Shown: in pieces, positions 1 to 64,000 of the stretch
Position numbering within the stretch: the stretch's first letter is position 1
How the letters are laid out: every line of letters starts with the position of its first letter
Assembly: GCF_025244825.1 (NCBI RefSeq)
Contig: NZ_CP104263.1
Location: 2,480,001-2,544,000 of the forward strand
DNA from: Arthrobacter jinronghuae
Lineage (GTDB): Bacteria; Actinomycetota; Actinomycetes; Actinomycetales; Micrococcaceae
DNA length: 64,000 nt
Reading direction: 5' to 3'
Made by a program: the position numbers and the translations under genes
The notes under the pieces: generated by a model
Database searches by the model: none
Told to the model about the DNA's origin: nothing
The model's input: only the letters and a program-made list of their open reading frames with translations

Positions 1-44
1 GAGGAGGGGGCTGCCGGTGACGGGCGATGGTTCGGTGTGCTCAT
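1..44 (-). CDS. Partial CDS, N-terminus only, function unknown
   Basis: An ATG at 44 reading leftwards is preceded by a good ribosome-binding sequence (AAGGTGAAGAA). It opens a frame without stops to the window edge, coding MSTPNHRPSPAAPS. Only these 14 residues are visible, so no family can be named. It starts 52 bases after the stop of the membrane protein gene at 97-1791 on the same strand and could be the next gene of that operon. Confidence 0.45.
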   Translation of the reverse strand, partial: MSTPNHRPSPAAPS

Positions 45-96
45 TTCTTCACCTTATTACGCCTCGCCCGTCCACCGGCAAGCCCAACGCTTCCTC

Positions 97-1791
97 CTAC
101 AAAAGGTTCGCGGACAGCAGTTCCTGCGCTGCACCCACTACCAAGGCCTGGCTGGTGCCGCCGGAAGCCGGAACGTAAAGCATTACGGCTTCGCCGTGGG
201 TGACGTCGATGCCCTTGTCGGTGTTCGTCTCGCCGGTCAATGCCTGGTAGACGGTGCCTTCAAGGTTGACCGAGTCGCCGGCTTCCTTGGGTGTGCTGGA
301 GAACGTGTTGGACAGGTAGCCGAACACGATGGCCCCGCCGTCCTCGGTCCGCAGTGCGTACGTTTCCTTCGGATCGGCGGCATGCTGGAACGTGTTGGTG
401 GCGAACTCATTCTTCGGGTCGCTCTGCACCTGCTGCTGGAACTTGACCACGTCCTCGCTGAACCGGTTGGCGCCGAAGGTGTCCTTGTTCTCGCCCTCCG
501 GATTGGTCAGGGAGTCTGCCAGCGCAGCGACGGCGTCCTGCGGCGACATGGCCAGTCCGTTGTCCGAGTCTGCGGGAATCTGGGCCGAGCCTTCGGTGGC
601 AGCGGGCGGCTGCGGGAAGGTGCTGGCAGGCAGCATCTGGACAGCGGAAACGAGCTTGTAATTGTCCCTGGCCGAGTCCTGGACCAGCAGCAGCGCCTGG
701 GGCACCGGGTTTTCCTCGCCCTGGGTCACAGCGACGACGGTGCGCGGCCAGTCGGCGGCGGTGCCGATCGACTGGGTCCGCAGCGTTTCCGCGGCCACCG
801 GCACTGGGGCTTCATGGTCGGCGGACTTCGCGGCCACGGCGTAGTTCGCAGCACGCATGGCGTAGGCGGCCCCGCCGACGCGCGGCTTCAGCATCGACGC
901 ATCCTTGGCCGCGTCGCCCGCCTCGACCGTGCCGGCCACGGAATCCAGGATGCGGGTCAGCTGGGAATCCACAATTACCGGCTGGCTCCCGGCGGCGGAC
1001 TCGTCGGCAGCCAGCGCCGCTGCGGGGGCAGAGCCCGCTGCCAGAACGGCGGCGGCGGCAGCGGCCAGGAAGGCCGGACGACGGCGGTTCGGGGCCGCGG
1101 CGGTGAAGGCCGACGTCGTTCCCGAGACGCTGGGCTGCTTGTCAGCAGGCCCGGTCTCCGGACCGGCGCTGCGGCGGCTGCTGCGTCGCGGACCGTCGGA
1201 GCCGCTGCGCAGGAAGGCGAGGGCCAGGCCCAGGACGGCCAGCAGGGCACCGATGACAATCAGCGGCACGGCGAACGGACGGGTGGCGTCATTCTCCCAG
1301 GTCAGGGTCACGTCGGTGGGGGCGGCAGCGGTGCCGTCCGTGGCGAGCAGCATCCGCCAGTCGCCCTCGCCCGGCGCCTCCCAGTCGTAGGACAGTTCGC
1401 CTTCACCGGACTCTTCAATGACCCAGAGGTCAGAACCGGCAGGATTCGGAGCGGTCTTGCCGGTCTTGTCGGTGCCGACGGTTAGGTCCGAGTTGCCGTC
1501 TCCCGGACTAAGCCGGGTGGCGGCGGCGTCGGCCACCCATGCCTGGACATCGTTGGCCCGGCCAACCGCCAGCGTGAAGGGAGCATCCGAACGGACGGTG
1601 ATGTCCACGCCGTCGGAGTATTCGGCCAGCAGTTCCGGTTCCAGTACGGTGACCACGGCACCCGCGGTGCCCTCGGCTTCCATGGAAACCGACTGTGTCT
1701 CGGGTGGCGCCCAGAACGTGCGCTGGCCAATGCCTATCAGCATCAGCAGCACCCCGAGGACGATCAGCGGAACCGCAAATTTGTTTCGCAC
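97..1791 (-). CDS. Membrane-anchored secreted protein of unknown function
   Basis: This 564-residue protein matches no family I recognise with certainty. It has a GTG start with a weak upstream AGGTAAG. Hydrophobic stretches lie near residues 6-24 and 172-193, flanking an Asp/Glu-rich region of about 145 residues. After a basic Arg/Ser/Pro-rich linker, a third segment near 235-262 starts with NRRR, continues as an Ala run and ends in AAALAADE. It looks like a signal peptide placed inside the protein. The remaining 300 residues are polar and probably extracytoplasmic. The likely topology has two outside domains joined by a short cytoplasmic linker. It is divergent from the AI-2E transporter gene, and a further gene may follow it at the window edge. 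The reading frame is firm; the function is not. Confidence 0.8.
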   Translation of the reverse strand: MRNKFAVPLIVLGVLLMLIGIGQRTFWAPPETQSVSMEAEGTAGAVVTVLEPELLAEYSDGVDITVRSDAPFTLAVGRANDVQAWVADAAATRLSPGDGNSDLTVGTDKTGKTAPNPAGSDLWVIEESGEGELSYDWEAPGEGDWRMLLATDGTAAAPTDVTLTWENDATRPFAVPLIVIGALLAVLGLALAFLRSGSDGPRRSSRRSAGPETGPADKQPSVSGTTSAFTAAAPNRRRPAFLAAAAAAVLAAGSAPAAALAADESAAGSQPVIVDSQLTRILDSVAGTVEAGDAAKDASMLKPRVGGAAYAMRAANYAVAAKSADHEAPVPVAAETLRTQSIGTAADWPRTVVAVTQGEENPVPQALLLVQDSARDNYKLVSAVQMLPASTFPQPPAATEGSAQIPADSDNGLAMSPQDAVAALADSLTNPEGENKDTFGANRFSEDVVKFQQQVQSDPKNEFATNTFQHAADPKETYALRTEDGGAIVFGYLSNTFSSTPKEAGDSVNLEGTVYQALTGETNTDKGIDVTHGEAVMLYVPASGGTSQALVVGAAQELLSANLL

Positions 1792-2083
1792 AACTTACCT
1801 ATCTTCAGTCTGGGCAAATGACATGGCAGGGCGGCGGATTTTCCGAACCGGCAGGCCCGAACGCGGGCGCCGGAATGCGGCGGCTAATTCGCAGCTGGTC
1901 ATTGATGTCCTGGCACTTGGTAACCCAATGGTAACGAAATCCCTCCAGAGCACCCATTCGGGTGATGAACCGGCGCGGTTACCGCCGGATGCGCGTAAGC
2001 GGAAAACGGTTTCGGCGGCGCGCCGGCTGGTAAGGTTTCGGTTCGTATCGGCAGCCCAATCAGGCAGAGGAGAAACGCGCGAA
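1792..2083. other. Divergent intergenic region
   Basis: These 292 bases separate the leftward membrane protein gene from the rightward AI-2E transporter gene and must hold both promoters. The stretch around 1915-1935 is less GC-rich than its surroundings. I could not identify a convincing -35/-10 pair, and no coding frame here has a supported start. Confidence 0.5.
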
Positions 2084-3430
2084 ATGAGCGATAACGAGGA
2101 CGTGCCCGTCCACGCGCCGCTCCCCGGCCCTGCGGACAAAAAAGCGGCGGACGGGAATGCCCCTGACGGGAATGCGCCCCGCACCCCTCTGCCCGGATTC
2201 CTTTCCACCGCTGCGGACCGTGTCCGCTACAGTCTGCGCCACGGCGTTCCCGGCGCCCGGCCGCGGCCGCGCTTCGAATTTCCGCCCGAGGACGCAGCCG
2301 GTCCGGAGATTACGGTCGACGAGGACGAGCGGCTTCCCGATGAACGGCTCAGCGTCAGCGGCAGCGGGCAGGGGCATGACCCGGAAAGCGGGAGCCTCCG
2401 CGCCCATCCCATCTACTTTGGTTTTATGCTCACGGTCGGCGTTGGCCTGGCCCTGCTGCTGTTCTTCGTCATCACCAACGTCGGCGAGCTGCTGGTCTGG
2501 ATCGGCGCCGCCCTGTTCATTGCCCTGGGGCTGGATCCGGTGGTCCGCTGGCTGGCCGCGCGGCGGATCCCCCGCCCCGCCGGCATCGCCATCACCGTGC
2601 TGGTGCTCGCCGGCGTCGTTACGGCCTTCTTTGCGACGCTGATCCCCACCATCGTCAGCCAGTCGACGGAAATCATCGCCAACGCTCCGGGCTACATCAA
2701 CAACTTCCTTGCCTCGGACTTCTTCGTCAACATCGACAAGCAGTTCCAGATCCGTGACCGCATCGAGCAGGAAGTCGGCAGCTTCTTCTCCAACAGCTCC
2801 GCCGTGGGCGGCATTTTCGGCGGGGTCCTCAGCGTGGGGACGGTGATTGCCAACGGCCTGTTCGGTGCCCTGATCATCCTGGTCCTGACCCTGTACTTCC
2901 TGGCCTCCCTTCCGTCGATGAAGAAGTGGGCCTACCGGCTTGCCCCGCGCAGCCGCCGCCGCCGGGTGGAGGCCCTCTCAGAGGAAATCACCGGCAGCGT
3001 CGGCAACTACGTGATCGGCCAGGGCCTGGTCGCGTTGCTGGACGCCACCTATGCCTTCATCGTGATGACCATCACCGGCGTGCCGTTCTCGGTGCTGCTG
3101 GCCTTCCTGGTGGCGCTGCTCGCATTCATCCCGCTGGTGGGCCCGCCCATAGCGCTCGTGCTGGTCTCACTGGTGGCCCTGACGGAGGGCTGGCAGACGG
3201 CGGTGGTCTTTGCCATCCTCTACATGGCCTACCTGCAGTTCGAGGCCTACTTCGTCTCCCCCCGCGTGATGCAGCGGGCCGTGGCAGTGCCCGGCGCCGT
3301 CGCCGTCATCGCCGTGATTGCCGGCGGCAGCCTGCTGGGAGTACTGGGGGCGCTGATAGCCATCCCGACGGCGGCCGCCACCCTGCTGCTGCTCAAGGAA
3401 GTCTTCATCGCCCGGCAGGACCGGCAGTAG
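2084..3430 (+). CDS. AI-2E family transporter (PerM/TqsA-like)
   Basis: This 448-residue integral membrane protein belongs to the AI-2E exporter family. Members of that family export autoinducer-2 or act as ion antiporters; the substrate here cannot be inferred. A Pro/Asp/Glu-rich hydrophilic tail of about 110 residues precedes paired hydrophobic segments from about residue 112. A hydrophilic region in the middle contains the usual amphipathic stretch (IDKQFQIRDRIEQEV). The C-terminal half has the family-typical FIPLVGPPIALV and a final GALIAIPTAA segment. I chose the ATG at 2084 because AGGAG lies about ten bases upstream; the frame stays open further upstream without a better start. It ends four bases before a convergent small gene, with no room for a separate terminator. 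Confidence 0.85.
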   Translation: MSDNEDVPVHAPLPGPADKKAADGNAPDGNAPRTPLPGFLSTAADRVRYSLRHGVPGARPRPRFEFPPEDAAGPEITVDEDERLPDERLSVSGSGQGHDPESGSLRAHPIYFGFMLTVGVGLALLLFFVITNVGELLVWIGAALFIALGLDPVVRWLAARRIPRPAGIAITVLVLAGVVTAFFATLIPTIVSQSTEIIANAPGYINNFLASDFFVNIDKQFQIRDRIEQEVGSFFSNSSAVGGIFGGVLSVGTVIANGLFGALIILVLTLYFLASLPSMKKWAYRLAPRSRRRRVEALSEEITGSVGNYVIGQGLVALLDATYAFIVMTITGVPFSVLLAFLVALLAFIPLVGPPIALVLVSLVALTEGWQTAVVFAILYMAYLQFEAYFVSPRVMQRAVAVPGAVAVIAVIAGGSLLGVLGALIAIPTAAATLLLLKEVFIARQDRQ

Positions 3431-3434
3431 CCCG

Positions 3435-3788
3435 TCAGTATCTGCGGCGGATCCGCCAGCAGTGGTTGTGCCAGTGCCGCCGACCCTCGACGGCTGTCTG
3501 GCGGCCCAGCAGCGAGTCTTCCTGCCACACGACGAGGTGCGCGGTTCCGGGCGGGATGATCTGCCCGCAGCCGGGGCACCGATAGTCCTTTGCGGCGTTG
3601 CCGGCCGTGATCTGCCGCACCGACCATTCGCCGTCGGGACCGCTTTCACGGCGCGGAATACCGGCACGCGTGCGTTCCAGATCCCCTTCCGGCGGGGCGG
3701 AAGCCCACTTGCGGCGGGCGTTCCGGCCGGCAGCACTGCCGGCGGCAGGCGTGCGGCGGGGATGGTTCGAACGGGGCATAGAAGTCAT
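3435..3788 (-). CDS. Small zinc-ribbon-like conserved protein
   Basis: A 117-residue basic protein; homologues in actinobacteria are often labelled ATP/GTP-binding protein, but I see no nucleotide-binding motif. The N-terminal 55 residues are Arg/Pro/Ala-rich and probably disordered. The C-terminal half carries CPGCGQIIPPG, followed by HLVVW and then HWHNHCW, so Cys and His residues are placed to bind a zinc ion. A second ATG at 3779 is an alternative start. The gene is divergent from nucS with only 31 bases between the two start codons, so the promoters must overlap. Confidence 0.7.
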   Translation of the reverse strand: MTSMPRSNHPRRTPAAGSAAGRNARRKWASAPPEGDLERTRAGIPRRESGPDGEWSVRQITAGNAAKDYRCPGCGQIIPPGTAHLVVWQEDSLLGRQTAVEGRRHWHNHCWRIRRRY

Positions 3789-3807
3789 TTTGCCGCAGTT
3801 CAGCCGG

Positions 3808-3813
3808 TAAAGT
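3808..3813 (+). promoter_or_regulatory. Candidate -10 element of nucS (leaderless)
   Basis: TAAAGT fits the actinobacterial TANNNT -10 consensus and lies exactly six bases before the GTG of nucS. No Shine-Dalgarno sequence is present, so transcription probably starts at the start codon. I see no convincing -35 element. Confidence 0.5.
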
Positions 3814-3819
3814 GCAACT

Positions 3820-4515
3820 GTGCGTTTAGTAATAGCCCGATGCTCCGTTGACTACGTCGGCCGCCTCCGTGCCCATCTGCCCCTGGCCGTAAGGCTGCTC
3901 ATGGTGAAGGCCGACGGTTCCGTCCTGATCCATTCCGACGGCGGATCCTACAAACCGCTGAACTGGATGAGCCCGCCGGCTACCATGCGCAGCCTCGAAC
4001 CGGACGAGACGGACGCCGAAGCCGGCGTCACGGAAGTCTGGAACGTCCAAAGCGCGAAGACCGACGACCGCCTGATCATCAGCATCCACGAGCGGTTCTC
4101 TGACGTCTCCCATGACCTCGGAACCGATCCCGGCCTCATCAAGGACGGCGTGGAAGCAGACCTGCAGCGCCTGCTGGCCGAACAGATCAACCGCTTGGGC
4201 GAGGGCCACACGCTGATCCGCCGGGAATACATGACGGCCATCGGCCCCGTGGACATCCTGGCCCGCGACGCCACGGGCGCCACGGTGGCCGTGGAACTGA
4301 AGCGCCGTGGAGACATCGACGGCGTGGAGCAGCTGACCCGCTACCTGGAACTGCTCAACCGGGACCCCCTGCTGGCTCCGGTCCGCGGTATTTTCGCCGC
4401 CCAGCAGATCAAGCCCCAGGCCCGGGTGCTGGCCGAGGACCGCGGGATCACCTGCCTCACGCTCGACTACGACGCGATGCGCGGCGTGGATGACCGGGAT
4501 TCCCGCCTCTTCTGA
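3820..4515 (+). CDS. nucS: Mismatch-specific endonuclease NucS (EndoMS)
   Basis: NucS cuts both strands at mismatched base pairs and provides the non-canonical mismatch repair of Actinobacteria, which lack MutS and MutL. The 231-residue protein has the N-terminal DNA-binding/dimerisation domain ([26 protein letters not shown]). Its C-terminal RecB-like nuclease domain has the catalytic core [16 protein letters not shown] and a downstream QLTRYLELL helix. The C-terminus DSRLF resembles the motif with which NucS binds the sliding clamp. The GTG at 3820 gives the family's N-terminus, and no ribosome-binding site precedes it. In M. tuberculosis the orthologue (Rv1321) lies near murA and the atp operon, as here. 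Confidence 0.93.
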
Positions 4516-4552
4516 CTCCCCCGCCCCGCTCCCGGCCGCCGGGCAACATGCC

Positions 4553-4558
4553 TAGAAT
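4553..4558 (+). promoter_or_regulatory. Candidate -10 element of nagA (leaderless)
   Basis: TAGAAT lies six bases upstream of the nagA ATG and no ribosome-binding site is present. The nucS stop codon lies only about 40 bases upstream, so nagA appears to have its own promoter in the short gap. Confidence 0.45.
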
Positions 4559-4564
4559 CGGTGC

Positions 4565-5782
4565 ATGAACCCCACAGCGCGCAGCCGGGACCGCGGCTAC
4601 CTCCGAGGCAGCCTGCTGACCCCGGACGAGCTGGTTCCCGACGGCGCACTCGCGTTTGTCGGGGACCGGATCACCTACGCCGGCCCGGCCGGCGGTTTTG
4701 ACGACGCCGGCTGGCCGGAGCCCGCGCCCCTGCCGGCCGGTTCGCTCATCCTTCCCGGACTCGTGGACCTGCACTGCCACGGCGCAGCGGGAAGCGATTT
4801 CACCAGCTCCGATGCCGGGGGAATGCGGCGGGCAGCTGCCTTCCTGCATTCGGCGGGAACCACCACGCTGCTCGCCAGCACGGTATCCGCGTCCCGTCCG
4901 GACCTGCTTGCTGCTGCCGCACGGCTCGGGGCCCTGGCGAGGGAAGGGCTCATTGCCGGAATCCATGCCGAAGGGCCGTTCCTCGCGCCGGAGCGCTGCG
5001 GCGCGCAGGACCCGAGGTTCCTGATCCCGCCGGACCCGGGCTTCGTGGATGAGCTGATAGAGGCCGCGGACAGCGAACTGGTCACCATGACCTATGCTCC
5101 CGAGCTCCCCGGAGCAGACGATCTGGTGGACCGCCTGGTCCTGCACGGCGTGACGCCGTCGCTGGGGCATACCGCCGCCGCGGACCCCGTTGCTGCCGAG
5201 TCACTGGAGTCCGCCCGGGAGGAAATGGAAGAGGCCGGCTTCGGCGGCTACGCTCCCCGCCCCACGGTGACGCACCTGTTCAACGGCATGGATCCGATGC
5301 ACCACCGCTCCCCCGGCGCAGTCGCAGCGAGCCTGCGGTCCGCGCGCAGCGGGGCGGCCGTGGTGGAGCTGATCGCCGACGGGGCGCATCTGGACCCCGC
5401 CCTCGTACGCACCGTCTTCGAGCTTGTAGGCGGTGCCAACGTGGCCCTCGTGAGTGATTCCATGGCGGCCACCGGGCTGGGCGACGGCACCTACCGGCTT
5501 GGCTCTGCCGACGTCGTGGTGGGGAACGGGACGGCCCGCCTGCCCGACGGCACGCTGGCCGGCGGCACCGCCACGCTGCTCCAGTGCGTACGCACGGCTG
5601 TCGCTGCCGGTGTGCCGCTCGCCGACGCCGTGGGTGCTGCCACTGCGGTGCCCGCAGACGTGCTGCGGCTCGCCGATGAAGTGGGTGCCCTGCGCCGCGG
5701 TCTGCGCGCCGATGCACTGGTGGTCTCGCCGGACCTGGAGCTGCACGCGGTCCTGCGCTGCGGAACGTGGCTACCGGTTTAG
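4565..5782 (+). CDS. nagA: N-acetylglucosamine-6-phosphate deacetylase
   Basis: This enzyme removes the acetyl group of GlcNAc-6-phosphate in the cytoplasm, feeding amino sugars from recycled cell wall or chitin into glucosamine-6-phosphate. The 405-residue protein has the amidohydrolase signatures in order: LPGLVDLHCHGAAG (the first metal-site histidine region), HAEGPFL (metal-binding Glu), SLGHT, THLFNGM (substrate-binding His-Asn) and SDSMAATG (catalytic Asp). A C-terminal strand region (GLRADALVVSPDLEL) completes the small beta-domain. Length is close to the bacterial norm of about 380-400. No nagB or transport genes are adjacent. Confidence 0.92.
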   Translation: MNPTARSRDRGYLRGSLLTPDELVPDGALAFVGDRITYAGPAGGFDDAGWPEPAPLPAGSLILPGLVDLHCHGAAGSDFTSSDAGGMRRAAAFLHSAGTTTLLASTVSASRPDLLAAAARLGALAREGLIAGIHAEGPFLAPERCGAQDPRFLIPPDPGFVDELIEAADSELVTMTYAPELPGADDLVDRLVLHGVTPSLGHTAAADPVAAESLESAREEMEEAGFGGYAPRPTVTHLFNGMDPMHHRSPGAVAASLRSARSGAAVVELIADGAHLDPALVRTVFELVGGANVALVSDSMAATGLGDGTYRLGSADVVVGNGTARLPDGTLAGGTATLLQCVRTAVAAGVPLADAVGAATAVPADVLRLADEVGALRRGLRADALVVSPDLELHAVLRCGTWLPV

Positions 5783-6014
5783 AAAAGCACGGAAAAAAAG
5801 TTCCAAATATTTCGTTTCGACCATTGACCAGACATTTCGGTTATGCAACGCTGTTACCAAGTCTTTGTGTAGGTGTTTTTTCATGCTCGCAAGACCGTTG
5901 CGAGTGAGAAGCTCCTCAAGGAACTGCTGAACGGCAAGAACTTGGGCTTTCTTGCTTCAGTAACATATCCGGCACGGACTGTGCAGGTAAGTTCCACATT
6001 ATGAGGAGAAACAA
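5783..6014 (+). promoter_or_regulatory. Promoter and structured 5' leader of cspA
   Basis: This 232-base gap before the cold-shock gene is AT-richer than its neighbours. TTGACC near 5824-5829 is a candidate -35; the matching -10 is unclear. Two hairpins can form in the presumed leader: CTCGCAA (5886-5892) with TTGCGAG (5898-5904), and GCAAGAA (5934-5940) with TTCTTGC (5949-5955). A strong AGGAG lies just before the ATG. Long folded leaders are known to act as temperature-responsive elements of cspA mRNAs; that role here is inferred. Confidence 0.5.
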
Positions 6015-6218
6015 ATGGCTCAGGGTACCGTCAAATGGTTTAACGCCGAAAAGGGCTTCGGCTTCATCACTCCGGACGACTCCGACGGCGACGTCTTCGT
6101 TCACTACTCCGAAATCCAGACCAACGGATTCAAGACCCTCGACGAAAACCAGCGCGTTTCCTTCGAGATCGGCCAGGGCGCCAAGGGCCCCCAGGCCACC
6201 GGCGTAACCGCCCTCTAA
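6015..6218 (+). CDS. cspA: Cold-shock protein, CspA family
   Basis: A 67-residue single cold-shock domain that binds single-stranded RNA and DNA and acts as an RNA chaperone. Both RNA-binding motifs are present: KGFGFIT (RNP1) and VFVHYSEI (RNP2). The N-terminus [14 protein letters not shown] and the length are typical of actinobacterial CspA. The start is fixed by the AGGAG sequence about seven bases upstream. The gene stands alone between a long leader and a strong terminator shared with the convergent murA gene. Confidence 0.96.
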
Positions 6219-6249
6219 GGTTCCCGCACTTTCTTCGCAGGAAAATAAG

Positions 6250-6279
6250 GAAAGCCCCCGGCAAATGCCGGGGGCTTTC
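6250..6279. terminator. Bidirectional intrinsic terminator, cspA / murA
   Basis: A 13-bp perfect stem (GAAAGCCCCCGGC with its complement) around a four-base AAAT loop lies between the convergent ends of cspA and murA. T-rich or A-rich flanks lie on both sides, so it can serve both genes. Confidence 0.88.
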
Positions 6280-6294
6280 TAGTTATTGATTCCG

Positions 6295-7560
6295 CTACCC
6301 GCGCCGGCGGACCACGTTCGCACCGAGACCCCGGAGATTCTCCATGAATCTCTCATACCCGCGGTCAATATGGTCCACGCCCCGCACTTCCGTGGTTCCG
6401 TCAGCGGCCAGGCCAGCTATGACAAGGGCCGCGCCGGCCCGGATGTCGTTGGCCACCACGGGTGCACCGGAGAGCAGCTCGACGCCCTGGATCAGGGCGT
6501 GGTGCCCGTCGAGGCGTACCACCGCTCCGAGCCGCGCCAGTTCGGAAGTGAAGCCCCAGCGCGCTTCGAAAACGTTCTCGGTGACCATGCCCGAGCCGTT
6601 TGAGACGGCGTTGAGGGCCACCACGAAGGGCTGCAGGTCGGTCGGGAACCCGGGATACGGCAGTGTGGAGACATTGATGGGCTCCGGACGGGCCGGCCCC
6701 TTCACGGTGAAGCCGTCCTCCCCCGTGCTGACTTCACAGCCCGCCTGGGTGAGCTTGTCGAGTACCACGGCCAGCGCCGATGCATCCGCGGAACGCACCT
6801 CGATTTCCCCGCCGGTGATCGCTGCGGCGAAGGCCCAGGTGCCGGCGACAATCCGGTCCGGCACCACGCGGTGTTCCACCGGGTGCAGTTCCTGGACTCC
6901 GTCGATAACGAGCGTGTTGGTGCCCACGCCGCTGATCTGCGCGCCCATGCCGTTGAGCATGCGGGCAATGTCCGTGATTTCCGGTTCCCGGGCAGCGTTA
7001 TCGACCACGGTGCGTCCGCGGGCCAGGGTGGCGGCCATCATGAGGTTCTCGGTGGCGCCTACGGAGGGAAAGTCCAGGATATGGTCTGCGCCGTGCAGGC
7101 CTTCCGGGACCGAGGCAACCAGGTACCCGTGGTCGATGCCGATCTCGGCGCCCATGAGTTCCAGCCCGGCGCGGTGCATGTCCAGTCCGCGGGAACCGAT
7201 GGCGTCTCCGCCCGGCAGCGCGACCTCTGCGCGCCGGCAGCGGGCCACCAGCGGTCCCAGCACGGAGATGGAGGCACGCATGGCGCGGACGAGGTCATAG
7301 TCCGCCTGGTGGCCCAGCTCCTGCGGGACGTCTACGGCAACGGACGCGGCGTCGACGTCGTAATCCACCGAGCATCCCAGCCGGCGCAGCAGCTCCGCCA
7401 TGATCCAGACATCCTGGATGTTGGGGACATTCGTGATGACGGATCGGCCCTGCGCAAGCAGCGTCGCCGCCATCAGCTTCAGGACGCTGTTCTTGGCACC
7501 CGGGACAGTAACGGCTCCGTGAAGGGTGGACGGGCCGGTAACAACAATGACGTCTTCCAT
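6295..7560 (-). CDS. murA: UDP-N-acetylglucosamine 1-carboxyvinyltransferase
   Basis: MurA transfers enolpyruvate from PEP to UDP-GlcNAc, the first committed step of peptidoglycan synthesis. The 421-residue protein has the inside-out alpha/beta barrel signatures: PGAKNSVLK with the catalytic Lys23, the mobile loop [10 protein letters not shown], and a C-terminal half with [10 protein letters not shown]. The loop residue that is a PEP-binding Cys in E. coli (Cys115) is Asp119 here (GAC, bases 7204-7206), as in M. tuberculosis MurA. In other bacteria this change removes the target of fosfomycin. The ATG at 7560 gives the family N-terminus. It lies just downstream of the atp/DUF2550 unit, behind a terminator, and seems to have its own leaderless promoter. 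Confidence 0.95.
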
Positions 7561-7566
7561 TACTCC

Positions 7567-7572
7567 ATAGTA
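7567..7572 (-). promoter_or_regulatory. Candidate -10 element of murA (leaderless)
   Basis: Read on the minus strand, TACTAT lies six bases before the murA ATG. The intervening GGAG is too close to the ATG to serve as a normal ribosome-binding site. The element follows directly after the terminator at 7606-7633, which agrees with separate transcription of murA. Confidence 0.45.
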
Positions 7573-7605
7573 GGCGGACGGGACAGGCACCCGCGGGCAG
7601 CAAAA

Positions 7606-7633
7606 AAGGCACAGGGACAATTCCCTGTGCCTT
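7606..7633 (-). terminator. Intrinsic terminator of the atp-DUF2550 transcript
   Basis: A 12-bp perfect stem (AAGGCACAGGGA and complement) with a four-base loop is followed, on the minus strand, by a run of T residues (7602-7607). It ends transcription coming from the ATP synthase operon and the DUF2550 gene before murA. Confidence 0.85.
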
Positions 7634-7665
7634 CTAAGCAAAGCTTTTTCCTGCCGGCCCGGCGC

Positions 7666-8094
7666 CTAGCGCCAGGTACCGATGCCGACCACGGGGCCGG
7701 CTTCCACCCATGAAGACAAGCCCGTATAGGCCTCGTATTTCATGGCCACCAGGATGATGCTGCCCTGGTAGTTCAAGTTGACGACGACGGCACCGGGCTG
7801 GATACGCGCACGCTCGGCTTCAGTGGGCTCCCGCCAGCCGGCCATCTCCAGCGAACTGCGCAGGAAACGGTACGGCGGACGCGGGCTCAGCGAGACCAGG
7901 CGCAGCCATTCCAAATGGGTGTCCGTATAACGGCAAACCCCCATCCGCCACCCCGCAGGGGGGAGGCAGATGGAGGCATCGAAGGTCCCCAGGGCGCGCC
8001 GCAGCTGGCTGCGGCGCACCCCGAAGAGCACTACTGCAAGGACGAGCAGCCCGAAGAGGGCGGCCAACGCAATGAACACATAGGAGCTGTCCAT
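7666..8094 (-). CDS. DUF2550 family membrane protein
   Basis: A 142-residue protein with one N-terminal membrane anchor (residues about 6-25, YVFIALAALFGLLVLAVVLFG), an RRSQLRR charge cluster, and a soluble domain rich in conserved aromatic residues (WRMGVCRYTDTHLEWLRL). This is the DUF2550 family, equivalent to Rv1312 of M. tuberculosis, always found next to atpC; its function is unknown. It starts nine bases after the atpC stop and is probably the last gene of the atp operon. Confidence 0.88.
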   Translation of the reverse strand: MDSSYVFIALAALFGLLVLAVVLFGVRRSQLRRALGTFDASICLPPAGWRMGVCRYTDTHLEWLRLVSLSPRPPYRFLRSSLEMAGWREPTEAERARIQPGAVVVNLNYQGSIILVAMKYEAYTGLSSWVEAGPVVGIGTWR

Positions 8095-8103
8095 CGGAAG
8101 GAG

Positions 8104-8397
8104 TCAGCGGGTCCCGGCGGTTGCTTCGTTGGTCACCTTGGCATTGTCCGCCACGATGACCACCCGGTTGTTGTCCACGGAGAAGAATCCGCCGTCGACG
8201 CTTACCTCAATGCGGGAACCGGACACCGGTTCGATGGCCAGTCCGCCCTCTGCCAGGATGGCCAGCACCGGTGAGTGCCCGGGAAGGATCCCGATCTCGC
8301 CGTCGCTGGTGCGGGCCTTGACCATCTTTGCCGCTCCCGACCACACGAAGTGGTCGGCAGCAACAATCTCAACTTCGAGTTCAGCAGCGTCCGCCAT
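8104..8397 (-). CDS. atpC: ATP synthase F1 subunit epsilon
   Basis: The 97-residue epsilon subunit sits in the central stalk of F1 and couples rotation to catalysis. It contains the N-terminal beta-sandwich (LEVEIVAADHFVWSG, GILPGHSPVLAIL, VSVDGGFFSVDNNRVVIVAD) and stops soon after it. The C-terminal helical hairpin that inhibits ATPase activity in E. coli is largely missing, as is usual for short actinobacterial forms. The ATG at 8397 gives the standard N-terminus and lies five bases after the atpD stop. Confidence 0.93.
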   Translation of the reverse strand: MADAAELEVEIVAADHFVWSGAAKMVKARTSDGEIGILPGHSPVLAILAEGGLAIEPVSGSRIEVSVDGGFFSVDNNRVVIVADNAKVTNEATAGTR

Positions 8398-8402
8398 GGG
8401 GC

Positions 8403-9884
<1,482 letters not shown>

Positions 9885-9943
9885 TTAGATGGCGTGTGGA
9901 CTAAGTTTTTTATGCGTTGGAACTTATCTTCGAGCGGGGCAGG

Positions 9944-10837
9944 CTAGGAGGCGCTGAGCGCGTCCGCACCGGCGACGATCTCGGAAAGTTCCTGGGTGAT
10001 TTCGGCCTGACGGGCGTTGTTGCGAAGCCGCGTGTACTTCTTGATCAGGTCCGTGGCGTTGTCCCCTGCGGCCTTCATGGCGCGCTGGCGGGCAGCAAGC
10101 TCGGAAGCGGCGGCCTGGAGCATGGCTGCGAAGATGCGCGACTCGATGTAGCGCGGCAGCAGTGCGTCCAGGACCTTTTCCGGCTCGGGCTCGTATTCGT
10201 AGAGAGGCAGGAACTCAGCGTTTGACTGAGCTTCTTCCTCCACTACCTCCAGCGGCAGCAGTCGGATGACCGCAGGTTCCTGAATAACCATGGACTTGAA
10301 GCGCGTGTAGACGATGTGGATTTCGTCCACGCCGCCGTCTTCGTAGGCCGTGTTGAAGTCATCGAGGAGTGCCTTGCCGATTTCACGGGCTGTTTCGAAC
10401 TCGGGTGCGTCGGTACCGCCGGTCCAGACCCGTTCTACTGAACGGTTCCGGAATTCGTAGTACGCCTGCCCCTTGCGTCCGACAAGGTAGGTCTTAACTT
10501 CCTTGCCCTCGTCACGGAGCAATTCATTGAGTGCTTCGCCCTGCTTGAGGACACCGGCGGAGTACGATCCGGCAAGACCGCGGTCGGAGGTCATGATGAC
10601 CACGGCTGCGCGCCGGATCTGCTCCGGTTCGGTGGTCAGCGGATGATCGATCTCCGACTGGGATGCCACAGCAGAAACGGCACGGGTGATCGCATTGGAG
10701 TAAGGCAGTGACGCAGCCACACGGGTGCGCGCCTTTCCAATGCGAGAGGCAGCAATCAGCTCCATCGCCTTGAAGATCTTCTGCATCGACGTGGTCGACG
10801 CGATCTTCTGGCGGTAGACCCGAATTTGGGCTCCCAT
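9944..10837 (-). CDS. atpG: ATP synthase F1 subunit gamma
   Basis: The 297-residue gamma subunit forms the rotating central shaft. It begins [14 protein letters not shown] with the N-terminal coiled-coil helix and the conserved [14 protein letters not shown]. It ends with the partner helix ([41 protein letters not shown]). A GAAAGGAAGAG ribosome-binding site precedes the ATG. It is the only single-copy F1 subunit encoded between alpha and beta, and a pair of hairpins lies in front of it. Confidence 0.97.
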
Positions 10838-10853
10838 ACTCTTCCTTTCAGTT

Positions 10854-10926
10854 CCTAGCGTTGAAGCTAGGGGCTAAGGCAATGGCCTAAGGTTCCGCTG
10901 CCGGACCCAGGGCCCGGCAGCGGAAC
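10854..10926 (-). other. Two intercistronic hairpins between atpA and atpG
   Basis: A 13-bp perfect stem (GTTCCGCTGCCGG, 10892-10904, with 10914-10926; nine-base loop) begins right after the atpA stop. A second 6-bp stem (CCTAGC 10854-10859 with GCTAGG 10866-10871) lies just before the atpG ribosome-binding site. Neither is followed by a T run, so they look like mRNA-processing or stability elements, not terminators. Confidence 0.5.
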
Positions 10927-10936
10927 TTCAAAGCCG

Positions 10937-12574
10937 CTAGCGCTTCTGCTTGACGATCTTTTCCTGGTCTACGGCGTCCTCGTCCAAGGCGGAGGTAGCT
11001 TCGTTGCCGGCGGCGACCATGCGGTCGTCACCTTCGCCGAAGAAACCCTGCTTGAACTTGGTGATGAGGCTCTTCATCTCATCAACCGTGGAATCCTCGA
11101 GCTTGTTCGTCTCGGCCAGGACGGTCATGACGGACGAGGAGTGGCGTACGTGTTCCAGGAACTCGGACTCGAAGCGGCGGACGTCCTCTACGGGGACGTC
11201 ATCCAGGTAGCCGTTGGTGCCCATCCAGATGGAGACAACCTGGTCTTCCACCGGGTACGGGGCGTACTGGCCCTGCTTGAGCAGTTCCATCAGGCGTGCA
11301 CCGCGGGTCAGCTGCTGGCGCGAAGCGGCATCCAGGTCCGAGGCAAACATGGCGAATGCCTGCATGTCGCGGTACTGGGCCAGTTCCAGCTTCAACGTAC
11401 CGGAGACCTTCTTCATGGCCTTCTGCTGTGCAGCACCACCGACGCGCGAGACGGAGATACCGACGTCGACGGCGGGGCGCTGGTTGGCGTTGAAGAGGTC
11501 CGACTGGAGGAAGATCTGGCCGTCGGTGATGGAAATAACGTTGGTCGGGATGTAGGCCGAGACGTCATTTGCCTTGGTTTCGATGATCGGCAGGCCGGTC
11601 ATCGAGCCGGCACCGAGCTCGTCGGAGAGCTTGGCGCAACGCTCCAGCAGGCGGGAGTGCAAGTAGAAGACGTCGCCCGGGTAGGCTTCGCGTCCCGGCG
11701 GGCGGCGCAGCAGCAGCGACACGGCGCGGTAGGCTTCAGCCTGCTTCGACAGATCATCAAAGATGATCAGGACGTGCTTGCCGCCGTACATCCAGTGCTG
11801 GCCGATGGCCGAGCCGGCGTACGGTGCCAGGTACTTGAAGCCGGCGGGGTCGGATGCCGGGGAGGCCACGATCGTGGTGTACTCCATGGCGCCCTTGTCT
11901 TCCAGCGTGCGCTTGATTTCAGCGATCGTGGAAGCCTTCTGGCCGATGGCTACGTAGATGCAGCGAACCTGCTTCTGGACGTCGCCGGAATCCCAGTTGG
12001 CCTTCTGGTTCAGGATGGTGTCAACGGCAATGGCGGTCTTACCCGTCTTGCGGTCACCGATGATCAGCTGGCGCTGGCCGCGGCCGATCGGGATCATGGC
12101 GTCGATTGCCTTGAGGCCGGTCTGAAGCGGCTCGTGAACCGACTTGCGCTGGGTAACGCCCGGTGCCTGGAGTTCCAGTGCACGGCGCGCCTCAGCGGCG
12201 ATCGGGCCGAGGTCATCCATCGGCTCGCCCAGCGGGTCGACAACGCGGCCCAGGAAGGCGTCGCCTACGGGTACGGACAGGACTTCACCGGTGCGGTGAA
12301 CTTCCTGGCCTTCTTCAATACCGGCGAAATCGCCAAGTACTACGACACCGATTTCACGGGTGTCAAGGTTCTGGGCGAGGCCCAGCGTGCCGTCCTCAAA
12401 CCGAAGCAGCTCATTCGCCATAACGGAGGGCAGGCCCTCCACACGGGCAATGCCGTCGCTGGCGGTTGTTACGCGGCCAACTTCAACGCGCTCTGCGTTT
12501 CCGGGTTCGTAGGACGCCGCGAATTCGTTCAACGCATTACGGACGTCGTCGGCGTTGATGGTCAATTCGGCCAT
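10937..12574 (-). CDS. atpA: ATP synthase F1 subunit alpha
   Basis: The 545-residue non-catalytic nucleotide-binding subunit. It has an N-terminal beta-barrel, [15 protein letters not shown] (Walker A), the [17 protein letters not shown] segment and [13 protein letters not shown]. The C-terminus carries an Asp/Glu/Lys-rich extension (about 35 residues after [12 protein letters not shown]) longer than in E. coli, as in other actinobacteria. The ATG at 12574 gives the standard [15 protein letters not shown] start with a purine-rich GGGA upstream. Confidence 0.97.
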
Positions 12575-12674
12575 CTGCAGTCCCTGCTCTCCTATGTTGT
12601 GATCATCGCGTAAAAGCCGATGACCGTGATTGGTTCTCAAAAATTCTGACGGCCTTTTGGGGCCATCAAGGTGA

Positions 12675-13489
12675 CTAGACGGCGAGCTTTCGGCGAAGTT
12701 CAGTCAGGCGCGTCGTAACGGTGGAATCAACTACTTCATCCCCCACTGTGACACGAATGCCGCCGAGAATCGCCGGGTCCACGTTGACGTTGATCTTCAG
12801 CTCGCGGCCATACAGTCCGTTGAGAGAGGACTGCAGACGCTTTTGCTGTTCCTGCGTCAGCGGGCGGCTGGACTGCACTTCTGCAATCCACCGCTGCTGG
12901 CGACCGGCTACCAGTTCCATGAAACGGTTGACCAGTGCTGCAGGACGCAGGCCGCGCGGGGCGGTTACTGCCTGCGTGACCAGCACCTTTGCTTCGGCGC
13001 CCATGCCCGGTACCAGCTTCTGCGCCAGTACGGACTTGGCCTCGGCCGATGCCTGCGGTTCCTGCAGGGCACGCTGCACCTCGTGGTTGGCTGCAACGGT
13101 CTGGTTGAAGCGGAACAAATCGCTTTCCAGTGCTTCAAGGCCGGCCAGGCCGGGACCCTTGTTCTCCGCGACAGCGGAGACAACCGTTGCACCCAGGGTT
13201 TCCAGGGCATCGCCCAGGTCACGCGAAGTGCGCCACCGGGACTCCACCAGAGAAGCAACCAGCTGCTCGGCGTCGGCCGAAACCTTGCCGCCGACCAGCT
13301 TGGAGACCAGGGCTGCCTTGGCAGAGGCTTCACGAGCCGGATCCGTCAGGGCACGCATGAGTCCAGCGTCGCTGTCCAGCAGGCCCAGAATTCCAAAGAG
13401 TTCCTCGGCCAGGGTCAGGGTTGCGCCGGGAAGCTTTGCTTCCAGCTTCTCCTGCGCCGCGGCCAGTGACTCGCTCGATATACCTGCCA

Positions 13490-13490
<1 letters not shown>
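12675..13490 (-). CDS. atpH: ATP synthase F1 subunit delta
   Basis: A 271-residue delta (OSCP-type) subunit that joins F1 to the peripheral stalk. It is about 90 residues longer than E. coli delta but matches the length usual in Micrococcales and Streptomyces; it is not the b-delta fusion of mycobacteria. The conserved C-terminal part reads [32 protein letters not shown]. Its ATG overlaps the atpF stop (TAATG), indicating coupled translation. Confidence 0.95.
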
Positions 13491-14053
<563 letters not shown>

Positions 14054-14082
14054 CTACTTGGTTAGGAAAATACGCGCTGAAG

Positions 14083-14304
14083 TTAGAGAACGAACGCGAA
14101 AACCAGACCAAGGATAGCCAGTGCTTCGGTCAGCGCCAGGCCCAGGAAGGCGATCGGCTGAAGAACGCGCTGCGCTTCAGGCTGGCGGGCAACGCCGTTG
14201 ATGTAGGCCGCGAAGACCAGGCCCACGCCGATGGCGCCGCCGATAGCGGACAGGCCGTAGCCGACGAGGTTGATGTTGCCTTCGATATCCAAAACACCAG
14301 TCAT
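14083..14304 (-). CDS. atpE: ATP synthase Fo subunit c
   Basis: A 73-residue proteolipid of two membrane helices joined by the polar loop ARQPEAQ. The proton-carrying carboxylate is the Glu in [14 protein letters not shown] of the second helix. The N-terminal helix has the Gly-rich packing motif ([18 protein letters not shown]). Subunits of this type assemble into the rotating c-ring. Confidence 0.96.
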
Positions 14305-14376
14305 TTGGTTTTGTTCCTTTCAAGATGCCCATTGGGCAGGTTGCATGGTTCAGGGGGTTCCCCGGTAAGGGGAGGT

Positions 14377-15180
14377 TTAGTGTTCCTCGGCCAGGGAGCC
14401 TTGGATGTAGATCGCGGTCAGCAGGGTAAAGACGTAGGCCTGCAGGACCTGGATCAAAACTTCGAACAGGAACATGGCGACGCCGCCTACCAGGGTGAGC
14501 GCACCCAGCGGCTTCAACAGTCCTTCAGCCTCGAGCAGCAGGAACGCGGTTCCGCTGCCGGCAAGCATGATGATGAGGTGACCCGACAGCATGGTCGCGA
14601 AGAGTCGCAGGCTGTGCGTGATCGGACGGACCAGGAAGGTGGAGATGATTTCGATCAGCACCACGAGGGGCAGGATGGCCATCGGCACGCCGGACGGGAC
14701 GGTGGCGAACTTGAAGTAACCCAGACCGTGCTTCCGGATCCCGACGATAATCCAGGTGAAGTAGACAATCGCGGCCAGTGCATAGGCCGTGCCCACGTGC
14801 GACGTGGTCGGCAGCTGGGCCAGCGGGATGGTGCCCCACAGGTTGTTGATCAGGATGAAGAAGAACAGCGCGAACAGCAGCGGAGTGAAGGACCGGAAGT
14901 CCTTTTCACCGATGATGTCCCGGCCGATCGAGTTGCGGACGAAGTTATAGCTCCATTCGCCCAGGAACTGCAGCCGGCCCGGGACCATCTGGCCCTTGCG
15001 GGCTGCGGCTACGAAGAACCACCCGATAAGGATGACGGAAAGGAGGATAAGCAGCATCTGCTTTCCGAATCCTTCACCGCTTTCGGCGCCCCAGGGAAGG
15101 ATCTCAGGGAGGTGCATGTCTTCGAGGGTAGGTGCGACGAATCCCTCGTCATTGGAGGCGGGAAGCGCAAGCGCGATCAA
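14377..15180 (-). CDS. atpB: ATP synthase Fo subunit a
   Basis: The 267-residue a subunit forms the proton half-channels beside the c-ring. The essential Arg lies in HSLRLFATMLSGHL, and the C-terminal helix has LFEVLIQVLQAYVFTLL. Translation appears to start at TTG (15180), preceded by AGAGGAAAC. That weak start codon may limit synthesis of this subunit, whose over-production is toxic in E. coli; that last point is inference. Confidence 0.94.
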   Translation of the reverse strand: MIALALPASNDEGFVAPTLEDMHLPEILPWGAESGEGFGKQMLLILLSVILIGWFFVAAARKGQMVPGRLQFLGEWSYNFVRNSIGRDIIGEKDFRSFTPLLFALFFFILINNLWGTIPLAQLPTTSHVGTAYALAAIVYFTWIIVGIRKHGLGYFKFATVPSGVPMAILPLVVLIEIISTFLVRPITHSLRLFATMLSGHLIIMLAGSGTAFLLLEAEGLLKPLGALTLVGGVAMFLFEVLIQVLQAYVFTLLTAIYIQGSLAEEH

Positions 15181-15265
15181 CGCGTTTCCTCTCTGCTGTG
15201 TCCATCGTTGGGCATATCATTGGTGGGCACGCATGATGTGCGCCCATTAATTCGGTTTTGTGAAA

Positions 15266-15541
15266 TCAATTCGATTTATCCGTATCCGGCTGTTTTCCGC
15301 CCGTGACGGGTCGGTCTGCACCCGAGGTGCGCCTGTGCGCGGAGGCCACATAGTAGCCACTGACCGCGCCCAGAACGATACCGGCCGGTAAAATCCAGCG
15401 AGTTCCCAGGAGACTATCCAGGCTCCACCCTATCAAACCCAGGGCGATGATTCCCGCAAGGACATACTGGAGCAGAGCGCGCCGCCGGGAGGACGGTTCC
15501 TGGAACGCCGCAGGGCCGGACGAGGGCCGATTCTTAGGCAT
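15266..15541 (-). CDS. Small AtpI-like membrane protein
   Basis: A 91-residue protein with two hydrophobic segments (ALLQYVLAGIIALGLIGWSL and WILPAGIVLGAVSGYYVASA) between polar ends. Size, topology and position just upstream of atpB match the ATP synthase protein I (AtpI/AtpZ) group, thought to help c-ring assembly or ion supply. The ATG at 15541, with GAGGCG upstream, lies inside the end of the preceding gene (eight-base overlap), so the two are translationally coupled. Confidence 0.72.
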   Translation of the reverse strand: MPKNRPSSGPAAFQEPSSRRRALLQYVLAGIIALGLIGWSLDSLLGTRWILPAGIVLGAVSGYYVASAHRRTSGADRPVTGGKQPDTDKSN

Positions 15542-16016
15542 TTGCGCCTCCTTGGGGACTGGAATCGTCAGCATCGTTGTAAATCAGGTGACGGGTCCTC
15601 GAGAAGGCACGGATTTCCGCTGCCTGCCAGAGGACCACGGCGCCAACGGCAGTCAGGGCAAACCATTCCCGGTGCAGCCAAACAGGTGTTCCGAGCCCGA
15701 AAAGAATGACGGCAAAACCCACAACCTTTATGGCATAGGTAACCGCGAACATTCCGATGGCTCCGGAGGGATTGCTGCGTCCGACGACGTGGCCGACCAG
15801 GAGGCTGATTCCGAAGAATGCGGCAATGAGGAACCAGCCCAGAAGGGAGCTCGCCGCTGCAAACAGGTCCGTCGTGAGAGCCGCCGCGACTGCCGCCAAG
15901 ACGGCGGCGGAGCCGGTCACGGCAAGGGCCTTCCCGAGGATCCCCAGCCAGGGGGCCTTCGTTGGCCCGGAGGGGGTCAGGTATCCGCCGGGGCGGGTAC
16001 CGTCTGCGGATCTCAT
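15534..16016 (-). CDS. AtpI-family membrane protein heading the atp operon
   Basis: A 160-residue protein with four predicted membrane segments (about residues 30-50, 58-78, 88-108 and 115-132), a short polar N-terminus and a hydrophilic C-terminal tail. It occupies the place of Rv1303 in M. tuberculosis, the first gene of the atp operon. It is distantly AtpI-like by topology and position, not by a motif I can point to. Its end overlaps the next small membrane gene. Confidence 0.72.
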   Translation of the reverse strand: MRSADGTRPGGYLTPSGPTKAPWLGILGKALAVTGSAAVLAAVAAALTTDLFAAASSLLGWFLIAAFFGISLLVGHVVGRSNPSGAIGMFAVTYAIKVVGFAVILFGLGTPVWLHREWFALTAVGAVVLWQAAEIRAFSRTRHLIYNDADDSSPQGGANA

Positions 16017-16092
16017 GGTGGAGGCAATCTTCCTTGCTGGTTTTGCTGGAGCCGGAGGGCTTCGTGACGGGGCGGGCTACCGCGACCCTTGA

Positions 16093-16098
16093 ATTCTA
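16093..16098 (-). promoter_or_regulatory. Weak candidate -10 of the atp operon promoter
   Basis: Read on the minus strand, TAGAAT lies about 75 bases before the first gene of the atp operon, inside the 126-base gap behind the wecA-like gene. It is the best TANNNT match in the gap. No good -35 sequence was found, so this is tentative. Confidence 0.3.
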
Positions 16099-16142
16099 CA
16101 GTACATAGAAGACGTCCCCGGCAGGGCGTGCGCCGGCCCTGG

Positions 16143-17138
16143 TCAGGCCACCGTCCGCCGGGCGAACAGGCGCGGCGAGGCGAGGTAGAAGGCCAGGACC
16201 GCGACGGCGAAGAGGACCCCGGCTACCGTCGCACCGGTACCGGCACCGGCGGTGAGCAGCCCCGTAACTCCGACGGCCAGGGTGCAGCCGGTGACAATCA
16301 GCGACACCTGGACGTGGCTCAGGCCGGTGTCGGTCAGCCGCTGGTAGACGTGTTGGCGGTGCGCCGAGTACCACCGCTCCCCGCGGCGCATGCGGCGCAG
16401 GAGAGTGGTGAAGGTGTCCGCCAGATAGATAACGATCGGGAACAGGAGGTACTCCACGTAGACACCGGCCAGGAACGCGGCAACGGCAATACCGGCAATT
16501 GATGACCCCAGCAGGTAGCTGCCCACGTCTCCCAGGAAGACCTGTCCCCTGCCCAGGTTCCAGGGCAGGAAGGCGGCGAACGCCGCGGCCACCACTGCTC
16601 CGGTCACGGTCAGCCAGAGGTGGTCCGACAGCACGCCGCTGACGGAGTACAGGGCCCCCACGACCAGCCCGTGCAGCCCGGAGATTCCGTTGATGCCGTC
16701 CATGAAGTTGGCGACGTTGATGTAGGCGGCGATTGCAAGGCCGCCGACGGGGACCCACCACCAGCTCTGCTCCATGGTCCAGGCCAGGCCGGCCGTTCCA
16801 AGCAGGCCGATGGCCAGCTGGGTAGCCGCCCGCGTCCGGACGGAGACACCGCGCCAGTCCTCGATCCAGCCCAGCAGGGATGCCGCGCCGATCACGGCAA
16901 TCAAGATGGCAAGCACGGAACGGTCAACGGCCACCAGGCCTGTCACCAGCGCCAGCAGGAGGCCGGCCAGGACGCCGGCGGCAGTGGTCCCGCCCACCCC
17001 GCGGATGACAGCCTTGGTATGCGAGGACCGCTCATTGGGGATGTCCAGGACACCCAGCCGGCGCAGAACGGGGATAAAAAGGAAGGGCAGCAGCAGGCTC
17101 GACAGGAAAGCCGCGGCGACGCACAGCGCCAGCAGCAT
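16143..17138 (-). CDS. wecA: Polyprenyl-phosphate GlcNAc-1-phosphate transferase (WecA/TagO type)
   Basis: An integral membrane enzyme of 331 residues with about ten hydrophobic helices. It belongs to the MraY/WecA family, which moves a sugar-1-phosphate from a UDP-sugar onto polyprenyl phosphate and so starts wall polysaccharide or teichoic acid synthesis. Signatures are NFMDGINGISGLHG (Mg-binding Asp region), FLGDVGSYLLG, and the WecA-type basic HIHRL-like loop here reading SAHRQHVYQRL. It is equivalent in position to rfe (Rv1302). Its ATG overlaps the stop of the dehydratase gene upstream (TGATG), so the two are co-translated. Confidence 0.88.
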   Translation of the reverse strand: MLLALCVAAAFLSSLLLPFLFIPVLRRLGVLDIPNERSSHTKAVIRGVGGTTAAGVLAGLLLALVTGLVAVDRSVLAILIAVIGAASLLGWIEDWRGVSVRTRAATQLAIGLLGTAGLAWTMEQSWWWVPVGGLAIAAYINVANFMDGINGISGLHGLVVGALYSVSGVLSDHLWLTVTGAVVAAAFAAFLPWNLGRGQVFLGDVGSYLLGSSIAGIAVAAFLAGVYVEYLLFPIVIYLADTFTTLLRRMRRGERWYSAHRQHVYQRLTDTGLSHVQVSLIVTGCTLAVGVTGLLTAGAGTGATVAGVLFAVAVLAFYLASPRLFARRTVA

Positions 17139-19069
17139 CAGCCGGTCCGCCGTTCACTGTAGGGTTCCCCGGACTCATTCGCGGCGTCACCGGGGGCGCC
17201 GGGATGGCGGGCACCCGGAATCCGCACTATCTCGCCGGCGTCGGTTGCGGCCCCGTCCGTCGGCACGCTGCCGGGTTCGATCCCGCAGCGCCGCAGCCAG
17301 TCGGCCAGGTCCAGCTCATCGGGATCCAGCACGGCAACCGCGGCGTGGGATATCTTCGGATGCAGGGGACGGGAGTCCTCTTCTCCGGTGCCAACAAGGA
17401 TCTCGTGCAGCTTTTCGCCCTGGCGCAGTCCGGTGAAGACAATTTCGATGTCCTTGCCGGACATCGCGATCATGCGGCGGGCGACGTCGAGGATCTTCAC
17501 GGGCTCACCCATGTCCAGGATCATCACCTCTCCCCCGCGGCCGATTGCACCGGCCTGGATCACCAGCTGGCAGGCCTCGGGGATTGTCATGAAGAACCGG
17601 GTCACCTCCGGGTCGGTCACGGTGACCGGTCCCCCCTGCCGGATCTGTTCGCTGAAGAGCGGCAACATGGATCCCCGGCTGCCGATCACATTGCCGAAGC
17701 GCACGGAGACATACTGCTCGCCGGTGGCGCGGGCCATCCAGGCAGTCAGCTTTTCGGCCACGCGCTTGGAATGGCCGAGGACGGTGGTGGGGTTGGCTGC
17801 CTTGTCGGTGGAGATGTTCACGAAGTGGCGCACGTTCGCCTTGCGGGCTGCAGCCAGCACGTTCGCGGTGCCGATGATATTGGTCTTCCAGGCTTCCTGC
17901 GGGTACTGCTCGAGCAGGGAAACATGCTTCAGGGCTGCGGCGTGGAAAACGACGTCGGGGCGGCGTTCGCGGAAAATGCGGTCCAGCGCTTCGGGGTCGC
18001 GGATGTCCGCCAGGACCGTGTCCGGGCCGTCGAGCAGGCCGCGGCCGGTGATGGAAAGCTGGGTCAGCTGCAGGCCGGTCTCGTCCCGGTCCACCATGAT
18101 CAGTTCGCCGGGATTGAAGGCGGTGATCTGGCGGCAGAGTTCGGAGCCGATGGAACCGCCTGCCCCCGTGACCAGGACCTTCTTCCCGGACAGGTAGCCG
18201 GCGACTTCGTCCACATGGATGTCGACCGGCCTGCGCCCGATGAGGTCTTCGACTGCCACATCGCGGAAATCGCCCAGGCCGGCGCCGTCACCCTTCGAGA
18301 GCATGTCCTTGAGCGGCGGAAGCACCAGGACGCGCAGGTCCAGGCCTTCGGCGAGATCCGAAATCTCTCGAACCTGCTTCGCTTCCACATCGGCAATGGC
18401 CACGACCAGCACCGTGGCGCGGGTCCGCTGCACCAGTTCGGGAAGGTCTACGAGTTTGCCGAGCACCGGAACAGTGGCCAGCCTCAGGTGCTTCTTGGCC
18501 GGATCGTCGTCGACCAGGCCAACCGGGTAGTACGGCGACTCCGGATCCTTCATCATCCGTGACACCAGGGAACCGCCAAGGAAACCCGCGCCGTACACGA
18601 GGGCACGCTGGGCTTCCTCGCCGGGCCGCGCCTTGCTCTCCACGTACATCCGCTTGAGGTACCGGATTGCCGCCATGAACAGGCAGGCGAAGGGGAAGGC
18701 GATCATTCCGGTGCTGCGCGGGATATCTATCACTAGCCCGAACAAGGCGCTTGCGAGGACCAGGATGGCGGAGACAATGAGCGTCACCACCGCGAGCAGC
18801 CGCATCTCGTGGAAACTGCCGAAGCTGTAGCGTCCGCGGTAGAGGGCAAACGAATAGCCGACTATCAGCTGGGTAAGGACCGCCACGCCGCAGAAGACGG
18901 CCAGGCCGCCCGGGTTGATCTGCTCAACCGTGAGTTCGTAGCGCAGCACCAGCGCGAGGCCGATGGACACGATCCAGGCCAGGGAGTCCAGCATGTACTG
19001 CGACCAGAGCCACAGGACGGGCTTTTCCTCCCTGGGAACGCGACTGTTGTCCGTAGGTTTTTGCCTCAT
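17138..19069 (-). CDS. NDP-sugar 4,6-dehydratase, CapD/PglF/FlaA1 family
   Basis: A 643-residue membrane-bound polysaccharide biosynthesis enzyme. Four N-terminal membrane helices (residues about 20-140) precede a CoA-binding-like Rossmann domain (VYGAGFLGGSL). A second NAD-binding domain (VTGAGGSIGSELCRQI) carries the catalytic TDK group in ISTDKAANPTTVLGHSKR. Family members convert UDP-GlcNAc to a 4-keto-6-deoxy sugar, the precursor of modified amino sugars. The ATG at 19069 has GAGG before it. It is coupled to the wecA-like gene, so the product may be loaded on the same lipid carrier or used by the glycosyltransferases transcribed divergently. Confidence 0.88.
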   Translation of the reverse strand: MRQKPTDNSRVPREEKPVLWLWSQYMLDSLAWIVSIGLALVLRYELTVEQINPGGLAVFCGVAVLTQLIVGYSFALYRGRYSFGSFHEMRLLAVVTLIVSAILVLASALFGLVIDIPRSTGMIAFPFACLFMAAIRYLKRMYVESKARPGEEAQRALVYGAGFLGGSLVSRMMKDPESPYYPVGLVDDDPAKKHLRLATVPVLGKLVDLPELVQRTRATVLVVAIADVEAKQVREISDLAEGLDLRVLVLPPLKDMLSKGDGAGLGDFRDVAVEDLIGRRPVDIHVDEVAGYLSGKKVLVTGAGGSIGSELCRQITAFNPGELIMVDRDETGLQLTQLSITGRGLLDGPDTVLADIRDPEALDRIFRERRPDVVFHAAALKHVSLLEQYPQEAWKTNIIGTANVLAAARKANVRHFVNISTDKAANPTTVLGHSKRVAEKLTAWMARATGEQYVSVRFGNVIGSRGSMLPLFSEQIRQGGPVTVTDPEVTRFFMTIPEACQLVIQAGAIGRGGEVMILDMGEPVKILDVARRMIAMSGKDIEIVFTGLRQGEKLHEILVGTGEEDSRPLHPKISHAAVAVLDPDELDLADWLRRCGIEPGSVPTDGAATDAGEIVRIPGARHPGAPGDAANESGEPYSERRTG

Positions 19070-19137
19070 GGTCCTCAACGGGTAGGTACCCGGCTTTCTT
19101 CTCGGTGATGCGAAGAGCTGGCGGAAGAATCCGGTGT

Positions 19138-19155
19138 AATAGACTGGAATCTATT
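19138..19155. promoter_or_regulatory. Inverted repeat in the divergent glycan promoter region
   Basis: AATAGA and TCTATT, separated by CTGGAA, form a perfect 6-6-6 inverted repeat in the AT-richer gap between the leftward dehydratase gene and the rightward glycosyltransferase gene. It could be a shared operator. No regulator gene is nearby. Confidence 0.35.
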
Positions 19156-19226
19156 CAGCATACTAACTGCACACCCTCTCCGGTTTCGGTTTTGGCCGAT
19201 CCCCCGGGTTGCCTGAAAGGACCATC

Positions 19227-20126
19227 TTGCCGGACTCCGTGGCCGTAGCAGCAGTGACCTTCGACCGTCCCGACGACGTGAAGATCCTACTGGAGGCACT
19301 GGCCGCGCAGAGCGGCAACATCACGTCCGTGGCGCTGGTGGACTCCGGCAAGAGCCCGGTGTCGGATATCGCTGAAGCCTCATCGGCGCCGGTCAATTAC
19401 ATCCGGTCAAACACCAATCTTGGCGGAGCCGGCGGATTTTCGCTCGCCATCCTTTCAGCCATGGCGTCCGGAGCCGAGTGGATCTGGATCATGGACGACG
19501 ACGCCCATCCCGAGGATCCCGAATGTGTCGCCACCCTGTTGGCTGCAGCGAAGGAACGCGGCCTCGACGTCGTCCTGCCGCTCGTGGTCGCCCCGGGGGC
19601 GCCGGACACGCTGTCCTTCCACTTCCGCCTGGACGGGAAGCTCACCCACGACCGGGCCGAAGTGGCTGCCCGCGGGTTCCTGCCCAATGTGGGGCATTTC
19701 TTCAACGGCGCCCTGATCCGGGCCGATGTGTTCTACCGGGTGGGACTGCCGGACCTCCGCCTGTTCATCCGCGGCGACGAGACGGACTTCATGATCCGGC
19801 TGCGCAGGGCGGGCATCGAATTCGGCACGGTCACCACGGTGGCCCTGACCCACCCGGCGGCCTGGGCCGAAGTGCAGCCCGTCCTGGGTGACCGGATGCA
19901 CGTCCTGGTTCCCGAGACGCCGTTCAAGCAGTTCTACTTCTACCGCAACCGGGGCCACCTCACCCGCCGCTACACAAGGGTGAAGTCCTTCGTAGCCGAC
20001 GCCGTGGGCTACCCCATCCACTTCGCTCGAACCCGGGATCCCCGCGGCTTCGCCAACTGGCTGCGCGCCTACGCGGCAGGCATCGGCGGGCGCCGCTTCG
20101 GTCCGCCGTCGGACTTCGGGTTCTGA
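19227..20126 (+). CDS. GlfT1-like family-2 glycosyltransferase
   Basis: A 299-residue cytoplasmic GT-A transferase. It resembles mycobacterial GlfT1, which adds the first galactofuranose residues to the lipid-linked wall precursor. Shared features are the N-terminal VTFDRPDDVKILLEAL, NTNLGGAGGF, the metal-binding IMDDDAHPED, FFNGALIRA, LRLFIRGDE, and a C-terminal FYFYRNRGHL followed by ARTRDPRGFANWLR. I chose TTG 19227 because AAAGGA lies five bases upstream; a TTG six codons earlier is possible. The next gene begins two bases after its stop. The sugar transferred here, Galf or another, cannot be read from the sequence. Confidence 0.82.
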   Translation: MPDSVAVAAVTFDRPDDVKILLEALAAQSGNITSVALVDSGKSPVSDIAEASSAPVNYIRSNTNLGGAGGFSLAILSAMASGAEWIWIMDDDAHPEDPECVATLLAAAKERGLDVVLPLVVAPGAPDTLSFHFRLDGKLTHDRAEVAARGFLPNVGHFFNGALIRADVFYRVGLPDLRLFIRGDETDFMIRLRRAGIEFGTVTTVALTHPAAWAEVQPVLGDRMHVLVPETPFKQFYFYRNRGHLTRRYTRVKSFVADAVGYPIHFARTRDPRGFANWLRAYAAGIGGRRFGPPSDFGF

Positions 20127-20127
20127 C

Positions 20128-21120
20128 ATGGACGTCGTCCAGGAACCGGCCCCGCTGACGATCGTCATCACGACGTTCAACCGCTCCAGCTACCTCACCG
20201 CCCTGCTGGAGAGCGTCAAGCGGCTCGACCCCGCACCTGCGGCGGTTGTCGTGGTGGACAATGCCAGCACCGATGAGACGCCCGAGGTTCTGGAAGCGGC
20301 CCGCGCCGGGTTCCCCGTCCCGCTGGCCGTCCTGCGGCTGGAGGCCAACACCGGCGGGGCCGGCGGGTTTGCCGCCGGTGTCGAAGCTGCCCTGGACTCC
20401 GGCGCGCAGTGGCTGTGGCTGATGGACGACGACGTCGAGGTCCTCCCGGGTGCCGTGGCTGCGCTGCGCAAGTGGACCGGCAGTTACGACTGCATCCACG
20501 GCCGGCGGTTCGATGCCGGCGGGGCACCGTTCTTCTGGCAGCACCGCTTCGTCCCCTTTCTGGGCGTCCATCTGCCGGTGCCGGGCAACGTTTTCCGCGA
20601 TTCCCCTGTTTTCGACACCAACGTGGGCTGCTTCGAGGGAATGCTGATCAGCGCGGATCAGGTGCGCCGGATAGGCCTGCCGGATGCCCGCTACTTCATC
20701 AACGGCGACGATGTAGTTTACGGCTGGCTTGCCTCCCTGGACCGGCCGGTGGCCTACGTCAACGACTTCGTCATCCGCAAGGTCCGGGTGCAGAGACAGA
20801 TCGACCTCGGCATCCGGCACCTGAACGATTCCAGCGACCTTGGCCGCTTCACCGCCATGCGCAACCGCGGCCATACAGCCCGGTACCTGCAGGTCCACGG
20901 CCGGTATCACCGGTACGGATTCGGTCTGGGAACTTTCCTGACCGCCGGGAAGGAACTGCTCAGGCTGGTTGCCGTAGAACATTCACTTCGGGGTGCCGGG
21001 CGTCTCTGGGCCGGCTGGCGCGGTGCCCGACGCATCCTCCGGGACCAGACCTGGTCCCCGATGGCTCCGCTGTCCGCGTCCGGGCAGCCCTCACCGGAAA
21101 CACGAAAGCAGCAGGTTTGA
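20128..21120 (+). CDS. Family-2 glycosyltransferase, second GlfT1-like copy
   Basis: A 330-residue GT-A glycosyltransferase built like its upstream neighbour: IVITTFNRSSYLTALL, DNASTDETPEV, ANTGGAGGFAAG, LMDDDVEV as the metal-binding motif, GCFEGMLISA and YFINGDDVVYG. The C-terminal part (RNRGHTARYLQVHGRYH) again recalls the GlfT1 type. It differs enough from the first copy to have a different acceptor. It lies in a tight operon: two bases after the first transferase, with its stop overlapping the TTG start of the epimerase. Confidence 0.82.
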   Translation: MDVVQEPAPLTIVITTFNRSSYLTALLESVKRLDPAPAAVVVVDNASTDETPEVLEAARAGFPVPLAVLRLEANTGGAGGFAAGVEAALDSGAQWLWLMDDDVEVLPGAVAALRKWTGSYDCIHGRRFDAGGAPFFWQHRFVPFLGVHLPVPGNVFRDSPVFDTNVGCFEGMLISADQVRRIGLPDARYFINGDDVVYGWLASLDRPVAYVNDFVIRKVRVQRQIDLGIRHLNDSSDLGRFTAMRNRGHTARYLQVHGRYHRYGFGLGTFLTAGKELLRLVAVEHSLRGAGRLWAGWRGARRILRDQTWSPMAPLSASGQPSPETRKQQV

Positions 21121-22091
21121 GCACTCCTTCTCCCGGCCCCGCCCCTTCCTCCGGCACACCCTCGGTGTGGGCGGTCCTCGGCGGCACCGGCTTCATCGGT
21201 TCGGCCGTCCGCTCCGCCCTGGCTGCGCGCGGGGTCGAGATCCGGGCCGTGTCCGCTCCCCGGCTGCGTACCGATGCTGCGGACGTAGCCGGTTTGCTGA
21301 AAGAGGCCGCAGCGCTGGACTCGGAACGCCGCCGGCTGGCCGACGCCTTCGCGGGGGTCGACGTGGTGGTTAATGCTGCCGGACTGGCGACGCCGGGAGC
21401 AGCGGACTCCCCCGAACTCCGGGGTGCGAACTCGCTGCTGCCTGCGTTGGTCGCCGATGCCGCGGACGCCGCCGGTGTCCGCCGGTTCGTACACCTGAGC
21501 AGCGCCGCGGTGCAGGGGCACCGTCCGTTCCTGGACGAAAGCCCGCACGTGGAACCCTTTTCGGCCTACTCCCGTTCCAAGGCGCTCGGCGAACAGGTCC
21601 TGTCCGCCCGGCACGGCGGGTCCTGCAGCGTTTCCACGGTGCGCGCCACCTCGGTCCAGGGACCGGGCCGGGCGACGACGGCTAAGCTAAGCCGGCTCGC
21701 GGCCTCGCCGCTGGCATCCGTCGCCGGGCCCGGAACCGCGCCCAGCCCGGTAAGTTCAGTAGATTCACTGGTCGACTTCGTCCTGCGGGTAGGTTCACAC
21801 ACCGGCCCGGTTCCTGCAGTGGTGCTGCAGCCCTGGGAACAGGCGTCGGTGTCCTCCGTGCTTGAAGCAGCGGGCGGCCGGCGGCCGGCACGTCTGCCGG
21901 TCTGGTTCTGCCGCACGGCGCTGCGGTCCGGCTATGCGCTCTCCTCGCTGGCCGGGGAGCGGCTGCACGGGGCACTGCGCCGGGTGGAGATGATGTGGTT
22001 CGGGCAGCGCCAGGAGCCCGGCTGGGCCGAGGCCACGGGCAACGTCCCGGAACCCCGCGTCCGCGAGGTCCTGGCAGCCTCCCGGAACTAA
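21117..22091 (+). CDS. NAD-dependent epimerase/dehydratase (short-chain family)
   Basis: A 324-residue protein of the extended short-chain dehydrogenase fold. It has the Rossmann motif VLGGTGFIGSAV, DVVVNAAG, and the catalytic region HLSSAAVQG followed by YSRSKALGE (Tyr and Lys of YxxxK). Members interconvert or reduce nucleotide sugars; substrate unknown. The frame is open far upstream, but TTG 21117 overlaps the preceding stop (TTGA) and gives a normal N-terminus. It is the last gene of the glycan operon and converges with sua5, overlapping it by four bases. Confidence 0.78.
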   Translation: MSTPSPGPAPSSGTPSVWAVLGGTGFIGSAVRSALAARGVEIRAVSAPRLRTDAADVAGLLKEAAALDSERRRLADAFAGVDVVVNAAGLATPGAADSPELRGANSLLPALVADAADAAGVRRFVHLSSAAVQGHRPFLDESPHVEPFSAYSRSKALGEQVLSARHGGSCSVSTVRATSVQGPGRATTAKLSRLAASPLASVAGPGTAPSPVSSVDSLVDFVLRVGSHTGPVPAVVLQPWEQASVSSVLEAAGGRRPARLPVWFCRTALRSGYALSSLAGERLHGALRRVEMMWFGQRQEPGWAEATGNVPEPRVREVLAASRN

Positions 22092-22804
22092 ACCGGCTTC
22101 TGGTCTTTGGCGAGGGAAGGTGCGGTGCCGCCGGGTGCGGGTTCTTCGCCCAGATCCAGGATTCCCGGAACGACTTCGCGCAGGGCGGCAGTACTGATCG
22201 CACCGCTGCGCACCACCCGCATCGGTTCGCTGGTGGCGTCCACAATCGTCGAGGGCACTCCGTCGCTGCCGGCCACCGGACGGTGTCCGGCTTCCAGATA
22301 GACCTCCACGGATTCGCCCAGCTGTTCGCGTGCCTGCGCCGCGGTCTGTCCTGCAGGGGATCCGGTGCGGTTGGCCGAGGACACGGCCAGCGGCCCGGTG
22401 ACGGCCAGCAGGTCCAGGGCAACCCTGTCATCGGGCATCCGCAGCGCCACCGTTCCCATGGTGTCGCCCAGGTCCCAGCTCAGGGACGGCTGGGCGTGGA
22501 AGATCAGTGTCAGCCCGCCCGGCCAGAACGTACGGGCCAGGCTGCGGGCGTCCTCGGAAATATCCGTGGCGAGGCCGTCCATGGTCTGCAGGCGCGGGAT
22601 CAGCACGGGCGGGGGCATGCTCCGGCCGCGCCCCTTGGCTGCGAGCAGGGTAGCCACTCCCTGCGGGGAAAAAGCGTCGGCACCGATTCCGTATACGGTG
22701 TCGGTGGGAAGCACCACGCAGGATTTGGCGGCTATGGCGCGCTGGGCTGCCGCCAGGCCCTCGCTGAGTTCGTCGGGATTACTGCAGTCATAACTGGTGC
22801 TCAC
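22088..22804 (-). CDS. tsaC: L-threonylcarbamoyladenylate synthase
   Basis: A 238-residue YrdC/Sua5-domain protein. It makes threonylcarbamoyl-AMP from threonine, bicarbonate and ATP for the universal t6A37 modification of ANN-decoding tRNAs. Recognisable parts are CVVLPTDTVYGIGADAF, KGRGRSMPPPVLI, FWPGGLTLIF, VALRMPDD and AVSSANRTGSPAGQTA. Length lies between bacterial TsaC (about 190) and full Sua5 (about 350). Its GTG overlaps the prmC stop by four bases (GTGA); this follows the M. tuberculosis order hemK-Rv1301. Confidence 0.9.
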   Translation of the reverse strand: MSTSYDCSNPDELSEGLAAAQRAIAAKSCVVLPTDTVYGIGADAFSPQGVATLLAAKGRGRSMPPPVLIPRLQTMDGLATDISEDARSLARTFWPGGLTLIFHAQPSLSWDLGDTMGTVALRMPDDRVALDLLAVTGPLAVSSANRTGSPAGQTAAQAREQLGESVEVYLEAGHRPVAGSDGVPSTIVDATSEPMRVVRSGAISTAALREVVPGILDLGEEPAPGGTAPSLAKDQKPV

Positions 22805-23721
22805 GTCTTCATTCTTTCACTAGGGCGCGTCTTCGGTGCGGGCCGACGGACGGCCGACGTCGCCCGCGGGCGGTCATTGAGGTCACGGTGGGACTGGACA
22901 TCGGTCCAGGCCGGATCGTCGGCCAGCAGCCGGGCAATGGCCGGCGCCTGCACTTCGGCATGTTCCATCACGAAGTAGCCGCCTTCGGTAAGCAGCCGTG
23001 CCGCGGTCCGTGCCGCGGCCATCGGCAGTTCCAGGCCGTCCGCTCCCCCGCCGTACAGTGCCATGGCCGGATCATGCTCGGCGGCCTCGGGTTCGTTCGG
23101 GACGGCTTCGGCAGGGATGTACGGCGGGTTGGACACCACCACATCGAAGCTGGATTCGTGGCCGGGCAGGGCGGTCCGCAGGTCTTCCAGGACCAGGTGG
23201 ACGCCCAGCGGAGCCAGGTTCCGTTCCGCCCAGGCGAAGGCGAGGGGGCTTAGTTCGACGGCGTGCACCTCGGCTGCGGGAACCTCGGATGCCACCGCAG
23301 CCGCGATGGCGCCGGAGCCGGTGCCGAGGTCCACGACCTTGGCCGGACCGGCCCGGCGCGCCGCATCGATTGCCAGCTGCGCCACCGTTTCGGTTTCCGG
23401 CCGCGGCACGAAGACCCCGGGACCGACCGAAAGCTCGAGGTACCGGAAATGCGCCTTTCCCGTCAGGTGCTGCAACGGCACCCGCGCGGCGCGTTCGGAC
23501 ACCAGTGCGGCGTAGCCCTGAGGTGCCGGCACATCGGTGAAGGCCAGCGCCCGGATCCGGCCGGGGGTTTCTCCCAGCAGGTGCGCCGCCAGCAGTTCAG
23601 CGTCCACCCGCGGGGACGGCACCCCGGCGGCGGCGAGTTCCGCCGTCGCACGACGCAGCGCCTCGGCAAGGGTGCCGCCGGCACCGGACGCGGAGCCGGT
23701 GAGGCTATTAGCTTTCGTCAC
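22801..23721 (-). CDS. prmC: Release factor glutamine methyltransferase
   Basis: PrmC methylates the Gln of the GGQ motif in release factors RF1 and RF2, raising termination efficiency. The 306-residue protein has the helical N-terminal domain ([29 protein letters not shown]). Its Rossmann methyltransferase domain has [15 protein letters not shown] for SAM binding and [10 protein letters not shown], whose NPPY grips the target glutamine. The GTG at 23721 overlaps the end of prfA, its substrate's gene, by 14 bases. Confidence 0.92.
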
Positions 23722-24787
23722 CGATGGCGTCCAGCCGTGCCTGCTCGTCCATTTCAATGGCGGCCTGCACCACTGCTTCAAGCTCGCCGTTCAGCACGGT
23801 GTCCAGGTTGTAGGCCTTGTAGCCGGTGCGGTGGTCCACAATCCGGTTTTCCGGGTAGTTGTAGGTCCGGATCCGTTCCGAACGGTCCATGGTGCGGATC
23901 TGCGACTTCCGGATGTCGGAGTTCGCGGCGTCGATCTTCTCCTGCTCGTGCGCCAGGATGCGGGAGCGCAGCACGCGCATGGCCGCTTCGCGGTTCTGCA
24001 GCTGCGACTTTTCGTTCTGCATGGCCACCACAATGCCGGTGGGCAGGTGGGTGATGCGTACAGCCGAGTCGGTGGTGTTCACCGACTGTCCGCCGGGACC
24101 GGAGGAACGGTAGACGTCGATCTTGAGGTCGTTCTGGCTGATTGCGACCTCTTCGGGCTCGTCCACTTCGGGCAGCACCAGGACGCCGGCAGCCGAAGTG
24201 TGGATCCGGCCCTGGGACTCGGTGACGGGAACTCGCTGCACGCGGTGCACGCCGCCCTCGTACTTCAGGCGGGCGTACACGCCTTCGGCAGGATCGTTGG
24301 AGTTGCCTTTGATGGCCATGGCAACGTCCTTGTAGCCGCCCAGGTCCGACTCGGTGGCGGAGATGATTTCCGTACGCCAGCCGCGGTGCTCCGCATAGCG
24401 GGTGTACATGCGCAGCAGGTCCCCGGCGAATAGGGCCGCTTCGTCGCCGCCTTCGCCGCCCTTGACCTCAATGATGACGTCACGTCCGTCATTGGGGTCA
24501 CGCGGGATCAGCAGGCGGCGCAGCTTCTCCTGCGCATCCTCCAGCTGCTCCTTGAGCACGGGCACCTCGGCGGCGAATTCCGGATCCTCATCCGCCATTT
24601 CGGCAGCGGCGGCAAGGTCATCCTCGAGTCCGTGCCAGCGGTTGTAGGCGTCCACAATCCGGCTCAGTTCGGCGTAGCGCCGTCCCAGCCGGCGGGCCAG
24701 GCCCTGGTCCGCGTGCACTGCCGGGTCGGACAGGCGCAGCTGGAGTTCAGCGTGCTCATCCAACAGGCCCTGAATGGACTCAAACAT
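23708..24787 (-). CDS. prfA: Peptide chain release factor 1
   Basis: RF1 recognises UAA and UAG in the ribosomal A site and triggers peptide release. The 359-residue protein is of standard length, beginning [15 protein letters not shown]. The peptidyl-hydrolase loop is [20 protein letters not shown], whose GGQ glutamine is the target of the adjacent PrmC. The codon-recognition domain precedes it. It is the first gene of the prfA-prmC-tsaC operon; 145 bases separate it from rho, with no rpmE between. Confidence 0.97.
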
Positions 24788-24868
24788 GTTTTAGATTCCT
24801 CTTTCGGCTGTGTTTCCCACAGGGAAGTTTATCGGTTCGCGCGCCCGTCGGTCCCCAGGCGTTAACGC

Positions 24869-24925
24869 ACGAGCCGCCCAGGCTCCCTGCCCGCTGTTCA
24901 GCGGGAGGGAGCATGAGCGGCTCGT
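24869..24925. terminator. Large hairpin after rho, probable terminator
   Basis: A 9-bp outer stem (ACGAGCCGC with GCGGCTCGT) encloses a second GC-rich stem of the type GCTCCC...GGGAGC. It lies right behind the rho stop and before prfA. It lacks a clear T run on the minus strand, so termination may be partial. Confidence 0.45.
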
Positions 24926-24932
24926 AAGGCAG

Positions 24933-27161
24933 CTAGTTGTCCTTGGTGCCCAGGGTGGTCTGCTGGACCTGCATCAGGAACTCGACGTTGGACTGCGTCT
25001 CCCGGATCTTTCCGGTGAGCAGTTCCAGCGCCTGCTGGGTGTCCAGGCCGGACAGGACCCGGCGCAGCTTCCACATGATCTTGACTTCATCCGGGGAGAG
25101 CAGGTTCTCTTCGCGGCGGGTACCCGACGCGTTGACATCCACGGCGGGGAAGATGCGCTTGTCCGCAAGGTTGCGGGACAGGCGCAGCTCCATGTTGCCG
25201 GTGCCCTTGAATTCCTCGAAGATGACCTCGTCCATCTTGGACCCGGTCTCCACCAGGGCCGTAGCCAGGATGGTCAGCGAGCCGCCGTTTTCGATGTTGC
25301 GGGCAGCACCGAAGAAACGCTTGGGCGGGTACAGGGCGGACGAATCCACACCGCCGGAGAGGATACGGCCCGACGCCGGAGCGGCCAGGTTGTAGGCACG
25401 TCCCAGGCGGGTCATGGAGTCAAGCAGCACCACGACGTCGTTGCCCATTTCCACCAGGCGCTTGGCGCGCTCGATGGCGAGTTCAGCGACGGTGGTGTGG
25501 TCATCGGCGGGGCGGTCGAAGGTGGAGGCAATGACCTCGCCCTTGACCGTGCGCTGCATGTCCGTAACTTCTTCGGGACGCTCGTCCACGAGGACCATCA
25601 TGAGGTGGACCTCAGGATTGTTGATCGTGATCGCGTTGGCAATTGCCTGCAGGATCAGCGTCTTTCCGGCCTTCGGCGGGGAAACGATGAGGCCGCGCTG
25701 GCCCTTGCCGATCGGTGCCACGAGGTCAATGACACGCGGGCCGATCACCTTGGCGGACGTCTCCAGGCGCAGGCGCTCGGAGGGGTACAGCGGAACCAGC
25801 TTGGAGAACTCCACGCGGTCCTTGTTGTCCTCGGCGGGCTTGCCGTTGACGGAGGTGAGGCGGACCAGTGCGTTGAACTTCTGGCGCTGGTTTCCGCCCT
25901 GGTTTTCGCCTTCACGCGGGGCGCGGATGGCGCCGACGACGGCGTCGCCCTTGCGCAGGTTGTACTTCTTCACCTGGGCGAGGGAAACGTAGACATCGTT
26001 CGGGCCCGGCAGGTAACCGGAAGTCCGTACGAAGGCGTAGTTTTCCAGGACGTCGAGGATGCCGGCTACGGGCAGCAGGACGTCGTCTTCGGTGACCTCG
26101 ACGTCGTCGACCTCGGGGTTCTGGTTGCGGTTGCGGCGGCGCTCGTTGCGGTCGCGGAAACGATCGTTCCGGTCACCGCGGTCGTTGCGGTCATTACGCT
26201 CGTTGCGGTTCCGGTTGCGGCGGTTGCGCCCGCGCCCGTTCTCGTCGCTGTCGTCGCGGTTGTTGTCGCGGTCGCGGTTGTTCTCGCGGTTGCCGCCGTT
26301 GTCGCGGTTGTTGTCGCGGTCCCGGTTGTTCTCGCGGTTGCCGCCGTTGTCGCGGTTATTGTCGCGGTTATTGTCGCGGTCCCGGTTGCCGCCGTTGTCG
26401 CGGTCCGAACGGTTGCGGTCACGGCGCTCACGGCGTTCGCCGCGCTCGTCGTCGCCCTGGGTCCGGGTCTCGGCGCCGTTGGCAACGCCGTTGCTGGAAG
26501 CAGCACCGTTGTTGTTGGCAGCACCGTTGTTGTTGGCAGCACCGTTGCTGGAGGCGTCCTCTGCAGGTGCCTCGGTGGAAGCGTTACTGACCGTGCCGTT
26601 GGACTCGTTGGAGTCGCTGCGGCGGTTGCGGCTGCGGCGGTTGCCGCGCTCGCGCTGGCCCTCTTCGCGTCCGTTGTCTTCGCGTGCCTCGCGGTTCCGG
26701 GCGGGAGCCGTCTCTGCTTCGGGCGAGGCGGCGGGTGCCGGTGCCTCGGCCGCTGCAGTTTCCGCGGGAGCGGAAGTGACGACGCCGTCACTGGCTGCAC
26801 GCCGGTTGCGGTTACGGGTACGCGTCGGGCGGGTCGTTTCGGCCTCGCCGGTCTGCTCCGCGGGTGCTGCTGCCGCCTTCTCGGGCGCCGAAGCACCCTT
26901 GGCTGCGTCGTCGCCTGCCTCGCCGCGGGAACCGCGGACCGGCCGGTCGGCTACTGCGCCCCCGCGCTGGTGGTTGGAGATGGCTGTAACCAGATCTCCC
27001 TTACGCATGCGGGAACCGCCGGTGATGCCGAGCTGGCCGGCAAGCGCCTGGAGCTGCGCGAGCTTAAGGCCTGCAAGGCCTGCGCTCTTTGATGCGTTCT
27101 CGCCGGTTGAACCGGCGGATGCTGAATCCACGCCTGCAGTCAGGCTAGTGGTATCTGTCAC
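24933..27161 (-). CDS. rho: Transcription termination factor Rho
   Basis: Rho is a hexameric RNA helicase that ends transcription at untranslated RNA. The 742-residue protein is far longer than E. coli Rho (419). After a Rho-N domain (LKLAQLQALAGQLGITGGSRMRKGDLVTAI), residues about 65-350 form a low-complexity Arg/Asn/Asp-rich insertion. Then come the cold-shock-like RNA-binding domain (GILDVLENYAFVRTSGYLPG) and the ATPase core (VSPPKAGKTLILQ; VLLDSMTRLGRAYN). Such insertions are typical of actinobacterial Rho and change RNA preference in Micrococcus. The GTG at 27161 follows AAGGATC. It lies downstream of thrB after a 393-base gap. Confidence 0.95.
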   Translation of the reverse strand: MTDTTSLTAGVDSASAGSTGENASKSAGLAGLKLAQLQALAGQLGITGGSRMRKGDLVTAISNHQRGGAVADRPVRGSRGEAGDDAAKGASAPEKAAAAPAEQTGEAETTRPTRTRNRNRRAASDGVVTSAPAETAAAEAPAPAASPEAETAPARNREAREDNGREEGQRERGNRRSRNRRSDSNESNGTVSNASTEAPAEDASSNGAANNNGAANNNGAASSNGVANGAETRTQGDDERGERRERRDRNRSDRDNGGNRDRDNNRDNNRDNGGNRENNRDRDNNRDNGGNRENNRDRDNNRDDSDENGRGRNRRNRNRNERNDRNDRGDRNDRFRDRNERRRNRNQNPEVDDVEVTEDDVLLPVAGILDVLENYAFVRTSGYLPGPNDVYVSLAQVKKYNLRKGDAVVGAIRAPREGENQGGNQRQKFNALVRLTSVNGKPAEDNKDRVEFSKLVPLYPSERLRLETSAKVIGPRVIDLVAPIGKGQRGLIVSPPKAGKTLILQAIANAITINNPEVHLMMVLVDERPEEVTDMQRTVKGEVIASTFDRPADDHTTVAELAIERAKRLVEMGNDVVVLLDSMTRLGRAYNLAAPASGRILSGGVDSSALYPPKRFFGAARNIENGGSLTILATALVETGSKMDEVIFEEFKGTGNMELRLSRNLADKRIFPAVDVNASGTRREENLLSPDEVKIMWKLRRVLSGLDTQQALELLTGKIRETQSNVEFLMQVQQTTLGTKDN
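26250..26393 (-). repeat. Three 48-bp tandem repeats within rho
   Basis: The DNA codes for three consecutive 16-residue units of the form GGNR(D/E)xxNRDxxNRDN at Rho residues 257-304. It is part of the disordered insertion and may vary in copy number between strains. Confidence 0.8.
26490..26552 (-). repeat. 18-bp tandem repeats within rho
   Basis: About three copies of an 18-base unit coding NNNGAA at Rho residues 204-224, upstream in the protein from the Arg/Asn/Asp repeats. It is in frame, so copy changes would lengthen or shorten the linker without breaking Rho. Confidence 0.75.
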
Positions 27162-27554
27162 GAAGGATCCTTCCCCCTCGTCGGGCGGTCCGGCGCAATG
27201 CCGGCCGCGGTGATTGGCCCTGGTCCCAAAATCAGACATTGGGTCAGGGTTCGCCTACTACCGGCCCGATGGCCGGAGAAAGGCGAATCTGCTGGGTGCC
27301 TTATGTAAAGAAGAATCCACGCAGAGTCTGGTCAGCTTCGCTGCCGAACACGCGGCATTCAAGCGGGACACGCCGCTTCTTGGCGGTTCCTTTGAAGGCT
27401 GCACCGGAGACTGTGCCTCCGCGGGTGGGCAATTGAATCAACGGAAATCACCGCGGGACGGGTGTAATCACACCTGACGGCGGCAAAGTGTTTTCAACGA
27501 AAGCCCGGGGCGGCCCGAAATGGACGGCTACCTACGGGAGCACAGGACGGAAAA
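27162..27554 (-). other. Leader/promoter region of rho
   Basis: These 393 bases lie between the thrB stop and the rho GTG, with no supported gene. TTGAAA on the minus strand (27492-27497) could be a -35 element, but no convincing -10 accompanies it. Long untranslated leaders allow Rho to regulate its own mRNA in other bacteria; that is only a possibility here. The GAAGGATCCTTC just before the start is a perfect 12-base palindrome containing the ribosome-binding site. Confidence 0.5.
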
Positions 27555-28559
27555 TTACCGCTGGTGCCCTTCCACTCTAGCACCATCTCGCTCCACGCCA
27601 AGCCGCAAAACACGCCAATTTTCGCCGAATTCCGCTGCCTGCAAATGTTTGGTCATCGCCTGCTCCGCTTCCAGGGCGGACTCCTCGCCGTAGGCAAGGC
27701 ACATCACCGTGGGACCGGCACCGGAAATCACGGCGGCGAACCCCGCCGAGCGCAAGGACGAAAGCAGCCGGGCACTCGGCAGCATCGCCGGTGCGCGGAA
27801 ATCCTGGTGCAGCGCGTCCTGCGTTCCCTCGAGCAGCAGCGACGGATCCACGGTCAAGGCGTGGATCAACAGTGCGGCACGGCCTGCATTGGCTGCGGCC
27901 GTCCGGTGTGCCACGGTGGCCGGCAGCAGGCCGCGGGCACTCTCGGTGGAGAGTTCAACGGCCGGTATTGCCACGACGGGAACCACATCGGGATGGACTG
28001 AGGCCCGCACGGAGCGGAAGACGCCGTCGTCTTCCCAGGAGATGGCGAGGTCGCCGACGAGGGCGGGAGCCACATTGTCCGGGTGGCCCTCGAGTGCGGA
28101 GCAACTGTGCAGCAGGCCTGCGGCATCAAGCCGCGCCTCGGCCGGCAACAGGGAATTCGCGGCGAGGACGCCCGAGACAATAGCCGACGCCGACGAGCCC
28201 AGACCGCGGCCGTGCGGAATAGCGTTTTCCGCGCTCAGGTGCAGTCCCTCCGCACGGTACCCGGCAGCGGCCAGGGTGGAGAGCAGGGTCCGGACCACCA
28301 GGTGCGAGGAATCCAGGGGAACGTTTCCGGCGCCTTCCCCGGCGACCTCAACGATGATGCCTTCCTCCGCGGACGTACGCACCCGCACTGTGTCATACAG
28401 CGTGAGGGCAAGCCCCAGGGAATCGAACCCCGGGCCCAGGTTGGCGCTGGTCGCGGGCACGGACACGGTCACGTCCTGCCCCGGCGCCACGATGAGGGAA
28501 CCGGTGCGGGAGCCGGTGCGGGAATCAGACCGCTGTCCGCCGGGCAGATCCACCTGCAT
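27555..28559 (-). CDS. thrB: Homoserine kinase
   Basis: A GHMP-family kinase that phosphorylates homoserine on the way to threonine. The 334-residue protein has VPATSANLGPGFDSLGLAL (motif 1), the ATP-binding loop PHGRGLGSSASAIV (motif 2) and ISGAGPTVMCLA (motif 3). An N-terminal Arg/Ser/Thr-rich extension of about 25 residues precedes the fold. The ATG at 28559 follows GGGAAAG and lies 11 bases after the thrC stop, so it ends the hom-thrC-thrB operon. Confidence 0.95.
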   Translation of the reverse strand: MQVDLPGGQRSDSRTGSRTGSLIVAPGQDVTVSVPATSANLGPGFDSLGLALTLYDTVRVRTSAEEGIIVEVAGEGAGNVPLDSSHLVVRTLLSTLAAAGYRAEGLHLSAENAIPHGRGLGSSASAIVSGVLAANSLLPAEARLDAAGLLHSCSALEGHPDNVAPALVGDLAISWEDDGVFRSVRASVHPDVVPVVAIPAVELSTESARGLLPATVAHRTAAANAGRAALLIHALTVDPSLLLEGTQDALHQDFRAPAMLPSARLLSSLRSAGFAAVISGAGPTVMCLAYGEESALEAEQAMTKHLQAAEFGENWRVLRLGVERDGARVEGHQR

Positions 28560-28570
28560 GCTTTCCCGCC

Positions 28571-29698
28571 CTACTTGCCGGATCCGGCGGGCTCTGCCGC
28601 TTCCAGGCCCAGCGCTGCTGCCACGCTCACGACGTCGAAGTCCACCTTGGTGGGTTCGACGTCGGAACCGTCGGCGGTGCGCAGTGCCCACTGCGGGTCC
28701 TTGAGGCCGTGGCCGGTAACCGTAATGACGATGGTCTTGCCTGCGGGGACTTCCCCGGCGGCGTGCTTTTTGAGCAGCCCGGCCACCCCGGCTGCCGAGG
28801 CCGGTTCCACGAACACGCCTTCGCGGGAGGAGAGCCAGCGGTGCGCGTCGAGGATTTCAGTGTCCGTGACGGCTTCGATCAGGCCGCCGGATTCGTCGCG
28901 GGCGGCAATGGCCTGGTCCCAGGAAGCAGGGTTGCCGATGCGGATGGCGGTGGCGATGGTGTCCGGATCGGTGACCGGGTGTCCCTTCACCAGCGGCGAT
29001 GCGCCTTCGGCCTGGAAGCCCCACATGTGCGGGGTCTTGGTGGCCACCGGAGCCAGTTCCTCGCCGGCCACGTTGGTCCAGGGCTTCGCGTATTCGGAGT
29101 AGCCCTTCCAGTACGCGGTGATGTTTCCGGCGTTCCCGACGGGCAGCAGGTGGTAGTCGGGGGCATCGCCGAGGTAGTCCACCACTTCAAAGGAGGCCGT
29201 CTTCTGGCCCTCAATGCGTGCCGGATTTACGGAGTTCACCAGGAACACCGGGTAGGCCTCGGCAAGCTTGCGGGCCACCTCCAGGCAGTTGTCGAAGTTG
29301 CCGCGGACCTGCAGCAGCTGGGCGCCGTGCGCAATTGCCTGGCTGAGTTTGCCCATGGAGATCTTGCCGTCCGGCACCAGCACGGCGCAGGTAATGCCCG
29401 CCTGCGTGGCGTACGCGGCAGCCGAGGCGCTGGTGTTGCCGGTGGATGCACAAACCACTGCCTTGGCGCCGGATTCCACGGCTGCGGTCATGGCCATGGT
29501 CATTCCGCGGTCCTTGAAGGAGCCGGTGGGGTTCATGCCCTCGACCTTGAGGTAGACCTCGCAGCCGGTGAGCTCGGACAGCGCCTTCGCGCGGACCAGC
29601 GGTGTACCGCCCTCGCCGAGGGTAATGACCTCGGTGTGTTCGGTTACCGGAAGACGGTCAGCGTATTCGCGGATAACGCCGCGCCATTGGTGAGCCAC
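28571..29698 (-). CDS. thrC: Threonine synthase
   Basis: A PLP enzyme converting O-phosphohomoserine to threonine. The 375-residue form has [14 protein letters not shown] with the PLP-binding Lys, [14 protein letters not shown] and [14 protein letters not shown], the phosphate-binding loop. The GTG at 29698 is preceded by GGAG at good spacing and starts three bases after the hom stop. It is the short actinobacterial class, not the long enterobacterial one. Confidence 0.96.
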
Positions 29699-29701
29699 GG
29701 C

Positions 29702-30997
29702 TCAGACTCCTTCTACCCGCAGGACGGATTTGACGTTCTTGATGACGTCCAGGCCCTTGATGGCCTCGACGGTGGCCGCGAGGGCGGCCTCGGAAGCACG
29801 GTGCGTGACGAAGCGCAGCTCGGCGCTGGCGCCTTCACCGTGGATGGTCTGCCGCATGGTTTCGATGGAGACTCCGTGCTCGGAGAACACCCGGGCGACG
29901 GCGGCCAGGACGCCGGGCTGATCGGCCACTTCCAGGCCGATCGAGTAGCTGGTGGTGACCTTTTCCAGCGGGAGAGCCGGCAGCGAGCCACTCGGACGGC
30001 CGGCGGGAACGGGACCGCCCAGGACGAGCCTGCGGGCGGCGGTGACGACGTCGCCCATCACCGCGGACGCGGTGGGTGCACCGCCGGCACCCTGGCCGTA
30101 GAACATCAGTTCACCGGCGTTTTCCGCTTCGACGAACACCGCATTGAAGGCGCCGTGTACGGCGGCCAGCGGATGCAGGCGGGGCAGCAGGGTGGGGTGC
30201 ACGCGTACGCTGACGCCTTCGGTGCCGTCGGTGTCCGTAAACTTCTCGGCGATGGCGAGCAGCTTGATGACGAACCCGGCTTCCCGGGCGGCGCTGATGT
30301 CCTCCGCAGTAACCGAGCTGATGCCTTCGCAGGAAACGGCGGAGAGGTCGAACCCGGTGTGGAACGCCAGGGAGGCGAGGATGGCACCCTTCGCGGCGGC
30401 GTCGTGCCCCTCGACATCCGCGGTGGGATCCGCCTCGGCGTAGCCAAGCCGCTGGGCCTCGGCCAGGGCGTCGGCGAACTGGGCTCCGGTGGAATCCATG
30501 GCATCGAGGATGTAGTTGGTGGTGCCGTTGACGATGCCCATGACCTTGGTGATCCGGTCTCCGGAGAGGCTGTCCCGGATGGGGCGGAGGATCGGGATCG
30601 CGCCGGCGACGGCGGCCTCGTAGGAGAGCTGGACACCGGCGGCGTCGGCCTTCTCGTAGAGGGCGGCGCCGTCTGCGGCGAGCAGGGCCTTGTTGCCGGT
30701 CACGACGGCGGCGCCGGATCCCAGTGCGTTCAGGATCAGGGTGCGTGCCGGCTCGATGCCGCCCATCAGTTCAATGACGATGTCCGCGTCGCGGACCAGG
30801 GTCTCGGCGTCAGTGGTGAACAGTTCCGCGGGCAGGTCGACGTCCCGCGGCGCATCAACGTTGCGTACGGCGATGCCGGACAGTTCCAGCCGTGCGCCGA
30901 GGCGCGAGGTGAGGTCCGCGGCGTCGTCAATGAGGATCCGGGCAACCTGCGAACCCACGTTTCCGCACCCCAGCAGGGCTACTTTCAGGGTCTTCAT
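29702..30997 (-). CDS. hom: Homoserine dehydrogenase
   Basis: Reduces aspartate semialdehyde to homoserine, the branch point for threonine and methionine. The 431-residue protein has an N-terminal NAD(P) site (KVALLGCGNVGSQVARIL), the catalytic domain (GIVNGTTNYILDAM; AEADPTADVEGHDAAAK with the catalytic Lys), and a C-terminal ACT domain (IGLEVADQPGVLAAVARVF) for feedback control by threonine. The ATG at 30997 gives the standard N-terminus; a GTG four codons upstream lies too close to the GAGGAG. Confidence 0.96.
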   Translation of the reverse strand: MKTLKVALLGCGNVGSQVARILIDDAADLTSRLGARLELSGIAVRNVDAPRDVDLPAELFTTDAETLVRDADIVIELMGGIEPARTLILNALGSGAAVVTGNKALLAADGAALYEKADAAGVQLSYEAAVAGAIPILRPIRDSLSGDRITKVMGIVNGTTNYILDAMDSTGAQFADALAEAQRLGYAEADPTADVEGHDAAAKGAILASLAFHTGFDLSAVSCEGISSVTAEDISAAREAGFVIKLLAIAEKFTDTDGTEGVSVRVHPTLLPRLHPLAAVHGAFNAVFVEAENAGELMFYGQGAGGAPTASAVMGDVVTAARRLVLGGPVPAGRPSGSLPALPLEKVTTSYSIGLEVADQPGVLAAVARVFSEHGVSIETMRQTIHGEGASAELRFVTHRASEAALAATVEAIKGLDVIKNVKSVLRVEGV

Positions 30998-31020
30998 ATG
31001 TCGTGCCACTCCTCTAAGAA

Positions 31021-32445
31021 TTAGGAAACGTCCCGGGCCAGCAGGTCGTCTTCGGTCTCGCCGCGGACAATCAGCCGCGCGGCGCCGTCCCGCACGGCCA
31101 CTACGGGCGGCCGGGTCAGGTAGTTGTAGTTGCTGGACAGGACCCAGCAGTATGCACCGGTTCCCGGAACGGCCAGCAGGTCGCCGGCGGCAACGTCACC
31201 GGGCAGGTAGGCGTCCCTCACCACTATGTCGCCGCTTTCGCAGTGTTTGCCAACGACGCGCGAAATAACCGCGTCATCTTCGGAGGTCCGCGAGGCCAGC
31301 ACGGCGGAGTAATCCGCGCCGTAGAGCACGGGCCGGGCGTTGTCGCTCATCCCGCCGTCCACGCTCACGTACCGCCGCGGCGAGGTGCCGCCGTCGGGCG
31401 TATCCACCCGGACCGTCTTGGTGGTGCCTGCCCGGTAGAGCGTGAAGGTGGTGGGCCCCACGATGGCGCGGCCGGGCTCGATGGAGATCCGCGGAACCGC
31501 CAGTCCCAGCTCGGTGCAGGTGCTGCCGACGACGGCGGCCATCGCGTTGGCGATCTCGGCCGGCGGACGCGGGGCGTCTGCCTCGGTGTAGGCGATGCCG
31601 TAGCCGCCGCCCAGGTCCAGTTCGGCCAGTTCGACGCCGTAGCCCTGCTTCACCTCGGCCAGGAAGCCGAGCAGCCGGCGGGCTGCGAGTTCGAAGCCGG
31701 CGGATTCGAAGATCTGCGAGCCGATGTGGCAGTGCACGCCGACCAGGTTCACGCCGTCGTGCTTGAGTGCGGTTTCCACGGCGGCCGTGGCCGGAGACAT
31801 CCCGTCCAGCTCCGGATCAGCCACCATGGACAGGCCGAACTTCTGGTCCTCGTGGGCCGTGGCAATGAACTCGTGGGTGGAGGCATGCACTCCGGGGGTC
31901 AGGCGCAGCATAACGTTCGCGCGTTCACCGCGGGAGGCTGCCAGATTCCCGAGCATTTCCAGCTCGCCGAGACTGTCCACCACAATCCGGCCCAGCTCCA
32001 TGTCCAGGGCACGGGTCAGCTCGGCCAGGGACTTGTTGTTGCCGTGCAGCCCGAGCTGGCTGCCGTGGAGTCCGGCGCGCCGGGCCACGGCCAGCTCACC
32101 GCCGGAGCAGGTATCCAGGCGCAGCCCCTCGGAGGAGACCCAGCGGGCCACTTCGGTGCAGAGGAAGGATTTGCCGGCGTAGTAGACATCCACTCCCCCG
32201 CACAGCCCCGCGAACGCAGCGTCGAAGGAGTCCTTGAAGTCCCGGGCACGGGCGCGGAAATCCGCTTCCGACATCACGAACACGGGAGTGCCGAATTCCT
32301 CGGCGATCCGGGAAACGGGGATGCCGGAGATTTCCAGCTCGCCGCCGTCACCGCGCACTACGTCCTGCGCCCACATCTGCGGGTGCAGGGCGTTGGAGTC
32401 CTCGGGGTGGCTCAGCCATGCGGGAGCCAAGGGTGAAGCAGTCAT
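31021..32445 (-). CDS. lysA: Diaminopimelate decarboxylase
   Basis: The last enzyme of lysine synthesis, PLP-dependent, converting meso-diaminopimelate to lysine. The 474-residue fold-III protein shows VYYAGKSFLC with the PLP Lys, HCHIGSQIFE, LDLGGGYGIAYTE, EPGRAIVGPTT and KHCESGDIVV, where the Cys completes the partner subunit's active site. It starts three bases after argS and is followed by hom, in the order conserved with M. tuberculosis. Confidence 0.96.
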   Translation of the reverse strand: MTASPLAPAWLSHPEDSNALHPQMWAQDVVRGDGGELEISGIPVSRIAEEFGTPVFVMSEADFRARARDFKDSFDAAFAGLCGGVDVYYAGKSFLCTEVARWVSSEGLRLDTCSGGELAVARRAGLHGSQLGLHGNNKSLAELTRALDMELGRIVVDSLGELEMLGNLAASRGERANVMLRLTPGVHASTHEFIATAHEDQKFGLSMVADPELDGMSPATAAVETALKHDGVNLVGVHCHIGSQIFESAGFELAARRLLGFLAEVKQGYGVELAELDLGGGYGIAYTEADAPRPPAEIANAMAAVVGSTCTELGLAVPRISIEPGRAIVGPTTFTLYRAGTTKTVRVDTPDGGTSPRRYVSVDGGMSDNARPVLYGADYSAVLASRTSEDDAVISRVVGKHCESGDIVVRDAYLPGDVAAGDLLAVPGTGAYCWVLSSNYNYLTRPPVVAVRDGAARLIVRGETEDDLLARDVS

Positions 32446-32448
32446 GAA

Positions 32449-34098
32449 TTACATCCGTTCGGGTGCGGAGACTCCCAAGAGGCCCAGGCCGTTGGCCAGG
32501 ACCTGGCGTGCGGCAAGGTTCAGCCACAGGCGGGTGCGGTTGGTGTCGGTGATTTCCTCGTCACCCTGGGGAGCAATGCGGCAGGCGTCGTACCAGCGGT
32601 GGTAGGTGCCCGCGATGACCTCGAGGTGGCGGGCCACGCGGTGCGGTTCGCGGAAGGCGCTGGCCTGCGCGACGACGCCGGGGTACTGCCCCAGTGCGGC
32701 GAGCAGTGCGCTTTCGGTGGGGTGGCTCAGCAGCGAGGCGTCAAAGGCGGAATCGTCGACGCCGGCGGCCTCGGCGTTGCGGGCCAGGGCGTGGGTGCGG
32801 GCGTGGGCGTACTGGACGTAGAACACGGGGTTCTCGTTGCTGCGCTTGGTCAGCAGGTCCAGGTCAACGTCGATGTTGGAATCTGCGGAGAAGCGGGCCA
32901 GCGTGTAGCGGGCAGCGTCCACGCCTACGGCCTCAACCAGGTCCTCAAGGGTGACCACGGTGCCGGCGCGCTTGGACATACGAACGGGCTTGCCGTCCTT
33001 GACCAGGTTCACCATCTGGCCGATGAGCACCTCGACGCACTCCGGGTCGTGGCCCAGGGCTGCTGCTGCTGCCTTCAGCCGTGCCACGTAGCCGTGGTGG
33101 TCTGCGCCCAGCATGTAGACATTCAGGTCGAAGCCGCGCTCGCGCTTGTTGTGGATGTAGGCAATGTCACCGGCGATGTAGGCGGCGTTGCCGTCCGACT
33201 TGATGACCACGCGGTCCTTGTCGTCGCCGAACGCGGTGGAGGTCAGCCACCAGGCGCCGTCCTTCTCATACAGGTTCTCGGAGCCCTTGAGCTGCTCCAG
33301 GAGCTTGGCCACCTGGCCGTTTTCGTGCAGCGAATCCTCGTGGAAGAAGACATCGAAGTCCACGCCGAAGTTGTGCAGGGATTCCTTGATGTCACCGAAC
33401 ATGAAGTCCACGCCTACGGCGCGGAAACGTTCCTGCGCCTCGGCGTCGGGCAGCTCGGTGATGTTCGGCTCTGCGGCCAGCACGCGGTTGGCGATGTCCA
33501 CGATGTACTCGCCGGCGTAACCGTCTTCCGGGGCGGGTTCACCCTTGGCCGAGGCGAGCAGGGAGCGGGCGAAGCGGTCAATCTGCGCGCCGTGGTCATT
33601 GAAGTAGTACTCGCGGGTGACCTCCGCGCCCTGGGACTGGAAGACCCGGGCCAGGGCATCGCCGACGGCGGCCCAGCGGGTGCCGCCCAGGTGGATGGGC
33701 CCGGTGGGGTTGGCGGAGACGAACTCCAGGTTGATCCGGGTGCCCTTGAGGATTTCCGAGGTGCCGTAGGCGGGGCCGGCCTCGACGATGGCCTTGGCCA
33801 GTTCACCGGCCGCACCGGCGTCGAGGGTGATGTTCAGGAAGCCGGGGCCGGCAATGTCGACCTTGGCCACGCCGGCGATCTTTTCCAGCCGGCCCTTGAG
33901 GATCTCGGCGAACTGGCGGGGATTCATGCCGGCCTGCTTGGACAGCTGCAGGGCGATGTTGGTGGCCCAGTCACCGTGGTCCCGGTTCTTCGGGCGCTCC
34001 ACGCGCACCTCCCCGGGCAGCTCGATGCTGAAGTCACCGGCATCGATGGCGTCTTGGAGGCAGGCAGTTACGGCGGAGGAAAGTTCTTCAGGAGTCAC
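32449..34098 (-). CDS. argS: Arginyl-tRNA synthetase
   Basis: A class I synthetase of 549 residues charging tRNA-Arg. An N-terminal Add-1 domain is followed by the HIGH-type motif [19 protein letters not shown], the KMSKS-type MSKRAGTVV, and a C-terminal anticodon-binding domain ending in the typical [10 protein letters not shown]. The GTG at 34098 has no ribosome-binding site but a -10 hexamer six bases upstream, so the operon argS-lysA-hom-thrC-thrB probably starts as a leaderless mRNA. Confidence 0.97.
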
Positions 34099-34104
34099 CG
34101 GTTA

Positions 34105-34110
34105 AGCATA
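34105..34110 (-). promoter_or_regulatory. Candidate -10 element of argS operon (leaderless)
   Basis: Read on the minus strand, TATGCT followed by six bases (TAACCG) and then the argS GTG. No Shine-Dalgarno is present. The -35 region has no clear TTGAC. Confidence 0.5.
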
Positions 34111-34275
34111 GCCGGGTGCAGCACGGGTCCCGTTTTGTATGACAGGCCTTACGCTCTGCGGATCCGGCACCGGCACCAATGATGCGATGTAATGAAAGGG
34201 AACCGTTGAACTGAAGGACCGGTTTCCGCGCGTGTGCGTGCCCCGGACCGAAGCGCCCCCACTCCAAGGAGAAAC

Positions 34276-34740
34276 GTGAACCGAGCGAGCAAGTCCCTGC
34301 TGAGTGCCGCCGCCGGCCTGTCCCTGCTGTCTGCCGCCGGCTGTGCCGCGGGCGAGGAAACCGCCGGCGCCGGCCAGGCCCCGGCTGAGCCCCCTGCGTC
34401 TTCCCCCGCCTCCGCCCCCGGCTCTGCAGCCGGTTCCGGAAGCTACGCCGACGGCGAGTACTCGGGCACCGGAAGCTACATCCCGCCGTCGGGCACTTCC
34501 GAAGACGTGGACGTTACGCTGCGGCTCGAGGGCGGCGTGGTGGCGGAGCTGGAGGTGGAGACCTCGCAGAAGAACCCGACGTCCAAGCAGTACCAGCGTG
34601 AGTTCACTTCCAATGTGAAGGAGCAGGTGGTCGGCAAGAACCTCGACGAGCTGGACGTGGACAAAGTGGCCGGATCCTCGCTGACCAGCGAAGGCTTCAA
34701 CCGTGCCCTGGACGCCATCCGGTCCGAAGCCGCTTCCTAG
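34276..34740 (+). CDS. FMN-binding lipoprotein (NqrC/RnfG-like domain)
   Basis: A 154-residue exported lipoprotein. The signal ends in a lipobox (LLSAAGC, Cys23) followed by a Pro/Ala/Ser linker of about 30 residues. The remaining domain fits the FMN_bind family: GSYADGEYSGTGSYIPP, then DVTLRLEGGVVAELEVE, and at the C-terminus VAGSSLTSEGFNRALDAI. Thr137 in that last motif is where ApbE would attach FMN, although the usual SGAT core is changed to AGSS. The GTG at 34276 follows AAGGAGAAAC. The next gene, ten bases downstream, is apbE, which makes it a likely substrate. Confidence 0.85.
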   Translation: MNRASKSLLSAAAGLSLLSAAGCAAGEETAGAGQAPAEPPASSPASAPGSAAGSGSYADGEYSGTGSYIPPSGTSEDVDVTLRLEGGVVAELEVETSQKNPTSKQYQREFTSNVKEQVVGKNLDELDVDKVAGSSLTSEGFNRALDAIRSEAAS

Positions 34741-34750
34741 GACAGCACCC

Positions 34751-35620
34751 GTGCACACACTGGGATTCGAGGCGATCGGTACGCAGTGGTCCCTGTCCAC
34801 TGCCTCGCCCCTGGATCCCGGCACCCGGGCTGCAGTAGCGGACGTAGTGGAGAGCTACGACAGGACCTATTCGCGCTTCCGCTCCGATTCCACGGTTGCG
34901 CGGATGGCCGAGGCTGCGGGCAGCTTTATCCTGCCCGCTTCGGCCGTGCCGTTGCTGCGGCTCTTCGATTCGCTGTGGCAGATCACCGGGGGTGCGGTTA
35001 ATCCGCTGGTGGGGCGCTCGCTTGAGGTGTTGGGGTACGACGCCGGGTACAGCTTCCTGCCCTCCGGCCCGCCCGCGCCCGCAGCGTCCTGGACGGACAC
35101 CGTGTCCTGGAGCACCGACGGCCGGGGAACCGTACTGACCACTGCCGCTGAAGTGACCTTCGATATCGGTGCTGCCGGCAAGGGCCAGCTGGTGGACCTG
35201 GTCAGCGAGGTCCTGGAAACCGCAGGCCACCGGGAATACGTGGTGGATGCCGGTTCTGACCTGCGCCATGCCGGTGCCGCTCCCCTGCGGGTTGCGTTGG
35301 AACATCCGTATGACACGAAGCGGGCCATCGGGGTGCTGACCCTCTCGGACCGTGCATTGTGCGCCTCGGCCGTCAACCGCCGGCAGTGGGGAGACGGGCT
35401 GCACCATGTGCTCGATGCCCGCACCGGTTCCCCGGTGGACACGGTCGCGGCCACGTGGGTGCTGGCGGCGGACGCGATGACGGCGGACGGCCTGGCCACT
35501 GCCCTGTTCTTTGCCGAGCCGCAGGAGCTGAGCGGCACCTTCTCCTTTGACTATGTCCGGATGTTCACCGACGGCCGGGCCGACTATTCCCCTGCAATGG
35601 CTGGAGTCCTATTCCCATGA
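34751..35620 (+). CDS. apbE: FAD:protein FMN transferase
   Basis: ApbE splits FAD and joins FMN to a Thr or Ser of target proteins by a phosphoester bond, normally outside the membrane. The 289-residue protein has the family features YDRTYSRFRSDSTVARM, GGAVNPLVGRSLEVLGYD, FDIGAAGKGQLVD (FAD- and Mg-binding), YVVDAGSDLR and HHVLDARTGSPVD. No signal peptide is visible, so it may act on the cytoplasmic side or before export. Its stop overlaps the next start (ATGA), coupling it to the membrane reductase. Confidence 0.92.
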   Translation: MHTLGFEAIGTQWSLSTASPLDPGTRAAVADVVESYDRTYSRFRSDSTVARMAEAAGSFILPASAVPLLRLFDSLWQITGGAVNPLVGRSLEVLGYDAGYSFLPSGPPAPAASWTDTVSWSTDGRGTVLTTAAEVTFDIGAAGKGQLVDLVSEVLETAGHREYVVDAGSDLRHAGAAPLRVALEHPYDTKRAIGVLTLSDRALCASAVNRRQWGDGLHHVLDARTGSPVDTVAATWVLAADAMTADGLATALFFAEPQELSGTFSFDYVRMFTDGRADYSPAMAGVLFP

Positions 35621-37134
35621 GCATTTCCGCCCCCGCTGCTCCCCGTACGCTGAACACCTTCCTGGGGCGTTGGACCATGTACCGGTTCACGGTCTGGGTG
35701 CTGCTGGCAATTGCTGCCTGGTCCTTTGTCCTTTCCTTCGCCGGAGTGCTCTTCTACACGCCAGCGGAGCTGGGAGCGACGGCGGTGACGGCGTTGGCCT
35801 CGACCCTGGTCACCAGCCGTGTGGCGGGGCTGCTGCTGCGTACCCGCCCGCAGACCGACTCCTCGCTGATTACCGGCCTGCTCCTGTTTTTCCTCTTCTG
35901 GCCCAGCACCGACGGTGTACAGCTGGGTTGCGTGGCCCTGGCCGGAGCAGTGGCAACGGCATCCAAATACCTCCTGGTGTTCCGGCGGCGGCACATCTTC
36001 AACCCGGCAGCGGCGGGGGCGTTTGTGGTGGCAGTAACCGGGCTGGGCGGTGCTGTCTGGTGGGTGGCGACTCCGGGCATGCTGATCGTTGTCCTTCCGG
36101 CCGCCGTCCTGGTGCTGTACCGGAACCGTCTGCTGCCGATGGCCGGGGTTTTTGCCCTGACTGCTGCCGTTGTTGTCCTGGCCCGCTTCCTCGCGGGCGG
36201 CGAGTCCGTCTCCTACGCCCTGGCAACCATCGTCGGAAGCTATCCTCTGGTGTTCCTGGCCGGCTTCATGCTTACCGAACCGCTGACCCTGCCTCCGTTG
36301 CGCTCCCAGCGTCTGGCGGAGGCCGTCGTCGTCGGCGTTCTTTTTGCCGTGCCGCTGTCCCTGGGTCCGGTGATGATGTCTCCGGAGCTGGCGCTGCTGA
36401 TCGGCAACGCCCTCGCGTTTGCGATGGGCCAGCGCGGAGCTGTCCGGCTGCGGCTGCGCGAAACCCGGGAACTGACCCCTACGGCCCGTGAGCTGGTGTT
36501 CGAGCCGATACGTCCCGTCCGCTTCCGTGCCGGCCAGTACGTGGAACTTGCCGTGCCGCATTTTGAGCCGGATTCTCGGGGAACGCGGCGTATTTTCAGC
36601 ATCACTACTGCGCCGTCGGAACCCGGCACAGTGGCGGTGGGGCTGCGCGTGGCCGAACCGGGCAGCACCTTCAAGACCGCTCTGTTGAAGATGCGCCCCG
36701 GAGCGGAGGTGGCGGCTACTACCGTTGCCGGGGACTTCCTGTTGCCGCGGGACAAACGGACACCGGTGCTCATGATCGCTTCCGGTATCGGCATCACTCC
36801 TTTCATCAGCCAGCTGCGGCAGGTCCGCGGTGAGGACCGGGACATTGTGCTGGTCTACGCGGCGTCCTCCGTTGAAGAGCTTGCCTATGCCGGAGAACTG
36901 CAGGATCTGGGGGTTCGGGTGCTGGTCTGCACGCCGTCGGATCCGGGGATTCCGGGCTGGACCTGGTTGGGTCCGGGGCTGCCGGACGCTGTGGTCCTGC
37001 GTACGGAGGTTCCTGACCTGGCAGCTCGGACGGCTTACGTTTCGGGTTCGCCCCAGGCGGTGGCTGCTGCCCGCAAGGCCGTCCGGAGTGCCGGCGGCAG
37101 GCGGGTCCGCACCGACCCGTTCCTGGGGTACTAA
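35617..37134 (+). CDS. NqrB/RnfD-like membrane domain fused to FNR-type reductase
   Basis: A 505-residue fusion. Residues about 20-270 form a membrane domain of seven to nine helices resembling RnfD/NqrB (TDSSLITGLLLFFLFWPS, FRRRHIFNPAAAGAFVV, FLAGFMLTEPLTLPP). Residues about 275-505 form a soluble flavin reductase: RFRAGQYVELAVPH and RRIFSITTAPSE for FAD, VLMIASGIGITPFISQL for NAD(P)H, ending in YVSGSPQAVAAARKAV. No [2Fe-2S] cysteine cluster is present and I find no SGAT flavinylation motif in the RnfD-like part. With the FMN lipoprotein and ApbE it suggests electrons pass from cytoplasmic NAD(P)H through membrane flavin to extracellular FMN. Final acceptor unknown. Confidence 0.85.
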   Translation: MSISAPAAPRTLNTFLGRWTMYRFTVWVLLAIAAWSFVLSFAGVLFYTPAELGATAVTALASTLVTSRVAGLLLRTRPQTDSSLITGLLLFFLFWPSTDGVQLGCVALAGAVATASKYLLVFRRRHIFNPAAAGAFVVAVTGLGGAVWWVATPGMLIVVLPAAVLVLYRNRLLPMAGVFALTAAVVVLARFLAGGESVSYALATIVGSYPLVFLAGFMLTEPLTLPPLRSQRLAEAVVVGVLFAVPLSLGPVMMSPELALLIGNALAFAMGQRGAVRLRLRETRELTPTARELVFEPIRPVRFRAGQYVELAVPHFEPDSRGTRRIFSITTAPSEPGTVAVGLRVAEPGSTFKTALLKMRPGAEVAATTVAGDFLLPRDKRTPVLMIASGIGITPFISQLRQVRGEDRDIVLVYAASSVEELAYAGELQDLGVRVLVCTPSDPGIPGWTWLGPGLPDAVVLRTEVPDLAARTAYVSGSPQAVAAARKAVRSAGGRRVRTDPFLGY

Positions 37135-37303
37135 GGATCCGTTCCGGGGCTACTCAGCGGACAGCGTGCCGGCTTCGGCCGTCGCCACACCCGACTCCAC
37201 CGGACTTCTGTGGTTCTTCACGGGCTTCCCTGGCCCCTCCGGCTCCTCGCGAGCACGGTTCCGATGACTTATGCGGCTACCCCCTCCTGTAACTGGTTAC
37301 CCA

Positions 37304-39172
37304 TCAGAAGGGCGGTGCCGCTTCTTGCCGGGATTCGGCCTTTTCATGGTTCGTTGGCGAATGGTTTGTTGCCGCATAGCCCGTCCGCCCATGATTCACC
37401 CTCGGGTCTGCTGCCGAATCCGGTGGGCCGAGTTCCAGGAACGGCTCGGTCCGGTAGACACGGCCGGTAGGTGAAGTCCACTCGATCACCCCGGGCACGG
37501 GCTGGCAGGCCTTCCAGAAACCCAGGGTCTTGAACCGGTGGTGCCGCCGGCAGAGATGTTCCAGGTTCCCGTGGTCGGTGGGACCACCCCGGGCCCAGTC
37601 GATGGTGTGGTCGATGTCCGCGTTCGCGGTGCTGACCCGGCAGCCGGGGAACCTGCAGGTTCCGTCCCTTGCGCGGAGCCATCGGCGGAGTCCGGCCGGG
37701 ACTTTTCTCCGCCTTCCCACCCCGAGGATCTCACCGGTCTGCGGGTCCTGGGCCAGGCCCGTCCAGCCGACCGCGTTCCTCGCCAGCCTGCGGGCTTCTT
37801 CGGCGCTGATGGGTCCGTAGCCGTGAAGTTCCGCGGGTTGGTCGTCGGCTCCGAAGAGGGTTTCGGCGTTGATCAGGACCATGATTTCCGTCCGGGGTAC
37901 GATTCCCTCGTCCGGTCCTGCACCGCCTCCCCCGGTTCCGTGCGCACCTTTTGCCGCACCGCCAACGGTTCCACCCTCACCCACTGCCCTGCCCACCCCG
38001 CCGGCACCGGTTGAGCCGAGGCCGCCCATCAGCAGCTGAGCCAGAATGTCTGCACGCAGTTGATCCGTGGTCCGGGAATCACCCGCCGCCTGTTCACCGC
38101 GGGCCGCAGTGCTGAGCGTCGCGTAGATCTGCTGGGCTTCTGCCGCCTGCAGATAGGCGGAGAGGCAGGACATGCCGTCCTCCTCCCGGTCCAGGGTGAC
38201 TTTGCGCTGCTCGAAAGCGGTCAGATGCCGTTTGCTGACGGTCTCCGGGAACTTCCTCTCACGGAGCCGCCTGGCTTTGCAGGAGAACTGGGACCGGGTT
38301 TGGCCCTCCGCTGCTGCCAGCAGGTCAGCTTCAAACTCAGGCAGTTTCGCCTCTGGCACGTTCTGGCACTGGTCCAGCACCACTTGGGCGTGCTGGTAAC
38401 TCAGCTGTCCTTCTTCCAAGGCGGTCAGGGTGGCGGTATGGGTGCCGCACAGGTTGAGCGCCTCGCTCATCATCCGCTGAGCGGTGACCTGCGGAATGTT
38501 CAAAATGGCTGCACATTCTGACGCCGCCAGGCTGAACGCCATCCCAGGTTCGAGCCGTCCCGAAGCGGCGTGGAAGTCCTCCCTGAAGATCTCTTCCATC
38601 CGGTTCACCAGACGTGCCTCCTGCGCCTGCACCCAGGACATCAAATGCGCCATCCGGGACAGGGCATCGCCCACCATCTGCTCGTCGAAGGCTTCAAGGT
38701 TCTGCAGCGCCAACGTCCCGGTAAACCCATCCGGGTAGGCCTCAGCAGGACTCCCCTGAGCACCGGCAGTCTCAGCCCCGGAACCCTCCGGGTCGGCTTC
38801 GCAATCGGCGGTGGGAGTTCCGGAATCGGCTGGCTCAGCGTCGGATGGATCGGGAAGGCCAGGCCCGGCATCAGGAACGGGATTGTCGGCTGGCCGGGCG
38901 TCAGCCTCGGCGTCAGCCTCGGGAGTTGCAGCAGAAGCAGGGGTACCCGAGGCAGCAGCCTCGGCGTCGTTCTCGGGAGTTGCAGCAGAAGCAGGGGTAC
39001 TCGCGGCAGCAGCCCCGGCAGGGCCGGCAGGCTCGACTGCAAGTTCCGCCCGGTACACCGACACGGTGCAGGGCGGACGCGGCGGTTCGGCACCGCCGGC
39101 CTGCCCTTCCGGCTGCTGGTTCTCACCGCTCTGCTCTTCAGTTATCGGTTCTGTATTTCCGAGCTGATCCAT
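37304..39172 (-). CDS. DUF222 / HNH endonuclease domain protein
   Basis: A 622-residue protein of the 13E12 type, common and multi-copy in Actinobacteria; biological role unknown. The N-terminal 150 residues are Ala/Pro/Glu/Asp-rich with short repeats such as ASAATPE. The DUF222 helical region follows (FDEQMVGDALSRMAHLMSWVQAQEARLV). The C-terminal HNH nuclease reads CRFPGCRVSTANADIDHTIDW, then GNLEHLCRRHHRFK, with the zinc-type Cys and the catalytic His. It stands alone between the flavin module and tRNA-Arg, so nuclease targets cannot be inferred from context. Confidence 0.88.
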   Translation of the reverse strand: MDQLGNTEPITEEQSGENQQPEGQAGGAEPPRPPCTVSVYRAELAVEPAGPAGAAAASTPASAATPENDAEAAASGTPASAATPEADAEADARPADNPVPDAGPGLPDPSDAEPADSGTPTADCEADPEGSGAETAGAQGSPAEAYPDGFTGTLALQNLEAFDEQMVGDALSRMAHLMSWVQAQEARLVNRMEEIFREDFHAASGRLEPGMAFSLAASECAAILNIPQVTAQRMMSEALNLCGTHTATLTALEEGQLSYQHAQVVLDQCQNVPEAKLPEFEADLLAAAEGQTRSQFSCKARRLRERKFPETVSKRHLTAFEQRKVTLDREEDGMSCLSAYLQAAEAQQIYATLSTAARGEQAAGDSRTTDQLRADILAQLLMGGLGSTGAGGVGRAVGEGGTVGGAAKGAHGTGGGGAGPDEGIVPRTEIMVLINAETLFGADDQPAELHGYGPISAEEARRLARNAVGWTGLAQDPQTGEILGVGRRRKVPAGLRRWLRARDGTCRFPGCRVSTANADIDHTIDWARGGPTDHGNLEHLCRRHHRFKTLGFWKACQPVPGVIEWTSPTGRVYRTEPFLELGPPDSAADPRVNHGRTGYAATNHSPTNHEKAESRQEAAPPF

Positions 39173-39453
39173 ACCTCAGGATTTCATCCGGCACTGACAT
39201 TTCCGGCCCAAAAACAGCCCCCAAACGACGCTCCCGAAGACCAGAAATACCCGTCTTTCGAAGGCCACTACCTACCCGCACAAACAAACCAACACGGCCG
39301 GTTTTCACGCGACGCAATTAAAGCCTTCGGGAACGACACCGGAAACGAGTCCGGCGCCCGGCCCATCCGCAGCAGCAGCAGGTTTTCCCCGCCCGGCTGA
39401 AACCTGCTAAGCTTCTTGAGTCCCACAGGACCTGCCGGTTTACCGGAGTCCTT

Positions 39454-39526
39454 GCCCTCGTAGCTCAGGGGATAGAGCGGTTGCCTCCGGAGCAACAGGC
39501 CGTAGGTTCGAATCCTATCGAGGGCA
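39454..39526 (+). tRNA. tRNA-Arg (anticodon CCG)
   Basis: A complete cloverleaf: acceptor stem GCCCTCG/CGAGGGC with discriminator A, D-loop GCTCAGGGGATAGAGC, anticodon arm GTTGC-CTCCGGA-GCAAC with anticodon CCG at 39487-39489, and T-arm GTAGG-TTCGAAT-CCTAT. It reads CGG codons, which are frequent in this genome. CCA is not encoded. Confidence 0.97.
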
Positions 39527-39541
39527 CATTGAGACATAAGA

Positions 39542-39576
39542 GAAGAACCCCGCAGCCCCTGGCTGCGGGGTTCTTC
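39542..39576 (+). terminator. Intrinsic terminator after tRNA-Arg
   Basis: A 16-bp perfect stem (GAAGAACCCCGCAGCC and complement) with a three-base CCT loop, followed by TTGTTTTG. It ends the tRNA transcript and may also serve the convergent DUF6176-like gene. Confidence 0.9.
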
Positions 39577-39593
39577 TTGTTTTGCGCCTGCGT

Positions 39594-40115
39594 CTAGTCC
39601 CCGGAGGCCCCTGCAGCGCCGGCAGCGCCGGAGGCCACGGGAGCACCGGCCGCCACGGGAGCACCGGCCGCCCCGACAGCACCGGCATCCTCGACGGCGG
39701 CACGAACCGCCGGCGGGCAAAGGAAGAACCGCGGCTGGAGCTCCTCCCACCCGGGATGCTTGGTCTTTTTCCCGTACTCCAGGTGCGCCTGGTCCAAGGG
39801 GTTGTCGGGAACGAGCCCGGGGCTGTCATTTCCCATCAACTGGAAGTGGTACATCCACCAGGACCCGTCCGCCTCCTGGTTCAGGAACGTGGCCTCCAGC
39901 GCCATGAGTTCCCGGCCCAGAGTGGCCAGGCATTCGTCGTAGCGCTCGTGGAGCATTGTCATCCAGTCGTCGAACGAAGACTCGCGGGAATCCAGCAGCC
40001 GTGCCCTGCTCAACTCCATCCGCATGCCCTGCGGCACGGACGGCGGCATAGTCCAGCCGGGAAAGTCCCGGGCAGCAGGCTCGAACGGAATGGGCGGGTG
40101 CGCGGAAGGAGTCAT
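39594..40115 (-). CDS. DUF6176-like conserved protein with low-complexity tail
   Basis: A 173-residue protein. The middle (MRMELSRARLLDSRESSFDDWMTMLHERYDECLATLGRE, then ALEATFLNQEADGSWWMYHFQLMG) fits the DUF6176 group of small soluble proteins of unknown function. A Pro-rich N-terminus precedes it, and the last 30 residues are a Gly/Ala/Pro/Val repeat (APVAAGAPVASGA). The ATG at 40115 is the best start; an ATG further in (before ELSRARLL) would give the bare domain. It is isolated. Confidence 0.72.
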   Translation of the reverse strand: MTPSAHPPIPFEPAARDFPGWTMPPSVPQGMRMELSRARLLDSRESSFDDWMTMLHERYDECLATLGRELMALEATFLNQEADGSWWMYHFQLMGNDSPGLVPDNPLDQAHLEYGKKTKHPGWEELQPRFFLCPPAVRAAVEDAGAVGAAGAPVAAGAPVASGAAGAAGASGD

Positions 40116-40251
40116 GCGCCTGACTCTAGGGGGAATCACCGCACGGCACACTTCACGCCCGGGTTGAAGGTGGTGACAGGAGCGCCGGCCGGAATTCTTT
40201 CGGCCAAACCCTTGCGCCGGCCTCCCCCTTCGGGGTTATGGTGTTCGCACA

Positions 40252-40267
40252 TACCAACCGGTCGGTT
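40252..40267 (+). promoter_or_regulatory. TetR-type operator 1, upstream of tetR
   Basis: TACCAACCGGTCGGTT is a 16-bp near-palindrome (AACCG and CGGTT arms around GT) located about 45 bases before the tetR start and ten bases after a possible -10 (TATGGT, 40237-40242). Nearly the same sequence occurs at livG and upstream of fabG, and the tetR gene is adjacent, so autoregulation is likely. Confidence 0.7.
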
Positions 40268-40311
40268 CCTACCGCCGGTCCGCACCACGAGAAATCCGGA
40301 CACCACCCCGC

Positions 40312-40890
40312 ATGAAGACCCTGAACATCAAAGAAGAGCTCGCACGGACCTCCGTGGAGCTTTTCGCGCGGCACGGCTACGCAAAAACGAGCGTGCAGCA
40401 GATCGTCGACGCGGCCGGGGTGACAAAAGGCGCGCTCTATCACTACTTCAATTCCAAAGACGACCTGCTCTTTGACATCTATGACCGCATCCTGACCCTC
40501 CAGCGCGAGCACCTGACCGAGATCATCGGACGGGGGCTGCCGGCAGTTGAAACCATGCGCCTGGTCTGTGAAGACGTGATCATGACGTCCATCGACTGGA
40601 TCCGTGAAGGATCCGTGTTCTTCCGCTCCCAGCACATGCTCAGCGAGGACCGCCAGGAGGAAGTGAAGCGGAGGCGACGCGAATACAACGAGGCGTTCAC
40701 CGCCCTCTTGGTCCGCGGCCAGTCCGACGGCGTCTTCCGCACCGATATTCCGATTCCGGTGCTGGCTGCCAACTTCTTCTCCGACCCGCACTATCTCTCG
40801 TACTGGTACTCCCCCGGCGGGTCCATCAGCCGCGAACAGGCGGCCGCCCAGCTGACCGACCTTTACCTGGCCGGACTGCAGGCAAAGTAA
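40312..40890 (+). CDS. TetR family transcriptional regulator
   Basis: A 192-residue repressor-type regulator. The N-terminal helix-turn-helix domain reads LFARHGYAKTSVQQIVDAAGVTKGALYHYFNSKDDLL. The helical C-terminal ligand domain includes IDWIREGSVFFRSQHM and FFSDPHYLSYWYSPGGSISREQAA. This pattern resembles regulators of fatty-acid or aromatic acyl-CoA genes, which sense CoA thioesters, but the ligand is not readable. It lies 106 bases upstream of the Liv transporter operon, transcribed in the same direction, and operator 1 lies before it. Confidence 0.92.
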   Translation: MKTLNIKEELARTSVELFARHGYAKTSVQQIVDAAGVTKGALYHYFNSKDDLLFDIYDRILTLQREHLTEIIGRGLPAVETMRLVCEDVIMTSIDWIREGSVFFRSQHMLSEDRQEEVKRRRREYNEAFTALLVRGQSDGVFRTDIPIPVLAANFFSDPHYLSYWYSPGGSISREQAAAQLTDLYLAGLQAK

Positions 40891-40996
40891 CCGACTTACC
40901 GCACCACGGCACCTCCTCAATACAGCACCACCGCACCTCCCGCACCACCTTCAAGGCAGCACCATGCAAGGTAAGAGCAGAGACGATGGAGTACTC

Positions 40997-41782
40997 ATGC
41001 AGGAGCAACATACCGACCGGTCGGAACCGCCGCGTCTCCGCTTGGACGGCATCACCGTCCGGTTCGGCGGCCTCACGGCGCTGGACTCGGTGTCCCTGGA
41101 CATCCCCGCAGGCAGGATCGTGGGGGTCATGGGTCCCAACGGAGCAGGAAAGACCACTCTGTTCAACGTCATCTGCGGGGTGTTCCCGCCCACGGAGGGC
41201 AGCCTGGAGCTGGATGGACAAGGCTTTACCCCTCGTCCGCACAACCTGACCCGCTCCGGCGTCGCACGCACCCTGCAGGGGCTCGGTCTGTTCCCCGGGC
41301 TGACCGCGCTGCAGAATGTCACGGCAGGTCTGGCTGCCGGATCCCGCGGGGGCCTCGACCTCCTGGCCCTGCCCGGCGCCGTCCGCAGGGAAGCCCGGCT
41401 CGCAGAGCGGTCGATGCAAGCACTGGAGGCCCTCGGCATCGGCGGGTACGCCGCGTCCCTGTCCGACACCCTTCCCTACGGCATCCGCAAAAAGGTGGCC
41501 CTGGCCCGGGCGCTGGTCAGCGAACCGAGGCTGCTGCTGCTGGATGAACCTGCCGGCGGGCTTAGCCACGACGATATTGAGGAACTGGCTTCCATCATCC
41601 GCACCGTGCCCGGCGACGGGTGTTCGGTGGTGCTGGTAGAACACCACGTGGACCTGGTCATGGACGTCTGCGACCGCATCGCCGTACTGGACTTCGGCCG
41701 CCTGATCGCCGAAGGAACACCGGCCGAAATCGGTGCCGATCCCGCCGTCGCAGATGCCTACCTGGGAGTTGAGGTGGCATGA
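40997..41782 (+). CDS. livG: Branched-chain-amino-acid-type ABC transporter ATPase LivG
   Basis: A 261-residue ATP-binding subunit of a HAAT-family importer. Walker A is GPNGAGKTTLFNV and Walker B LLLLDEPAGG. The signature region reads LPYGIRKKVALARAL where LSGGQ is standard, a variation usual in LivG. The LivG-type C-terminal extension (EGTPAEIGADPAVADAYLGVEV) is present. I chose the ATG at 40997 (GGAG upstream); another ATG lies 11 codons earlier. Operator 2 overlaps codons 5-10 with this start, so the true start may differ. It overlaps livF by four bases. Confidence 0.9.
   Translation: MQEQHTDRSEPPRLRLDGITVRFGGLTALDSVSLDIPAGRIVGVMGPNGAGKTTLFNVICGVFPPTEGSLELDGQGFTPRPHNLTRSGVARTLQGLGLFPGLTALQNVTAGLAAGSRGGLDLLALPGAVRREARLAERSMQALEALGIGGYAASLSDTLPYGIRKKVALARALVSEPRLLLLDEPAGGLSHDDIEELASIIRTVPGDGCSVVLVEHHVDLVMDVCDRIAVLDFGRLIAEGTPAEIGADPAVADAYLGVEVA
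41011..41026 (+). promoter_or_regulatory. TetR-type operator 2, at the livG start
   Basis: TACCGACCGGTCGGAA differs from operator 1 at three positions and shares the flanking ACA before it. It lies 14 bases downstream of the ATG at 40997, so either the repressor blocks elongation here or livG starts further downstream. Confidence 0.65.
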
Positions 41783-42498
41783 CCGCCGCACTGGTATTGG
41801 AAGGCGTCAGTGCGGGTTACGGCGCCGTCCGGGTGCTGCACGGGATCGACCTTTCGGTGGCGGAAGGCTCCATCACCACCGTCGTAGGGGCCAACGGGGC
41901 CGGCAAGACCACCCTCCTGCGGACCATCACCGGCCAGCTGCGGCCCTCGGCCGGCAGCATCCGCATCAAAGATGGAAAGGACCTGACCCGGGTACCGGTC
42001 GAGGACATGGTGCGCCACGGCGTCGCACTGGTTCCCGAAGGCCGCGGCGTCATCACCGAACTGACGGTGGATGAAAACCTGCGCCTGGGCGGGCTGTGGC
42101 GGAAGGACCGTAAGGCAGCGGATGAGGTGCTCACCGGGATGTACGAACTCTTCGAGCCCCTTGCCCGACGCCGGAAGGCTGCCGGACACCAGCTCTCGGG
42201 CGGCGAGCGCCAGATGCTTGCGCTGGGGCGGGCCCTGATGGCCGCACCGTCGCTCCTCCTGCTGGACGAGCCGTCCCTGGGACTGGCCCCCAAGGTGACC
42301 GCACAGATCCTGGGCATGCTGCGCCGCCTCCGCGACGACACCGGCCTGACCGTACTGCTGATCGAGCAGAACGTCCGGAGTGCACTCGCTGTCGCGGACC
42401 ACGGGGTAGTGCTCAACCTCGGCCGCATTGTCGCCTCACGGCCGGCGGCCGAGCTGGCCGAAGACACCGACCTCCGCCACACCTACCTGGGGTTCTAA
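41779..42498 (+). CDS. livF: Branched-chain-amino-acid-type ABC transporter ATPase LivF
   Basis: The 239-residue second ATPase, with GANGAGKTTLLRT (Walker A), LSGGERQMLALGRAL (signature), LLLLDEPSLGL (Walker B) and the LivF-typical ending DLRHTYLGF. It pairs with LivG to power import through the LivH-LivM channel. Start overlaps the livG stop (ATGA), and its last base is the first base of livH. Confidence 0.95.
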   Translation: MTAALVLEGVSAGYGAVRVLHGIDLSVAEGSITTVVGANGAGKTTLLRTITGQLRPSAGSIRIKDGKDLTRVPVEDMVRHGVALVPEGRGVITELTVDENLRLGGLWRKDRKAADEVLTGMYELFEPLARRRKAAGHQLSGGERQMLALGRALMAAPSLLLLDEPSLGLAPKVTAQILGMLRRLRDDTGLTVLLIEQNVRSALAVADHGVVLNLGRIVASRPAAELAEDTDLRHTYLGF

Positions 42499-43376
42499 TG
42501 GACAGATTTCTTTTCCTCACCTTTGACGGCCTCGCCCGCGGCGCGGTCCTCGCTGCCTTCGCGCTCTCCCTGGTGCTGATCTGGCGTGCAGCCCGGATCG
42601 TGAACTTTGCGCAGGGCGCGATGGCGGTGGCGGCAACCTACATTGCCTTCACGGTCACCGCCCTCACCGGAAGCTACTGGGCCGGACTCGCCGCTGCCCT
42701 CGTAGCGGGTTTCCTCATCGGAGCCCTGGTGGAACGCGGCGTCATGCGCTTCGTGGGCAACAGTTCCGCCCTGAACCCGGTCATTGCCGGGCTGGGCCTG
42801 CTGATGCTGATCCAGGCCATTTTGGGCATGGTGTTCGGGAACAGCTACCGGACCATGGTGACGCCGTTCAGCTCAAACCCGGTGGAGATCTTCGGCATTA
42901 CCGTCTTCTCCTCCTATGACCTCTTCGTCTTTGCCTGCATAGCCCTTTTGGTAGGCGGACTGGTCCTGCTGTTCACCAAGACGCCCCTGGGACTGCGGCT
43001 GCGGGCCTCCGCCTTCGCCCCGGACCTGGCCCGGCTCCTCGGCGTGCGGACCTCGCGGATGCTCACCCTGGGCTGGGCCATGTCCTCCGCCCTGGGCGCG
43101 CTCGCCGCCCTGTTGGTCATTCCCACCGAGCTGGGACTCAATCCGCATGCCGCGGACACGGTCTTCGTTTATGCGTTCACCGTTGCCGTCATCGGCGGAC
43201 TGGACTCCCCCGCCGGTGCCGTGCTGGGCGGACTGGCCGTGGGGGTGCTGCTGAGCTGGGTCAGCGGCTACGGGGGCGCCACCCTGGCGCCCATCGCCAT
43301 CCTGCTCCTGCTGCTGGCCGTACTGCTGGTCCGCCCCGGCGGAATCTTCTCGATGACCAAGGAGCGAACGGTATGA
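42498..43376 (+). CDS. livH: Branched-chain-amino-acid-type ABC transporter permease LivH
   Basis: A 292-residue permease with about eight membrane segments. It shows the family motif RAARIVNFAQGAMAVAATY near the N-terminus and the cytoplasmic coupling region RLLGVRTSRMLTLGWAMSSALGALAALL. The last part GGLDSPAGAVLGGLAVGVL is typical. It forms the channel with LivM. Confidence 0.94.
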   Translation: MDRFLFLTFDGLARGAVLAAFALSLVLIWRAARIVNFAQGAMAVAATYIAFTVTALTGSYWAGLAAALVAGFLIGALVERGVMRFVGNSSALNPVIAGLGLLMLIQAILGMVFGNSYRTMVTPFSSNPVEIFGITVFSSYDLFVFACIALLVGGLVLLFTKTPLGLRLRASAFAPDLARLLGVRTSRMLTLGWAMSSALGALAALLVIPTELGLNPHAADTVFVYAFTVAVIGGLDSPAGAVLGGLAVGVLLSWVSGYGGATLAPIAILLLLLAVLLVRPGGIFSMTKERTV

Positions 43377-44506
43377 GCGTCACCAAGCGGTATGGCTTTG
43401 CCGGGGCCGCAATGGTCCTGCTGATCGGACTGACGTTTGTCATCCCGTCGTTCTCCTCGTACCAGCTCGCCACTGCCTGCGCCTACCTGTGCGGGATCGC
43501 CGGGCTCACCCTGCTGACGGGCGCCGGAGGCCAGCTGTCCCTTGGGCAGGCGGCCCTCATGGCTGCCGGAGCCTACAGCTACGCGTTAACCGCCAATACA
43601 ATGGCCGACGCCGGCACGGAGGGCCCGCTGCTGCTCCTGGTGCCGCTGGCCGCAGCTGTCATCGGTGCAGCCGTCCTCGGCCTGGTGATCGGACTCGCGG
43701 CCGGGCGGCTTCACGGCCCCTATCTGGCCGGCTTCACCATGGCGCTGGTGGTGGCCCTTCCCGCGGTCACCAGCACGTTCTCCTCGGTGCTTGGCGGAGA
43801 CCAGGGGTTGTGGATCACCGTGGAAAAACGCCCGGCCTCGCTGCGCGGCATTGTGTCCAATGAAGCATGGCAGGCGTGGCTCGCCGTCGTCTGCTCCGTC
43901 CTGGTCCTGACCCTGCTGGCGAACCTGCTGCACGGACGCTTCGGCCGGCACCTGCGGGCCGTGCGGGACAACCCAGTGGCGGCGGCGCTCGCCGGCATCA
44001 ACCCGGCCCGCACCAAAGTCACGGCCTTCGTCATCAGCTCCGCCGCGGCAGGGATGGGCGGCGGCCTGCTGGCGTACACCACGCAGAGTGCCGGTCCAGG
44101 GGCCTACTCACTGGTGTTCTCCCTCTTCCTGCTTATGGCCGCCGTGGTCGGCGGCATCGGTTCCCTGACCGGAGCAGTCTGGGGCGCCGTGCTCCTGGTT
44201 GCCCTGCCGCACCTGATCAGCACGGCCACTTCCCGGCTCGAACTGTCCACGGACCTTGCCCAGCGGCTGGACGGCAACCTTGCGGTTGCCATCTTCGGAC
44301 TGGTCCTGGTCCTCGTGGTGCTGCTTGCCCCGCAGGGCATCCAGGGCCTGCTGGTCCGGGCCGGCCGCCGGCTGGGTCAGGCCCGTTCCGTTTCCGTTCC
44401 GCCGCAGTCCGCAAAATCCGCACCGTCACCAGCATCCAGTACACCCACCCGGTTATCCGCCCGGCATGAGCCCGAGCAGCTACCGGCAACCCCGAAAGGT
44501 CAATGA
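43373..44506 (+). CDS. livM: Branched-chain-amino-acid-type ABC transporter permease LivM
   Basis: A 377-residue permease with about nine to ten membrane segments. Typical parts are GGQLSLGQAALMAAGAYSYAL, RAVRDNPVAAALAGINPARTKVTAFVISSAAAGMGGGLL and GGIGSLTGAVWGAVLL. The C-terminal 50 residues are Ser/Pro/Ala-rich and polar. ATGA overlaps at both ends show a tightly coupled operon. Confidence 0.94.
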   Translation: MSVTKRYGFAGAAMVLLIGLTFVIPSFSSYQLATACAYLCGIAGLTLLTGAGGQLSLGQAALMAAGAYSYALTANTMADAGTEGPLLLLVPLAAAVIGAAVLGLVIGLAAGRLHGPYLAGFTMALVVALPAVTSTFSSVLGGDQGLWITVEKRPASLRGIVSNEAWQAWLAVVCSVLVLTLLANLLHGRFGRHLRAVRDNPVAAALAGINPARTKVTAFVISSAAAGMGGGLLAYTTQSAGPGAYSLVFSLFLLMAAVVGGIGSLTGAVWGAVLLVALPHLISTATSRLELSTDLAQRLDGNLAVAIFGLVLVLVVLLAPQGIQGLLVRAGRRLGQARSVSVPPQSAKSAPSPASSTPTRLSARHEPEQLPATPKGQ

Positions 44507-45783
44507 TGATCCGTTCCAAGCTCCGACTGGGCACCGCCGTCCTTGCAGCCGCTGCCCTCGGCCTGGCCTCATGCGCTTCACCGGACGAAGGAGGCGAGGC
44601 AGCCGCCGAAGATGTTCCCGGAATCACCGACACCACCGTCACCGTCGGTACCCACCAGCCGCTCACCGGACCGGCAGCGGCCGGCTACTCCACGATTTCA
44701 CCGGCCACGAAGGCATACTTCGATTACGTCAACGACAACGGCGGAGTCAACGGCCGCACCATTGAGTACATCGTGAAGGATGACGGCTACAACCCCGCCA
44801 ACACCCAGACGGCGGTACGCGAGATGGTGCTCCAGGACGAGGTCTTCGCCCTCGTGGGCGGACTCGGCACGCCGCCGCACAGCGCTGTCCTGGATTTCGT
44901 AAACGACAACGAGGTGCCGGATCTCTTCGTGGCTTCCGGCAGCCCCACCTGGAACCAACCCGAGGACTACCCGTATACCTACGGTTTCATGGTGGACTAC
45001 CCCACCGAGTCACGGATCCTCGCCACCTATGCGCAGGAAGAGTTCCCGGACAAGACCTACTGCTTCTTCGGCCAGGATGATGACTTCGGCGAGGAATTCC
45101 AGGCGGGGCTTGAAGCGGTGCTCGGAGAGGACGGCCTGGCCGACACCCAGGTCTACTCAACGGCCAATACCGATGTCGCGGCGCAGATCAGTGCGATGAA
45201 GGAAGCCGGCTGCGAAGTTAACTTCCTGGCAACCATCAACGGCTTCAGTGCCCAGGCAGTGGGGACGGCGGCGAAACTCGGCTACTTCCCGCAGTGGATG
45301 GCTTCCTCGGCCGGCGGGGATTTCAACACCCTGTCCGGCTATCTGGGCGAGAACACGAACAAGCTGCTGCAGGGCTTCGTCAGCGCCAACTACCTCCCGG
45401 GCTATTCGGACACCGAGGACGAGTGGACGGCAAAATTCTCCGAAATCAACGAGGAGTACAACGCCGGGGCTCCGTTTGACGGCAACACCATTTTCGGAAT
45501 GTCCATCGGCTACCTCTTCGTTGAGGCGCTCAAGGAAGCCGGGGAGAACCCGACCCGGGAATCCCTGCTCGAAGCACTCGAATCCGGCAACGTCACCGGC
45601 AACGGCCACGCACCGCTGGGCTTCGGCGAAGACAGCCACCAGGGGTACACCGGAGCAATGCTGACCCGGGTGGACAACGGCGTGCAGTCCTACTTCGGGA
45701 CCCCGTTCGTGGTAACAGGTGACGAGGTGGAGGAATACACCGAAGAACGGCCTGCCATGCCGGCAGACGGCCTGCCCGAGTAG
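44503..45783 (+). CDS. livK: Substrate-binding lipoprotein of the Liv-type transporter
   Basis: A 426-residue extracellular binding protein. The signal peptide ends with the lipobox LGLASC (Cys24). The mature part is a type I periplasmic-binding fold with ITDTTVTVGTHQPLTGPAAAGY, YIVKDDGYNPANTQTAVREMV and VGGLGTPPHSAVLDFVNDN. This type binds leucine/valine, amides, aromatic acids or other small acids. The ligand is not predictable, but the TetR, FabG and MaoC neighbours point to an acid metabolised as a CoA ester. It closes the liv operon, followed by a strong terminator. Confidence 0.93.
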   Translation: MMIRSKLRLGTAVLAAAALGLASCASPDEGGEAAAEDVPGITDTTVTVGTHQPLTGPAAAGYSTISPATKAYFDYVNDNGGVNGRTIEYIVKDDGYNPANTQTAVREMVLQDEVFALVGGLGTPPHSAVLDFVNDNEVPDLFVASGSPTWNQPEDYPYTYGFMVDYPTESRILATYAQEEFPDKTYCFFGQDDDFGEEFQAGLEAVLGEDGLADTQVYSTANTDVAAQISAMKEAGCEVNFLATINGFSAQAVGTAAKLGYFPQWMASSAGGDFNTLSGYLGENTNKLLQGFVSANYLPGYSDTEDEWTAKFSEINEEYNAGAPFDGNTIFGMSIGYLFVEALKEAGENPTRESLLEALESGNVTGNGHAPLGFGEDSHQGYTGAMLTRVDNGVQSYFGTPFVVTGDEVEEYTEERPAMPADGLPE

Positions 45784-45839
45784 GGCCGCGCCGGCCGGGT
45801 AGGGGCCGCGCCGGCCGGCACGCAACCAGCCCAATCAAC

Positions 45840-45871
45840 ACGAGGGCCCGTCCAACCGGACGGGCCCTCGT
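45840..45871. terminator. Bidirectional terminator, livK / maoC
   Basis: A 14-bp stem (ACGAGGGCCCGTCC and complement) with a four-base AACC loop lies between the convergent livK and maoC-like genes. It is flanked by CTCTGTT on one side and TGTT on the other. Confidence 0.85.
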
Positions 45872-45895
45872 CTCTGTTGCAGTGCCGCAGGCTAG

Positions 45896-46348
45896 CTAGC
45901 CCAGCACGTAAAGCGAAATCGACTCCGCGACGCAGGCAGGTTTGTCCACGCCCTCTATCTCGATGCTGACCAGGAGTTTGACCCGCACGCCCTGCGCCAC
46001 GGTCTCTACCGAGGCGATCTCCGACCGGGCACGGACACGGCTGCCCACCGGCACCGGATGCGGGAAACGCACCCGGTCCAGGCCGTAGTTCACGCCCATC
46101 ACCATGCCGTCCACGCGGAACCGGCCGGAGGCGAGCGCCGGCAGCAGGGCCAGGCTCAGATAGCCGTGCGCAATGGTGCCGCCGAAGGGCCCCTCGGCAG
46201 CCCGTTCGGGATCCACATGGATCCACTGGTGGTCATCAGTGGCCTTGGCGAACAGGTTCACCCGCTCCTGGTCAATGAGGACCCACTCGCTGGTCTCCTG
46301 GCGCCCGACTGCTTCCCCGAGTTCCTGCACGGAACCGAAATGGGCCAT
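45896..46348 (-). CDS. MaoC-family (R)-specific enoyl-CoA hydratase
   Basis: A 150-residue single hot-dog domain that hydrates enoyl-CoA esters. The hydratase-2 motif is ATDDHQWIHVDPERAA, with the catalytic Asp and His, followed by GGTIAHGYLSLALLPAL. Length matches stand-alone MaoC proteins. The ATG at 46348 lies two bases after the fabG stop, so the two enzymes are co-translated and probably act in sequence on a beta-hydroxyacyl/enoyl-CoA. Confidence 0.9.
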   Translation of the reverse strand: MAHFGSVQELGEAVGRQETSEWVLIDQERVNLFAKATDDHQWIHVDPERAAEGPFGGTIAHGYLSLALLPALASGRFRVDGMVMGVNYGLDRVRFPHPVPVGSRVRARSEIASVETVAQGVRVKLLVSIEIEGVDKPACVAESISLYVLG

Positions 46349-46350
46349 CG

Positions 46351-47124
46351 CTAGGCCTTCGGTCCGCCGGCGACGTAGAGCACCTGTCCGGAAACGAACG
46401 AGGCCTCCTCGCGGGCAAAGAAGGACGCCGCCGCAGCTATGTCCGCCGGGGTCCCGGCCCGCCCCACGGGGATTTCCTTCGCCGCATGCGCCACGAAGTC
46501 TTCGAACGGCACTCCCACGCGTTCCGCCGTCGCCCGTGTCATGTCCGTCTGGATGAAGCCGGGGGCAATCGCATTGACTGTGACGTTGTAGCGGCCCAGT
46601 TCGATGGCCAGTGTCTTGGTGAAGCCCTGGATGCCTGCCTTGGCCGCGGCGTAATTCGCCTGGCCGCGGTTGCCGAGGGCGGAGGTGCTCGAGAGGTTGA
46701 TGATGCGCCCCCATTTCTGCTGCACCTGATGCGCCTGCACCGCCCGGCTCATGAGGAACGCTCCGCGCAGGTGCACTCCCATCACGGCGTCCCAGTCCGT
46801 GTCCGTCATCTTGAACAGCAGGTTGTCCCGGAGGATGCCGGCGTTGTTGACCAGGATGGTGGGCGCCCCCAGCTCCCCGGCGATGCGGCCCACCGCCTGC
46901 TCGACGGCGGCGGCATCGGCGACGTCGGCGCCTACACCCACGGCCTTGCCGCCGGAGTTGTTGATGGCCTCCACGGTGGCGGCCGTGTCCTCCTCCCGCA
47001 GATCAAGGACGGCAACGCGGTGTCCGTCCGCTGCGAGCCGCATCGCGACCGCGGCGCCGATCCCGCGTCCTGCTCCGGTGACGACGGCGGTGCGCTGGTC
47101 CAAGGGTGCTGGTGCCTCTGTCAT
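46351..47124 (-). CDS. 3-oxoacyl-CoA/ACP reductase, FabG-like SDR
   Basis: A 257-residue short-chain dehydrogenase. NAD(P) motif TGAGRGIG, structural NNAG, catalytic Ser in INLSSTSALG and YAAAK with Tyr and Lys are all present. A likely reaction is reduction or oxidation of 3-oxo/3-hydroxyacyl thioesters together with the MaoC hydratase. The ATG at 47124 follows AGGAGA. Operator 3 lies 60-75 bases upstream. The pair is not part of a fatty acid synthase cluster here, which favours a dedicated degradative or modification role. Confidence 0.88.
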   Translation of the reverse strand: MTEAPAPLDQRTAVVTGAGRGIGAAVAMRLAADGHRVAVLDLREEDTAATVEAINNSGGKAVGVGADVADAAAVEQAVGRIAGELGAPTILVNNAGILRDNLLFKMTDTDWDAVMGVHLRGAFLMSRAVQAHQVQQKWGRIINLSSTSALGNRGQANYAAAKAGIQGFTKTLAIELGRYNVTVNAIAPGFIQTDMTRATAERVGVPFEDFVAHAAKEIPVGRAGTPADIAAAASFFAREEASFVSGQVLYVAGGPKA

Positions 47125-47183
47125 GTCTCTCCTGCCGGTGGCGGCAGCCCACTCGGTGTGTGCTGCGTCTCTTTTGCCGAGGG

Positions 47184-47199
47184 TACCGACCGGACGGTA
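47184..47199 (-). promoter_or_regulatory. TetR-type operator 3, upstream of fabG-maoC
   Basis: TACCGACCGGACGGTA (TACCG and CGGTA arms) lies in the 108-base gap between the GlxA-type regulator gene and fabG. It matches operators 1 and 2 at 13-14 of 16 positions, suggesting that the TetR protein also controls fabG-maoC. Confidence 0.65.
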
Positions 47200-47232
47200 C
47201 GGGCGCAACGGCAGGGCAGCACGCCCGCGGGC

Positions 47233-48207
47233 TCAGCGCGGCTGCCGTGCGGCCACACCGCGGAAGGTCCGGCGGTAGGCGGCAGGGCTGGCTCCTACAT
47301 CCCGATGGAAGTGGTGACGCAGCAGTTCAGGCTGGCCGAATCCGGAGGCCCGAGCCACCTCATCAATGCTGAGATCCGTATCCTCCAGCAGTTCCTGCGC
47401 GTAAAGCACCCGCTGTGCGTTGATCCAAGCGGCCGGAGTTGTCCCGGTTTCGGCCCGGAAACGGCGTGCGAAGGTCCGCGGCGACATGGCGGCCCGGGAC
47501 GCCAGGTCCTTCACGCTGTGCTCCTGCGCGAGGTGTTCCCCGATCCATTCCAGTACCGGCTCAAGGGTTTCGCATGAACCGTCAGGGACCGCACGGTCAA
47601 TGTACTGCGCCTGTCCCCCGTCCCGGTGGGGAGGCACCACCATGTCGCGGGCGATGGCAGCGGCGATCTTCGCCCCGCATTCAATCCGGACCAGATGCAG
47701 CGCCGCATCAATGCCGGCAGCGGTGCCGGCGCTGGTGATGATGTTCCCGTCCCGGACGTACAGCACATCCGCATCCACCTGGACGGCCGGGTAGCGGGCA
47801 GCCATCTCCGCCGAGTACATCCAATGCGTGGTGGCCCGGCGTCCGTCCAGCAACCCGGCTTCGGCGAGGCGGAAGGCGCCCGTACAGATGCTCATCACCC
47901 AGGCACCGCGCTGATGGGCGCGGCGCAGCACGTCCAGGACCCGGGGATCGGTTTCCGCCGCGTTGTCCCCCGCAGGAGCCATCACCACGAGGTCCGCATC
48001 CTCCGCTGCCTTAAGCCCGGAGTCCACCGTGATGCTGAACCCGGCCTTAGTGGACACCAGGCCCGGTTCCGGAGTGCACAGCCGGAAATCGAACGCGGGG
48101 ACTCCACCGCCCCGCTGCGAACGGTCAATGCCGAACACCTCGACCATGACGCCGAACTCGAACGGCGCGACACCGTCCAGCACTATTACCGCTACGGATC
48201 GAAGCAT
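47233..48207 (-). CDS. GlxA family transcriptional regulator (DJ-1/PfpI + AraC)
   Basis: A 324-residue regulator. The N-terminal DJ-1/PfpI-like amidotransferase domain reads VAVIVLDGVAPFEFGVMVEVFG and VMSICTGAFRLAEAGLLDGRRATTHW, with the nucleophile-elbow Cys retained. The C-terminal AraC-type domain has two helix-turn-helices (VKDLASRAAMSPRTFARRFRAETG; IDEVARASGFGQPELLRHHFHRDVGASPAAYRR). I chose the ATG at 48207 as the family N-terminus; the frame stays open 19 codons upstream. It lies upstream of fabG in the same direction; its effector is unknown. Confidence 0.88.
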   Translation of the reverse strand: MLRSVAVIVLDGVAPFEFGVMVEVFGIDRSQRGGGVPAFDFRLCTPEPGLVSTKAGFSITVDSGLKAAEDADLVVMAPAGDNAAETDPRVLDVLRRAHQRGAWVMSICTGAFRLAEAGLLDGRRATTHWMYSAEMAARYPAVQVDADVLYVRDGNIITSAGTAAGIDAALHLVRIECGAKIAAAIARDMVVPPHRDGGQAQYIDRAVPDGSCETLEPVLEWIGEHLAQEHSVKDLASRAAMSPRTFARRFRAETGTTPAAWINAQRVLYAQELLEDTDLSIDEVARASGFGQPELLRHHFHRDVGASPAAYRRTFRGVAARQPR

Positions 48208-48299
48208 GCCGTAAGTGTGCTCCTCCAGTGGCAGGATTTCTACGGTAATGGGCATTCCTGCCACTTATTCTCCGGCAGGACCAGCGCCAGCATGGAGTC

Positions 48300-48443
48300 A
48301 TGGTTATTGTGCTCTTAATCCTCGCCGCCGCTATTGCGTTGGCACTCGTCCTCCGCGCCACCGTCCGTGCATTGTCCAATGACGGTTACGGCCACCTCCC
48401 CAGCGTCCCGTCCCACCGGTCCTGGGACGGCACCGTGTACTGA
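48300..48443 (+). CDS. 47-residue single-helix membrane protein
   Basis: An ATG at 48300, with GGAG just upstream, opens a 47-residue frame. It has an N-terminal hydrophobic helix (VIVLLILAAAIALALVLRA) and a polar tail with DGYGHLPSVPSHRSW, ending GTVY. The sharp hydrophobic/polar division and the SHRSW tail, which I have seen in small Arthrobacter membrane proteins, argue for a real gene. It lies in the gap between the GlxA-type and WYL regulators. Function unknown. Confidence 0.6.
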   Translation: MVIVLLILAAAIALALVLRATVRALSNDGYGHLPSVPSHRSWDGTVY

Positions 48444-48530
48444 CCCGGCTACTCCCCCGCCTGCGGGTGATACGGGCAGATTTTCCAATCAGGACAGCTT
48501 TCGACCGCATTGACGCGTAGTTTTGATTCC

Positions 48531-49529
48531 ATGTTGGAGACTTCCGCACGGCTCCTGCAGCTGCTTTCGCTGCTGCAGCTGCGGCGCGAGTGGACCGGGG
48601 CAGCGCTCGCGGAACGGTTGTCCATCACCGAACGCACGGTGCGCCGGGACATCGGCAAGCTGCGCACGCTCGGCTATCCCATCTCGGCGTCCCCGGGCAT
48701 TGCCGGCGGCTACCAGCTCGGTGCCGGAGCGCAGCTTCCGCCGCTGCTGCTCGACGACGACGAGGCCCTCGCCGTCGCACTCGGACTTGCCGCGGTGGCC
48801 ACGGGACCCGTGACCGGAATCGGGGAAGCCTCGGTCCGGGCGCTGGCGAAGCTCGAACAGGTCCTGCCCGGGCGGCTCCGCCCCAAGTTCTCGGCCCTGC
48901 GCCAGTCCGTCTCCACGCTGGCCGGGCCGCAGGGCGGCGTCGACCCGGAGATCCTCACCGCCTTTTCCGCCGGCATCACCGAGCACCGGGTCCTGAGTTT
49001 CCGTTACACCGCAGCCGACGGCGGTTCCGGCCGCCGGATCGTGGAACCCTACCGGCTGGTCGGCACCGGCAGGCGCTGGTACGCCGTCGCCTGGGACCTG
49101 GACCGCTCTGACTGGCGGACCTTCCGGGTGGACCGCTGCACCAGCACCCCCGCCCCGCGCGAGCGGTTCACGCCCCGGCCCCTGCCGGCCCGGGACCTCG
49201 CCGCCTACGTCCAGGAATCGATTACCCGCAACCCCTACCGCTACTCGGTGGTGGTGCGGCTGGCCGCTCCGCTGGCGGCGGTCGCCGAACGGGTGCCGCC
49301 GGATGTGGCCAGCCTCGAAGCGGACGGCCCCGGGCACACCATTGTGCGCGGCGGCTGGGATTCCCTGGACCTCCCCCTGATCAACCTGACCGCCTGGGGC
49401 GTGCCCTTCGAGATCCTCGACCCGCCGGAGATGCGGGAGCGGGCCCGCCGCGCCGTCTCCCTGCTGCAGCGCGCCGTCGAAATCCCGCCCACGGCGGAAT
49501 CCGGAAAGACCGTCCGGCCAAGCCACTAG
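48531..49529 (+). CDS. WYL-domain transcriptional regulator (YafY-like)
   Basis: A 332-residue regulator. The N-terminal helix-turn-helix (ARLLQLLSLLQLRREWTGAALAERLSITERTVRRDIGKLRTLG) is followed by a WYL domain at about 145-220 (FRYTAADGGSGRRIVEPYRLVGTGRRWYAVAWDLDR), which senses nucleic acids or small ligands. A C-terminal WCX-like extension follows. Such proteins control diverse stress and DNA-damage genes. It is immediately upstream of hrpA, but a possible promoter for hrpA overlaps its stop codon. Confidence 0.9.
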   Translation: MLETSARLLQLLSLLQLRREWTGAALAERLSITERTVRRDIGKLRTLGYPISASPGIAGGYQLGAGAQLPPLLLDDDEALAVALGLAAVATGPVTGIGEASVRALAKLEQVLPGRLRPKFSALRQSVSTLAGPQGGVDPEILTAFSAGITEHRVLSFRYTAADGGSGRRIVEPYRLVGTGRRWYAVAWDLDRSDWRTFRVDRCTSTPAPRERFTPRPLPARDLAAYVQESITRNPYRYSVVVRLAAPLAAVAERVPPDVASLEADGPGHTIVRGGWDSLDLPLINLTAWGVPFEILDPPEMRERARRAVSLLQRAVEIPPTAESGKTVRPSH

Positions 49530-49542
49530 ACTGGTGGCAATC

Positions 49543-52500
49543 ATGGCACTGACAATTTCCTATCCCGAACAGCTGCCCGTTTCCGAGCGCCGCGAAGACA
49601 TCATGGCAGCGATTGCCGCCAACCAGGTCACCGTCATCGCGGGCGAAACCGGGTCCGGAAAAACCACGCAGATTCCGAAGATGTGCCTGGAACTGGGCCT
49701 GGCCGAGAACGGCCTGATCGGGCACACCCAGCCCCGGCGGCTTGCCGCGCGCACCGTCGCCGAGCGGATCGCCTCCGAGCTCGACGTCGAGCTCGGCGAG
49801 GAGGTGGGCTTCCAGGTCCGCTTCACCGGTGAGACCGGCCGGAAAACCAAGGTCAAGCTGATGACCGACGGCATCCTGCTGGCCGAAATCCGGCATGATC
49901 CGAAGCTGAAGAAGTACAGCACCATCATCATCGATGAGGCCCACGAACGCAGCCTGAATATCGACTTCATCCTCGGGTACCTGCGCCGGCTGCTGCCCCA
50001 GCGCCCGGACCTGAAGGTCATCATTACCTCGGCCACCATCGATCCGCAGCGGTTCGCCGAGCATTTCGCGCTCAACGGCACCCCGGCGCCCATCATCGAG
50101 GTGTCCGGCCGGACCTTCCCGGTGGAGATCCGCTACCGCCCGCTGAACCAGCCGGCGGACGGTGGCAGCGATGAAGACGGCATGGACGACGAGCTGGAAG
50201 AAGACCGGGACCCGGTGGACGCCGTCTGTGACGCCGTCGACGAGCTCTCCCGCGAGGCGCCCGGCGACGTCCTGGTGTTCTTCTCGGGCGAGCGGGAAAT
50301 CCGTGATGCCGCAGAGGCCCTGCGTTCCTCCGTTTCGCGCAATCCCCGGCTGGCCAATACCGAGATCCTGCCGCTCTTCGCGCGGCTTTCCCTGGCCGAG
50401 CAGCACAAGGTCTTTTCCCCGGGCCGGAACCGCCGGATTGTCCTGGCCACCAACGTTGCCGAGACCTCCCTGACGGTCCCCGGCATCAAATACGTCATCG
50501 ACACCGGCACGGCCCGCATCTCGCGCTATTCCCACCGCACCAAGGTCCAACGGCTTCCGATCGAGCGGATCTCCCAGGCCTCGGCCAACCAGAGGTCAGG
50601 CCGCTGCGGACGCGTTTCCGACGGCATCGCCATCCGACTGTATTCGCAGGAGGACTTCGAGTCCCGGCCCGAATTCACGGATCCCGAAATCCTGCGCACC
50701 AACCTCGCCGCCGTGATCCTGCAGATGGCGGCCATGGGCGTGGCCAAGGGGCCCAAGGACGTTGCCGATTTCCCGTTCGTCCAGCCGCCGGATTCCAAGG
50801 CAATCAACGACGGCGCCGTGCTGCTGCGCGAACTCGGGGCATTGCACCCCCAGGGCGGAATCACCGAGGTAGGCCGCAAGCTGTCGCAGCTTCCGGTGGA
50901 TCCCCGGCTGGGCCGGATGATCGTTGAAGCCGGCAACCGCGGCTGCACCAAGGAAGTCATGGTGCTCACTGCCGCCCTGACCATTCAGGATCCGCGCGAG
51001 CGTCCCTCCAAGGATGATCCCGCCCGGGCACAGAAGGCCGCCGAAACGCACAAGCGGTTCGTGGACGAGAACTCGGACTTCACCGGCTTCCTGAACCTGT
51101 GGCGCTATGTGGAGGAAAAGCAGAAGGAGCTCTCCTCCTCGGCCTTCCGCCGACTGTGCAAGAACGAGTTCCTGAACTTCCTGCGCATCCGTGAATGGCA
51201 GGACCTGTTTGCCCAGCTGCGCCAGCTGGCCAAGCCGCTGGGAATCACGCTCGCCCCGGAGCCGGTGGACCCGGTCGGCAAGTACCGGGAGATCCACATG
51301 TCCCTGCTGGCCGGCCTGCTCAGCCACATCGGCCTCTACGACCAGCGCAAGCGCGAATACGCCGGTGCACGCGGTACCCGGTTCGCGGTGTTCCCGGGCT
51401 CTGCGTTGTTCAAGAAGTCCCCGGACTGGGTGATGGCCGCCGAACTCGTGGAAACCTCGCGCCTGTGGGCGCGGGTGGCAGCGAAGTTCGATCCGCTGTG
51501 GGCCGAGGAAGTGGCCCCTCACCTGGTCAAGCGCAGCTACAGCGAACCGCACTGGTCCAAGAGCCGCGGAGCCGTGATGGCTTACGAGAAGGTCACCCTC
51601 TACGGCGTACCCGTGGTTCCGCAGCGCAGCATCAACTACGGCCGCATCGACCCGGTGCTCTCCCGCGAGATGTTCATCCGCCACGCCCTGGTCGAAGGCG
51701 ACTGGCGTACGCACCACAAGTTCTTCCACCGCAACCAGGCACTGCTGGCCGAGGTGGAGGAGCTGGAGAACCGGGTCCGGCGCCGCGGGCTGCGCGTGGA
51801 TGACGAAACCCTCTTCGAGTTCTACGACGAGCGGGTGGGCGCCGACGTCGTGTCCGAGCGGCACTTCGACAAGTGGTGGAAGCACGCCCGGCACGAAAAC
51901 CCGTCCCTGCTGGACTTCGACCCGGACGCCCTGCGCACGGACGATGCCGAGGGACTCGACGAGAACGACTTCCCGAAGTCCTTCTTCTACGGCTCCTTCG
52001 AGCTCCCGCTCACCTACGAATTCACCCCCGGTGTGCCCTCCGCCAACGACGGTGTCACCGTGGAGGTGCCGGTCCTGTTCCTGAACCAGCTCACCCCCGG
52101 ACCGTTCACCTGGCAGATCCCGGGCCTGCGCGCCGAGCTTATTACGGCCCTGATCAAGTCCCTGCCCAAGGCGGTGCGGAAGAATTTCGTCCCGGCGCCC
52201 GACGTCGCCCGCTCGGCTGCCGCTGCGCTGGCTGCGGATTTCGACCCGGCGTCGGACGAGCTGGAACCGTCCCTGGAACTGGTGCTTCGCCGGTTGAAGG
52301 GATCCATCATTCCTCCGGGTTCCTGGAACTGGGATGCCGTGCCGGGCCACCTGCGGATGACGTTCACCGTGGTGGATTCCGCCGGCCGGGTGCTGGACGA
52401 GGGCAAGGACCTGGCGGCACTGCAGGAGTCCCTGGCCCCGGCCACGCGCCGCGCCATTGCGGAATCCCTCGGCGCCACGCCGTCCACCGTGCAACCGCGC

Positions 52501-53451
52501 GGCCCCAAGGGCCCCAACGGCAAGGGCAAGGCCGGCACCGGAAACGGCTCGAACAACGGCTCAGCCACCGGTTCCTCCGTGGCAGAGCAGACCGGCCTGA
52601 CCGAGTGGAGCATCGGCACCTTGGAGAAGCAGGTCCAGCGGCTCGTGGCCGGCCACACCGTGACCGGCTACCCGGCGCTGGTGGACGAAGGCAGCACCGC
52701 CGGCGTGCGGATCTTCCAGAGCGCCGGCGAGCAGCAGGCCGCCATGCGCGCCGGCGTCATCCGGCTGCTGGTGCTGCGCGTGCCCAGCCCGGCCAAGTAC
52801 GTGCTGGAGCACCTGAGCAACACCGAAAAGCTGACCTTCAGCCAGAATCCGCACGGGAGTGTGGCCGCGCTGATCGAGGACTGCACCCTGGCCGCGGTGG
52901 ACAAGCTCACGCCGGAGAAGCTTCCGTGGACGCGGGCCGAGTTCGACGCACTGTATGAAACGGTGCGGGCCGAACTGATCGATACCGTCTTCACCGTCAC
53001 GGCGATCGTGGAGAAGATCCTGGCCAGCACCCGGCGGATCACCAAGGCGCTCAAGGGCACCACTTCACTGGCCTTGATCAGTGCCCTGAATGACATCAGG
53101 GCGCAGCTGGATGCCCTGGTGTACCCCGGTTTCGTGGCCCGCACCGGATATGCGCAGCTGATGCACCTGCCCCGCTACCTGGCCGGCATTGAACGGCGGC
53201 TGGAGAAGCTTCCGGGCAACGTGCAGCGGGACGGCCTCTCCATGGCCGTGGTCCACCGCCTCGAGGACGAGTACGACGACGCCGTGGCGGCACTCGCGCC
53301 GGGCCGCGGCACTCCCCCGGAACTCGCGGAGGTCCGCTGGCTGATCGAGGAGCTGCGGATCAGCTTCTTCGCGCAGGAACTGGGAACGGCCCGGACCGTT
53401 TCGGAGAAACGGATCCGGACCGCCCTGAATTCGGCGCTGGCTCCGGCCTAG
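49543..53451 (+). CDS. hrpA: ATP-dependent RNA helicase HrpA
   Basis: A DEAH-box helicase of 1302 residues, the normal full length for HrpA; E. coli HrpA rescues stalled, collided ribosomes. Motifs in order are GETGSGKTTQIPK (I), PRRLAAR (Ia), IDEAHERSLN (II, DEAH), ITSATID (III), TNVAETSLTVPGI (V) and QRSGRCGR (VI). Then come the winged-helix/ratchet region, OB fold and a long DUF3418-type C-terminal domain. A Gly/Asn/Lys-rich linker (residues about 985-1020) interrupts it. Start ATG 49543; a GTG three codons earlier is possible. A TAGACT hexamer ten bases before the ATG suggests a very short leader. Confidence 0.95.
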   Translation: MALTISYPEQLPVSERREDIMAAIAANQVTVIAGETGSGKTTQIPKMCLELGLAENGLIGHTQPRRLAARTVAERIASELDVELGEEVGFQVRFTGETGRKTKVKLMTDGILLAEIRHDPKLKKYSTIIIDEAHERSLNIDFILGYLRRLLPQRPDLKVIITSATIDPQRFAEHFALNGTPAPIIEVSGRTFPVEIRYRPLNQPADGGSDEDGMDDELEEDRDPVDAVCDAVDELSREAPGDVLVFFSGEREIRDAAEALRSSVSRNPRLANTEILPLFARLSLAEQHKVFSPGRNRRIVLATNVAETSLTVPGIKYVIDTGTARISRYSHRTKVQRLPIERISQASANQRSGRCGRVSDGIAIRLYSQEDFESRPEFTDPEILRTNLAAVILQMAAMGVAKGPKDVADFPFVQPPDSKAINDGAVLLRELGALHPQGGITEVGRKLSQLPVDPRLGRMIVEAGNRGCTKEVMVLTAALTIQDPRERPSKDDPARAQKAAETHKRFVDENSDFTGFLNLWRYVEEKQKELSSSAFRRLCKNEFLNFLRIREWQDLFAQLRQLAKPLGITLAPEPVDPVGKYREIHMSLLAGLLSHIGLYDQRKREYAGARGTRFAVFPGSALFKKSPDWVMAAELVETSRLWARVAAKFDPLWAEEVAPHLVKRSYSEPHWSKSRGAVMAYEKVTLYGVPVVPQRSINYGRIDPVLSREMFIRHALVEGDWRTHHKFFHRNQALLAEVEELENRVRRRGLRVDDETLFEFYDERVGADVVSERHFDKWWKHARHENPSLLDFDPDALRTDDAEGLDENDFPKSFFYGSFELPLTYEFTPGVPSANDGVTVEVPVLFLNQLTPGPFTWQIPGLRAELITALIKSLPKAVRKNFVPAPDVARSAAAALAADFDPASDELEPSLELVLRRLKGSIIPPGSWNWDAVPGHLRMTFTVVDSAGRVLDEGKDLAALQESLAPATRRAIAESLGATPSTVQPRGPKGPNGKGKAGTGNGSNNGSATGSSVAEQTGLTEWSIGTLEKQVQRLVAGHTVTGYPALVDEGSTAGVRIFQSAGEQQAAMRAGVIRLLVLRVPSPAKYVLEHLSNTEKLTFSQNPHGSVAALIEDCTLAAVDKLTPEKLPWTRAEFDALYETVRAELIDTVFTVTAIVEKILASTRRITKALKGTTSLALISALNDIRAQLDALVYPGFVARTGYAQLMHLPRYLAGIERRLEKLPGNVQRDGLSMAVVHRLEDEYDDAVAALAPGRGTPPELAEVRWLIEELRISFFAQELGTARTVSEKRIRTALNSALAPA

Positions 53452-53470
53452 GCCGGGCTTGGAGCCCGGC
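53452..53470. terminator. GC-rich hairpin between hrpA and HIT gene
   Basis: An 8-bp stem (GCCGGGCT with AGCCCGGC) directly follows the hrpA stop codon, in the 33-base gap to the convergent HIT-protein gene. No T run follows, so terminator function is uncertain. Confidence 0.35.
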
Positions 53471-53484
53471 GCCGGGCCGGAGGC

Positions 53485-53913
53485 CTAGGCTTCGGGGACG
53501 AACTCCCCATGCCCGGCGTCCCGCAGGCCCTGGCGCAGCTTCTCCGCGTTGGCCGCCATCCGCTCGGGGTCCGGGTTGGACTCGGCCCGGCTGAAGTCGA
53601 AGTCCTGCATCGAGTCGGCAGGCCAGACGTGCAGGTGAAGGTGGTCCACCTCGAAGCCGGCAATGGTCAGGCCTGCCCGCTCGGAACCGAAAACGGCGAC
53701 CTGTGCCTGGCCGACGGTCTGCGCCACGGTGATGAGCTTCTGCATCAGCTCCGCCGGTGCGTCCGTCCACTTGTTGATCTCCTCGCGCGGCACCACCAGG
53801 GTGTGGCCGTCGCTGAGCGGACCAATGCTCAGGAACGCGACGACGTCGTCGTCCTTCCAGACGAAATGTCCGGGAATCTCGCCGTTGATGATCCGGGTAA
53901 AGAGTGTAGGCAT
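53485..53913 (-). CDS. HIT family nucleotide hydrolase
   Basis: A 142-residue histidine-triad protein. It begins PTLFTRIINGEIPGHFVWKDD and carries the triad in VDHLHLHVWP. Members hydrolyse AMP-lysine-like or dinucleotide substrates, using the middle His of the triad as nucleophile. The ATG at 53913 follows GAAGGAG. It is probably cytoplasmic and lies 93 bases downstream of the rhodanese gene. Confidence 0.92.
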   Translation of the reverse strand: MPTLFTRIINGEIPGHFVWKDDDVVAFLSIGPLSDGHTLVVPREEINKWTDAPAELMQKLITVAQTVGQAQVAVFGSERAGLTIAGFEVDHLHLHVWPADSMQDFDFSRAESNPDPERMAANAEKLRQGLRDAGHGEFVPEA

Positions 53914-54006
53914 GGGTGCTCCTTCAGGTTGTTCCTTGGGCGCGGCGGAGGGCAGGGGTGCCCGCAGCGGCGGAGGAACGGGTCGGCCGGTAAACATGCT
54001 TCGACG

Positions 54007-54873
54007 CTACCCCTTTTCCGGCGGGTTTTCGGGCCGGCCCGGATCGGCGCCGACGGCAGCCGGCGTACCGGGCGTGTTGGACCACTGCGACCAGGAGCCC
54101 GGGTAGAGCGCCGCAGTGATGCCGGCCAGCGCCAGTGCGGCGACCTCATGGGAGGCGAAGATACCCGAACCGCAGTACGCGGCAACGGGCCGGTCCGGCC
54201 GCACGCCGAGGGCCTCGAAGGCGCGGCCCAGTTCTTCAGGTGCCCGGAAGCTGCCGTCCGGGGTGAGGTTGTCCGTGGAGGGCCGGTTGACTGCTCCCGG
54301 GATATGTCCGGCCCGGGGATCCACCGGTTCGGACTCTCCGCGGTAGCGCTCCGGTGCACGGGCGTCGATGAGTGTTCCGTCGGCTGCCACCCGGGCGGCA
54401 TCCGCCGTCCCGATCACCGGCATGTGCCCCCAGGACAGGTGCACCGTCCCGGGCTCCGGCTGCACCGGACCGCTTTCCAGCGGCAGTCCTGCCCCGCGCC
54501 AGGCCGCGAGGCCGCCGTCGAGCAGGAACACGTCCTCCTCGCCGGCGTGCCGCAGCAGCCACCAGGCGCGGGCGGCGGACGTGCCCGCGGCGTCGTCGTA
54601 CACCACCACCGTGTCCCCGTCGTTCAGGCCCCAGCGGCGGGCGGCCTCGGTGAAGGCGGCGGGATCCGGCAGCGGATGCCTCCCCTCCCCGGGGACGGCG
54701 GGGGCCGAAAGTTCGGTGTCCATATCCACGTACACCGCACCGGGCAGATGTTCGTGCAGGTACTTTTCCCTGCCGTCGGCGGCGCCCAGGACCCAGCGCA
54801 CATCCAGCAGCACGGGCGGGCGCTCCGCTCCGAGGCGTTCGTGCAGCTGCTGCGGGGAGATCAGGACCTCCAT
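54007..54873 (-). CDS. Two-domain rhodanese sulfurtransferase
   Basis: A 288-residue thiosulfate or 3-mercaptopyruvate sulfurtransferase. The N-terminal inactive rhodanese domain contains LLDVRWVLG and YDDAAGTSAARAWWLLRHAG. The C-terminal domain carries the active-site loop YCGSGIFASHEVAAL with the persulfide-forming Cys; CGSG is more typical of the mercaptopyruvate type. Its start overlaps the stop of the metallo-beta-lactamase-fold gene (TAATG), so the two are co-translated, suggesting a shared thiol or sulfur-related pathway. Confidence 0.9.
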   Translation of the reverse strand: MEVLISPQQLHERLGAERPPVLLDVRWVLGAADGREKYLHEHLPGAVYVDMDTELSAPAVPGEGRHPLPDPAAFTEAARRWGLNDGDTVVVYDDAAGTSAARAWWLLRHAGEEDVFLLDGGLAAWRGAGLPLESGPVQPEPGTVHLSWGHMPVIGTADAARVAADGTLIDARAPERYRGESEPVDPRAGHIPGAVNRPSTDNLTPDGSFRAPEELGRAFEALGVRPDRPVAAYCGSGIFASHEVAALALAGITAALYPGSWSQWSNTPGTPAAVGADPGRPENPPEKG

Positions 54874-55532
54874 TACAGGTCCACGGTTTCCCCGGCGTCC
54901 AGGTGCCGGAACTCGGTGCCGTAAACCTTGCCGAACCGGGTCACGTGCCCCTCGACCATCCCCAGTCCCCGCTCGTTCAGGAGCCCCTCGTGGATGGGGT
55001 AGGCCCGCTCCGCACCGGTGGCAATGACGAAGTCGATGACCTCCCCCGCCTTGGACCAGGGTGCATGGACCGGCACCAGCACGGTCCGCGGCCGCAGCCC
55101 GTTGGGGACCACGAACGAATCCCCCGGGTGGTAGACCCGGCCCTCCACGAGGTAGCCGATGTTGGCCACCAGGGGAATCAGCGGATGGATCAGGGCGTGC
55201 TGGCCGCCGAAGGACTGGATGCCGAAACCCGCAACCGTGAAGCTGGTGTTGGGCTCGACGTCGTGGATGCGGCCGGCCACCTCCGGTCCGGCTTCCTCGC
55301 GAAGGAGTGCAGCAAGACCCGCCGGGGCGTGGAGCTCCAGCGACGGCTGCTCCTGCATCGCGGCAAGCACCCGCGGGCGGTCCAGATGGTCTGCGTGCTC
55401 GTGGGTCACCAGGATGGCATCGGCATCCTTCAGCGCCGTTTCAACTTCGGAGAAGGTGCCGGGATCCAGCACCAGGACGTGCCCGCCCTGCTCGAAGCGG
55501 ACACAGGAGTGCGTGAACTTCGTCATTTTCAT
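54873..55532 (-). CDS. Metallo-beta-lactamase-fold hydrolase
   Basis: A 219-residue protein beginning MKMTKFTHSCVRFEQGGHVLVLDPGTF, with the metal-binding signature THEHADH and further histidines at GGQHALIH and VPVHAPWSKAGE. It fits the UlaG/YtnP-like group of small cytoplasmic metal-dependent hydrolases. The substrate is unknown. Translational coupling to the rhodanese gene recalls persulfide-handling pairs, but the sequence does not match persulfide dioxygenase closely enough to claim it. Confidence 0.85.
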   Translation of the reverse strand: MKMTKFTHSCVRFEQGGHVLVLDPGTFSEVETALKDADAILVTHEHADHLDRPRVLAAMQEQPSLELHAPAGLAALLREEAGPEVAGRIHDVEPNTSFTVAGFGIQSFGGQHALIHPLIPLVANIGYLVEGRVYHPGDSFVVPNGLRPRTVLVPVHAPWSKAGEVIDFVIATGAERAYPIHEGLLNERGLGMVEGHVTRFGKVYGTEFRHLDAGETVDL

Positions 55533-55664
55533 AGCGCCACCCTACTCCGGGGCCGTCCGGCCGTGCAGGACGGGCGTACCGTGCTGCTGATAATCTTAGG
55601 GTTCTATCCATCCCTGCGGCCCCGGCGCCGCCCGCCTGCCGTCCCACCCGCTGGAGGAACATCC

Positions 55665-56096
55665 GTGTCATCCGAGACATCCCGGACGTCCAAACGCGCA
55701 CCGGAGCAGCGGGTAACCCGCCAGCGGCTGGCAGTAGGCCGCGCCCTGGACGAACTCAATGACTTCGTCAGCACCCAGGAACTTTTCCGGCTGCTGCGGG
55801 AGCGCGGCGAGCGGATCTCCCTGGCTACCGCCTACCGGGTCCTGCAGTCCATGGCGGACGAGAACCTCGTGGACGTGCTGCGGGGCGGCGACGGCGAGGC
55901 GCTGTACCGGCGGTGCGCCGTCGAGCACCACCACCATCACCTGGTCTGCCGCGAATGCGGCAAGGCAGTGGAGGTGGAGGCACCCGCGGTGGAGAGCTGG
56001 GCTGCGGCCCTGGGCGCCAAGTACGGCTTCACCGAAGTGGCGCACACCGTTGAGGTTTTCGGCCTGTGCCCGGAGTGCAGCGCCCGTAAAGGCTAG
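55665..56096 (+). CDS. zur: Zinc uptake regulator, Fur family (Zur-like)
   Basis: A 143-residue Fur-family repressor. The winged-helix domain spans RVTRQRLAVGRALDELNDFVSTQELFRLL and LATAYRVLQSMADENLVD. The sensor domain has YRRCAVEHHHHHLVCRECGKAVEVE and VFGLCPECSARKG, two Cys pairs for structural zinc plus the His cluster. The GTG at 55665 follows GGAGGA. Its 3' end overlaps znuB by four bases on the opposite strand. With the znu genes adjacent, zinc is the likely ligand and Zur the likely identity, not iron-sensing Fur. Confidence 0.88.
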   Translation: MSSETSRTSKRAPEQRVTRQRLAVGRALDELNDFVSTQELFRLLRERGERISLATAYRVLQSMADENLVDVLRGGDGEALYRRCAVEHHHHHLVCRECGKAVEVEAPAVESWAAALGAKYGFTEVAHTVEVFGLCPECSARKG

Positions 56097-56980
56097 GCGG
56101 CGGCCGTAGCCGTGTTTGCGCTGAGCTCCCGGCGCCGGTGTCCGCCGCGCATGCGCCGGATAACCCGGCAGACCAGGTAGATCGCGAAGGACACCGTGGT
56201 GACGTACGGGCTGATCGGAATCCGGCCGCCCAGCGCCAGCAGGATGCCGCCGACCGAGGAGGCCAGGGCGAAGAGCACGCTCAGGAACACCACCAGCCGC
56301 GGCGAGGACGTCACGAGCAGGGCTGCTGCAGCCGGAGTAATCAGCAGGGAAAGCACCAGCAGGGCCCCCACCACCTGGATGGACAGGGCGACGGACAGGC
56401 CCAGCAGGAACATAAAAACAATCGACAACGTCCGCACCGGCACGCCGCGGGCCTCTGCGAGGTCCGGGTCCGCACTGGCGAACGTCAGGGGGCGCCAGAT
56501 GAACAGCAGTGCGGCGACGACGACGGCGGCAACCCCTGCCAGCAGGTTCAGCTGCACGGTATCCACCGCGACGATCTGGCCGGTCAGCAGACCGAACTTG
56601 TTGGCTGAGCGGCCTTCATAGAGGCCCAGGAACAGGATGCCCAAACCGAGCCCGAAGGGCATGATGACGCCGATGATCGAGTTCCGGTCGCGGGCCCGCA
56701 AGCCCATGACGGCCAGCAGGACGGCCGCCGCCACCGACCCGGCCAGCGAACCGACCACCACGTTCACGCCGATCAGCAGGGCAAAGGACGCCCCGGCAAA
56801 GGAGAGCTCGGCAATGCCGTGCACGGCGAAGGCCAGGTCACGCATCAGGACGAAGGTGCCGATCAGCCCGCCGACCAGGCCAAGGATTGCAGCGGCCCAG
56901 ATGGAATTGCTCACCAGCGGAAGCAGCTCGCCGTAATCGCTGAAATCAAAAACCGCATCGAAGAAACTACGCAGGTCCAA
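56093..56980 (-). CDS. znuB: Zinc ABC transporter permease
   Basis: A 295-residue permease of the ABC-3 metal family with about eight to nine membrane segments, such as SIWAAAILGLVGGLIGTFVLMRDLAFAVHGIAELSFAGASFALLIGV. Translation appears to start at TTG 56980 inside the end of znuC (14-base overlap). The C-terminus is a short basic tail (RRMRGGHRRRELS). It is the last gene of znuA-znuC-znuB. Confidence 0.92.
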   Translation of the reverse strand: MDLRSFFDAVFDFSDYGELLPLVSNSIWAAAILGLVGGLIGTFVLMRDLAFAVHGIAELSFAGASFALLIGVNVVVGSLAGSVAAAVLLAVMGLRARDRNSIIGVIMPFGLGLGILFLGLYEGRSANKFGLLTGQIVAVDTVQLNLLAGVAAVVVAALLFIWRPLTFASADPDLAEARGVPVRTLSIVFMFLLGLSVALSIQVVGALLVLSLLITPAAAALLVTSSPRLVVFLSVLFALASSVGGILLALGGRIPISPYVTTVSFAIYLVCRVIRRMRGGHRRRELSANTATAAA

Positions 56981-57797
56981 GGTCGCCCTCGCTTTCTCCG
57001 TGGTGGTGGGTGGTGGCGTCCGGGATGCCCAGGACCACTATCCGGCCGTGGCTGCGCAGGACTTCGACGCGGCTGCCGTACATTTCCGAGAGCACGTCGC
57101 TGCGCAGGACTTCGGCGGGGGTGCCGGTGCGGAACTGTCCGCCGGCCAGGTACAGCACGCGGTCCACGTACTCGATAACGGGATTGATTTCGTGGGTCAC
57201 GAAGACGACGGCGGCGCCGTCGTCGTGGCAGCGCCGTTCGATCAGGGAGCTGATGGCCTGCTGGTGGTGCAGGTCCAGGGAGAGCAGCGGCTCGTCGCAG
57301 AGCAGCAGATCCGGGTTGGTGGCCAGCGCCTGGGCCGCCCGCAGGCGCTGCAGCTCGCCGCCGGAGAGACGCCCCACGGGTTCATCCGCGTAGGACGTTG
57401 CCCCCACCTGCTCGAGCAGCCGGTCCACGCGGCGGCGCACCGGCTTTCCGCGCAGCCTCAGGCCCCAGCGGTCGCCGTCGACGCCGAGTCCCACCAGGTC
57501 CCGTCCGCGCAGCGGGGTGCCGGGGCTGAAGGATTTCTGCTGCGGGATGTAGCCGATGTCCTTGCTCCCCCGCTGCACGTTGCGGCCGTTGATCGTGACG
57601 GTGCCCCCGGTGAGCGGCTGCAGTCCCAGCAGGACCTTCAGGAAACTCGTTTTACCTGATCCGTTGGGGCCGAGGACTGCCAGGAATTCACCGGCATTGA
57701 TGTCCAGGTCAAGGTTCTTCCACAGGGTACGGTCCCCGTAGGACAGGCCTGCGTCCCGCAGTCGCACCACCGGGGAGGGCTGCCCGGAAGCATTCAC
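56967..57797 (-). CDS. znuC: Zinc ABC transporter ATP-binding protein
   Basis: A 276-residue ATPase with GPNGSGKTSFLKVLLGL (Walker A), GYIPQQKSF (Q-loop), RLSGGELQRLRAAQAL (signature) and LLLCDEPLLSLD (Walker B). The C-terminal His cluster (TTHHHGES) is a common feature of metal transporter ATPases. The GTG start overlaps the znuA stop (GTGA). Confidence 0.93.
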   Translation of the reverse strand: MNASGQPSPVVRLRDAGLSYGDRTLWKNLDLDINAGEFLAVLGPNGSGKTSFLKVLLGLQPLTGGTVTINGRNVQRGSKDIGYIPQQKSFSPGTPLRGRDLVGLGVDGDRWGLRLRGKPVRRRVDRLLEQVGATSYADEPVGRLSGGELQRLRAAQALATNPDLLLCDEPLLSLDLHHQQAISSLIERRCHDDGAAVVFVTHEINPVIEYVDRVLYLAGGQFRTGTPAEVLRSDVLSEMYGSRVEVLRSHGRIVVLGIPDATTHHHGESEGDLGPA

Positions 57798-58771
57798 TGC
57801 AGCACGCTTTCCATGTTGGCTGTGTTATCGGCCATCCACTGCAGGTAGTCCTGGCCCTCGGGAAGGGTTTCGGAGAAGTCCACCACGGGAACATCAGCGT
57901 CCACCGCGGCCTGGCGCACCGCTTCCGTCTGGGAGGTGGAGGTCTGCTCGTTGTAGCCCAGGAAGGCAATGGAGCCGCCCGTCACCAGGTCCTGCATTTC
58001 CTTCAGTACGTGCGGCGGAACATCCGAGCCTTCCTCGACGGCCTCCGTGAAGTCCGAGGGGGTGGCGTTGTGCAGTCCGGCCGCTTCCACGAGGTAGTCC
58101 GGCACCGGTTCGGTCAGGGCGACGTCGCGTCCGCCGGCGGTTTCCCGAAGCGCGGCCAGGGAGGCGTCGATGTCCGCAATGCCGGCATTGAAGTCCGCGG
58201 CGTTGCTGCGGAACGTGTCGGCGGCCCCGGCATCCAGCTCGCCGAGGCGTTCCGCGGCGGCGTCGGCAAGCCGGCCCATGGCCTCGGGGCTGTACCAGAC
58301 GTGTTCGTTGAAGGAGCCGTGGTTATGGCCGTGGTGGTCTTCACCGGCATCGTGGCCCTCTTCATCTTCCGCGGAGTCGGAGTCCTCGAGACCGGAGATC
58401 TCGACGGCATTGAGGATGTTCTCTGCGGGGATGCCTTCGTCTGCGGCGAGCTTCTCCAGGAAGGTGTCATAACCGCCGCCGTTGAGCACCACAAGGTCCG
58501 CCTTGGAGACCGCGAGCCGGTCCCGCGCTGAGGCCTCGTAGGAGTGCGGGTCCTGGCTGGGCCGGTCAATCAGTGCGGTCACGTCGACGTTGTCGCCGCC
58601 GATCCCGGCAAGGATGTTGCCGTAGACATTGGTGGACGCCACCACGCGAACGACGCCGTCGCTGCCGCCGGCTTCACCGCCGTCTCCCCCGTCGGTGCCG
58701 CTGCAGCCCGCAAGCGCGAGTGCGGCGGCTGCAAAGACGGTTCCGGCCAGGCGGACGGGAAAGCGGCGCAT
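57794..58771 (-). CDS. znuA: Zinc-binding lipoprotein of the ZnuABC importer
   Basis: A 325-residue cluster A-I solute-binding protein. The lipobox is LALAGC (Cys23). Metal-site residues appear in SQDPHSYEASARDR and HVWYSPEAM. Between them lies the acidic, His-rich loop (residues about 133-152, GHDAGEDHHGHNHG) characteristic of zinc-specific ZnuA, thought to collect zinc. A palindrome resembling a Zur box lies about 85-97 bases upstream of the start. Confidence 0.93.
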   Translation of the reverse strand: MRRFPVRLAGTVFAAAALALAGCSGTDGGDGGEAGGSDGVVRVVASTNVYGNILAGIGGDNVDVTALIDRPSQDPHSYEASARDRLAVSKADLVVLNGGGYDTFLEKLAADEGIPAENILNAVEISGLEDSDSAEDEEGHDAGEDHHGHNHGSFNEHVWYSPEAMGRLADAAAERLGELDAGAADTFRSNAADFNAGIADIDASLAALRETAGGRDVALTEPVPDYLVEAAGLHNATPSDFTEAVEEGSDVPPHVLKEMQDLVTGGSIAFLGYNEQTSTSQTEAVRQAAVDADVPVVDFSETLPEGQDYLQWMADNTANMESVLQ

Positions 58772-58842
58772 AAGGTTTGATATCCCTGGGTAGGCGGTTC
58801 ATGGCGGCGACAATAGGCCCCGGCACCGCCGAAGCTTTTTCA

Positions 58843-58868
58843 GCATAACCTAAACGCGAATCATTCGC
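58843..58868 (-). promoter_or_regulatory. znuA promoter with candidate Zur box
   Basis: GCGAATCATTCGC (58856-58868) is a perfect inverted repeat with 6-base arms around a central C. Its layout matches actinobacterial Zur boxes, which have the form GAAAATxATTTTC. On the minus strand TATGCT (58848-58843) follows as a possible -10, so a bound repressor would cover the -35 region. Confidence 0.65.
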
Positions 58869-58877
58869 ATCTAGGGG

Positions 58878-59945
58878 TTAGAGGCTTTCTCCGGTCCGGC
58901 GGATGCCCTGCGCCTGGGTGGCATCCCTGATCTCACCGACCAGCTGTTCAATGATGTCTTCCAGGAACAATACGCCGCGGGTGGTTCCGTCCGGACCCAG
59001 CACGCGGGCCAGGTGGGAGCCGGTCCGCTGCATCACTGCCAGGGCGTCCTCGATTTCGTCATCCAGGCGGAGGTTGGCAAGCGTGCGGACCTTGTTCTCC
59101 GTGATCGGCCGTTCATAGGCCTCCAGCGGGATGGACATAACGTCCTTCAGGTGCATGTACCCCGTGAGGTTCCCGGCGTCGTCCACCAGGACGAAACGGG
59201 AGAAGCCGGTGCGGCCCACTGCACGCTCGAATTCCGCCGGAGTGGAGTCCGTGCCCAGGCTCACCAGTTCCTCCAGCGGCACCATCACCGTCCCCGCGGT
59301 CTGTCCGGAGAACTCGAGGGCACCGGAGATCAGGCCGGAATCGTCGGCCACGGTCCCGTGCTTCGTGGATTCCTCCACGATGGACTGCATCTCCTCCAGT
59401 GTGAAGGCCGAGGCGACCTCGTCCTTGGGGGTAATCCCCATGAGGCGCAGTGCGTGGTTGGCCATCCAGTTGAGCGTGCCGATGATCGGGCGGACCAGGC
59501 GGGAAATGAAGACCAGCGGCGGCGCGAGCAGCAGCACTGCACGGTCCGCCACGGACACCGAGATGTTCTTCGGAACCATTTCGCCGATGGTTACGTGCAG
59601 GAAGGTCACCAGCAGCAACGCCACCAGGAACCCGGCTCCGTCAGCTATTTCGACTGGAAGACCCACGGCCTTCAGCGGCACCGAAAGCAGGTGGTGGATA
59701 GCCGGCTCGGCCACTGAGAGGATAAGCAGGGAGCAGACCGTAATACCCAGCTGCGCACACGCGAGCATCAGGGAAACGTGCTCCATGGCCCACAGGGTGG
59801 TCTTGGCCCGCTTCGATCCGGCTTCGGCATGGGGCTCGATCTGGCTGCGCCGCGCGGACATCACCGCAAATTCGCTGCCGACGAAAAACGCATTGCCGAG
59901 GAGCAGGACAACCAGCCAGAAGATTCCCGCCAGGTCGCCGCTCAT
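58878..59945 (-). CDS. CNNM/CBS hemolysin-family membrane protein, short form
   Basis: A 355-residue protein with an N-terminal DUF21/CNNM domain of four membrane segments (GNAFFVGSEFAVMSARRS; LACAQLGITVCSLLIL; LHVTIGEMVPKNISVS) and a CBS pair (MVPLEELVSLGTDSTPAEF to GVLFLEDIIEQLVGEI). It ends right after the CBS pair and lacks the C-terminal CorC/HlyC domain of its neighbour. Homologues are linked to Mg2+/Co2+ efflux; the hemolysin name is historical. Its start overlaps the stop of the longer paralogue (ATGA). Confidence 0.9.
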   Translation of the reverse strand: MSGDLAGIFWLVVLLLGNAFFVGSEFAVMSARRSQIEPHAEAGSKRAKTTLWAMEHVSLMLACAQLGITVCSLLILSVAEPAIHHLLSVPLKAVGLPVEIADGAGFLVALLLVTFLHVTIGEMVPKNISVSVADRAVLLLAPPLVFISRLVRPIIGTLNWMANHALRLMGITPKDEVASAFTLEEMQSIVEESTKHGTVADDSGLISGALEFSGQTAGTVMVPLEELVSLGTDSTPAEFERAVGRTGFSRFVLVDDAGNLTGYMHLKDVMSIPLEAYERPITENKVRTLANLRLDDEIEDALAVMQRTGSHLARVLGPDGTTRGVLFLEDIIEQLVGEIRDATQAQGIRRTGESL

Positions 59946-61330
59946 CGGATGCCTTCCCTGCGTGCCTGGCGCTCTGTGCTTCGCCCGGCGTTGTCCTCGT
60001 CTTGGATGTGTTCGGCCTGGCCGGAACCGGCCCCTTCCTCGGCGGGGATGAAGCTGACGCGGTCAATGCGCCGCCCGTCCATCCGTTCCACCTCGAGCAC
60101 GCCGCCGGGTACCTCTACGCGGTCCCCTGCCTCGGCAATGCGGCCGAGCTCGGCCATGATGTAGCCGCCCACGGTTTCGTAGCCTGCTTCGTCCGGCATC
60201 CGCAGCAGCGGAACCAGGGCGCTGACCTCGTCGGGGCGCATGATGCCCGGGAAGTACCAGGCACCGGACGCGCTTTGCAGCACGCCGGGCTTGGCCTTGT
60301 CATGCTCGTCGGAAACTTCGCCGACGATCTCTTCCACCAGGTCCTCCAGGGTGGCGACGCCGGCGGTTCCGCCGTATTCGTCCAGGACGACGGCGAGCTG
60401 CAGGTTGGCGTTGCGGAGTTCGGAAAGCAGTGAGTCCAGGTGCACCGTTTCCGGCACCCGGAGGATCTCGCTCATGATCGCGGCCGCCGGCAGGGTGGCC
60501 CGCCTGCTGCGCGGCACGGCCACGGCCTTCTTGACGTGGACAACACCGCGGATATCGTCCGGTGAATCGCCGAGGACCGGGAAACGGGAGTAGCCCGTGC
60601 GCCGCGCGGCCTCGATGACATCGGCCACGGGCTGCTCGGCATCGATCGTTTCGAGCCGGATGCGCGGAGTCATAACATCGGCAGCGGTTCGTCCGGCGAA
60701 GGAGAAAGTCCGGGACAGGAAGTCCGCAGTGCCCTTATCCAGGGTGCCCATCTCCGCGGAGCGCCGCGCCATGGAGGACAGTTCGGACGGCGTCCGCGCT
60801 CCACTGACCTCTTCCTTGGCCTCAAGGCCAAAGAGGTGGAGGAACTTGTTGGCGAAACCGTTCAACAGGAGCACCGCAGGTTTGAAGACCACGGTGAAGG
60901 CCAGCTGCGGCCGTGCCAGTGCCTTACCGATGCGGAACGGCATGGCGATGGACATGTTCTTGGGGATCAGCTCACCCAGCAGCATGGAAAGGAAGGTTGC
61001 CAGGATCATCGCCACGGTCACGGACACCGAGTCCACGGCAACGGGCGGCAGGCCAAGCGATGCCAACGGACCCTCCAGCAGGCGCCCGACGGAGGGTTCC
61101 ATAACAAACCCCGTCAGCAGGGTGGTCATGGTGATGCCCAGCTGGCAGCTGGACAGCTGGGTGGAGAGGGTGGTCAGGCAGCGCAGCAGCGGTTCAGCTG
61201 CTTTGTCGCCCTCGTCCACTGCCCGGCGGACGGCAGGCTGGTCCAGTGCCACAAGGGCGAATTCCACGGCGACGAAGAATCCGGTGCCGAGAATCAGCAG
61301 GAGGCCAAAGAGGAGGTAAAGCCACTCCAT
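59942..61330 (-). CDS. CNNM/CBS/CorC hemolysin-family membrane protein, long form
   Basis: A 462-residue paralogue of the downstream gene. The CNNM domain (FVAVEFALVALDQPAVRR; SSCQLGITMTTLLTGFVMEP; LGELIPKNMSIAMPF) leads into a CBS pair (MTPRIRLETIDAEQPVADVIEAARRTGYSRFPVLG; VVLDEYGGTAGVATLEDLVEEIVGEV). A CorC/HlyC transporter-associated domain (PDEVSALVPLLRMPDEAGYETVGGYI) and a polar tail complete it. It is the first gene of a two-gene operon, perhaps forming a hetero-oligomeric magnesium or cobalt exporter with the short form. Confidence 0.92.
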   Translation of the reverse strand: MEWLYLLFGLLLILGTGFFVAVEFALVALDQPAVRRAVDEGDKAAEPLLRCLTTLSTQLSSCQLGITMTTLLTGFVMEPSVGRLLEGPLASLGLPPVAVDSVSVTVAMILATFLSMLLGELIPKNMSIAMPFRIGKALARPQLAFTVVFKPAVLLLNGFANKFLHLFGLEAKEEVSGARTPSELSSMARRSAEMGTLDKGTADFLSRTFSFAGRTAADVMTPRIRLETIDAEQPVADVIEAARRTGYSRFPVLGDSPDDIRGVVHVKKAVAVPRSRRATLPAAAIMSEILRVPETVHLDSLLSELRNANLQLAVVLDEYGGTAGVATLEDLVEEIVGEVSDEHDKAKPGVLQSASGAWYFPGIMRPDEVSALVPLLRMPDEAGYETVGGYIMAELGRIAEAGDRVEVPGGVLEVERMDGRRIDRVSFIPAEEGAGSGQAEHIQDEDNAGRSTERQARREGIR

Positions 61331-61800
61331 GTCAGCACTCCCCCGCCGTCGGAACAGACGGCCTTAAGGAAGAGGTGTGAAACGCTGCACGAAAACGTTC
61401 AGACGGAGGGTGGTCGGCTGCAGCCGGACTGGAAGGCTCCGATGACGAGGCAGGCGGATGCTGGGCCGTGGGTGTGCGGGCATTGCCGGCTCGTGGCGCA
61501 CCGACTGCGGAAACCGCGGTCCGTGACGCAGGCCGGCGCCTAGAGAAACTGTCCATAGAAAGCCCAGTTTACAGGTTTGGACCGGGGCCGCCACAGCCGC
61601 TTCTTCGGGCCGTTCCGGCCGGCCTGCAGCCACCGGCGCTTCATCAAGTGGTGCGGGATTGGCCACATGTTCGACTATGTCACTAGACTGGCATGAAGTC
61701 TCGGTCACTGCGCACCGGGCCGCACCAGTACTTGAGGCGGAAGCGTCAGAACATGGTGCCATCAGGGCAAACGGCAACTCATGGAAGAGGCGTATATCTA
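61331..61800. other. Divergent promoter region before kgd
   Basis: This 470-base gap separates the leftward CNNM operon from the rightward kgd gene. No frame in it has a credible start, and its coding periodicity looks random. TAGACT (near 61684) could be a -10 for kgd, giving a leader of about 110 bases with GGAAGAGG before the GTG; this is weak. Confidence 0.45.
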
Positions 61801-64000
61801 GTGCCAGACCAATCCAACCACCGCCTGCCGGAGGAATTCGGCGGCAACGAGTGGCTTGTCGATGAACTCTACGAGCAGTATTTGTCGAACAAGGACTCCG
61901 TTGACAAAAAGTGGTGGAGCATCTTCGAATCCTTCAAGGCTGAAGACTCCCAGTCCGGCAACGGCTCCAACGGAAACGCAGGTTCCCCGGACGGTTCCCG
62001 GCCCGCCACCCGCCAGCTTCCGGTGGTGAAAGCCGAAACCACGGCACCCAATGCACCGAAGGCATCAGGCGAATCGCCCGCTGCAACGCAGCAGTCGGGT
62101 AAGCCGCCGGTAGCCAAGGAACCGGCCAAGGCCGAGCCCGCGGCGAAGAGCGAGCCGAAGGCTGAGACCAAGGCTGCGCCGATTCCTGCGCAGCTGCCCA
62201 AGACCCAGCCCAGCGATGCCGCTGCCGAAGAGGACAAGGTCACCGTGCTGCGCGGTCCGGCCAAGGCGATTGCCACCAACATGGACCTCAGCCTGAGCGT
62301 CCCGACGGCAACCACCGTGCGCGCCATTCCGGCCAAGCTGCTGATTGACAATCGGATTGTCATCAACAGCCACCTGGAACGTGCACGCGGCGGAAAGATT
62401 TCCTTCACCCACCTGCTGGGTTACGCCATCATCCGTGCTGCTGCCCAGTTCCCCTCCATGAACGTGTTCTACGACGAGGTGGACGGCAAGCCCGTTGCCG
62501 TCCAGCCCGCACACGTTAACTTCGGCCTGGCCATCGACATGCCCAAGCCGGACGGAACCCGTCTGCTGGTGGTGCCGAACATCAAGAAGGCCGAAACACT
62601 GAACTTCTCGGAGTTCTGGCACGCCTACGAAGACCTGGTCAAGCGTGCCCGCAGCGGCAAGCTCGGCGCCGATGACTACCGCGGCACCACCATCTCCCTG
62701 ACCAACCCGGGCGGCATCGGCACCGTGCATTCGGTGCCCCGCCTCTCCAAGGGCCAGGCCGCCATCATTGGTGCCGGTGCCCTTGAGTACCCGGCCGAGT
62801 TCCAGGGTGCCAACGAGAAGATCCTGGCCCGCAACGCGATCAGCAAGATCATCACCCTGACCTCCACCTATGACCACCGTGTCATCCAGGGTGCCGGCAG
62901 CGGCGAGTTCCTGCGCATCATCCACCAGTTGCTGCTGGGTGAGCAGAACTTCTACGACGAGATCTTCGAATCCCTGCGGATCCCGTACGAGCCCGTCCGT
63001 TGGAGCCCGGATATCCAGGTCAACCCGGACGAGCAGATCAACAAGGTTGCCCGCATCCAGCAGCTGATCCACGCCTACCGGGTCCGCGGCCATCTGATGG
63101 CGGACACGAACCCGCTGGAGTACGTACAGCGCCGGCATGCCGACCTGGACATCCTGAACCACGGCCTGACGCTGTGGGACCTGGACCGGGAGTGGCCCAC
63201 GGGCGGCTTCGGCGGCAAGCCGATGCTGAAGCTCCGCAAGATCCTCGGTGTGCTCCGGGACGCTTACTGCCGCACTGCCGGGATCGAATACATGCACATC
63301 CAGGATCCCGAGGAGCGCCTCTGGTTCCAGGACCGCCTGGAAACCAAGTACACGAAGCCCACCCGCGAAGAGCAGCTGCGAATCCTCAGCAAGCTCAACG
63401 CTGCCGAGGCTTTCGAGACGTTCCTCCAGACGAAGTTCGTTGGACAGAAGCGCTTCTCCCTTGAGGGCGGCGAATCCCTGATTCCGCTGCTGGATGCCGT
63501 GATTTCCGGTGCCGCCGACGACGGCCTCGAGGAAGTCGGCATCGGCATGGCCCACCGCGGCCGCCTCAACGTCCTGACGAACATCGCGGGCAAGACCTAC
63601 GCACAGGTCTTCCGCGAATTCGAAGGCACCCAGGACCCCCGCAGCGTGCAGGGCTCCGGCGACGTGAAGTACCACCTCGGCACCGAGGGAACCTTCACAT
63701 CGGACAACGGGAAGCAGACCAAGGTCTACCTTGCAGCCAACCCGTCCCACCTCGAAGCCGGAGATTCCGTACTGGAGGGCATTGTCCGCGCCAAGCAGGA
63801 CCGGCTGGACAAGGGCGACGAGTTCCCCGTGCTGCCGATCCTCGTGCACGGCGACGCCGCCTTCGCAGGCCAGGGCGTGGTGGCGGAAACGCTCAACCTC
63901 TCCCAGCTGCGCGGCTACCGCACCGGCGGCACCATCCACGTGGTGGTCAACAACCAGGTGGGCTTCACGACGTCGCCCACGTCCTCGCGTTCCTCGGTCT
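61801..64000 (+). CDS. kgd: 2-oxoglutarate decarboxylase/dehydrogenase E1-E2 fusion, partial
   Basis: The first 733 residues of the roughly 1250-residue actinobacterial 2-oxoglutarate dehydrogenase component (Kgd/OdhA); it runs off the window. The N-terminal segment [24 protein letters not shown] is followed by an Ala/Pro/Lys-rich linker (residues about 50-140). Next comes an E2-like acyltransferase domain without a lipoyl domain ([16 protein letters not shown] near residue 358 with the catalytic His). Then the thiamine-diphosphate E1 part begins ([48 protein letters not shown]). It feeds the TCA cycle. The GTG at 61801 has GGAAGAGG upstream. Confidence 0.95.

What the first reader, a model, noticed from the sequence alone, without database searches (positions are those of the whole stretch)
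34276..37134. Minimal three-gene trans-membrane flavin electron-transfer module
An FMN-binding lipoprotein, an ApbE flavin transferase and a single-chain fusion of an NqrB/RnfD-like membrane domain with an FNR-type NAD(P)H reductase are encoded in one tight unit. Seen: the domain motifs, the lipobox, the 10-base gap and the ATGA overlap. Known: Nqr and Rnf complexes spread these functions over six subunits, and ApbE attaches FMN to NqrC/RnfG. Inferred: this trio does the same job alone, moving electrons from cytoplasmic NAD(P)H to an extracytoplasmic flavin for metal reduction, redox repair or respiration. The usual SGAT flavinylation motif is altered to AGSS in the lipoprotein and not found in the membrane part; both points deserve testing. 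The acceptor is unknown.
Basis: partly seen in the sequence, partly recalled or inferred. Interest (0 to 1): 0.72.

Follow-up and report, generated by a model that had tools for sequence, protein, structure and literature searches.

The report
Three-gene flavin electron-export module
Three neighbouring genes in an Arthrobacter genome encode a small machine of an already described type that probably passes electrons from inside the cell to a flavin-carrying protein outside; the open puzzle is that the enzyme expected to attach the flavin appears to stay inside the cell while its target is exported.

Summary
In detail: a lipoprotein with a divergent FMN-binding domain, an ApbE flavin transferase and an NqrB/RnfD-FNR fusion form one tight unit (34276-37134) in an Arthrobacter genome. 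The reading is broadly right, but this kind of system is published as 'NQR/RNF-like' (Meheust 2021; Huang 2024), including the missing flavin site in the membrane subunit.

Added here: (1) 28 of 28 fusion-bearing genomes in a 248-genome order sample hold all three genes, same order and strand. (2) AGSS is conserved, not decay: Ser sits at the FMN-acceptor position in 116 of 116 database relatives and 102 of 102 distinct trio lipoproteins matching the family profile. The likely FMN site is Ser135, not Thr137. One distant trio, outside that count, keeps SGAT. (3) The trio's ApbE shows no hydrophobic N-terminus in 105 of 107 loci although its substrate is an exported lipoprotein; this points to flavinylation before export. 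(4) Three of four regions read around fusion-less relatives look like iron-uptake clusters; B. breve apbE and sifABCDE mutants share ferrous-chelator sensitivity.

Flavinylation and electron transfer are untested; the acceptor is unknown, iron the best guess.

The parts
34276..34740 (+). FMN-binding lipoprotein (154 aa): signal peptide with lipobox Cys23, low-complexity linker, divergent FMN_bind domain (aa 75-146), motif AGSSLTS with probable FMN acceptor Ser135
   Evidence: ORF; Pfam (20.5 bits, cut-off 22); 43 of 54 relatives match FMN_bind; motif conservation
34669..34683 (+). flavinylation motif region: codons Ala132-Gly133-Ser134-Ser135-Leu136 of the lipoprotein
   Evidence: AGSS at residues 132-135, S135 and T137 checked; position by codon arithmetic from 34276
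34741..34750 (.). 10-base gap between lipoprotein stop and ApbE start
34751..35620 (+). ApbE, FAD:protein FMN transferase (289 aa), no hydrophobic N-terminus; Ser, His and Asp at the places of the published catalytic triad
   Evidence: Pfam 136 bits; alignment to 6nxi; N-terminus; only ApbE match in the genome
35617..37134 (+). NqrB/RnfD-like membrane domain (about aa 1-276, ten hydrophobic segments) fused to a FAD/NAD(P)H reductase of FNR type (about aa 277-505, C-terminal Tyr), predicted cytosolic; no 2Fe-2S domain
   Evidence: ATGA overlap 35617-35620
36238..36249 (+). Ser208-Tyr209-Pro210-Leu211: position of the SGAT flavinylation site of RnfD, here without Thr
   Evidence: hhalign to E. 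coli RsxD; residues; family count

Best explanation
This is an actinobacterial NQR/RNF-like transmembrane flavin electron-transfer system. Shown by sequence: the gene cluster and its conservation, a membrane domain of ten hydrophobic segments with alternating positive loops that places the FNR part in the cytosol, absence of the membrane FMN-Thr, and a conserved Ser in the lipoprotein's flavinylation slot. Inferred: FAD in the FNR part takes hydride from NAD(P)H, passes electrons to a non-covalent flavin in the NqrB/RnfD-like domain, and that reduces FMN on Ser135 of the lipoprotein on the outer face; the lipoprotein then reduces an outside acceptor, most likely iron for uptake. Also inferred: the operon's ApbE, which shows no signal peptide, attaches the FMN before the prolipoprotein is exported.
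For: Domains. Topology: 10 hydrophobic segments in aa 28-276, Lys+Arg in successive stretches 3,0,2,0,3,0,2,0,2,0, then 18 at the start of the FNR part. Co-inheritance: 28 of 28 fusion genomes in a 248-genome order sample have lipoprotein, ApbE and fusion in one order; in 80 named loci, the best 80 of 313 found, at least part of ApbE lies before the fusion in 80 and the lipoprotein in 78, the two others lying at a contig end. Flavin slot: Ser in 116 of 116 database relatives (own protein included) and in 102 of 102 distinct trio lipoproteins that match the family profile. Membrane site: 0 of 120 close and 1 of 111 located distant relatives carry Thr/Ser, E. coli RsxD control reads SGAT. ApbE Ser, His and Asp conserved against 6nxi (triad named in PMC12052999; matching the motifs to those residue numbers is my recall). 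Published models of the same architecture: PMC8238504 sections 8 and 13, PMC11334425 section 9. Iron: in three of four regions read, fusion-less relatives of the lipoprotein sit in iron-type clusters; FTR1 and P19 confirmed by Pfam in L212, FTR1 in L209. B. breve apbE and sifABCDE mutants are both sensitive to ferrous chelators only (PMC5449479, passages).
Against: In the papers I saw, the NQR/RNF-like system rests on gene clusters and models, not on biochemistry. The motif departs from the published [S/T]GA[S/T] at positions 1 and 3, and the Asp three residues before it is variable. PF03116 does not fire on this protein and the direct comparison with E. coli RsxD has only 20% probability. The lipoprotein profile found nothing credible against E. 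coli RsxG. I recognised no recurrent iron gene beside the trio; the fourth region read around a fusion-less relative (L207) showed no iron cluster; the own genome has FTR1 far away and no P19 match. A signal-less ApbE does not fit the usual picture of extracytosolic flavinylation. No structure could be predicted.
Confidence: 0.8

Rival explanations
1. The system works as an electron exporter, but not for iron: it feeds an extracytoplasmic repair or respiratory enzyme (for example methionine sulfoxide or disulfide repair, quinone or extracellular acceptors).
For: No iron gene that I recognised recurs beside the trio. Only 6 of 127 published NQR/RNF-like clusters carried a VIT1 iron transporter (PMC8238504 section 13). 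One of four regions read around fusion-less lipoprotein relatives (L207) is not an iron cluster.
Against: No oxidoreductase partner that I recognised recurs beside the trio either. Three of four regions read around fusion-less relatives look like iron-uptake clusters.
Confidence: 0.4
2. The lipoprotein is no longer flavinylated; AGSS is a decayed motif, and FMN binds non-covalently or not at all, with ApbE acting on some other cytosolic protein.
For: Motif positions 1 and 3 differ from the consensus and FMN_bind scores below its cut-off. ApbE shows no signal peptide. Substitution at the Ala of the motif lowered flavinylation in a model protein (PMC12052999, passage).
Against: Ser at the acceptor position never varies in the sets counted (116 of 116 and 102 of 102); ApbE lies beside the lipoprotein on the same strand in 28 of 28 genomes and is the only ApbE match of the genome; Ser is an accepted ApbE target (PMC11334425, PMC12052999, passages). 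Searches of the own genome for FMN_bind and PF03116 gave no match, but they also missed the trio's own divergent proteins, so this is weak.
Confidence: 0.12
3. ApbE is exported after all by a non-classical route, and flavinylation happens outside as in other bacteria, using exported FAD.
For: The lipoproteins have a hydrophobic N-terminus in 102 of 103, and the flavinylation of exported proteins described in PMC12052999 and PMC9973259 (passages) is extracytosolic. In a wider test over the first 45 residues 4 of 107 trio ApbEs reach the hydropathy threshold.
Against: No hydrophobic stretch before the first ApbE strand in 105 of 107 trio ApbEs, E. coli ApbE control 2.68. The ApbE domain match starts 26-131 bases after the lipoprotein's match in 28 of 28 genomes, which leaves little room. 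The distant G093 trio also shows none. ApbEs of five genomes with fusion-less lipoproteins show no obvious one by eye, one of them unclear because of a long upstream frame.
Confidence: 0.2

Closest known systems
NQR/RNF-like flavinylation-associated systems (Meheust et al. 2021 eLife; Huang et al. 2024 mSystems)
   Same: Same fusion of NqrB/RnfD-like membrane domain with an NAD-binding reductase, same extracytosolic FMN-binding partner, ApbE or FMN-binding gene defining the cluster, no flavin site in the membrane subunit, reported mainly from Actinobacteria and CPR; named relatives of the distant G093 fusion are also Humimicrobiaceae and CPR
   Different: Lipoprotein acceptor is Ser in a GSS motif instead of [S/T]GA[S/T]; this lipoprotein and fusion fall below the Pfam cut-offs of the families used there (PF04205, PF03116), so such loci may have been undercounted; ApbE without signal peptide
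Na+-NQR and RNF complexes (NqrB/NqrC/NqrF; RnfD/RnfG)
   Same: Homologous membrane domain, FMN_bind subunit and FNR-type reductase
   Different: No other subunit genes beside the trio, no 2Fe-2S domain, no covalent flavin site in the membrane domain; one-way electron path and no ion pumping are inferred
P19/FTR1 iron clusters with FMN-binding lipoprotein (bfeUO-sifABCDE of Bifidobacterium breve)
   Same: A lipoprotein relative with Ser acceptor (AGAS) found by the trio's lipoprotein profile in a cluster of that gene order (L212); ApbE without obvious signal peptide in the same genome
   Different: No fusion match at E <= 1e-50 in the 12 fusion-less genomes; ApbE 0.6 kb away and divergent in G311, about 8 kb in G439, about 17.5 kb in G426, another contig in G503
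Gram-positive EET system of Listeria (FmnB, PplA, EetB/FmnA)
   Same: ApbE-type flavinylation of an exported protein that transfers electrons outward
   Different: FmnB is extracytosolic and needs exported FAD (PMC9973259, passages); membrane electron carrier is unrelated (recalled)

Membership tests
NQR/RNF-like system (PMC8238504) | Membrane protein with N-terminal domain homologous to NqrB/RnfD (detected there by PF03116) | tested here: met
   By family, not by a direct Pfam hit: PF03116 gives no hit on this protein, but matches 6 of 13 relatives at E <= 10, best 1.2e-6, and is over its cut-off in P0110 and in the G093 relative (that relative is 30% identical to this protein); hhalign to E. 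coli RsxD P = 0.0011, probability only 20%; ten hydrophobic segments
[quoted passage not shown]
   25.2 bits, cut-off 22; positive-inside pattern
NQR/RNF-like system (PMC8238504) | Cluster holds ApbE or FMN-binding gene, at least one with signal peptide or lipidation site | tested here: met
   ApbE 136 bits; lipoprotein N-terminus with Cys23
NQR/RNF-like system (PMC11334425) | Membrane subunit lacks the Thr flavinylation site of NqrB/RnfD | tested here: met
   Leu211 at the site; 0 of 120 close relatives have Thr/Ser, 1 of 111 distant ones with the site located, 120 tried
NQR/RNF-like system (PMC11334425) | The two subunits form a complex that brings the flavins together | not testable with these tools
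ApbE-flavinylated FMN_bind protein | FMN_bind domain PF04205 | tested here: met
   20.5 bits against cut-off 22 for this protein, so under the strict threshold; 43 of 54 relatives match at E <= 0.01, best 8e-9 being the distant SGAT protein
ApbE-flavinylated FMN_bind protein | Motif [S/T]GA[S/T] with Ser/Thr acceptor | tested here: inconclusive
   AGSS: Gly and acceptor Ser fit, positions 1 and 3 do not; flavinylation itself not tested
Extracytosolic ApbE | Signal peptide or lipid anchor on ApbE | tested here: not met
   By hydropathy: none before the first strand in 105 of 107 trio ApbEs, this one included; E. coli control positive
Na+-NQR / RNF complex | Six-subunit operon | tested here: not met
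   The flanking genes are argS and a DUF222 gene, both on the other strand. The genome search for PF03116 gave no match but also missed the trio's fusion, so it does not exclude a divergent complex elsewhere

The most novel reading that the evidence does not exclude
In these actinobacterial systems FMN is attached in the cytosol: a signal-less ApbE loads Ser135 of the unfolded prolipoprotein, and the Sec machinery carries the covalent flavin across with the protein. That would remove the need for an FAD exporter, could explain the altered GSS motif as co-adapted to a cytosolic enzyme, and would re-explain the iron phenotype of the B. breve apbE mutant as loss of SifE flavinylation instead of a defect in Fe-S repair.
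Probability: 0.45. Interest if true: 0.72.

Novelty: new member of a known kind. Interest (0 to 1): 0.36.

Why it matters
The trio is a very small, self-contained candidate machine for moving electrons from NAD(P)H through a membrane to a covalent flavin, so it is a good model for that chemistry, but its kind is published. What would matter is the topology: if the enzyme that loads the flavin is cytosolic and its target is exported, the flavin must travel through the export machinery on the protein. That would be a second way to solve the FAD-supply problem of extracytosolic flavinylation, for which an ECF-type FAD exporter is described in Listeria (PMC9973259, passages).

Tried and rejected
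Thr137 as FMN site: held less likely, because AGSSLTS aligns with SGATxTS so that Ser135 takes the acceptor place; the +2 residue is Ser in 2 of 102 distinct trio lipoproteins and Cys in a second, fusion-less copy in genome G371 (L211). In the 116 database relatives both Ser135 and the +2 Thr are invariant, so conservation there does not choose between them.

Decayed system: held unlikely; the trio and the acceptor Ser are kept across several families of the order.

Split version of the fusion: standalone FNR-like matches (about 230 aa) of families f12 and f22 in the phylum sample were looked at in six regions (L139, L142-L146); none held an ApbE or lipoprotein match, so they are taken as separate small reductases. 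Of 37 genomes over E 1e-20 in that sample only five (G000, G008, G214, G257, G093) match the full length.

Neighbourhood as a clue to the acceptor: I read the 28 commonest neighbour clusters of 80 named loci by eye, without a family search. The commonest outside the trio, in up to 49 of 80 loci, follow this window's order of housekeeping genes (argS and lysA by Pfam; hom, thrC, thrB by recall); I recognised no recurrent redox or metal gene outside the trio.

The PDB search with the lipoprotein profile gave only signal-peptide and chance matches. The promoter scan found none and the terminator scan was at chance level. NADH versus NADPH preference of the FNR part was not decided. Without a model no fold search was made.

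My first script for the membrane site was one residue off; the E. coli control showed it and the count was repeated. The first lipobox count picked wrong cysteines and was replaced; the same call's ApbE test over 45 residues gave 4 of 107 over the threshold, against 2 of 107 in the narrower test.

Print status: searches were made for flavinylation and ApbE with signal peptide, cytosol, motif, serine, Actinobacteria, Arthrobacter and SifE; in the listings and the passages opened I saw no statement of pre-export flavinylation or of the GSS motif. Subscription papers and supplementary files were not seen.
Full report
What is there. The window lies in a 3.64 Mb single-contig genome whose nearest named relatives are Arthrobacter strains, mostly of the zg-Y series. 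Between argS and a DUF222 gene, both on the minus strand, three genes read to the right: a lipoprotein (34276-34740), an ApbE (34751-35620) and a 505-aa fusion (35617-37134), with a 10-base gap and an ATGA overlap. ApbE is unambiguous (136 bits) and is the only ApbE match in the genome. The lipoprotein hits FMN_bind at 20.5 bits, under the cut-off of 22; 43 of 54 aligned relatives hit it at E <= 0.01. The fusion hits PF00175 over its cut-off; PF03116 does not fire on it, but matches 6 of 13 relatives at E <= 10 (best 1.2e-6) and is over the cut-off in P0110 and in a distant full-length relative from genome G093. A profile comparison to E. coli RsxD gives P = 0.0011 but only 20% probability, covering the conserved L-T-[DE]-P-x-T region; the homology claim rests mainly on the relatives. 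The lipoprotein profile against E. coli RsxG gave nothing credible.

Anatomy. Hydropathy gives eleven segments over the threshold: ten in residues 28-276 and a weak one (382-400) inside the reductase. The Lys/Arg counts of the stretches around the ten are 3,0,2,0,3,0,2,0,2,0 and then 18, so N-terminus and reductase are predicted cytosolic. There are two Cys and two His in 505 residues, so no 2Fe-2S domain as in NqrF and no obvious haem pair. At the place of RnfD's SGAT the protein reads SYPL; of 120 close relatives 0, and of 111 distant relatives with the site located (120 tried) 1, has Thr or Ser there, while E. coli RsxD reads SGAT in the same test.

Conservation of the trio. In 80 named loci, the best 80 of 313 found, at least part of ApbE lies before the fusion in 80 and the lipoprotein in 78; in the other two (L048, L052) the contig starts too close. 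In a sample of 248 genomes of the order, 28 match the fusion at E <= 1e-50, two of them (G522, G500) over part of its length; 129 have an ApbE match and 40 a lipoprotein of this family at E <= 1e-6. All 28 fusion genomes hold the three genes on one strand in one order; the gap between the ApbE and fusion matches is 81-185 bases in 26 of them, 432 in G500 and 697 in G455. Named and unnamed sets overlap (L007 and L112 share an ApbE sequence), so they are not independent. In a phylum sample of 296 genomes five have the full-length fusion; two of these, G214 and G093, lie outside the order. Both hold the trio, G214 with about 2.6 kb between lipoprotein and ApbE.

The motif. Among 116 database relatives (own protein included) the four residues are AGSS 100, GGSS 9, LGSS 3, VGSS 1, ATSS 1, GSSS 1, SGSS 1; the acceptor is Ser and the +2 residue Thr in 116. 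Among 105 trio lipoproteins found by the family profile (102 distinct) it is AGSS 79, SGSS 17, ASSS 3, GGSS 2, SGAS 1; acceptor Ser in 102, +2 residue Thr in 100 and Ser in 2. This set leaves out lipoproteins that the profile does not reach: the G093 trio has VDTVSGATNTS, with Thr; its named fusion relatives are Humimicrobiaceae and CPR bacteria. L137 (G214) and L141 (G455) were read apart and have AGSS. So SGAT to GSS looks derived within Actinobacteria, on one outgroup only. Fusion-less relatives read AGAS. The published motif is D-x-x-[S/T]-G-A-[S/T] with Ser accepted and Thr preferred (PMC12052999, passages; PMC11334425, passages). Flavinylation of Ser135 is likely, not shown.

ApbE location. 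In 105 of 107 trio ApbEs (L001, L048, L052 and L084 left out as duplicate, truncated or misread) the stretch between the lipoprotein stop and the first conserved ApbE strand has no 12-residue window of mean hydropathy 1.6 or more; the exceptions are L067 and L078. In the same kind of test 102 of 103 lipoproteins pass (L133 and L136 also left out), and E. coli ApbE scores 2.68. Over the first 45 residues, domain included, 4 of 107 ApbEs reach 1.6. This is a hydropathy test, not a signal-peptide predictor. For ApbEs outside the trio I only read N-termini by eye: 18 of 30 loci gave a frame, several with long upstream frames, and five more genomes; no clear signal peptide was seen, but nothing was counted. 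The Listeria paper says that extracytosolic ApbEs need extracytosolic FAD (PMC9973259, passages); Meheust 2021 required a signal on only one gene of a cluster (section 23). The simplest reading is cytosolic loading before export; I found no report of it and it is untested.

Function. The published model is one-way transfer from NAD(P)H to the extracytosolic flavin (PMC8238504 section 13; PMC11334425 section 9), and the anatomy fits it. For the acceptor the only lead is indirect. Twelve of the 40 genomes with the lipoprotein family have no fusion match. I read four of those regions: L208, L209 and L212 look like iron-uptake clusters with FtsX-type ABC genes, L207 does not. Pfam confirms FTR1 and P19 in L212 and FTR1 in L209; other names there are by eye. 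The L212 order matches the bfeU-bfeO-sifABCDE order described for B. breve, where mutants in sifABCDE and in apbE are both sensitive to ferrous chelators only (PMC5449479, passages); I did not see whether sifE itself was mutated, and the authors read apbE as Fe-S formation or repair. My inference is that ApbE loads SifE. PMC8238504 section 15 reports 260 P19 clusters with an FMN-binding gene. The own genome has FTR1 far from the trio and no P19 match.

Verdict. Real, conserved, and of a published kind. The acceptor-site shift and above all the signal-less ApbE with exported substrate are the points worth a bench test.

Noticed in passing
L212, L209, L208 (genomes G503, G426, G439): Fusion-less relatives of the trio's lipoprotein lie in iron-type clusters (FTR1, FtsX-type ABC genes, P19 in L212) like B. 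breve bfeUO-sifABCDE; the published apbE::Tn5 phenotype there may reflect loss of SifE flavinylation instead of Fe-S repair.
   Followed up: partly
L207 (G311): Another fusion-less lipoprotein relative with ApbE about 0.6 kb away on the other strand and no iron genes recognised in 15 kb.
   Followed up: no
L147-L176, L214-L218: ApbEs of other systems in the order also seem, by eye, to lack signal peptides; this may be general for Actinobacteria with exported FMN_bind substrates.
   Followed up: partly
L211 (G371:C1:3258543-3258896): A second lipoprotein copy reads AGASGCSEGF, with Cys at the +2 position.
   Followed up: no
L137 (G214): About 2.6 kb with other reading frames separate the lipoprotein from ApbE in this otherwise intact trio.
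   Followed up: no
L119 (G517:C1:1558346-1559860): The search reports one TGA inside the fusion match; not checked whether it lies upstream of the true start or breaks the gene.
   Followed up: no
P0091: A fusion 52% identical is labelled Vibrio cholerae in the database; probably a contaminated record.
   Followed up: no
window 39454-39527 (+): tRNA-Arg (CCG), the only tRNA found in the window, between the DUF222 gene and a TetR gene.
   Followed up: no
window 40964-45783: Branched-chain amino acid type ABC transporter genes (ATPase, permease, binding protein) beside a TetR regulator at 40312-40890.
   Followed up: no
L139, L142-L146: Small standalone FNR-type reductases related to the fusion's C-terminal part in genomes of families f12 and f22, without trio genes.
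   Followed up: partly
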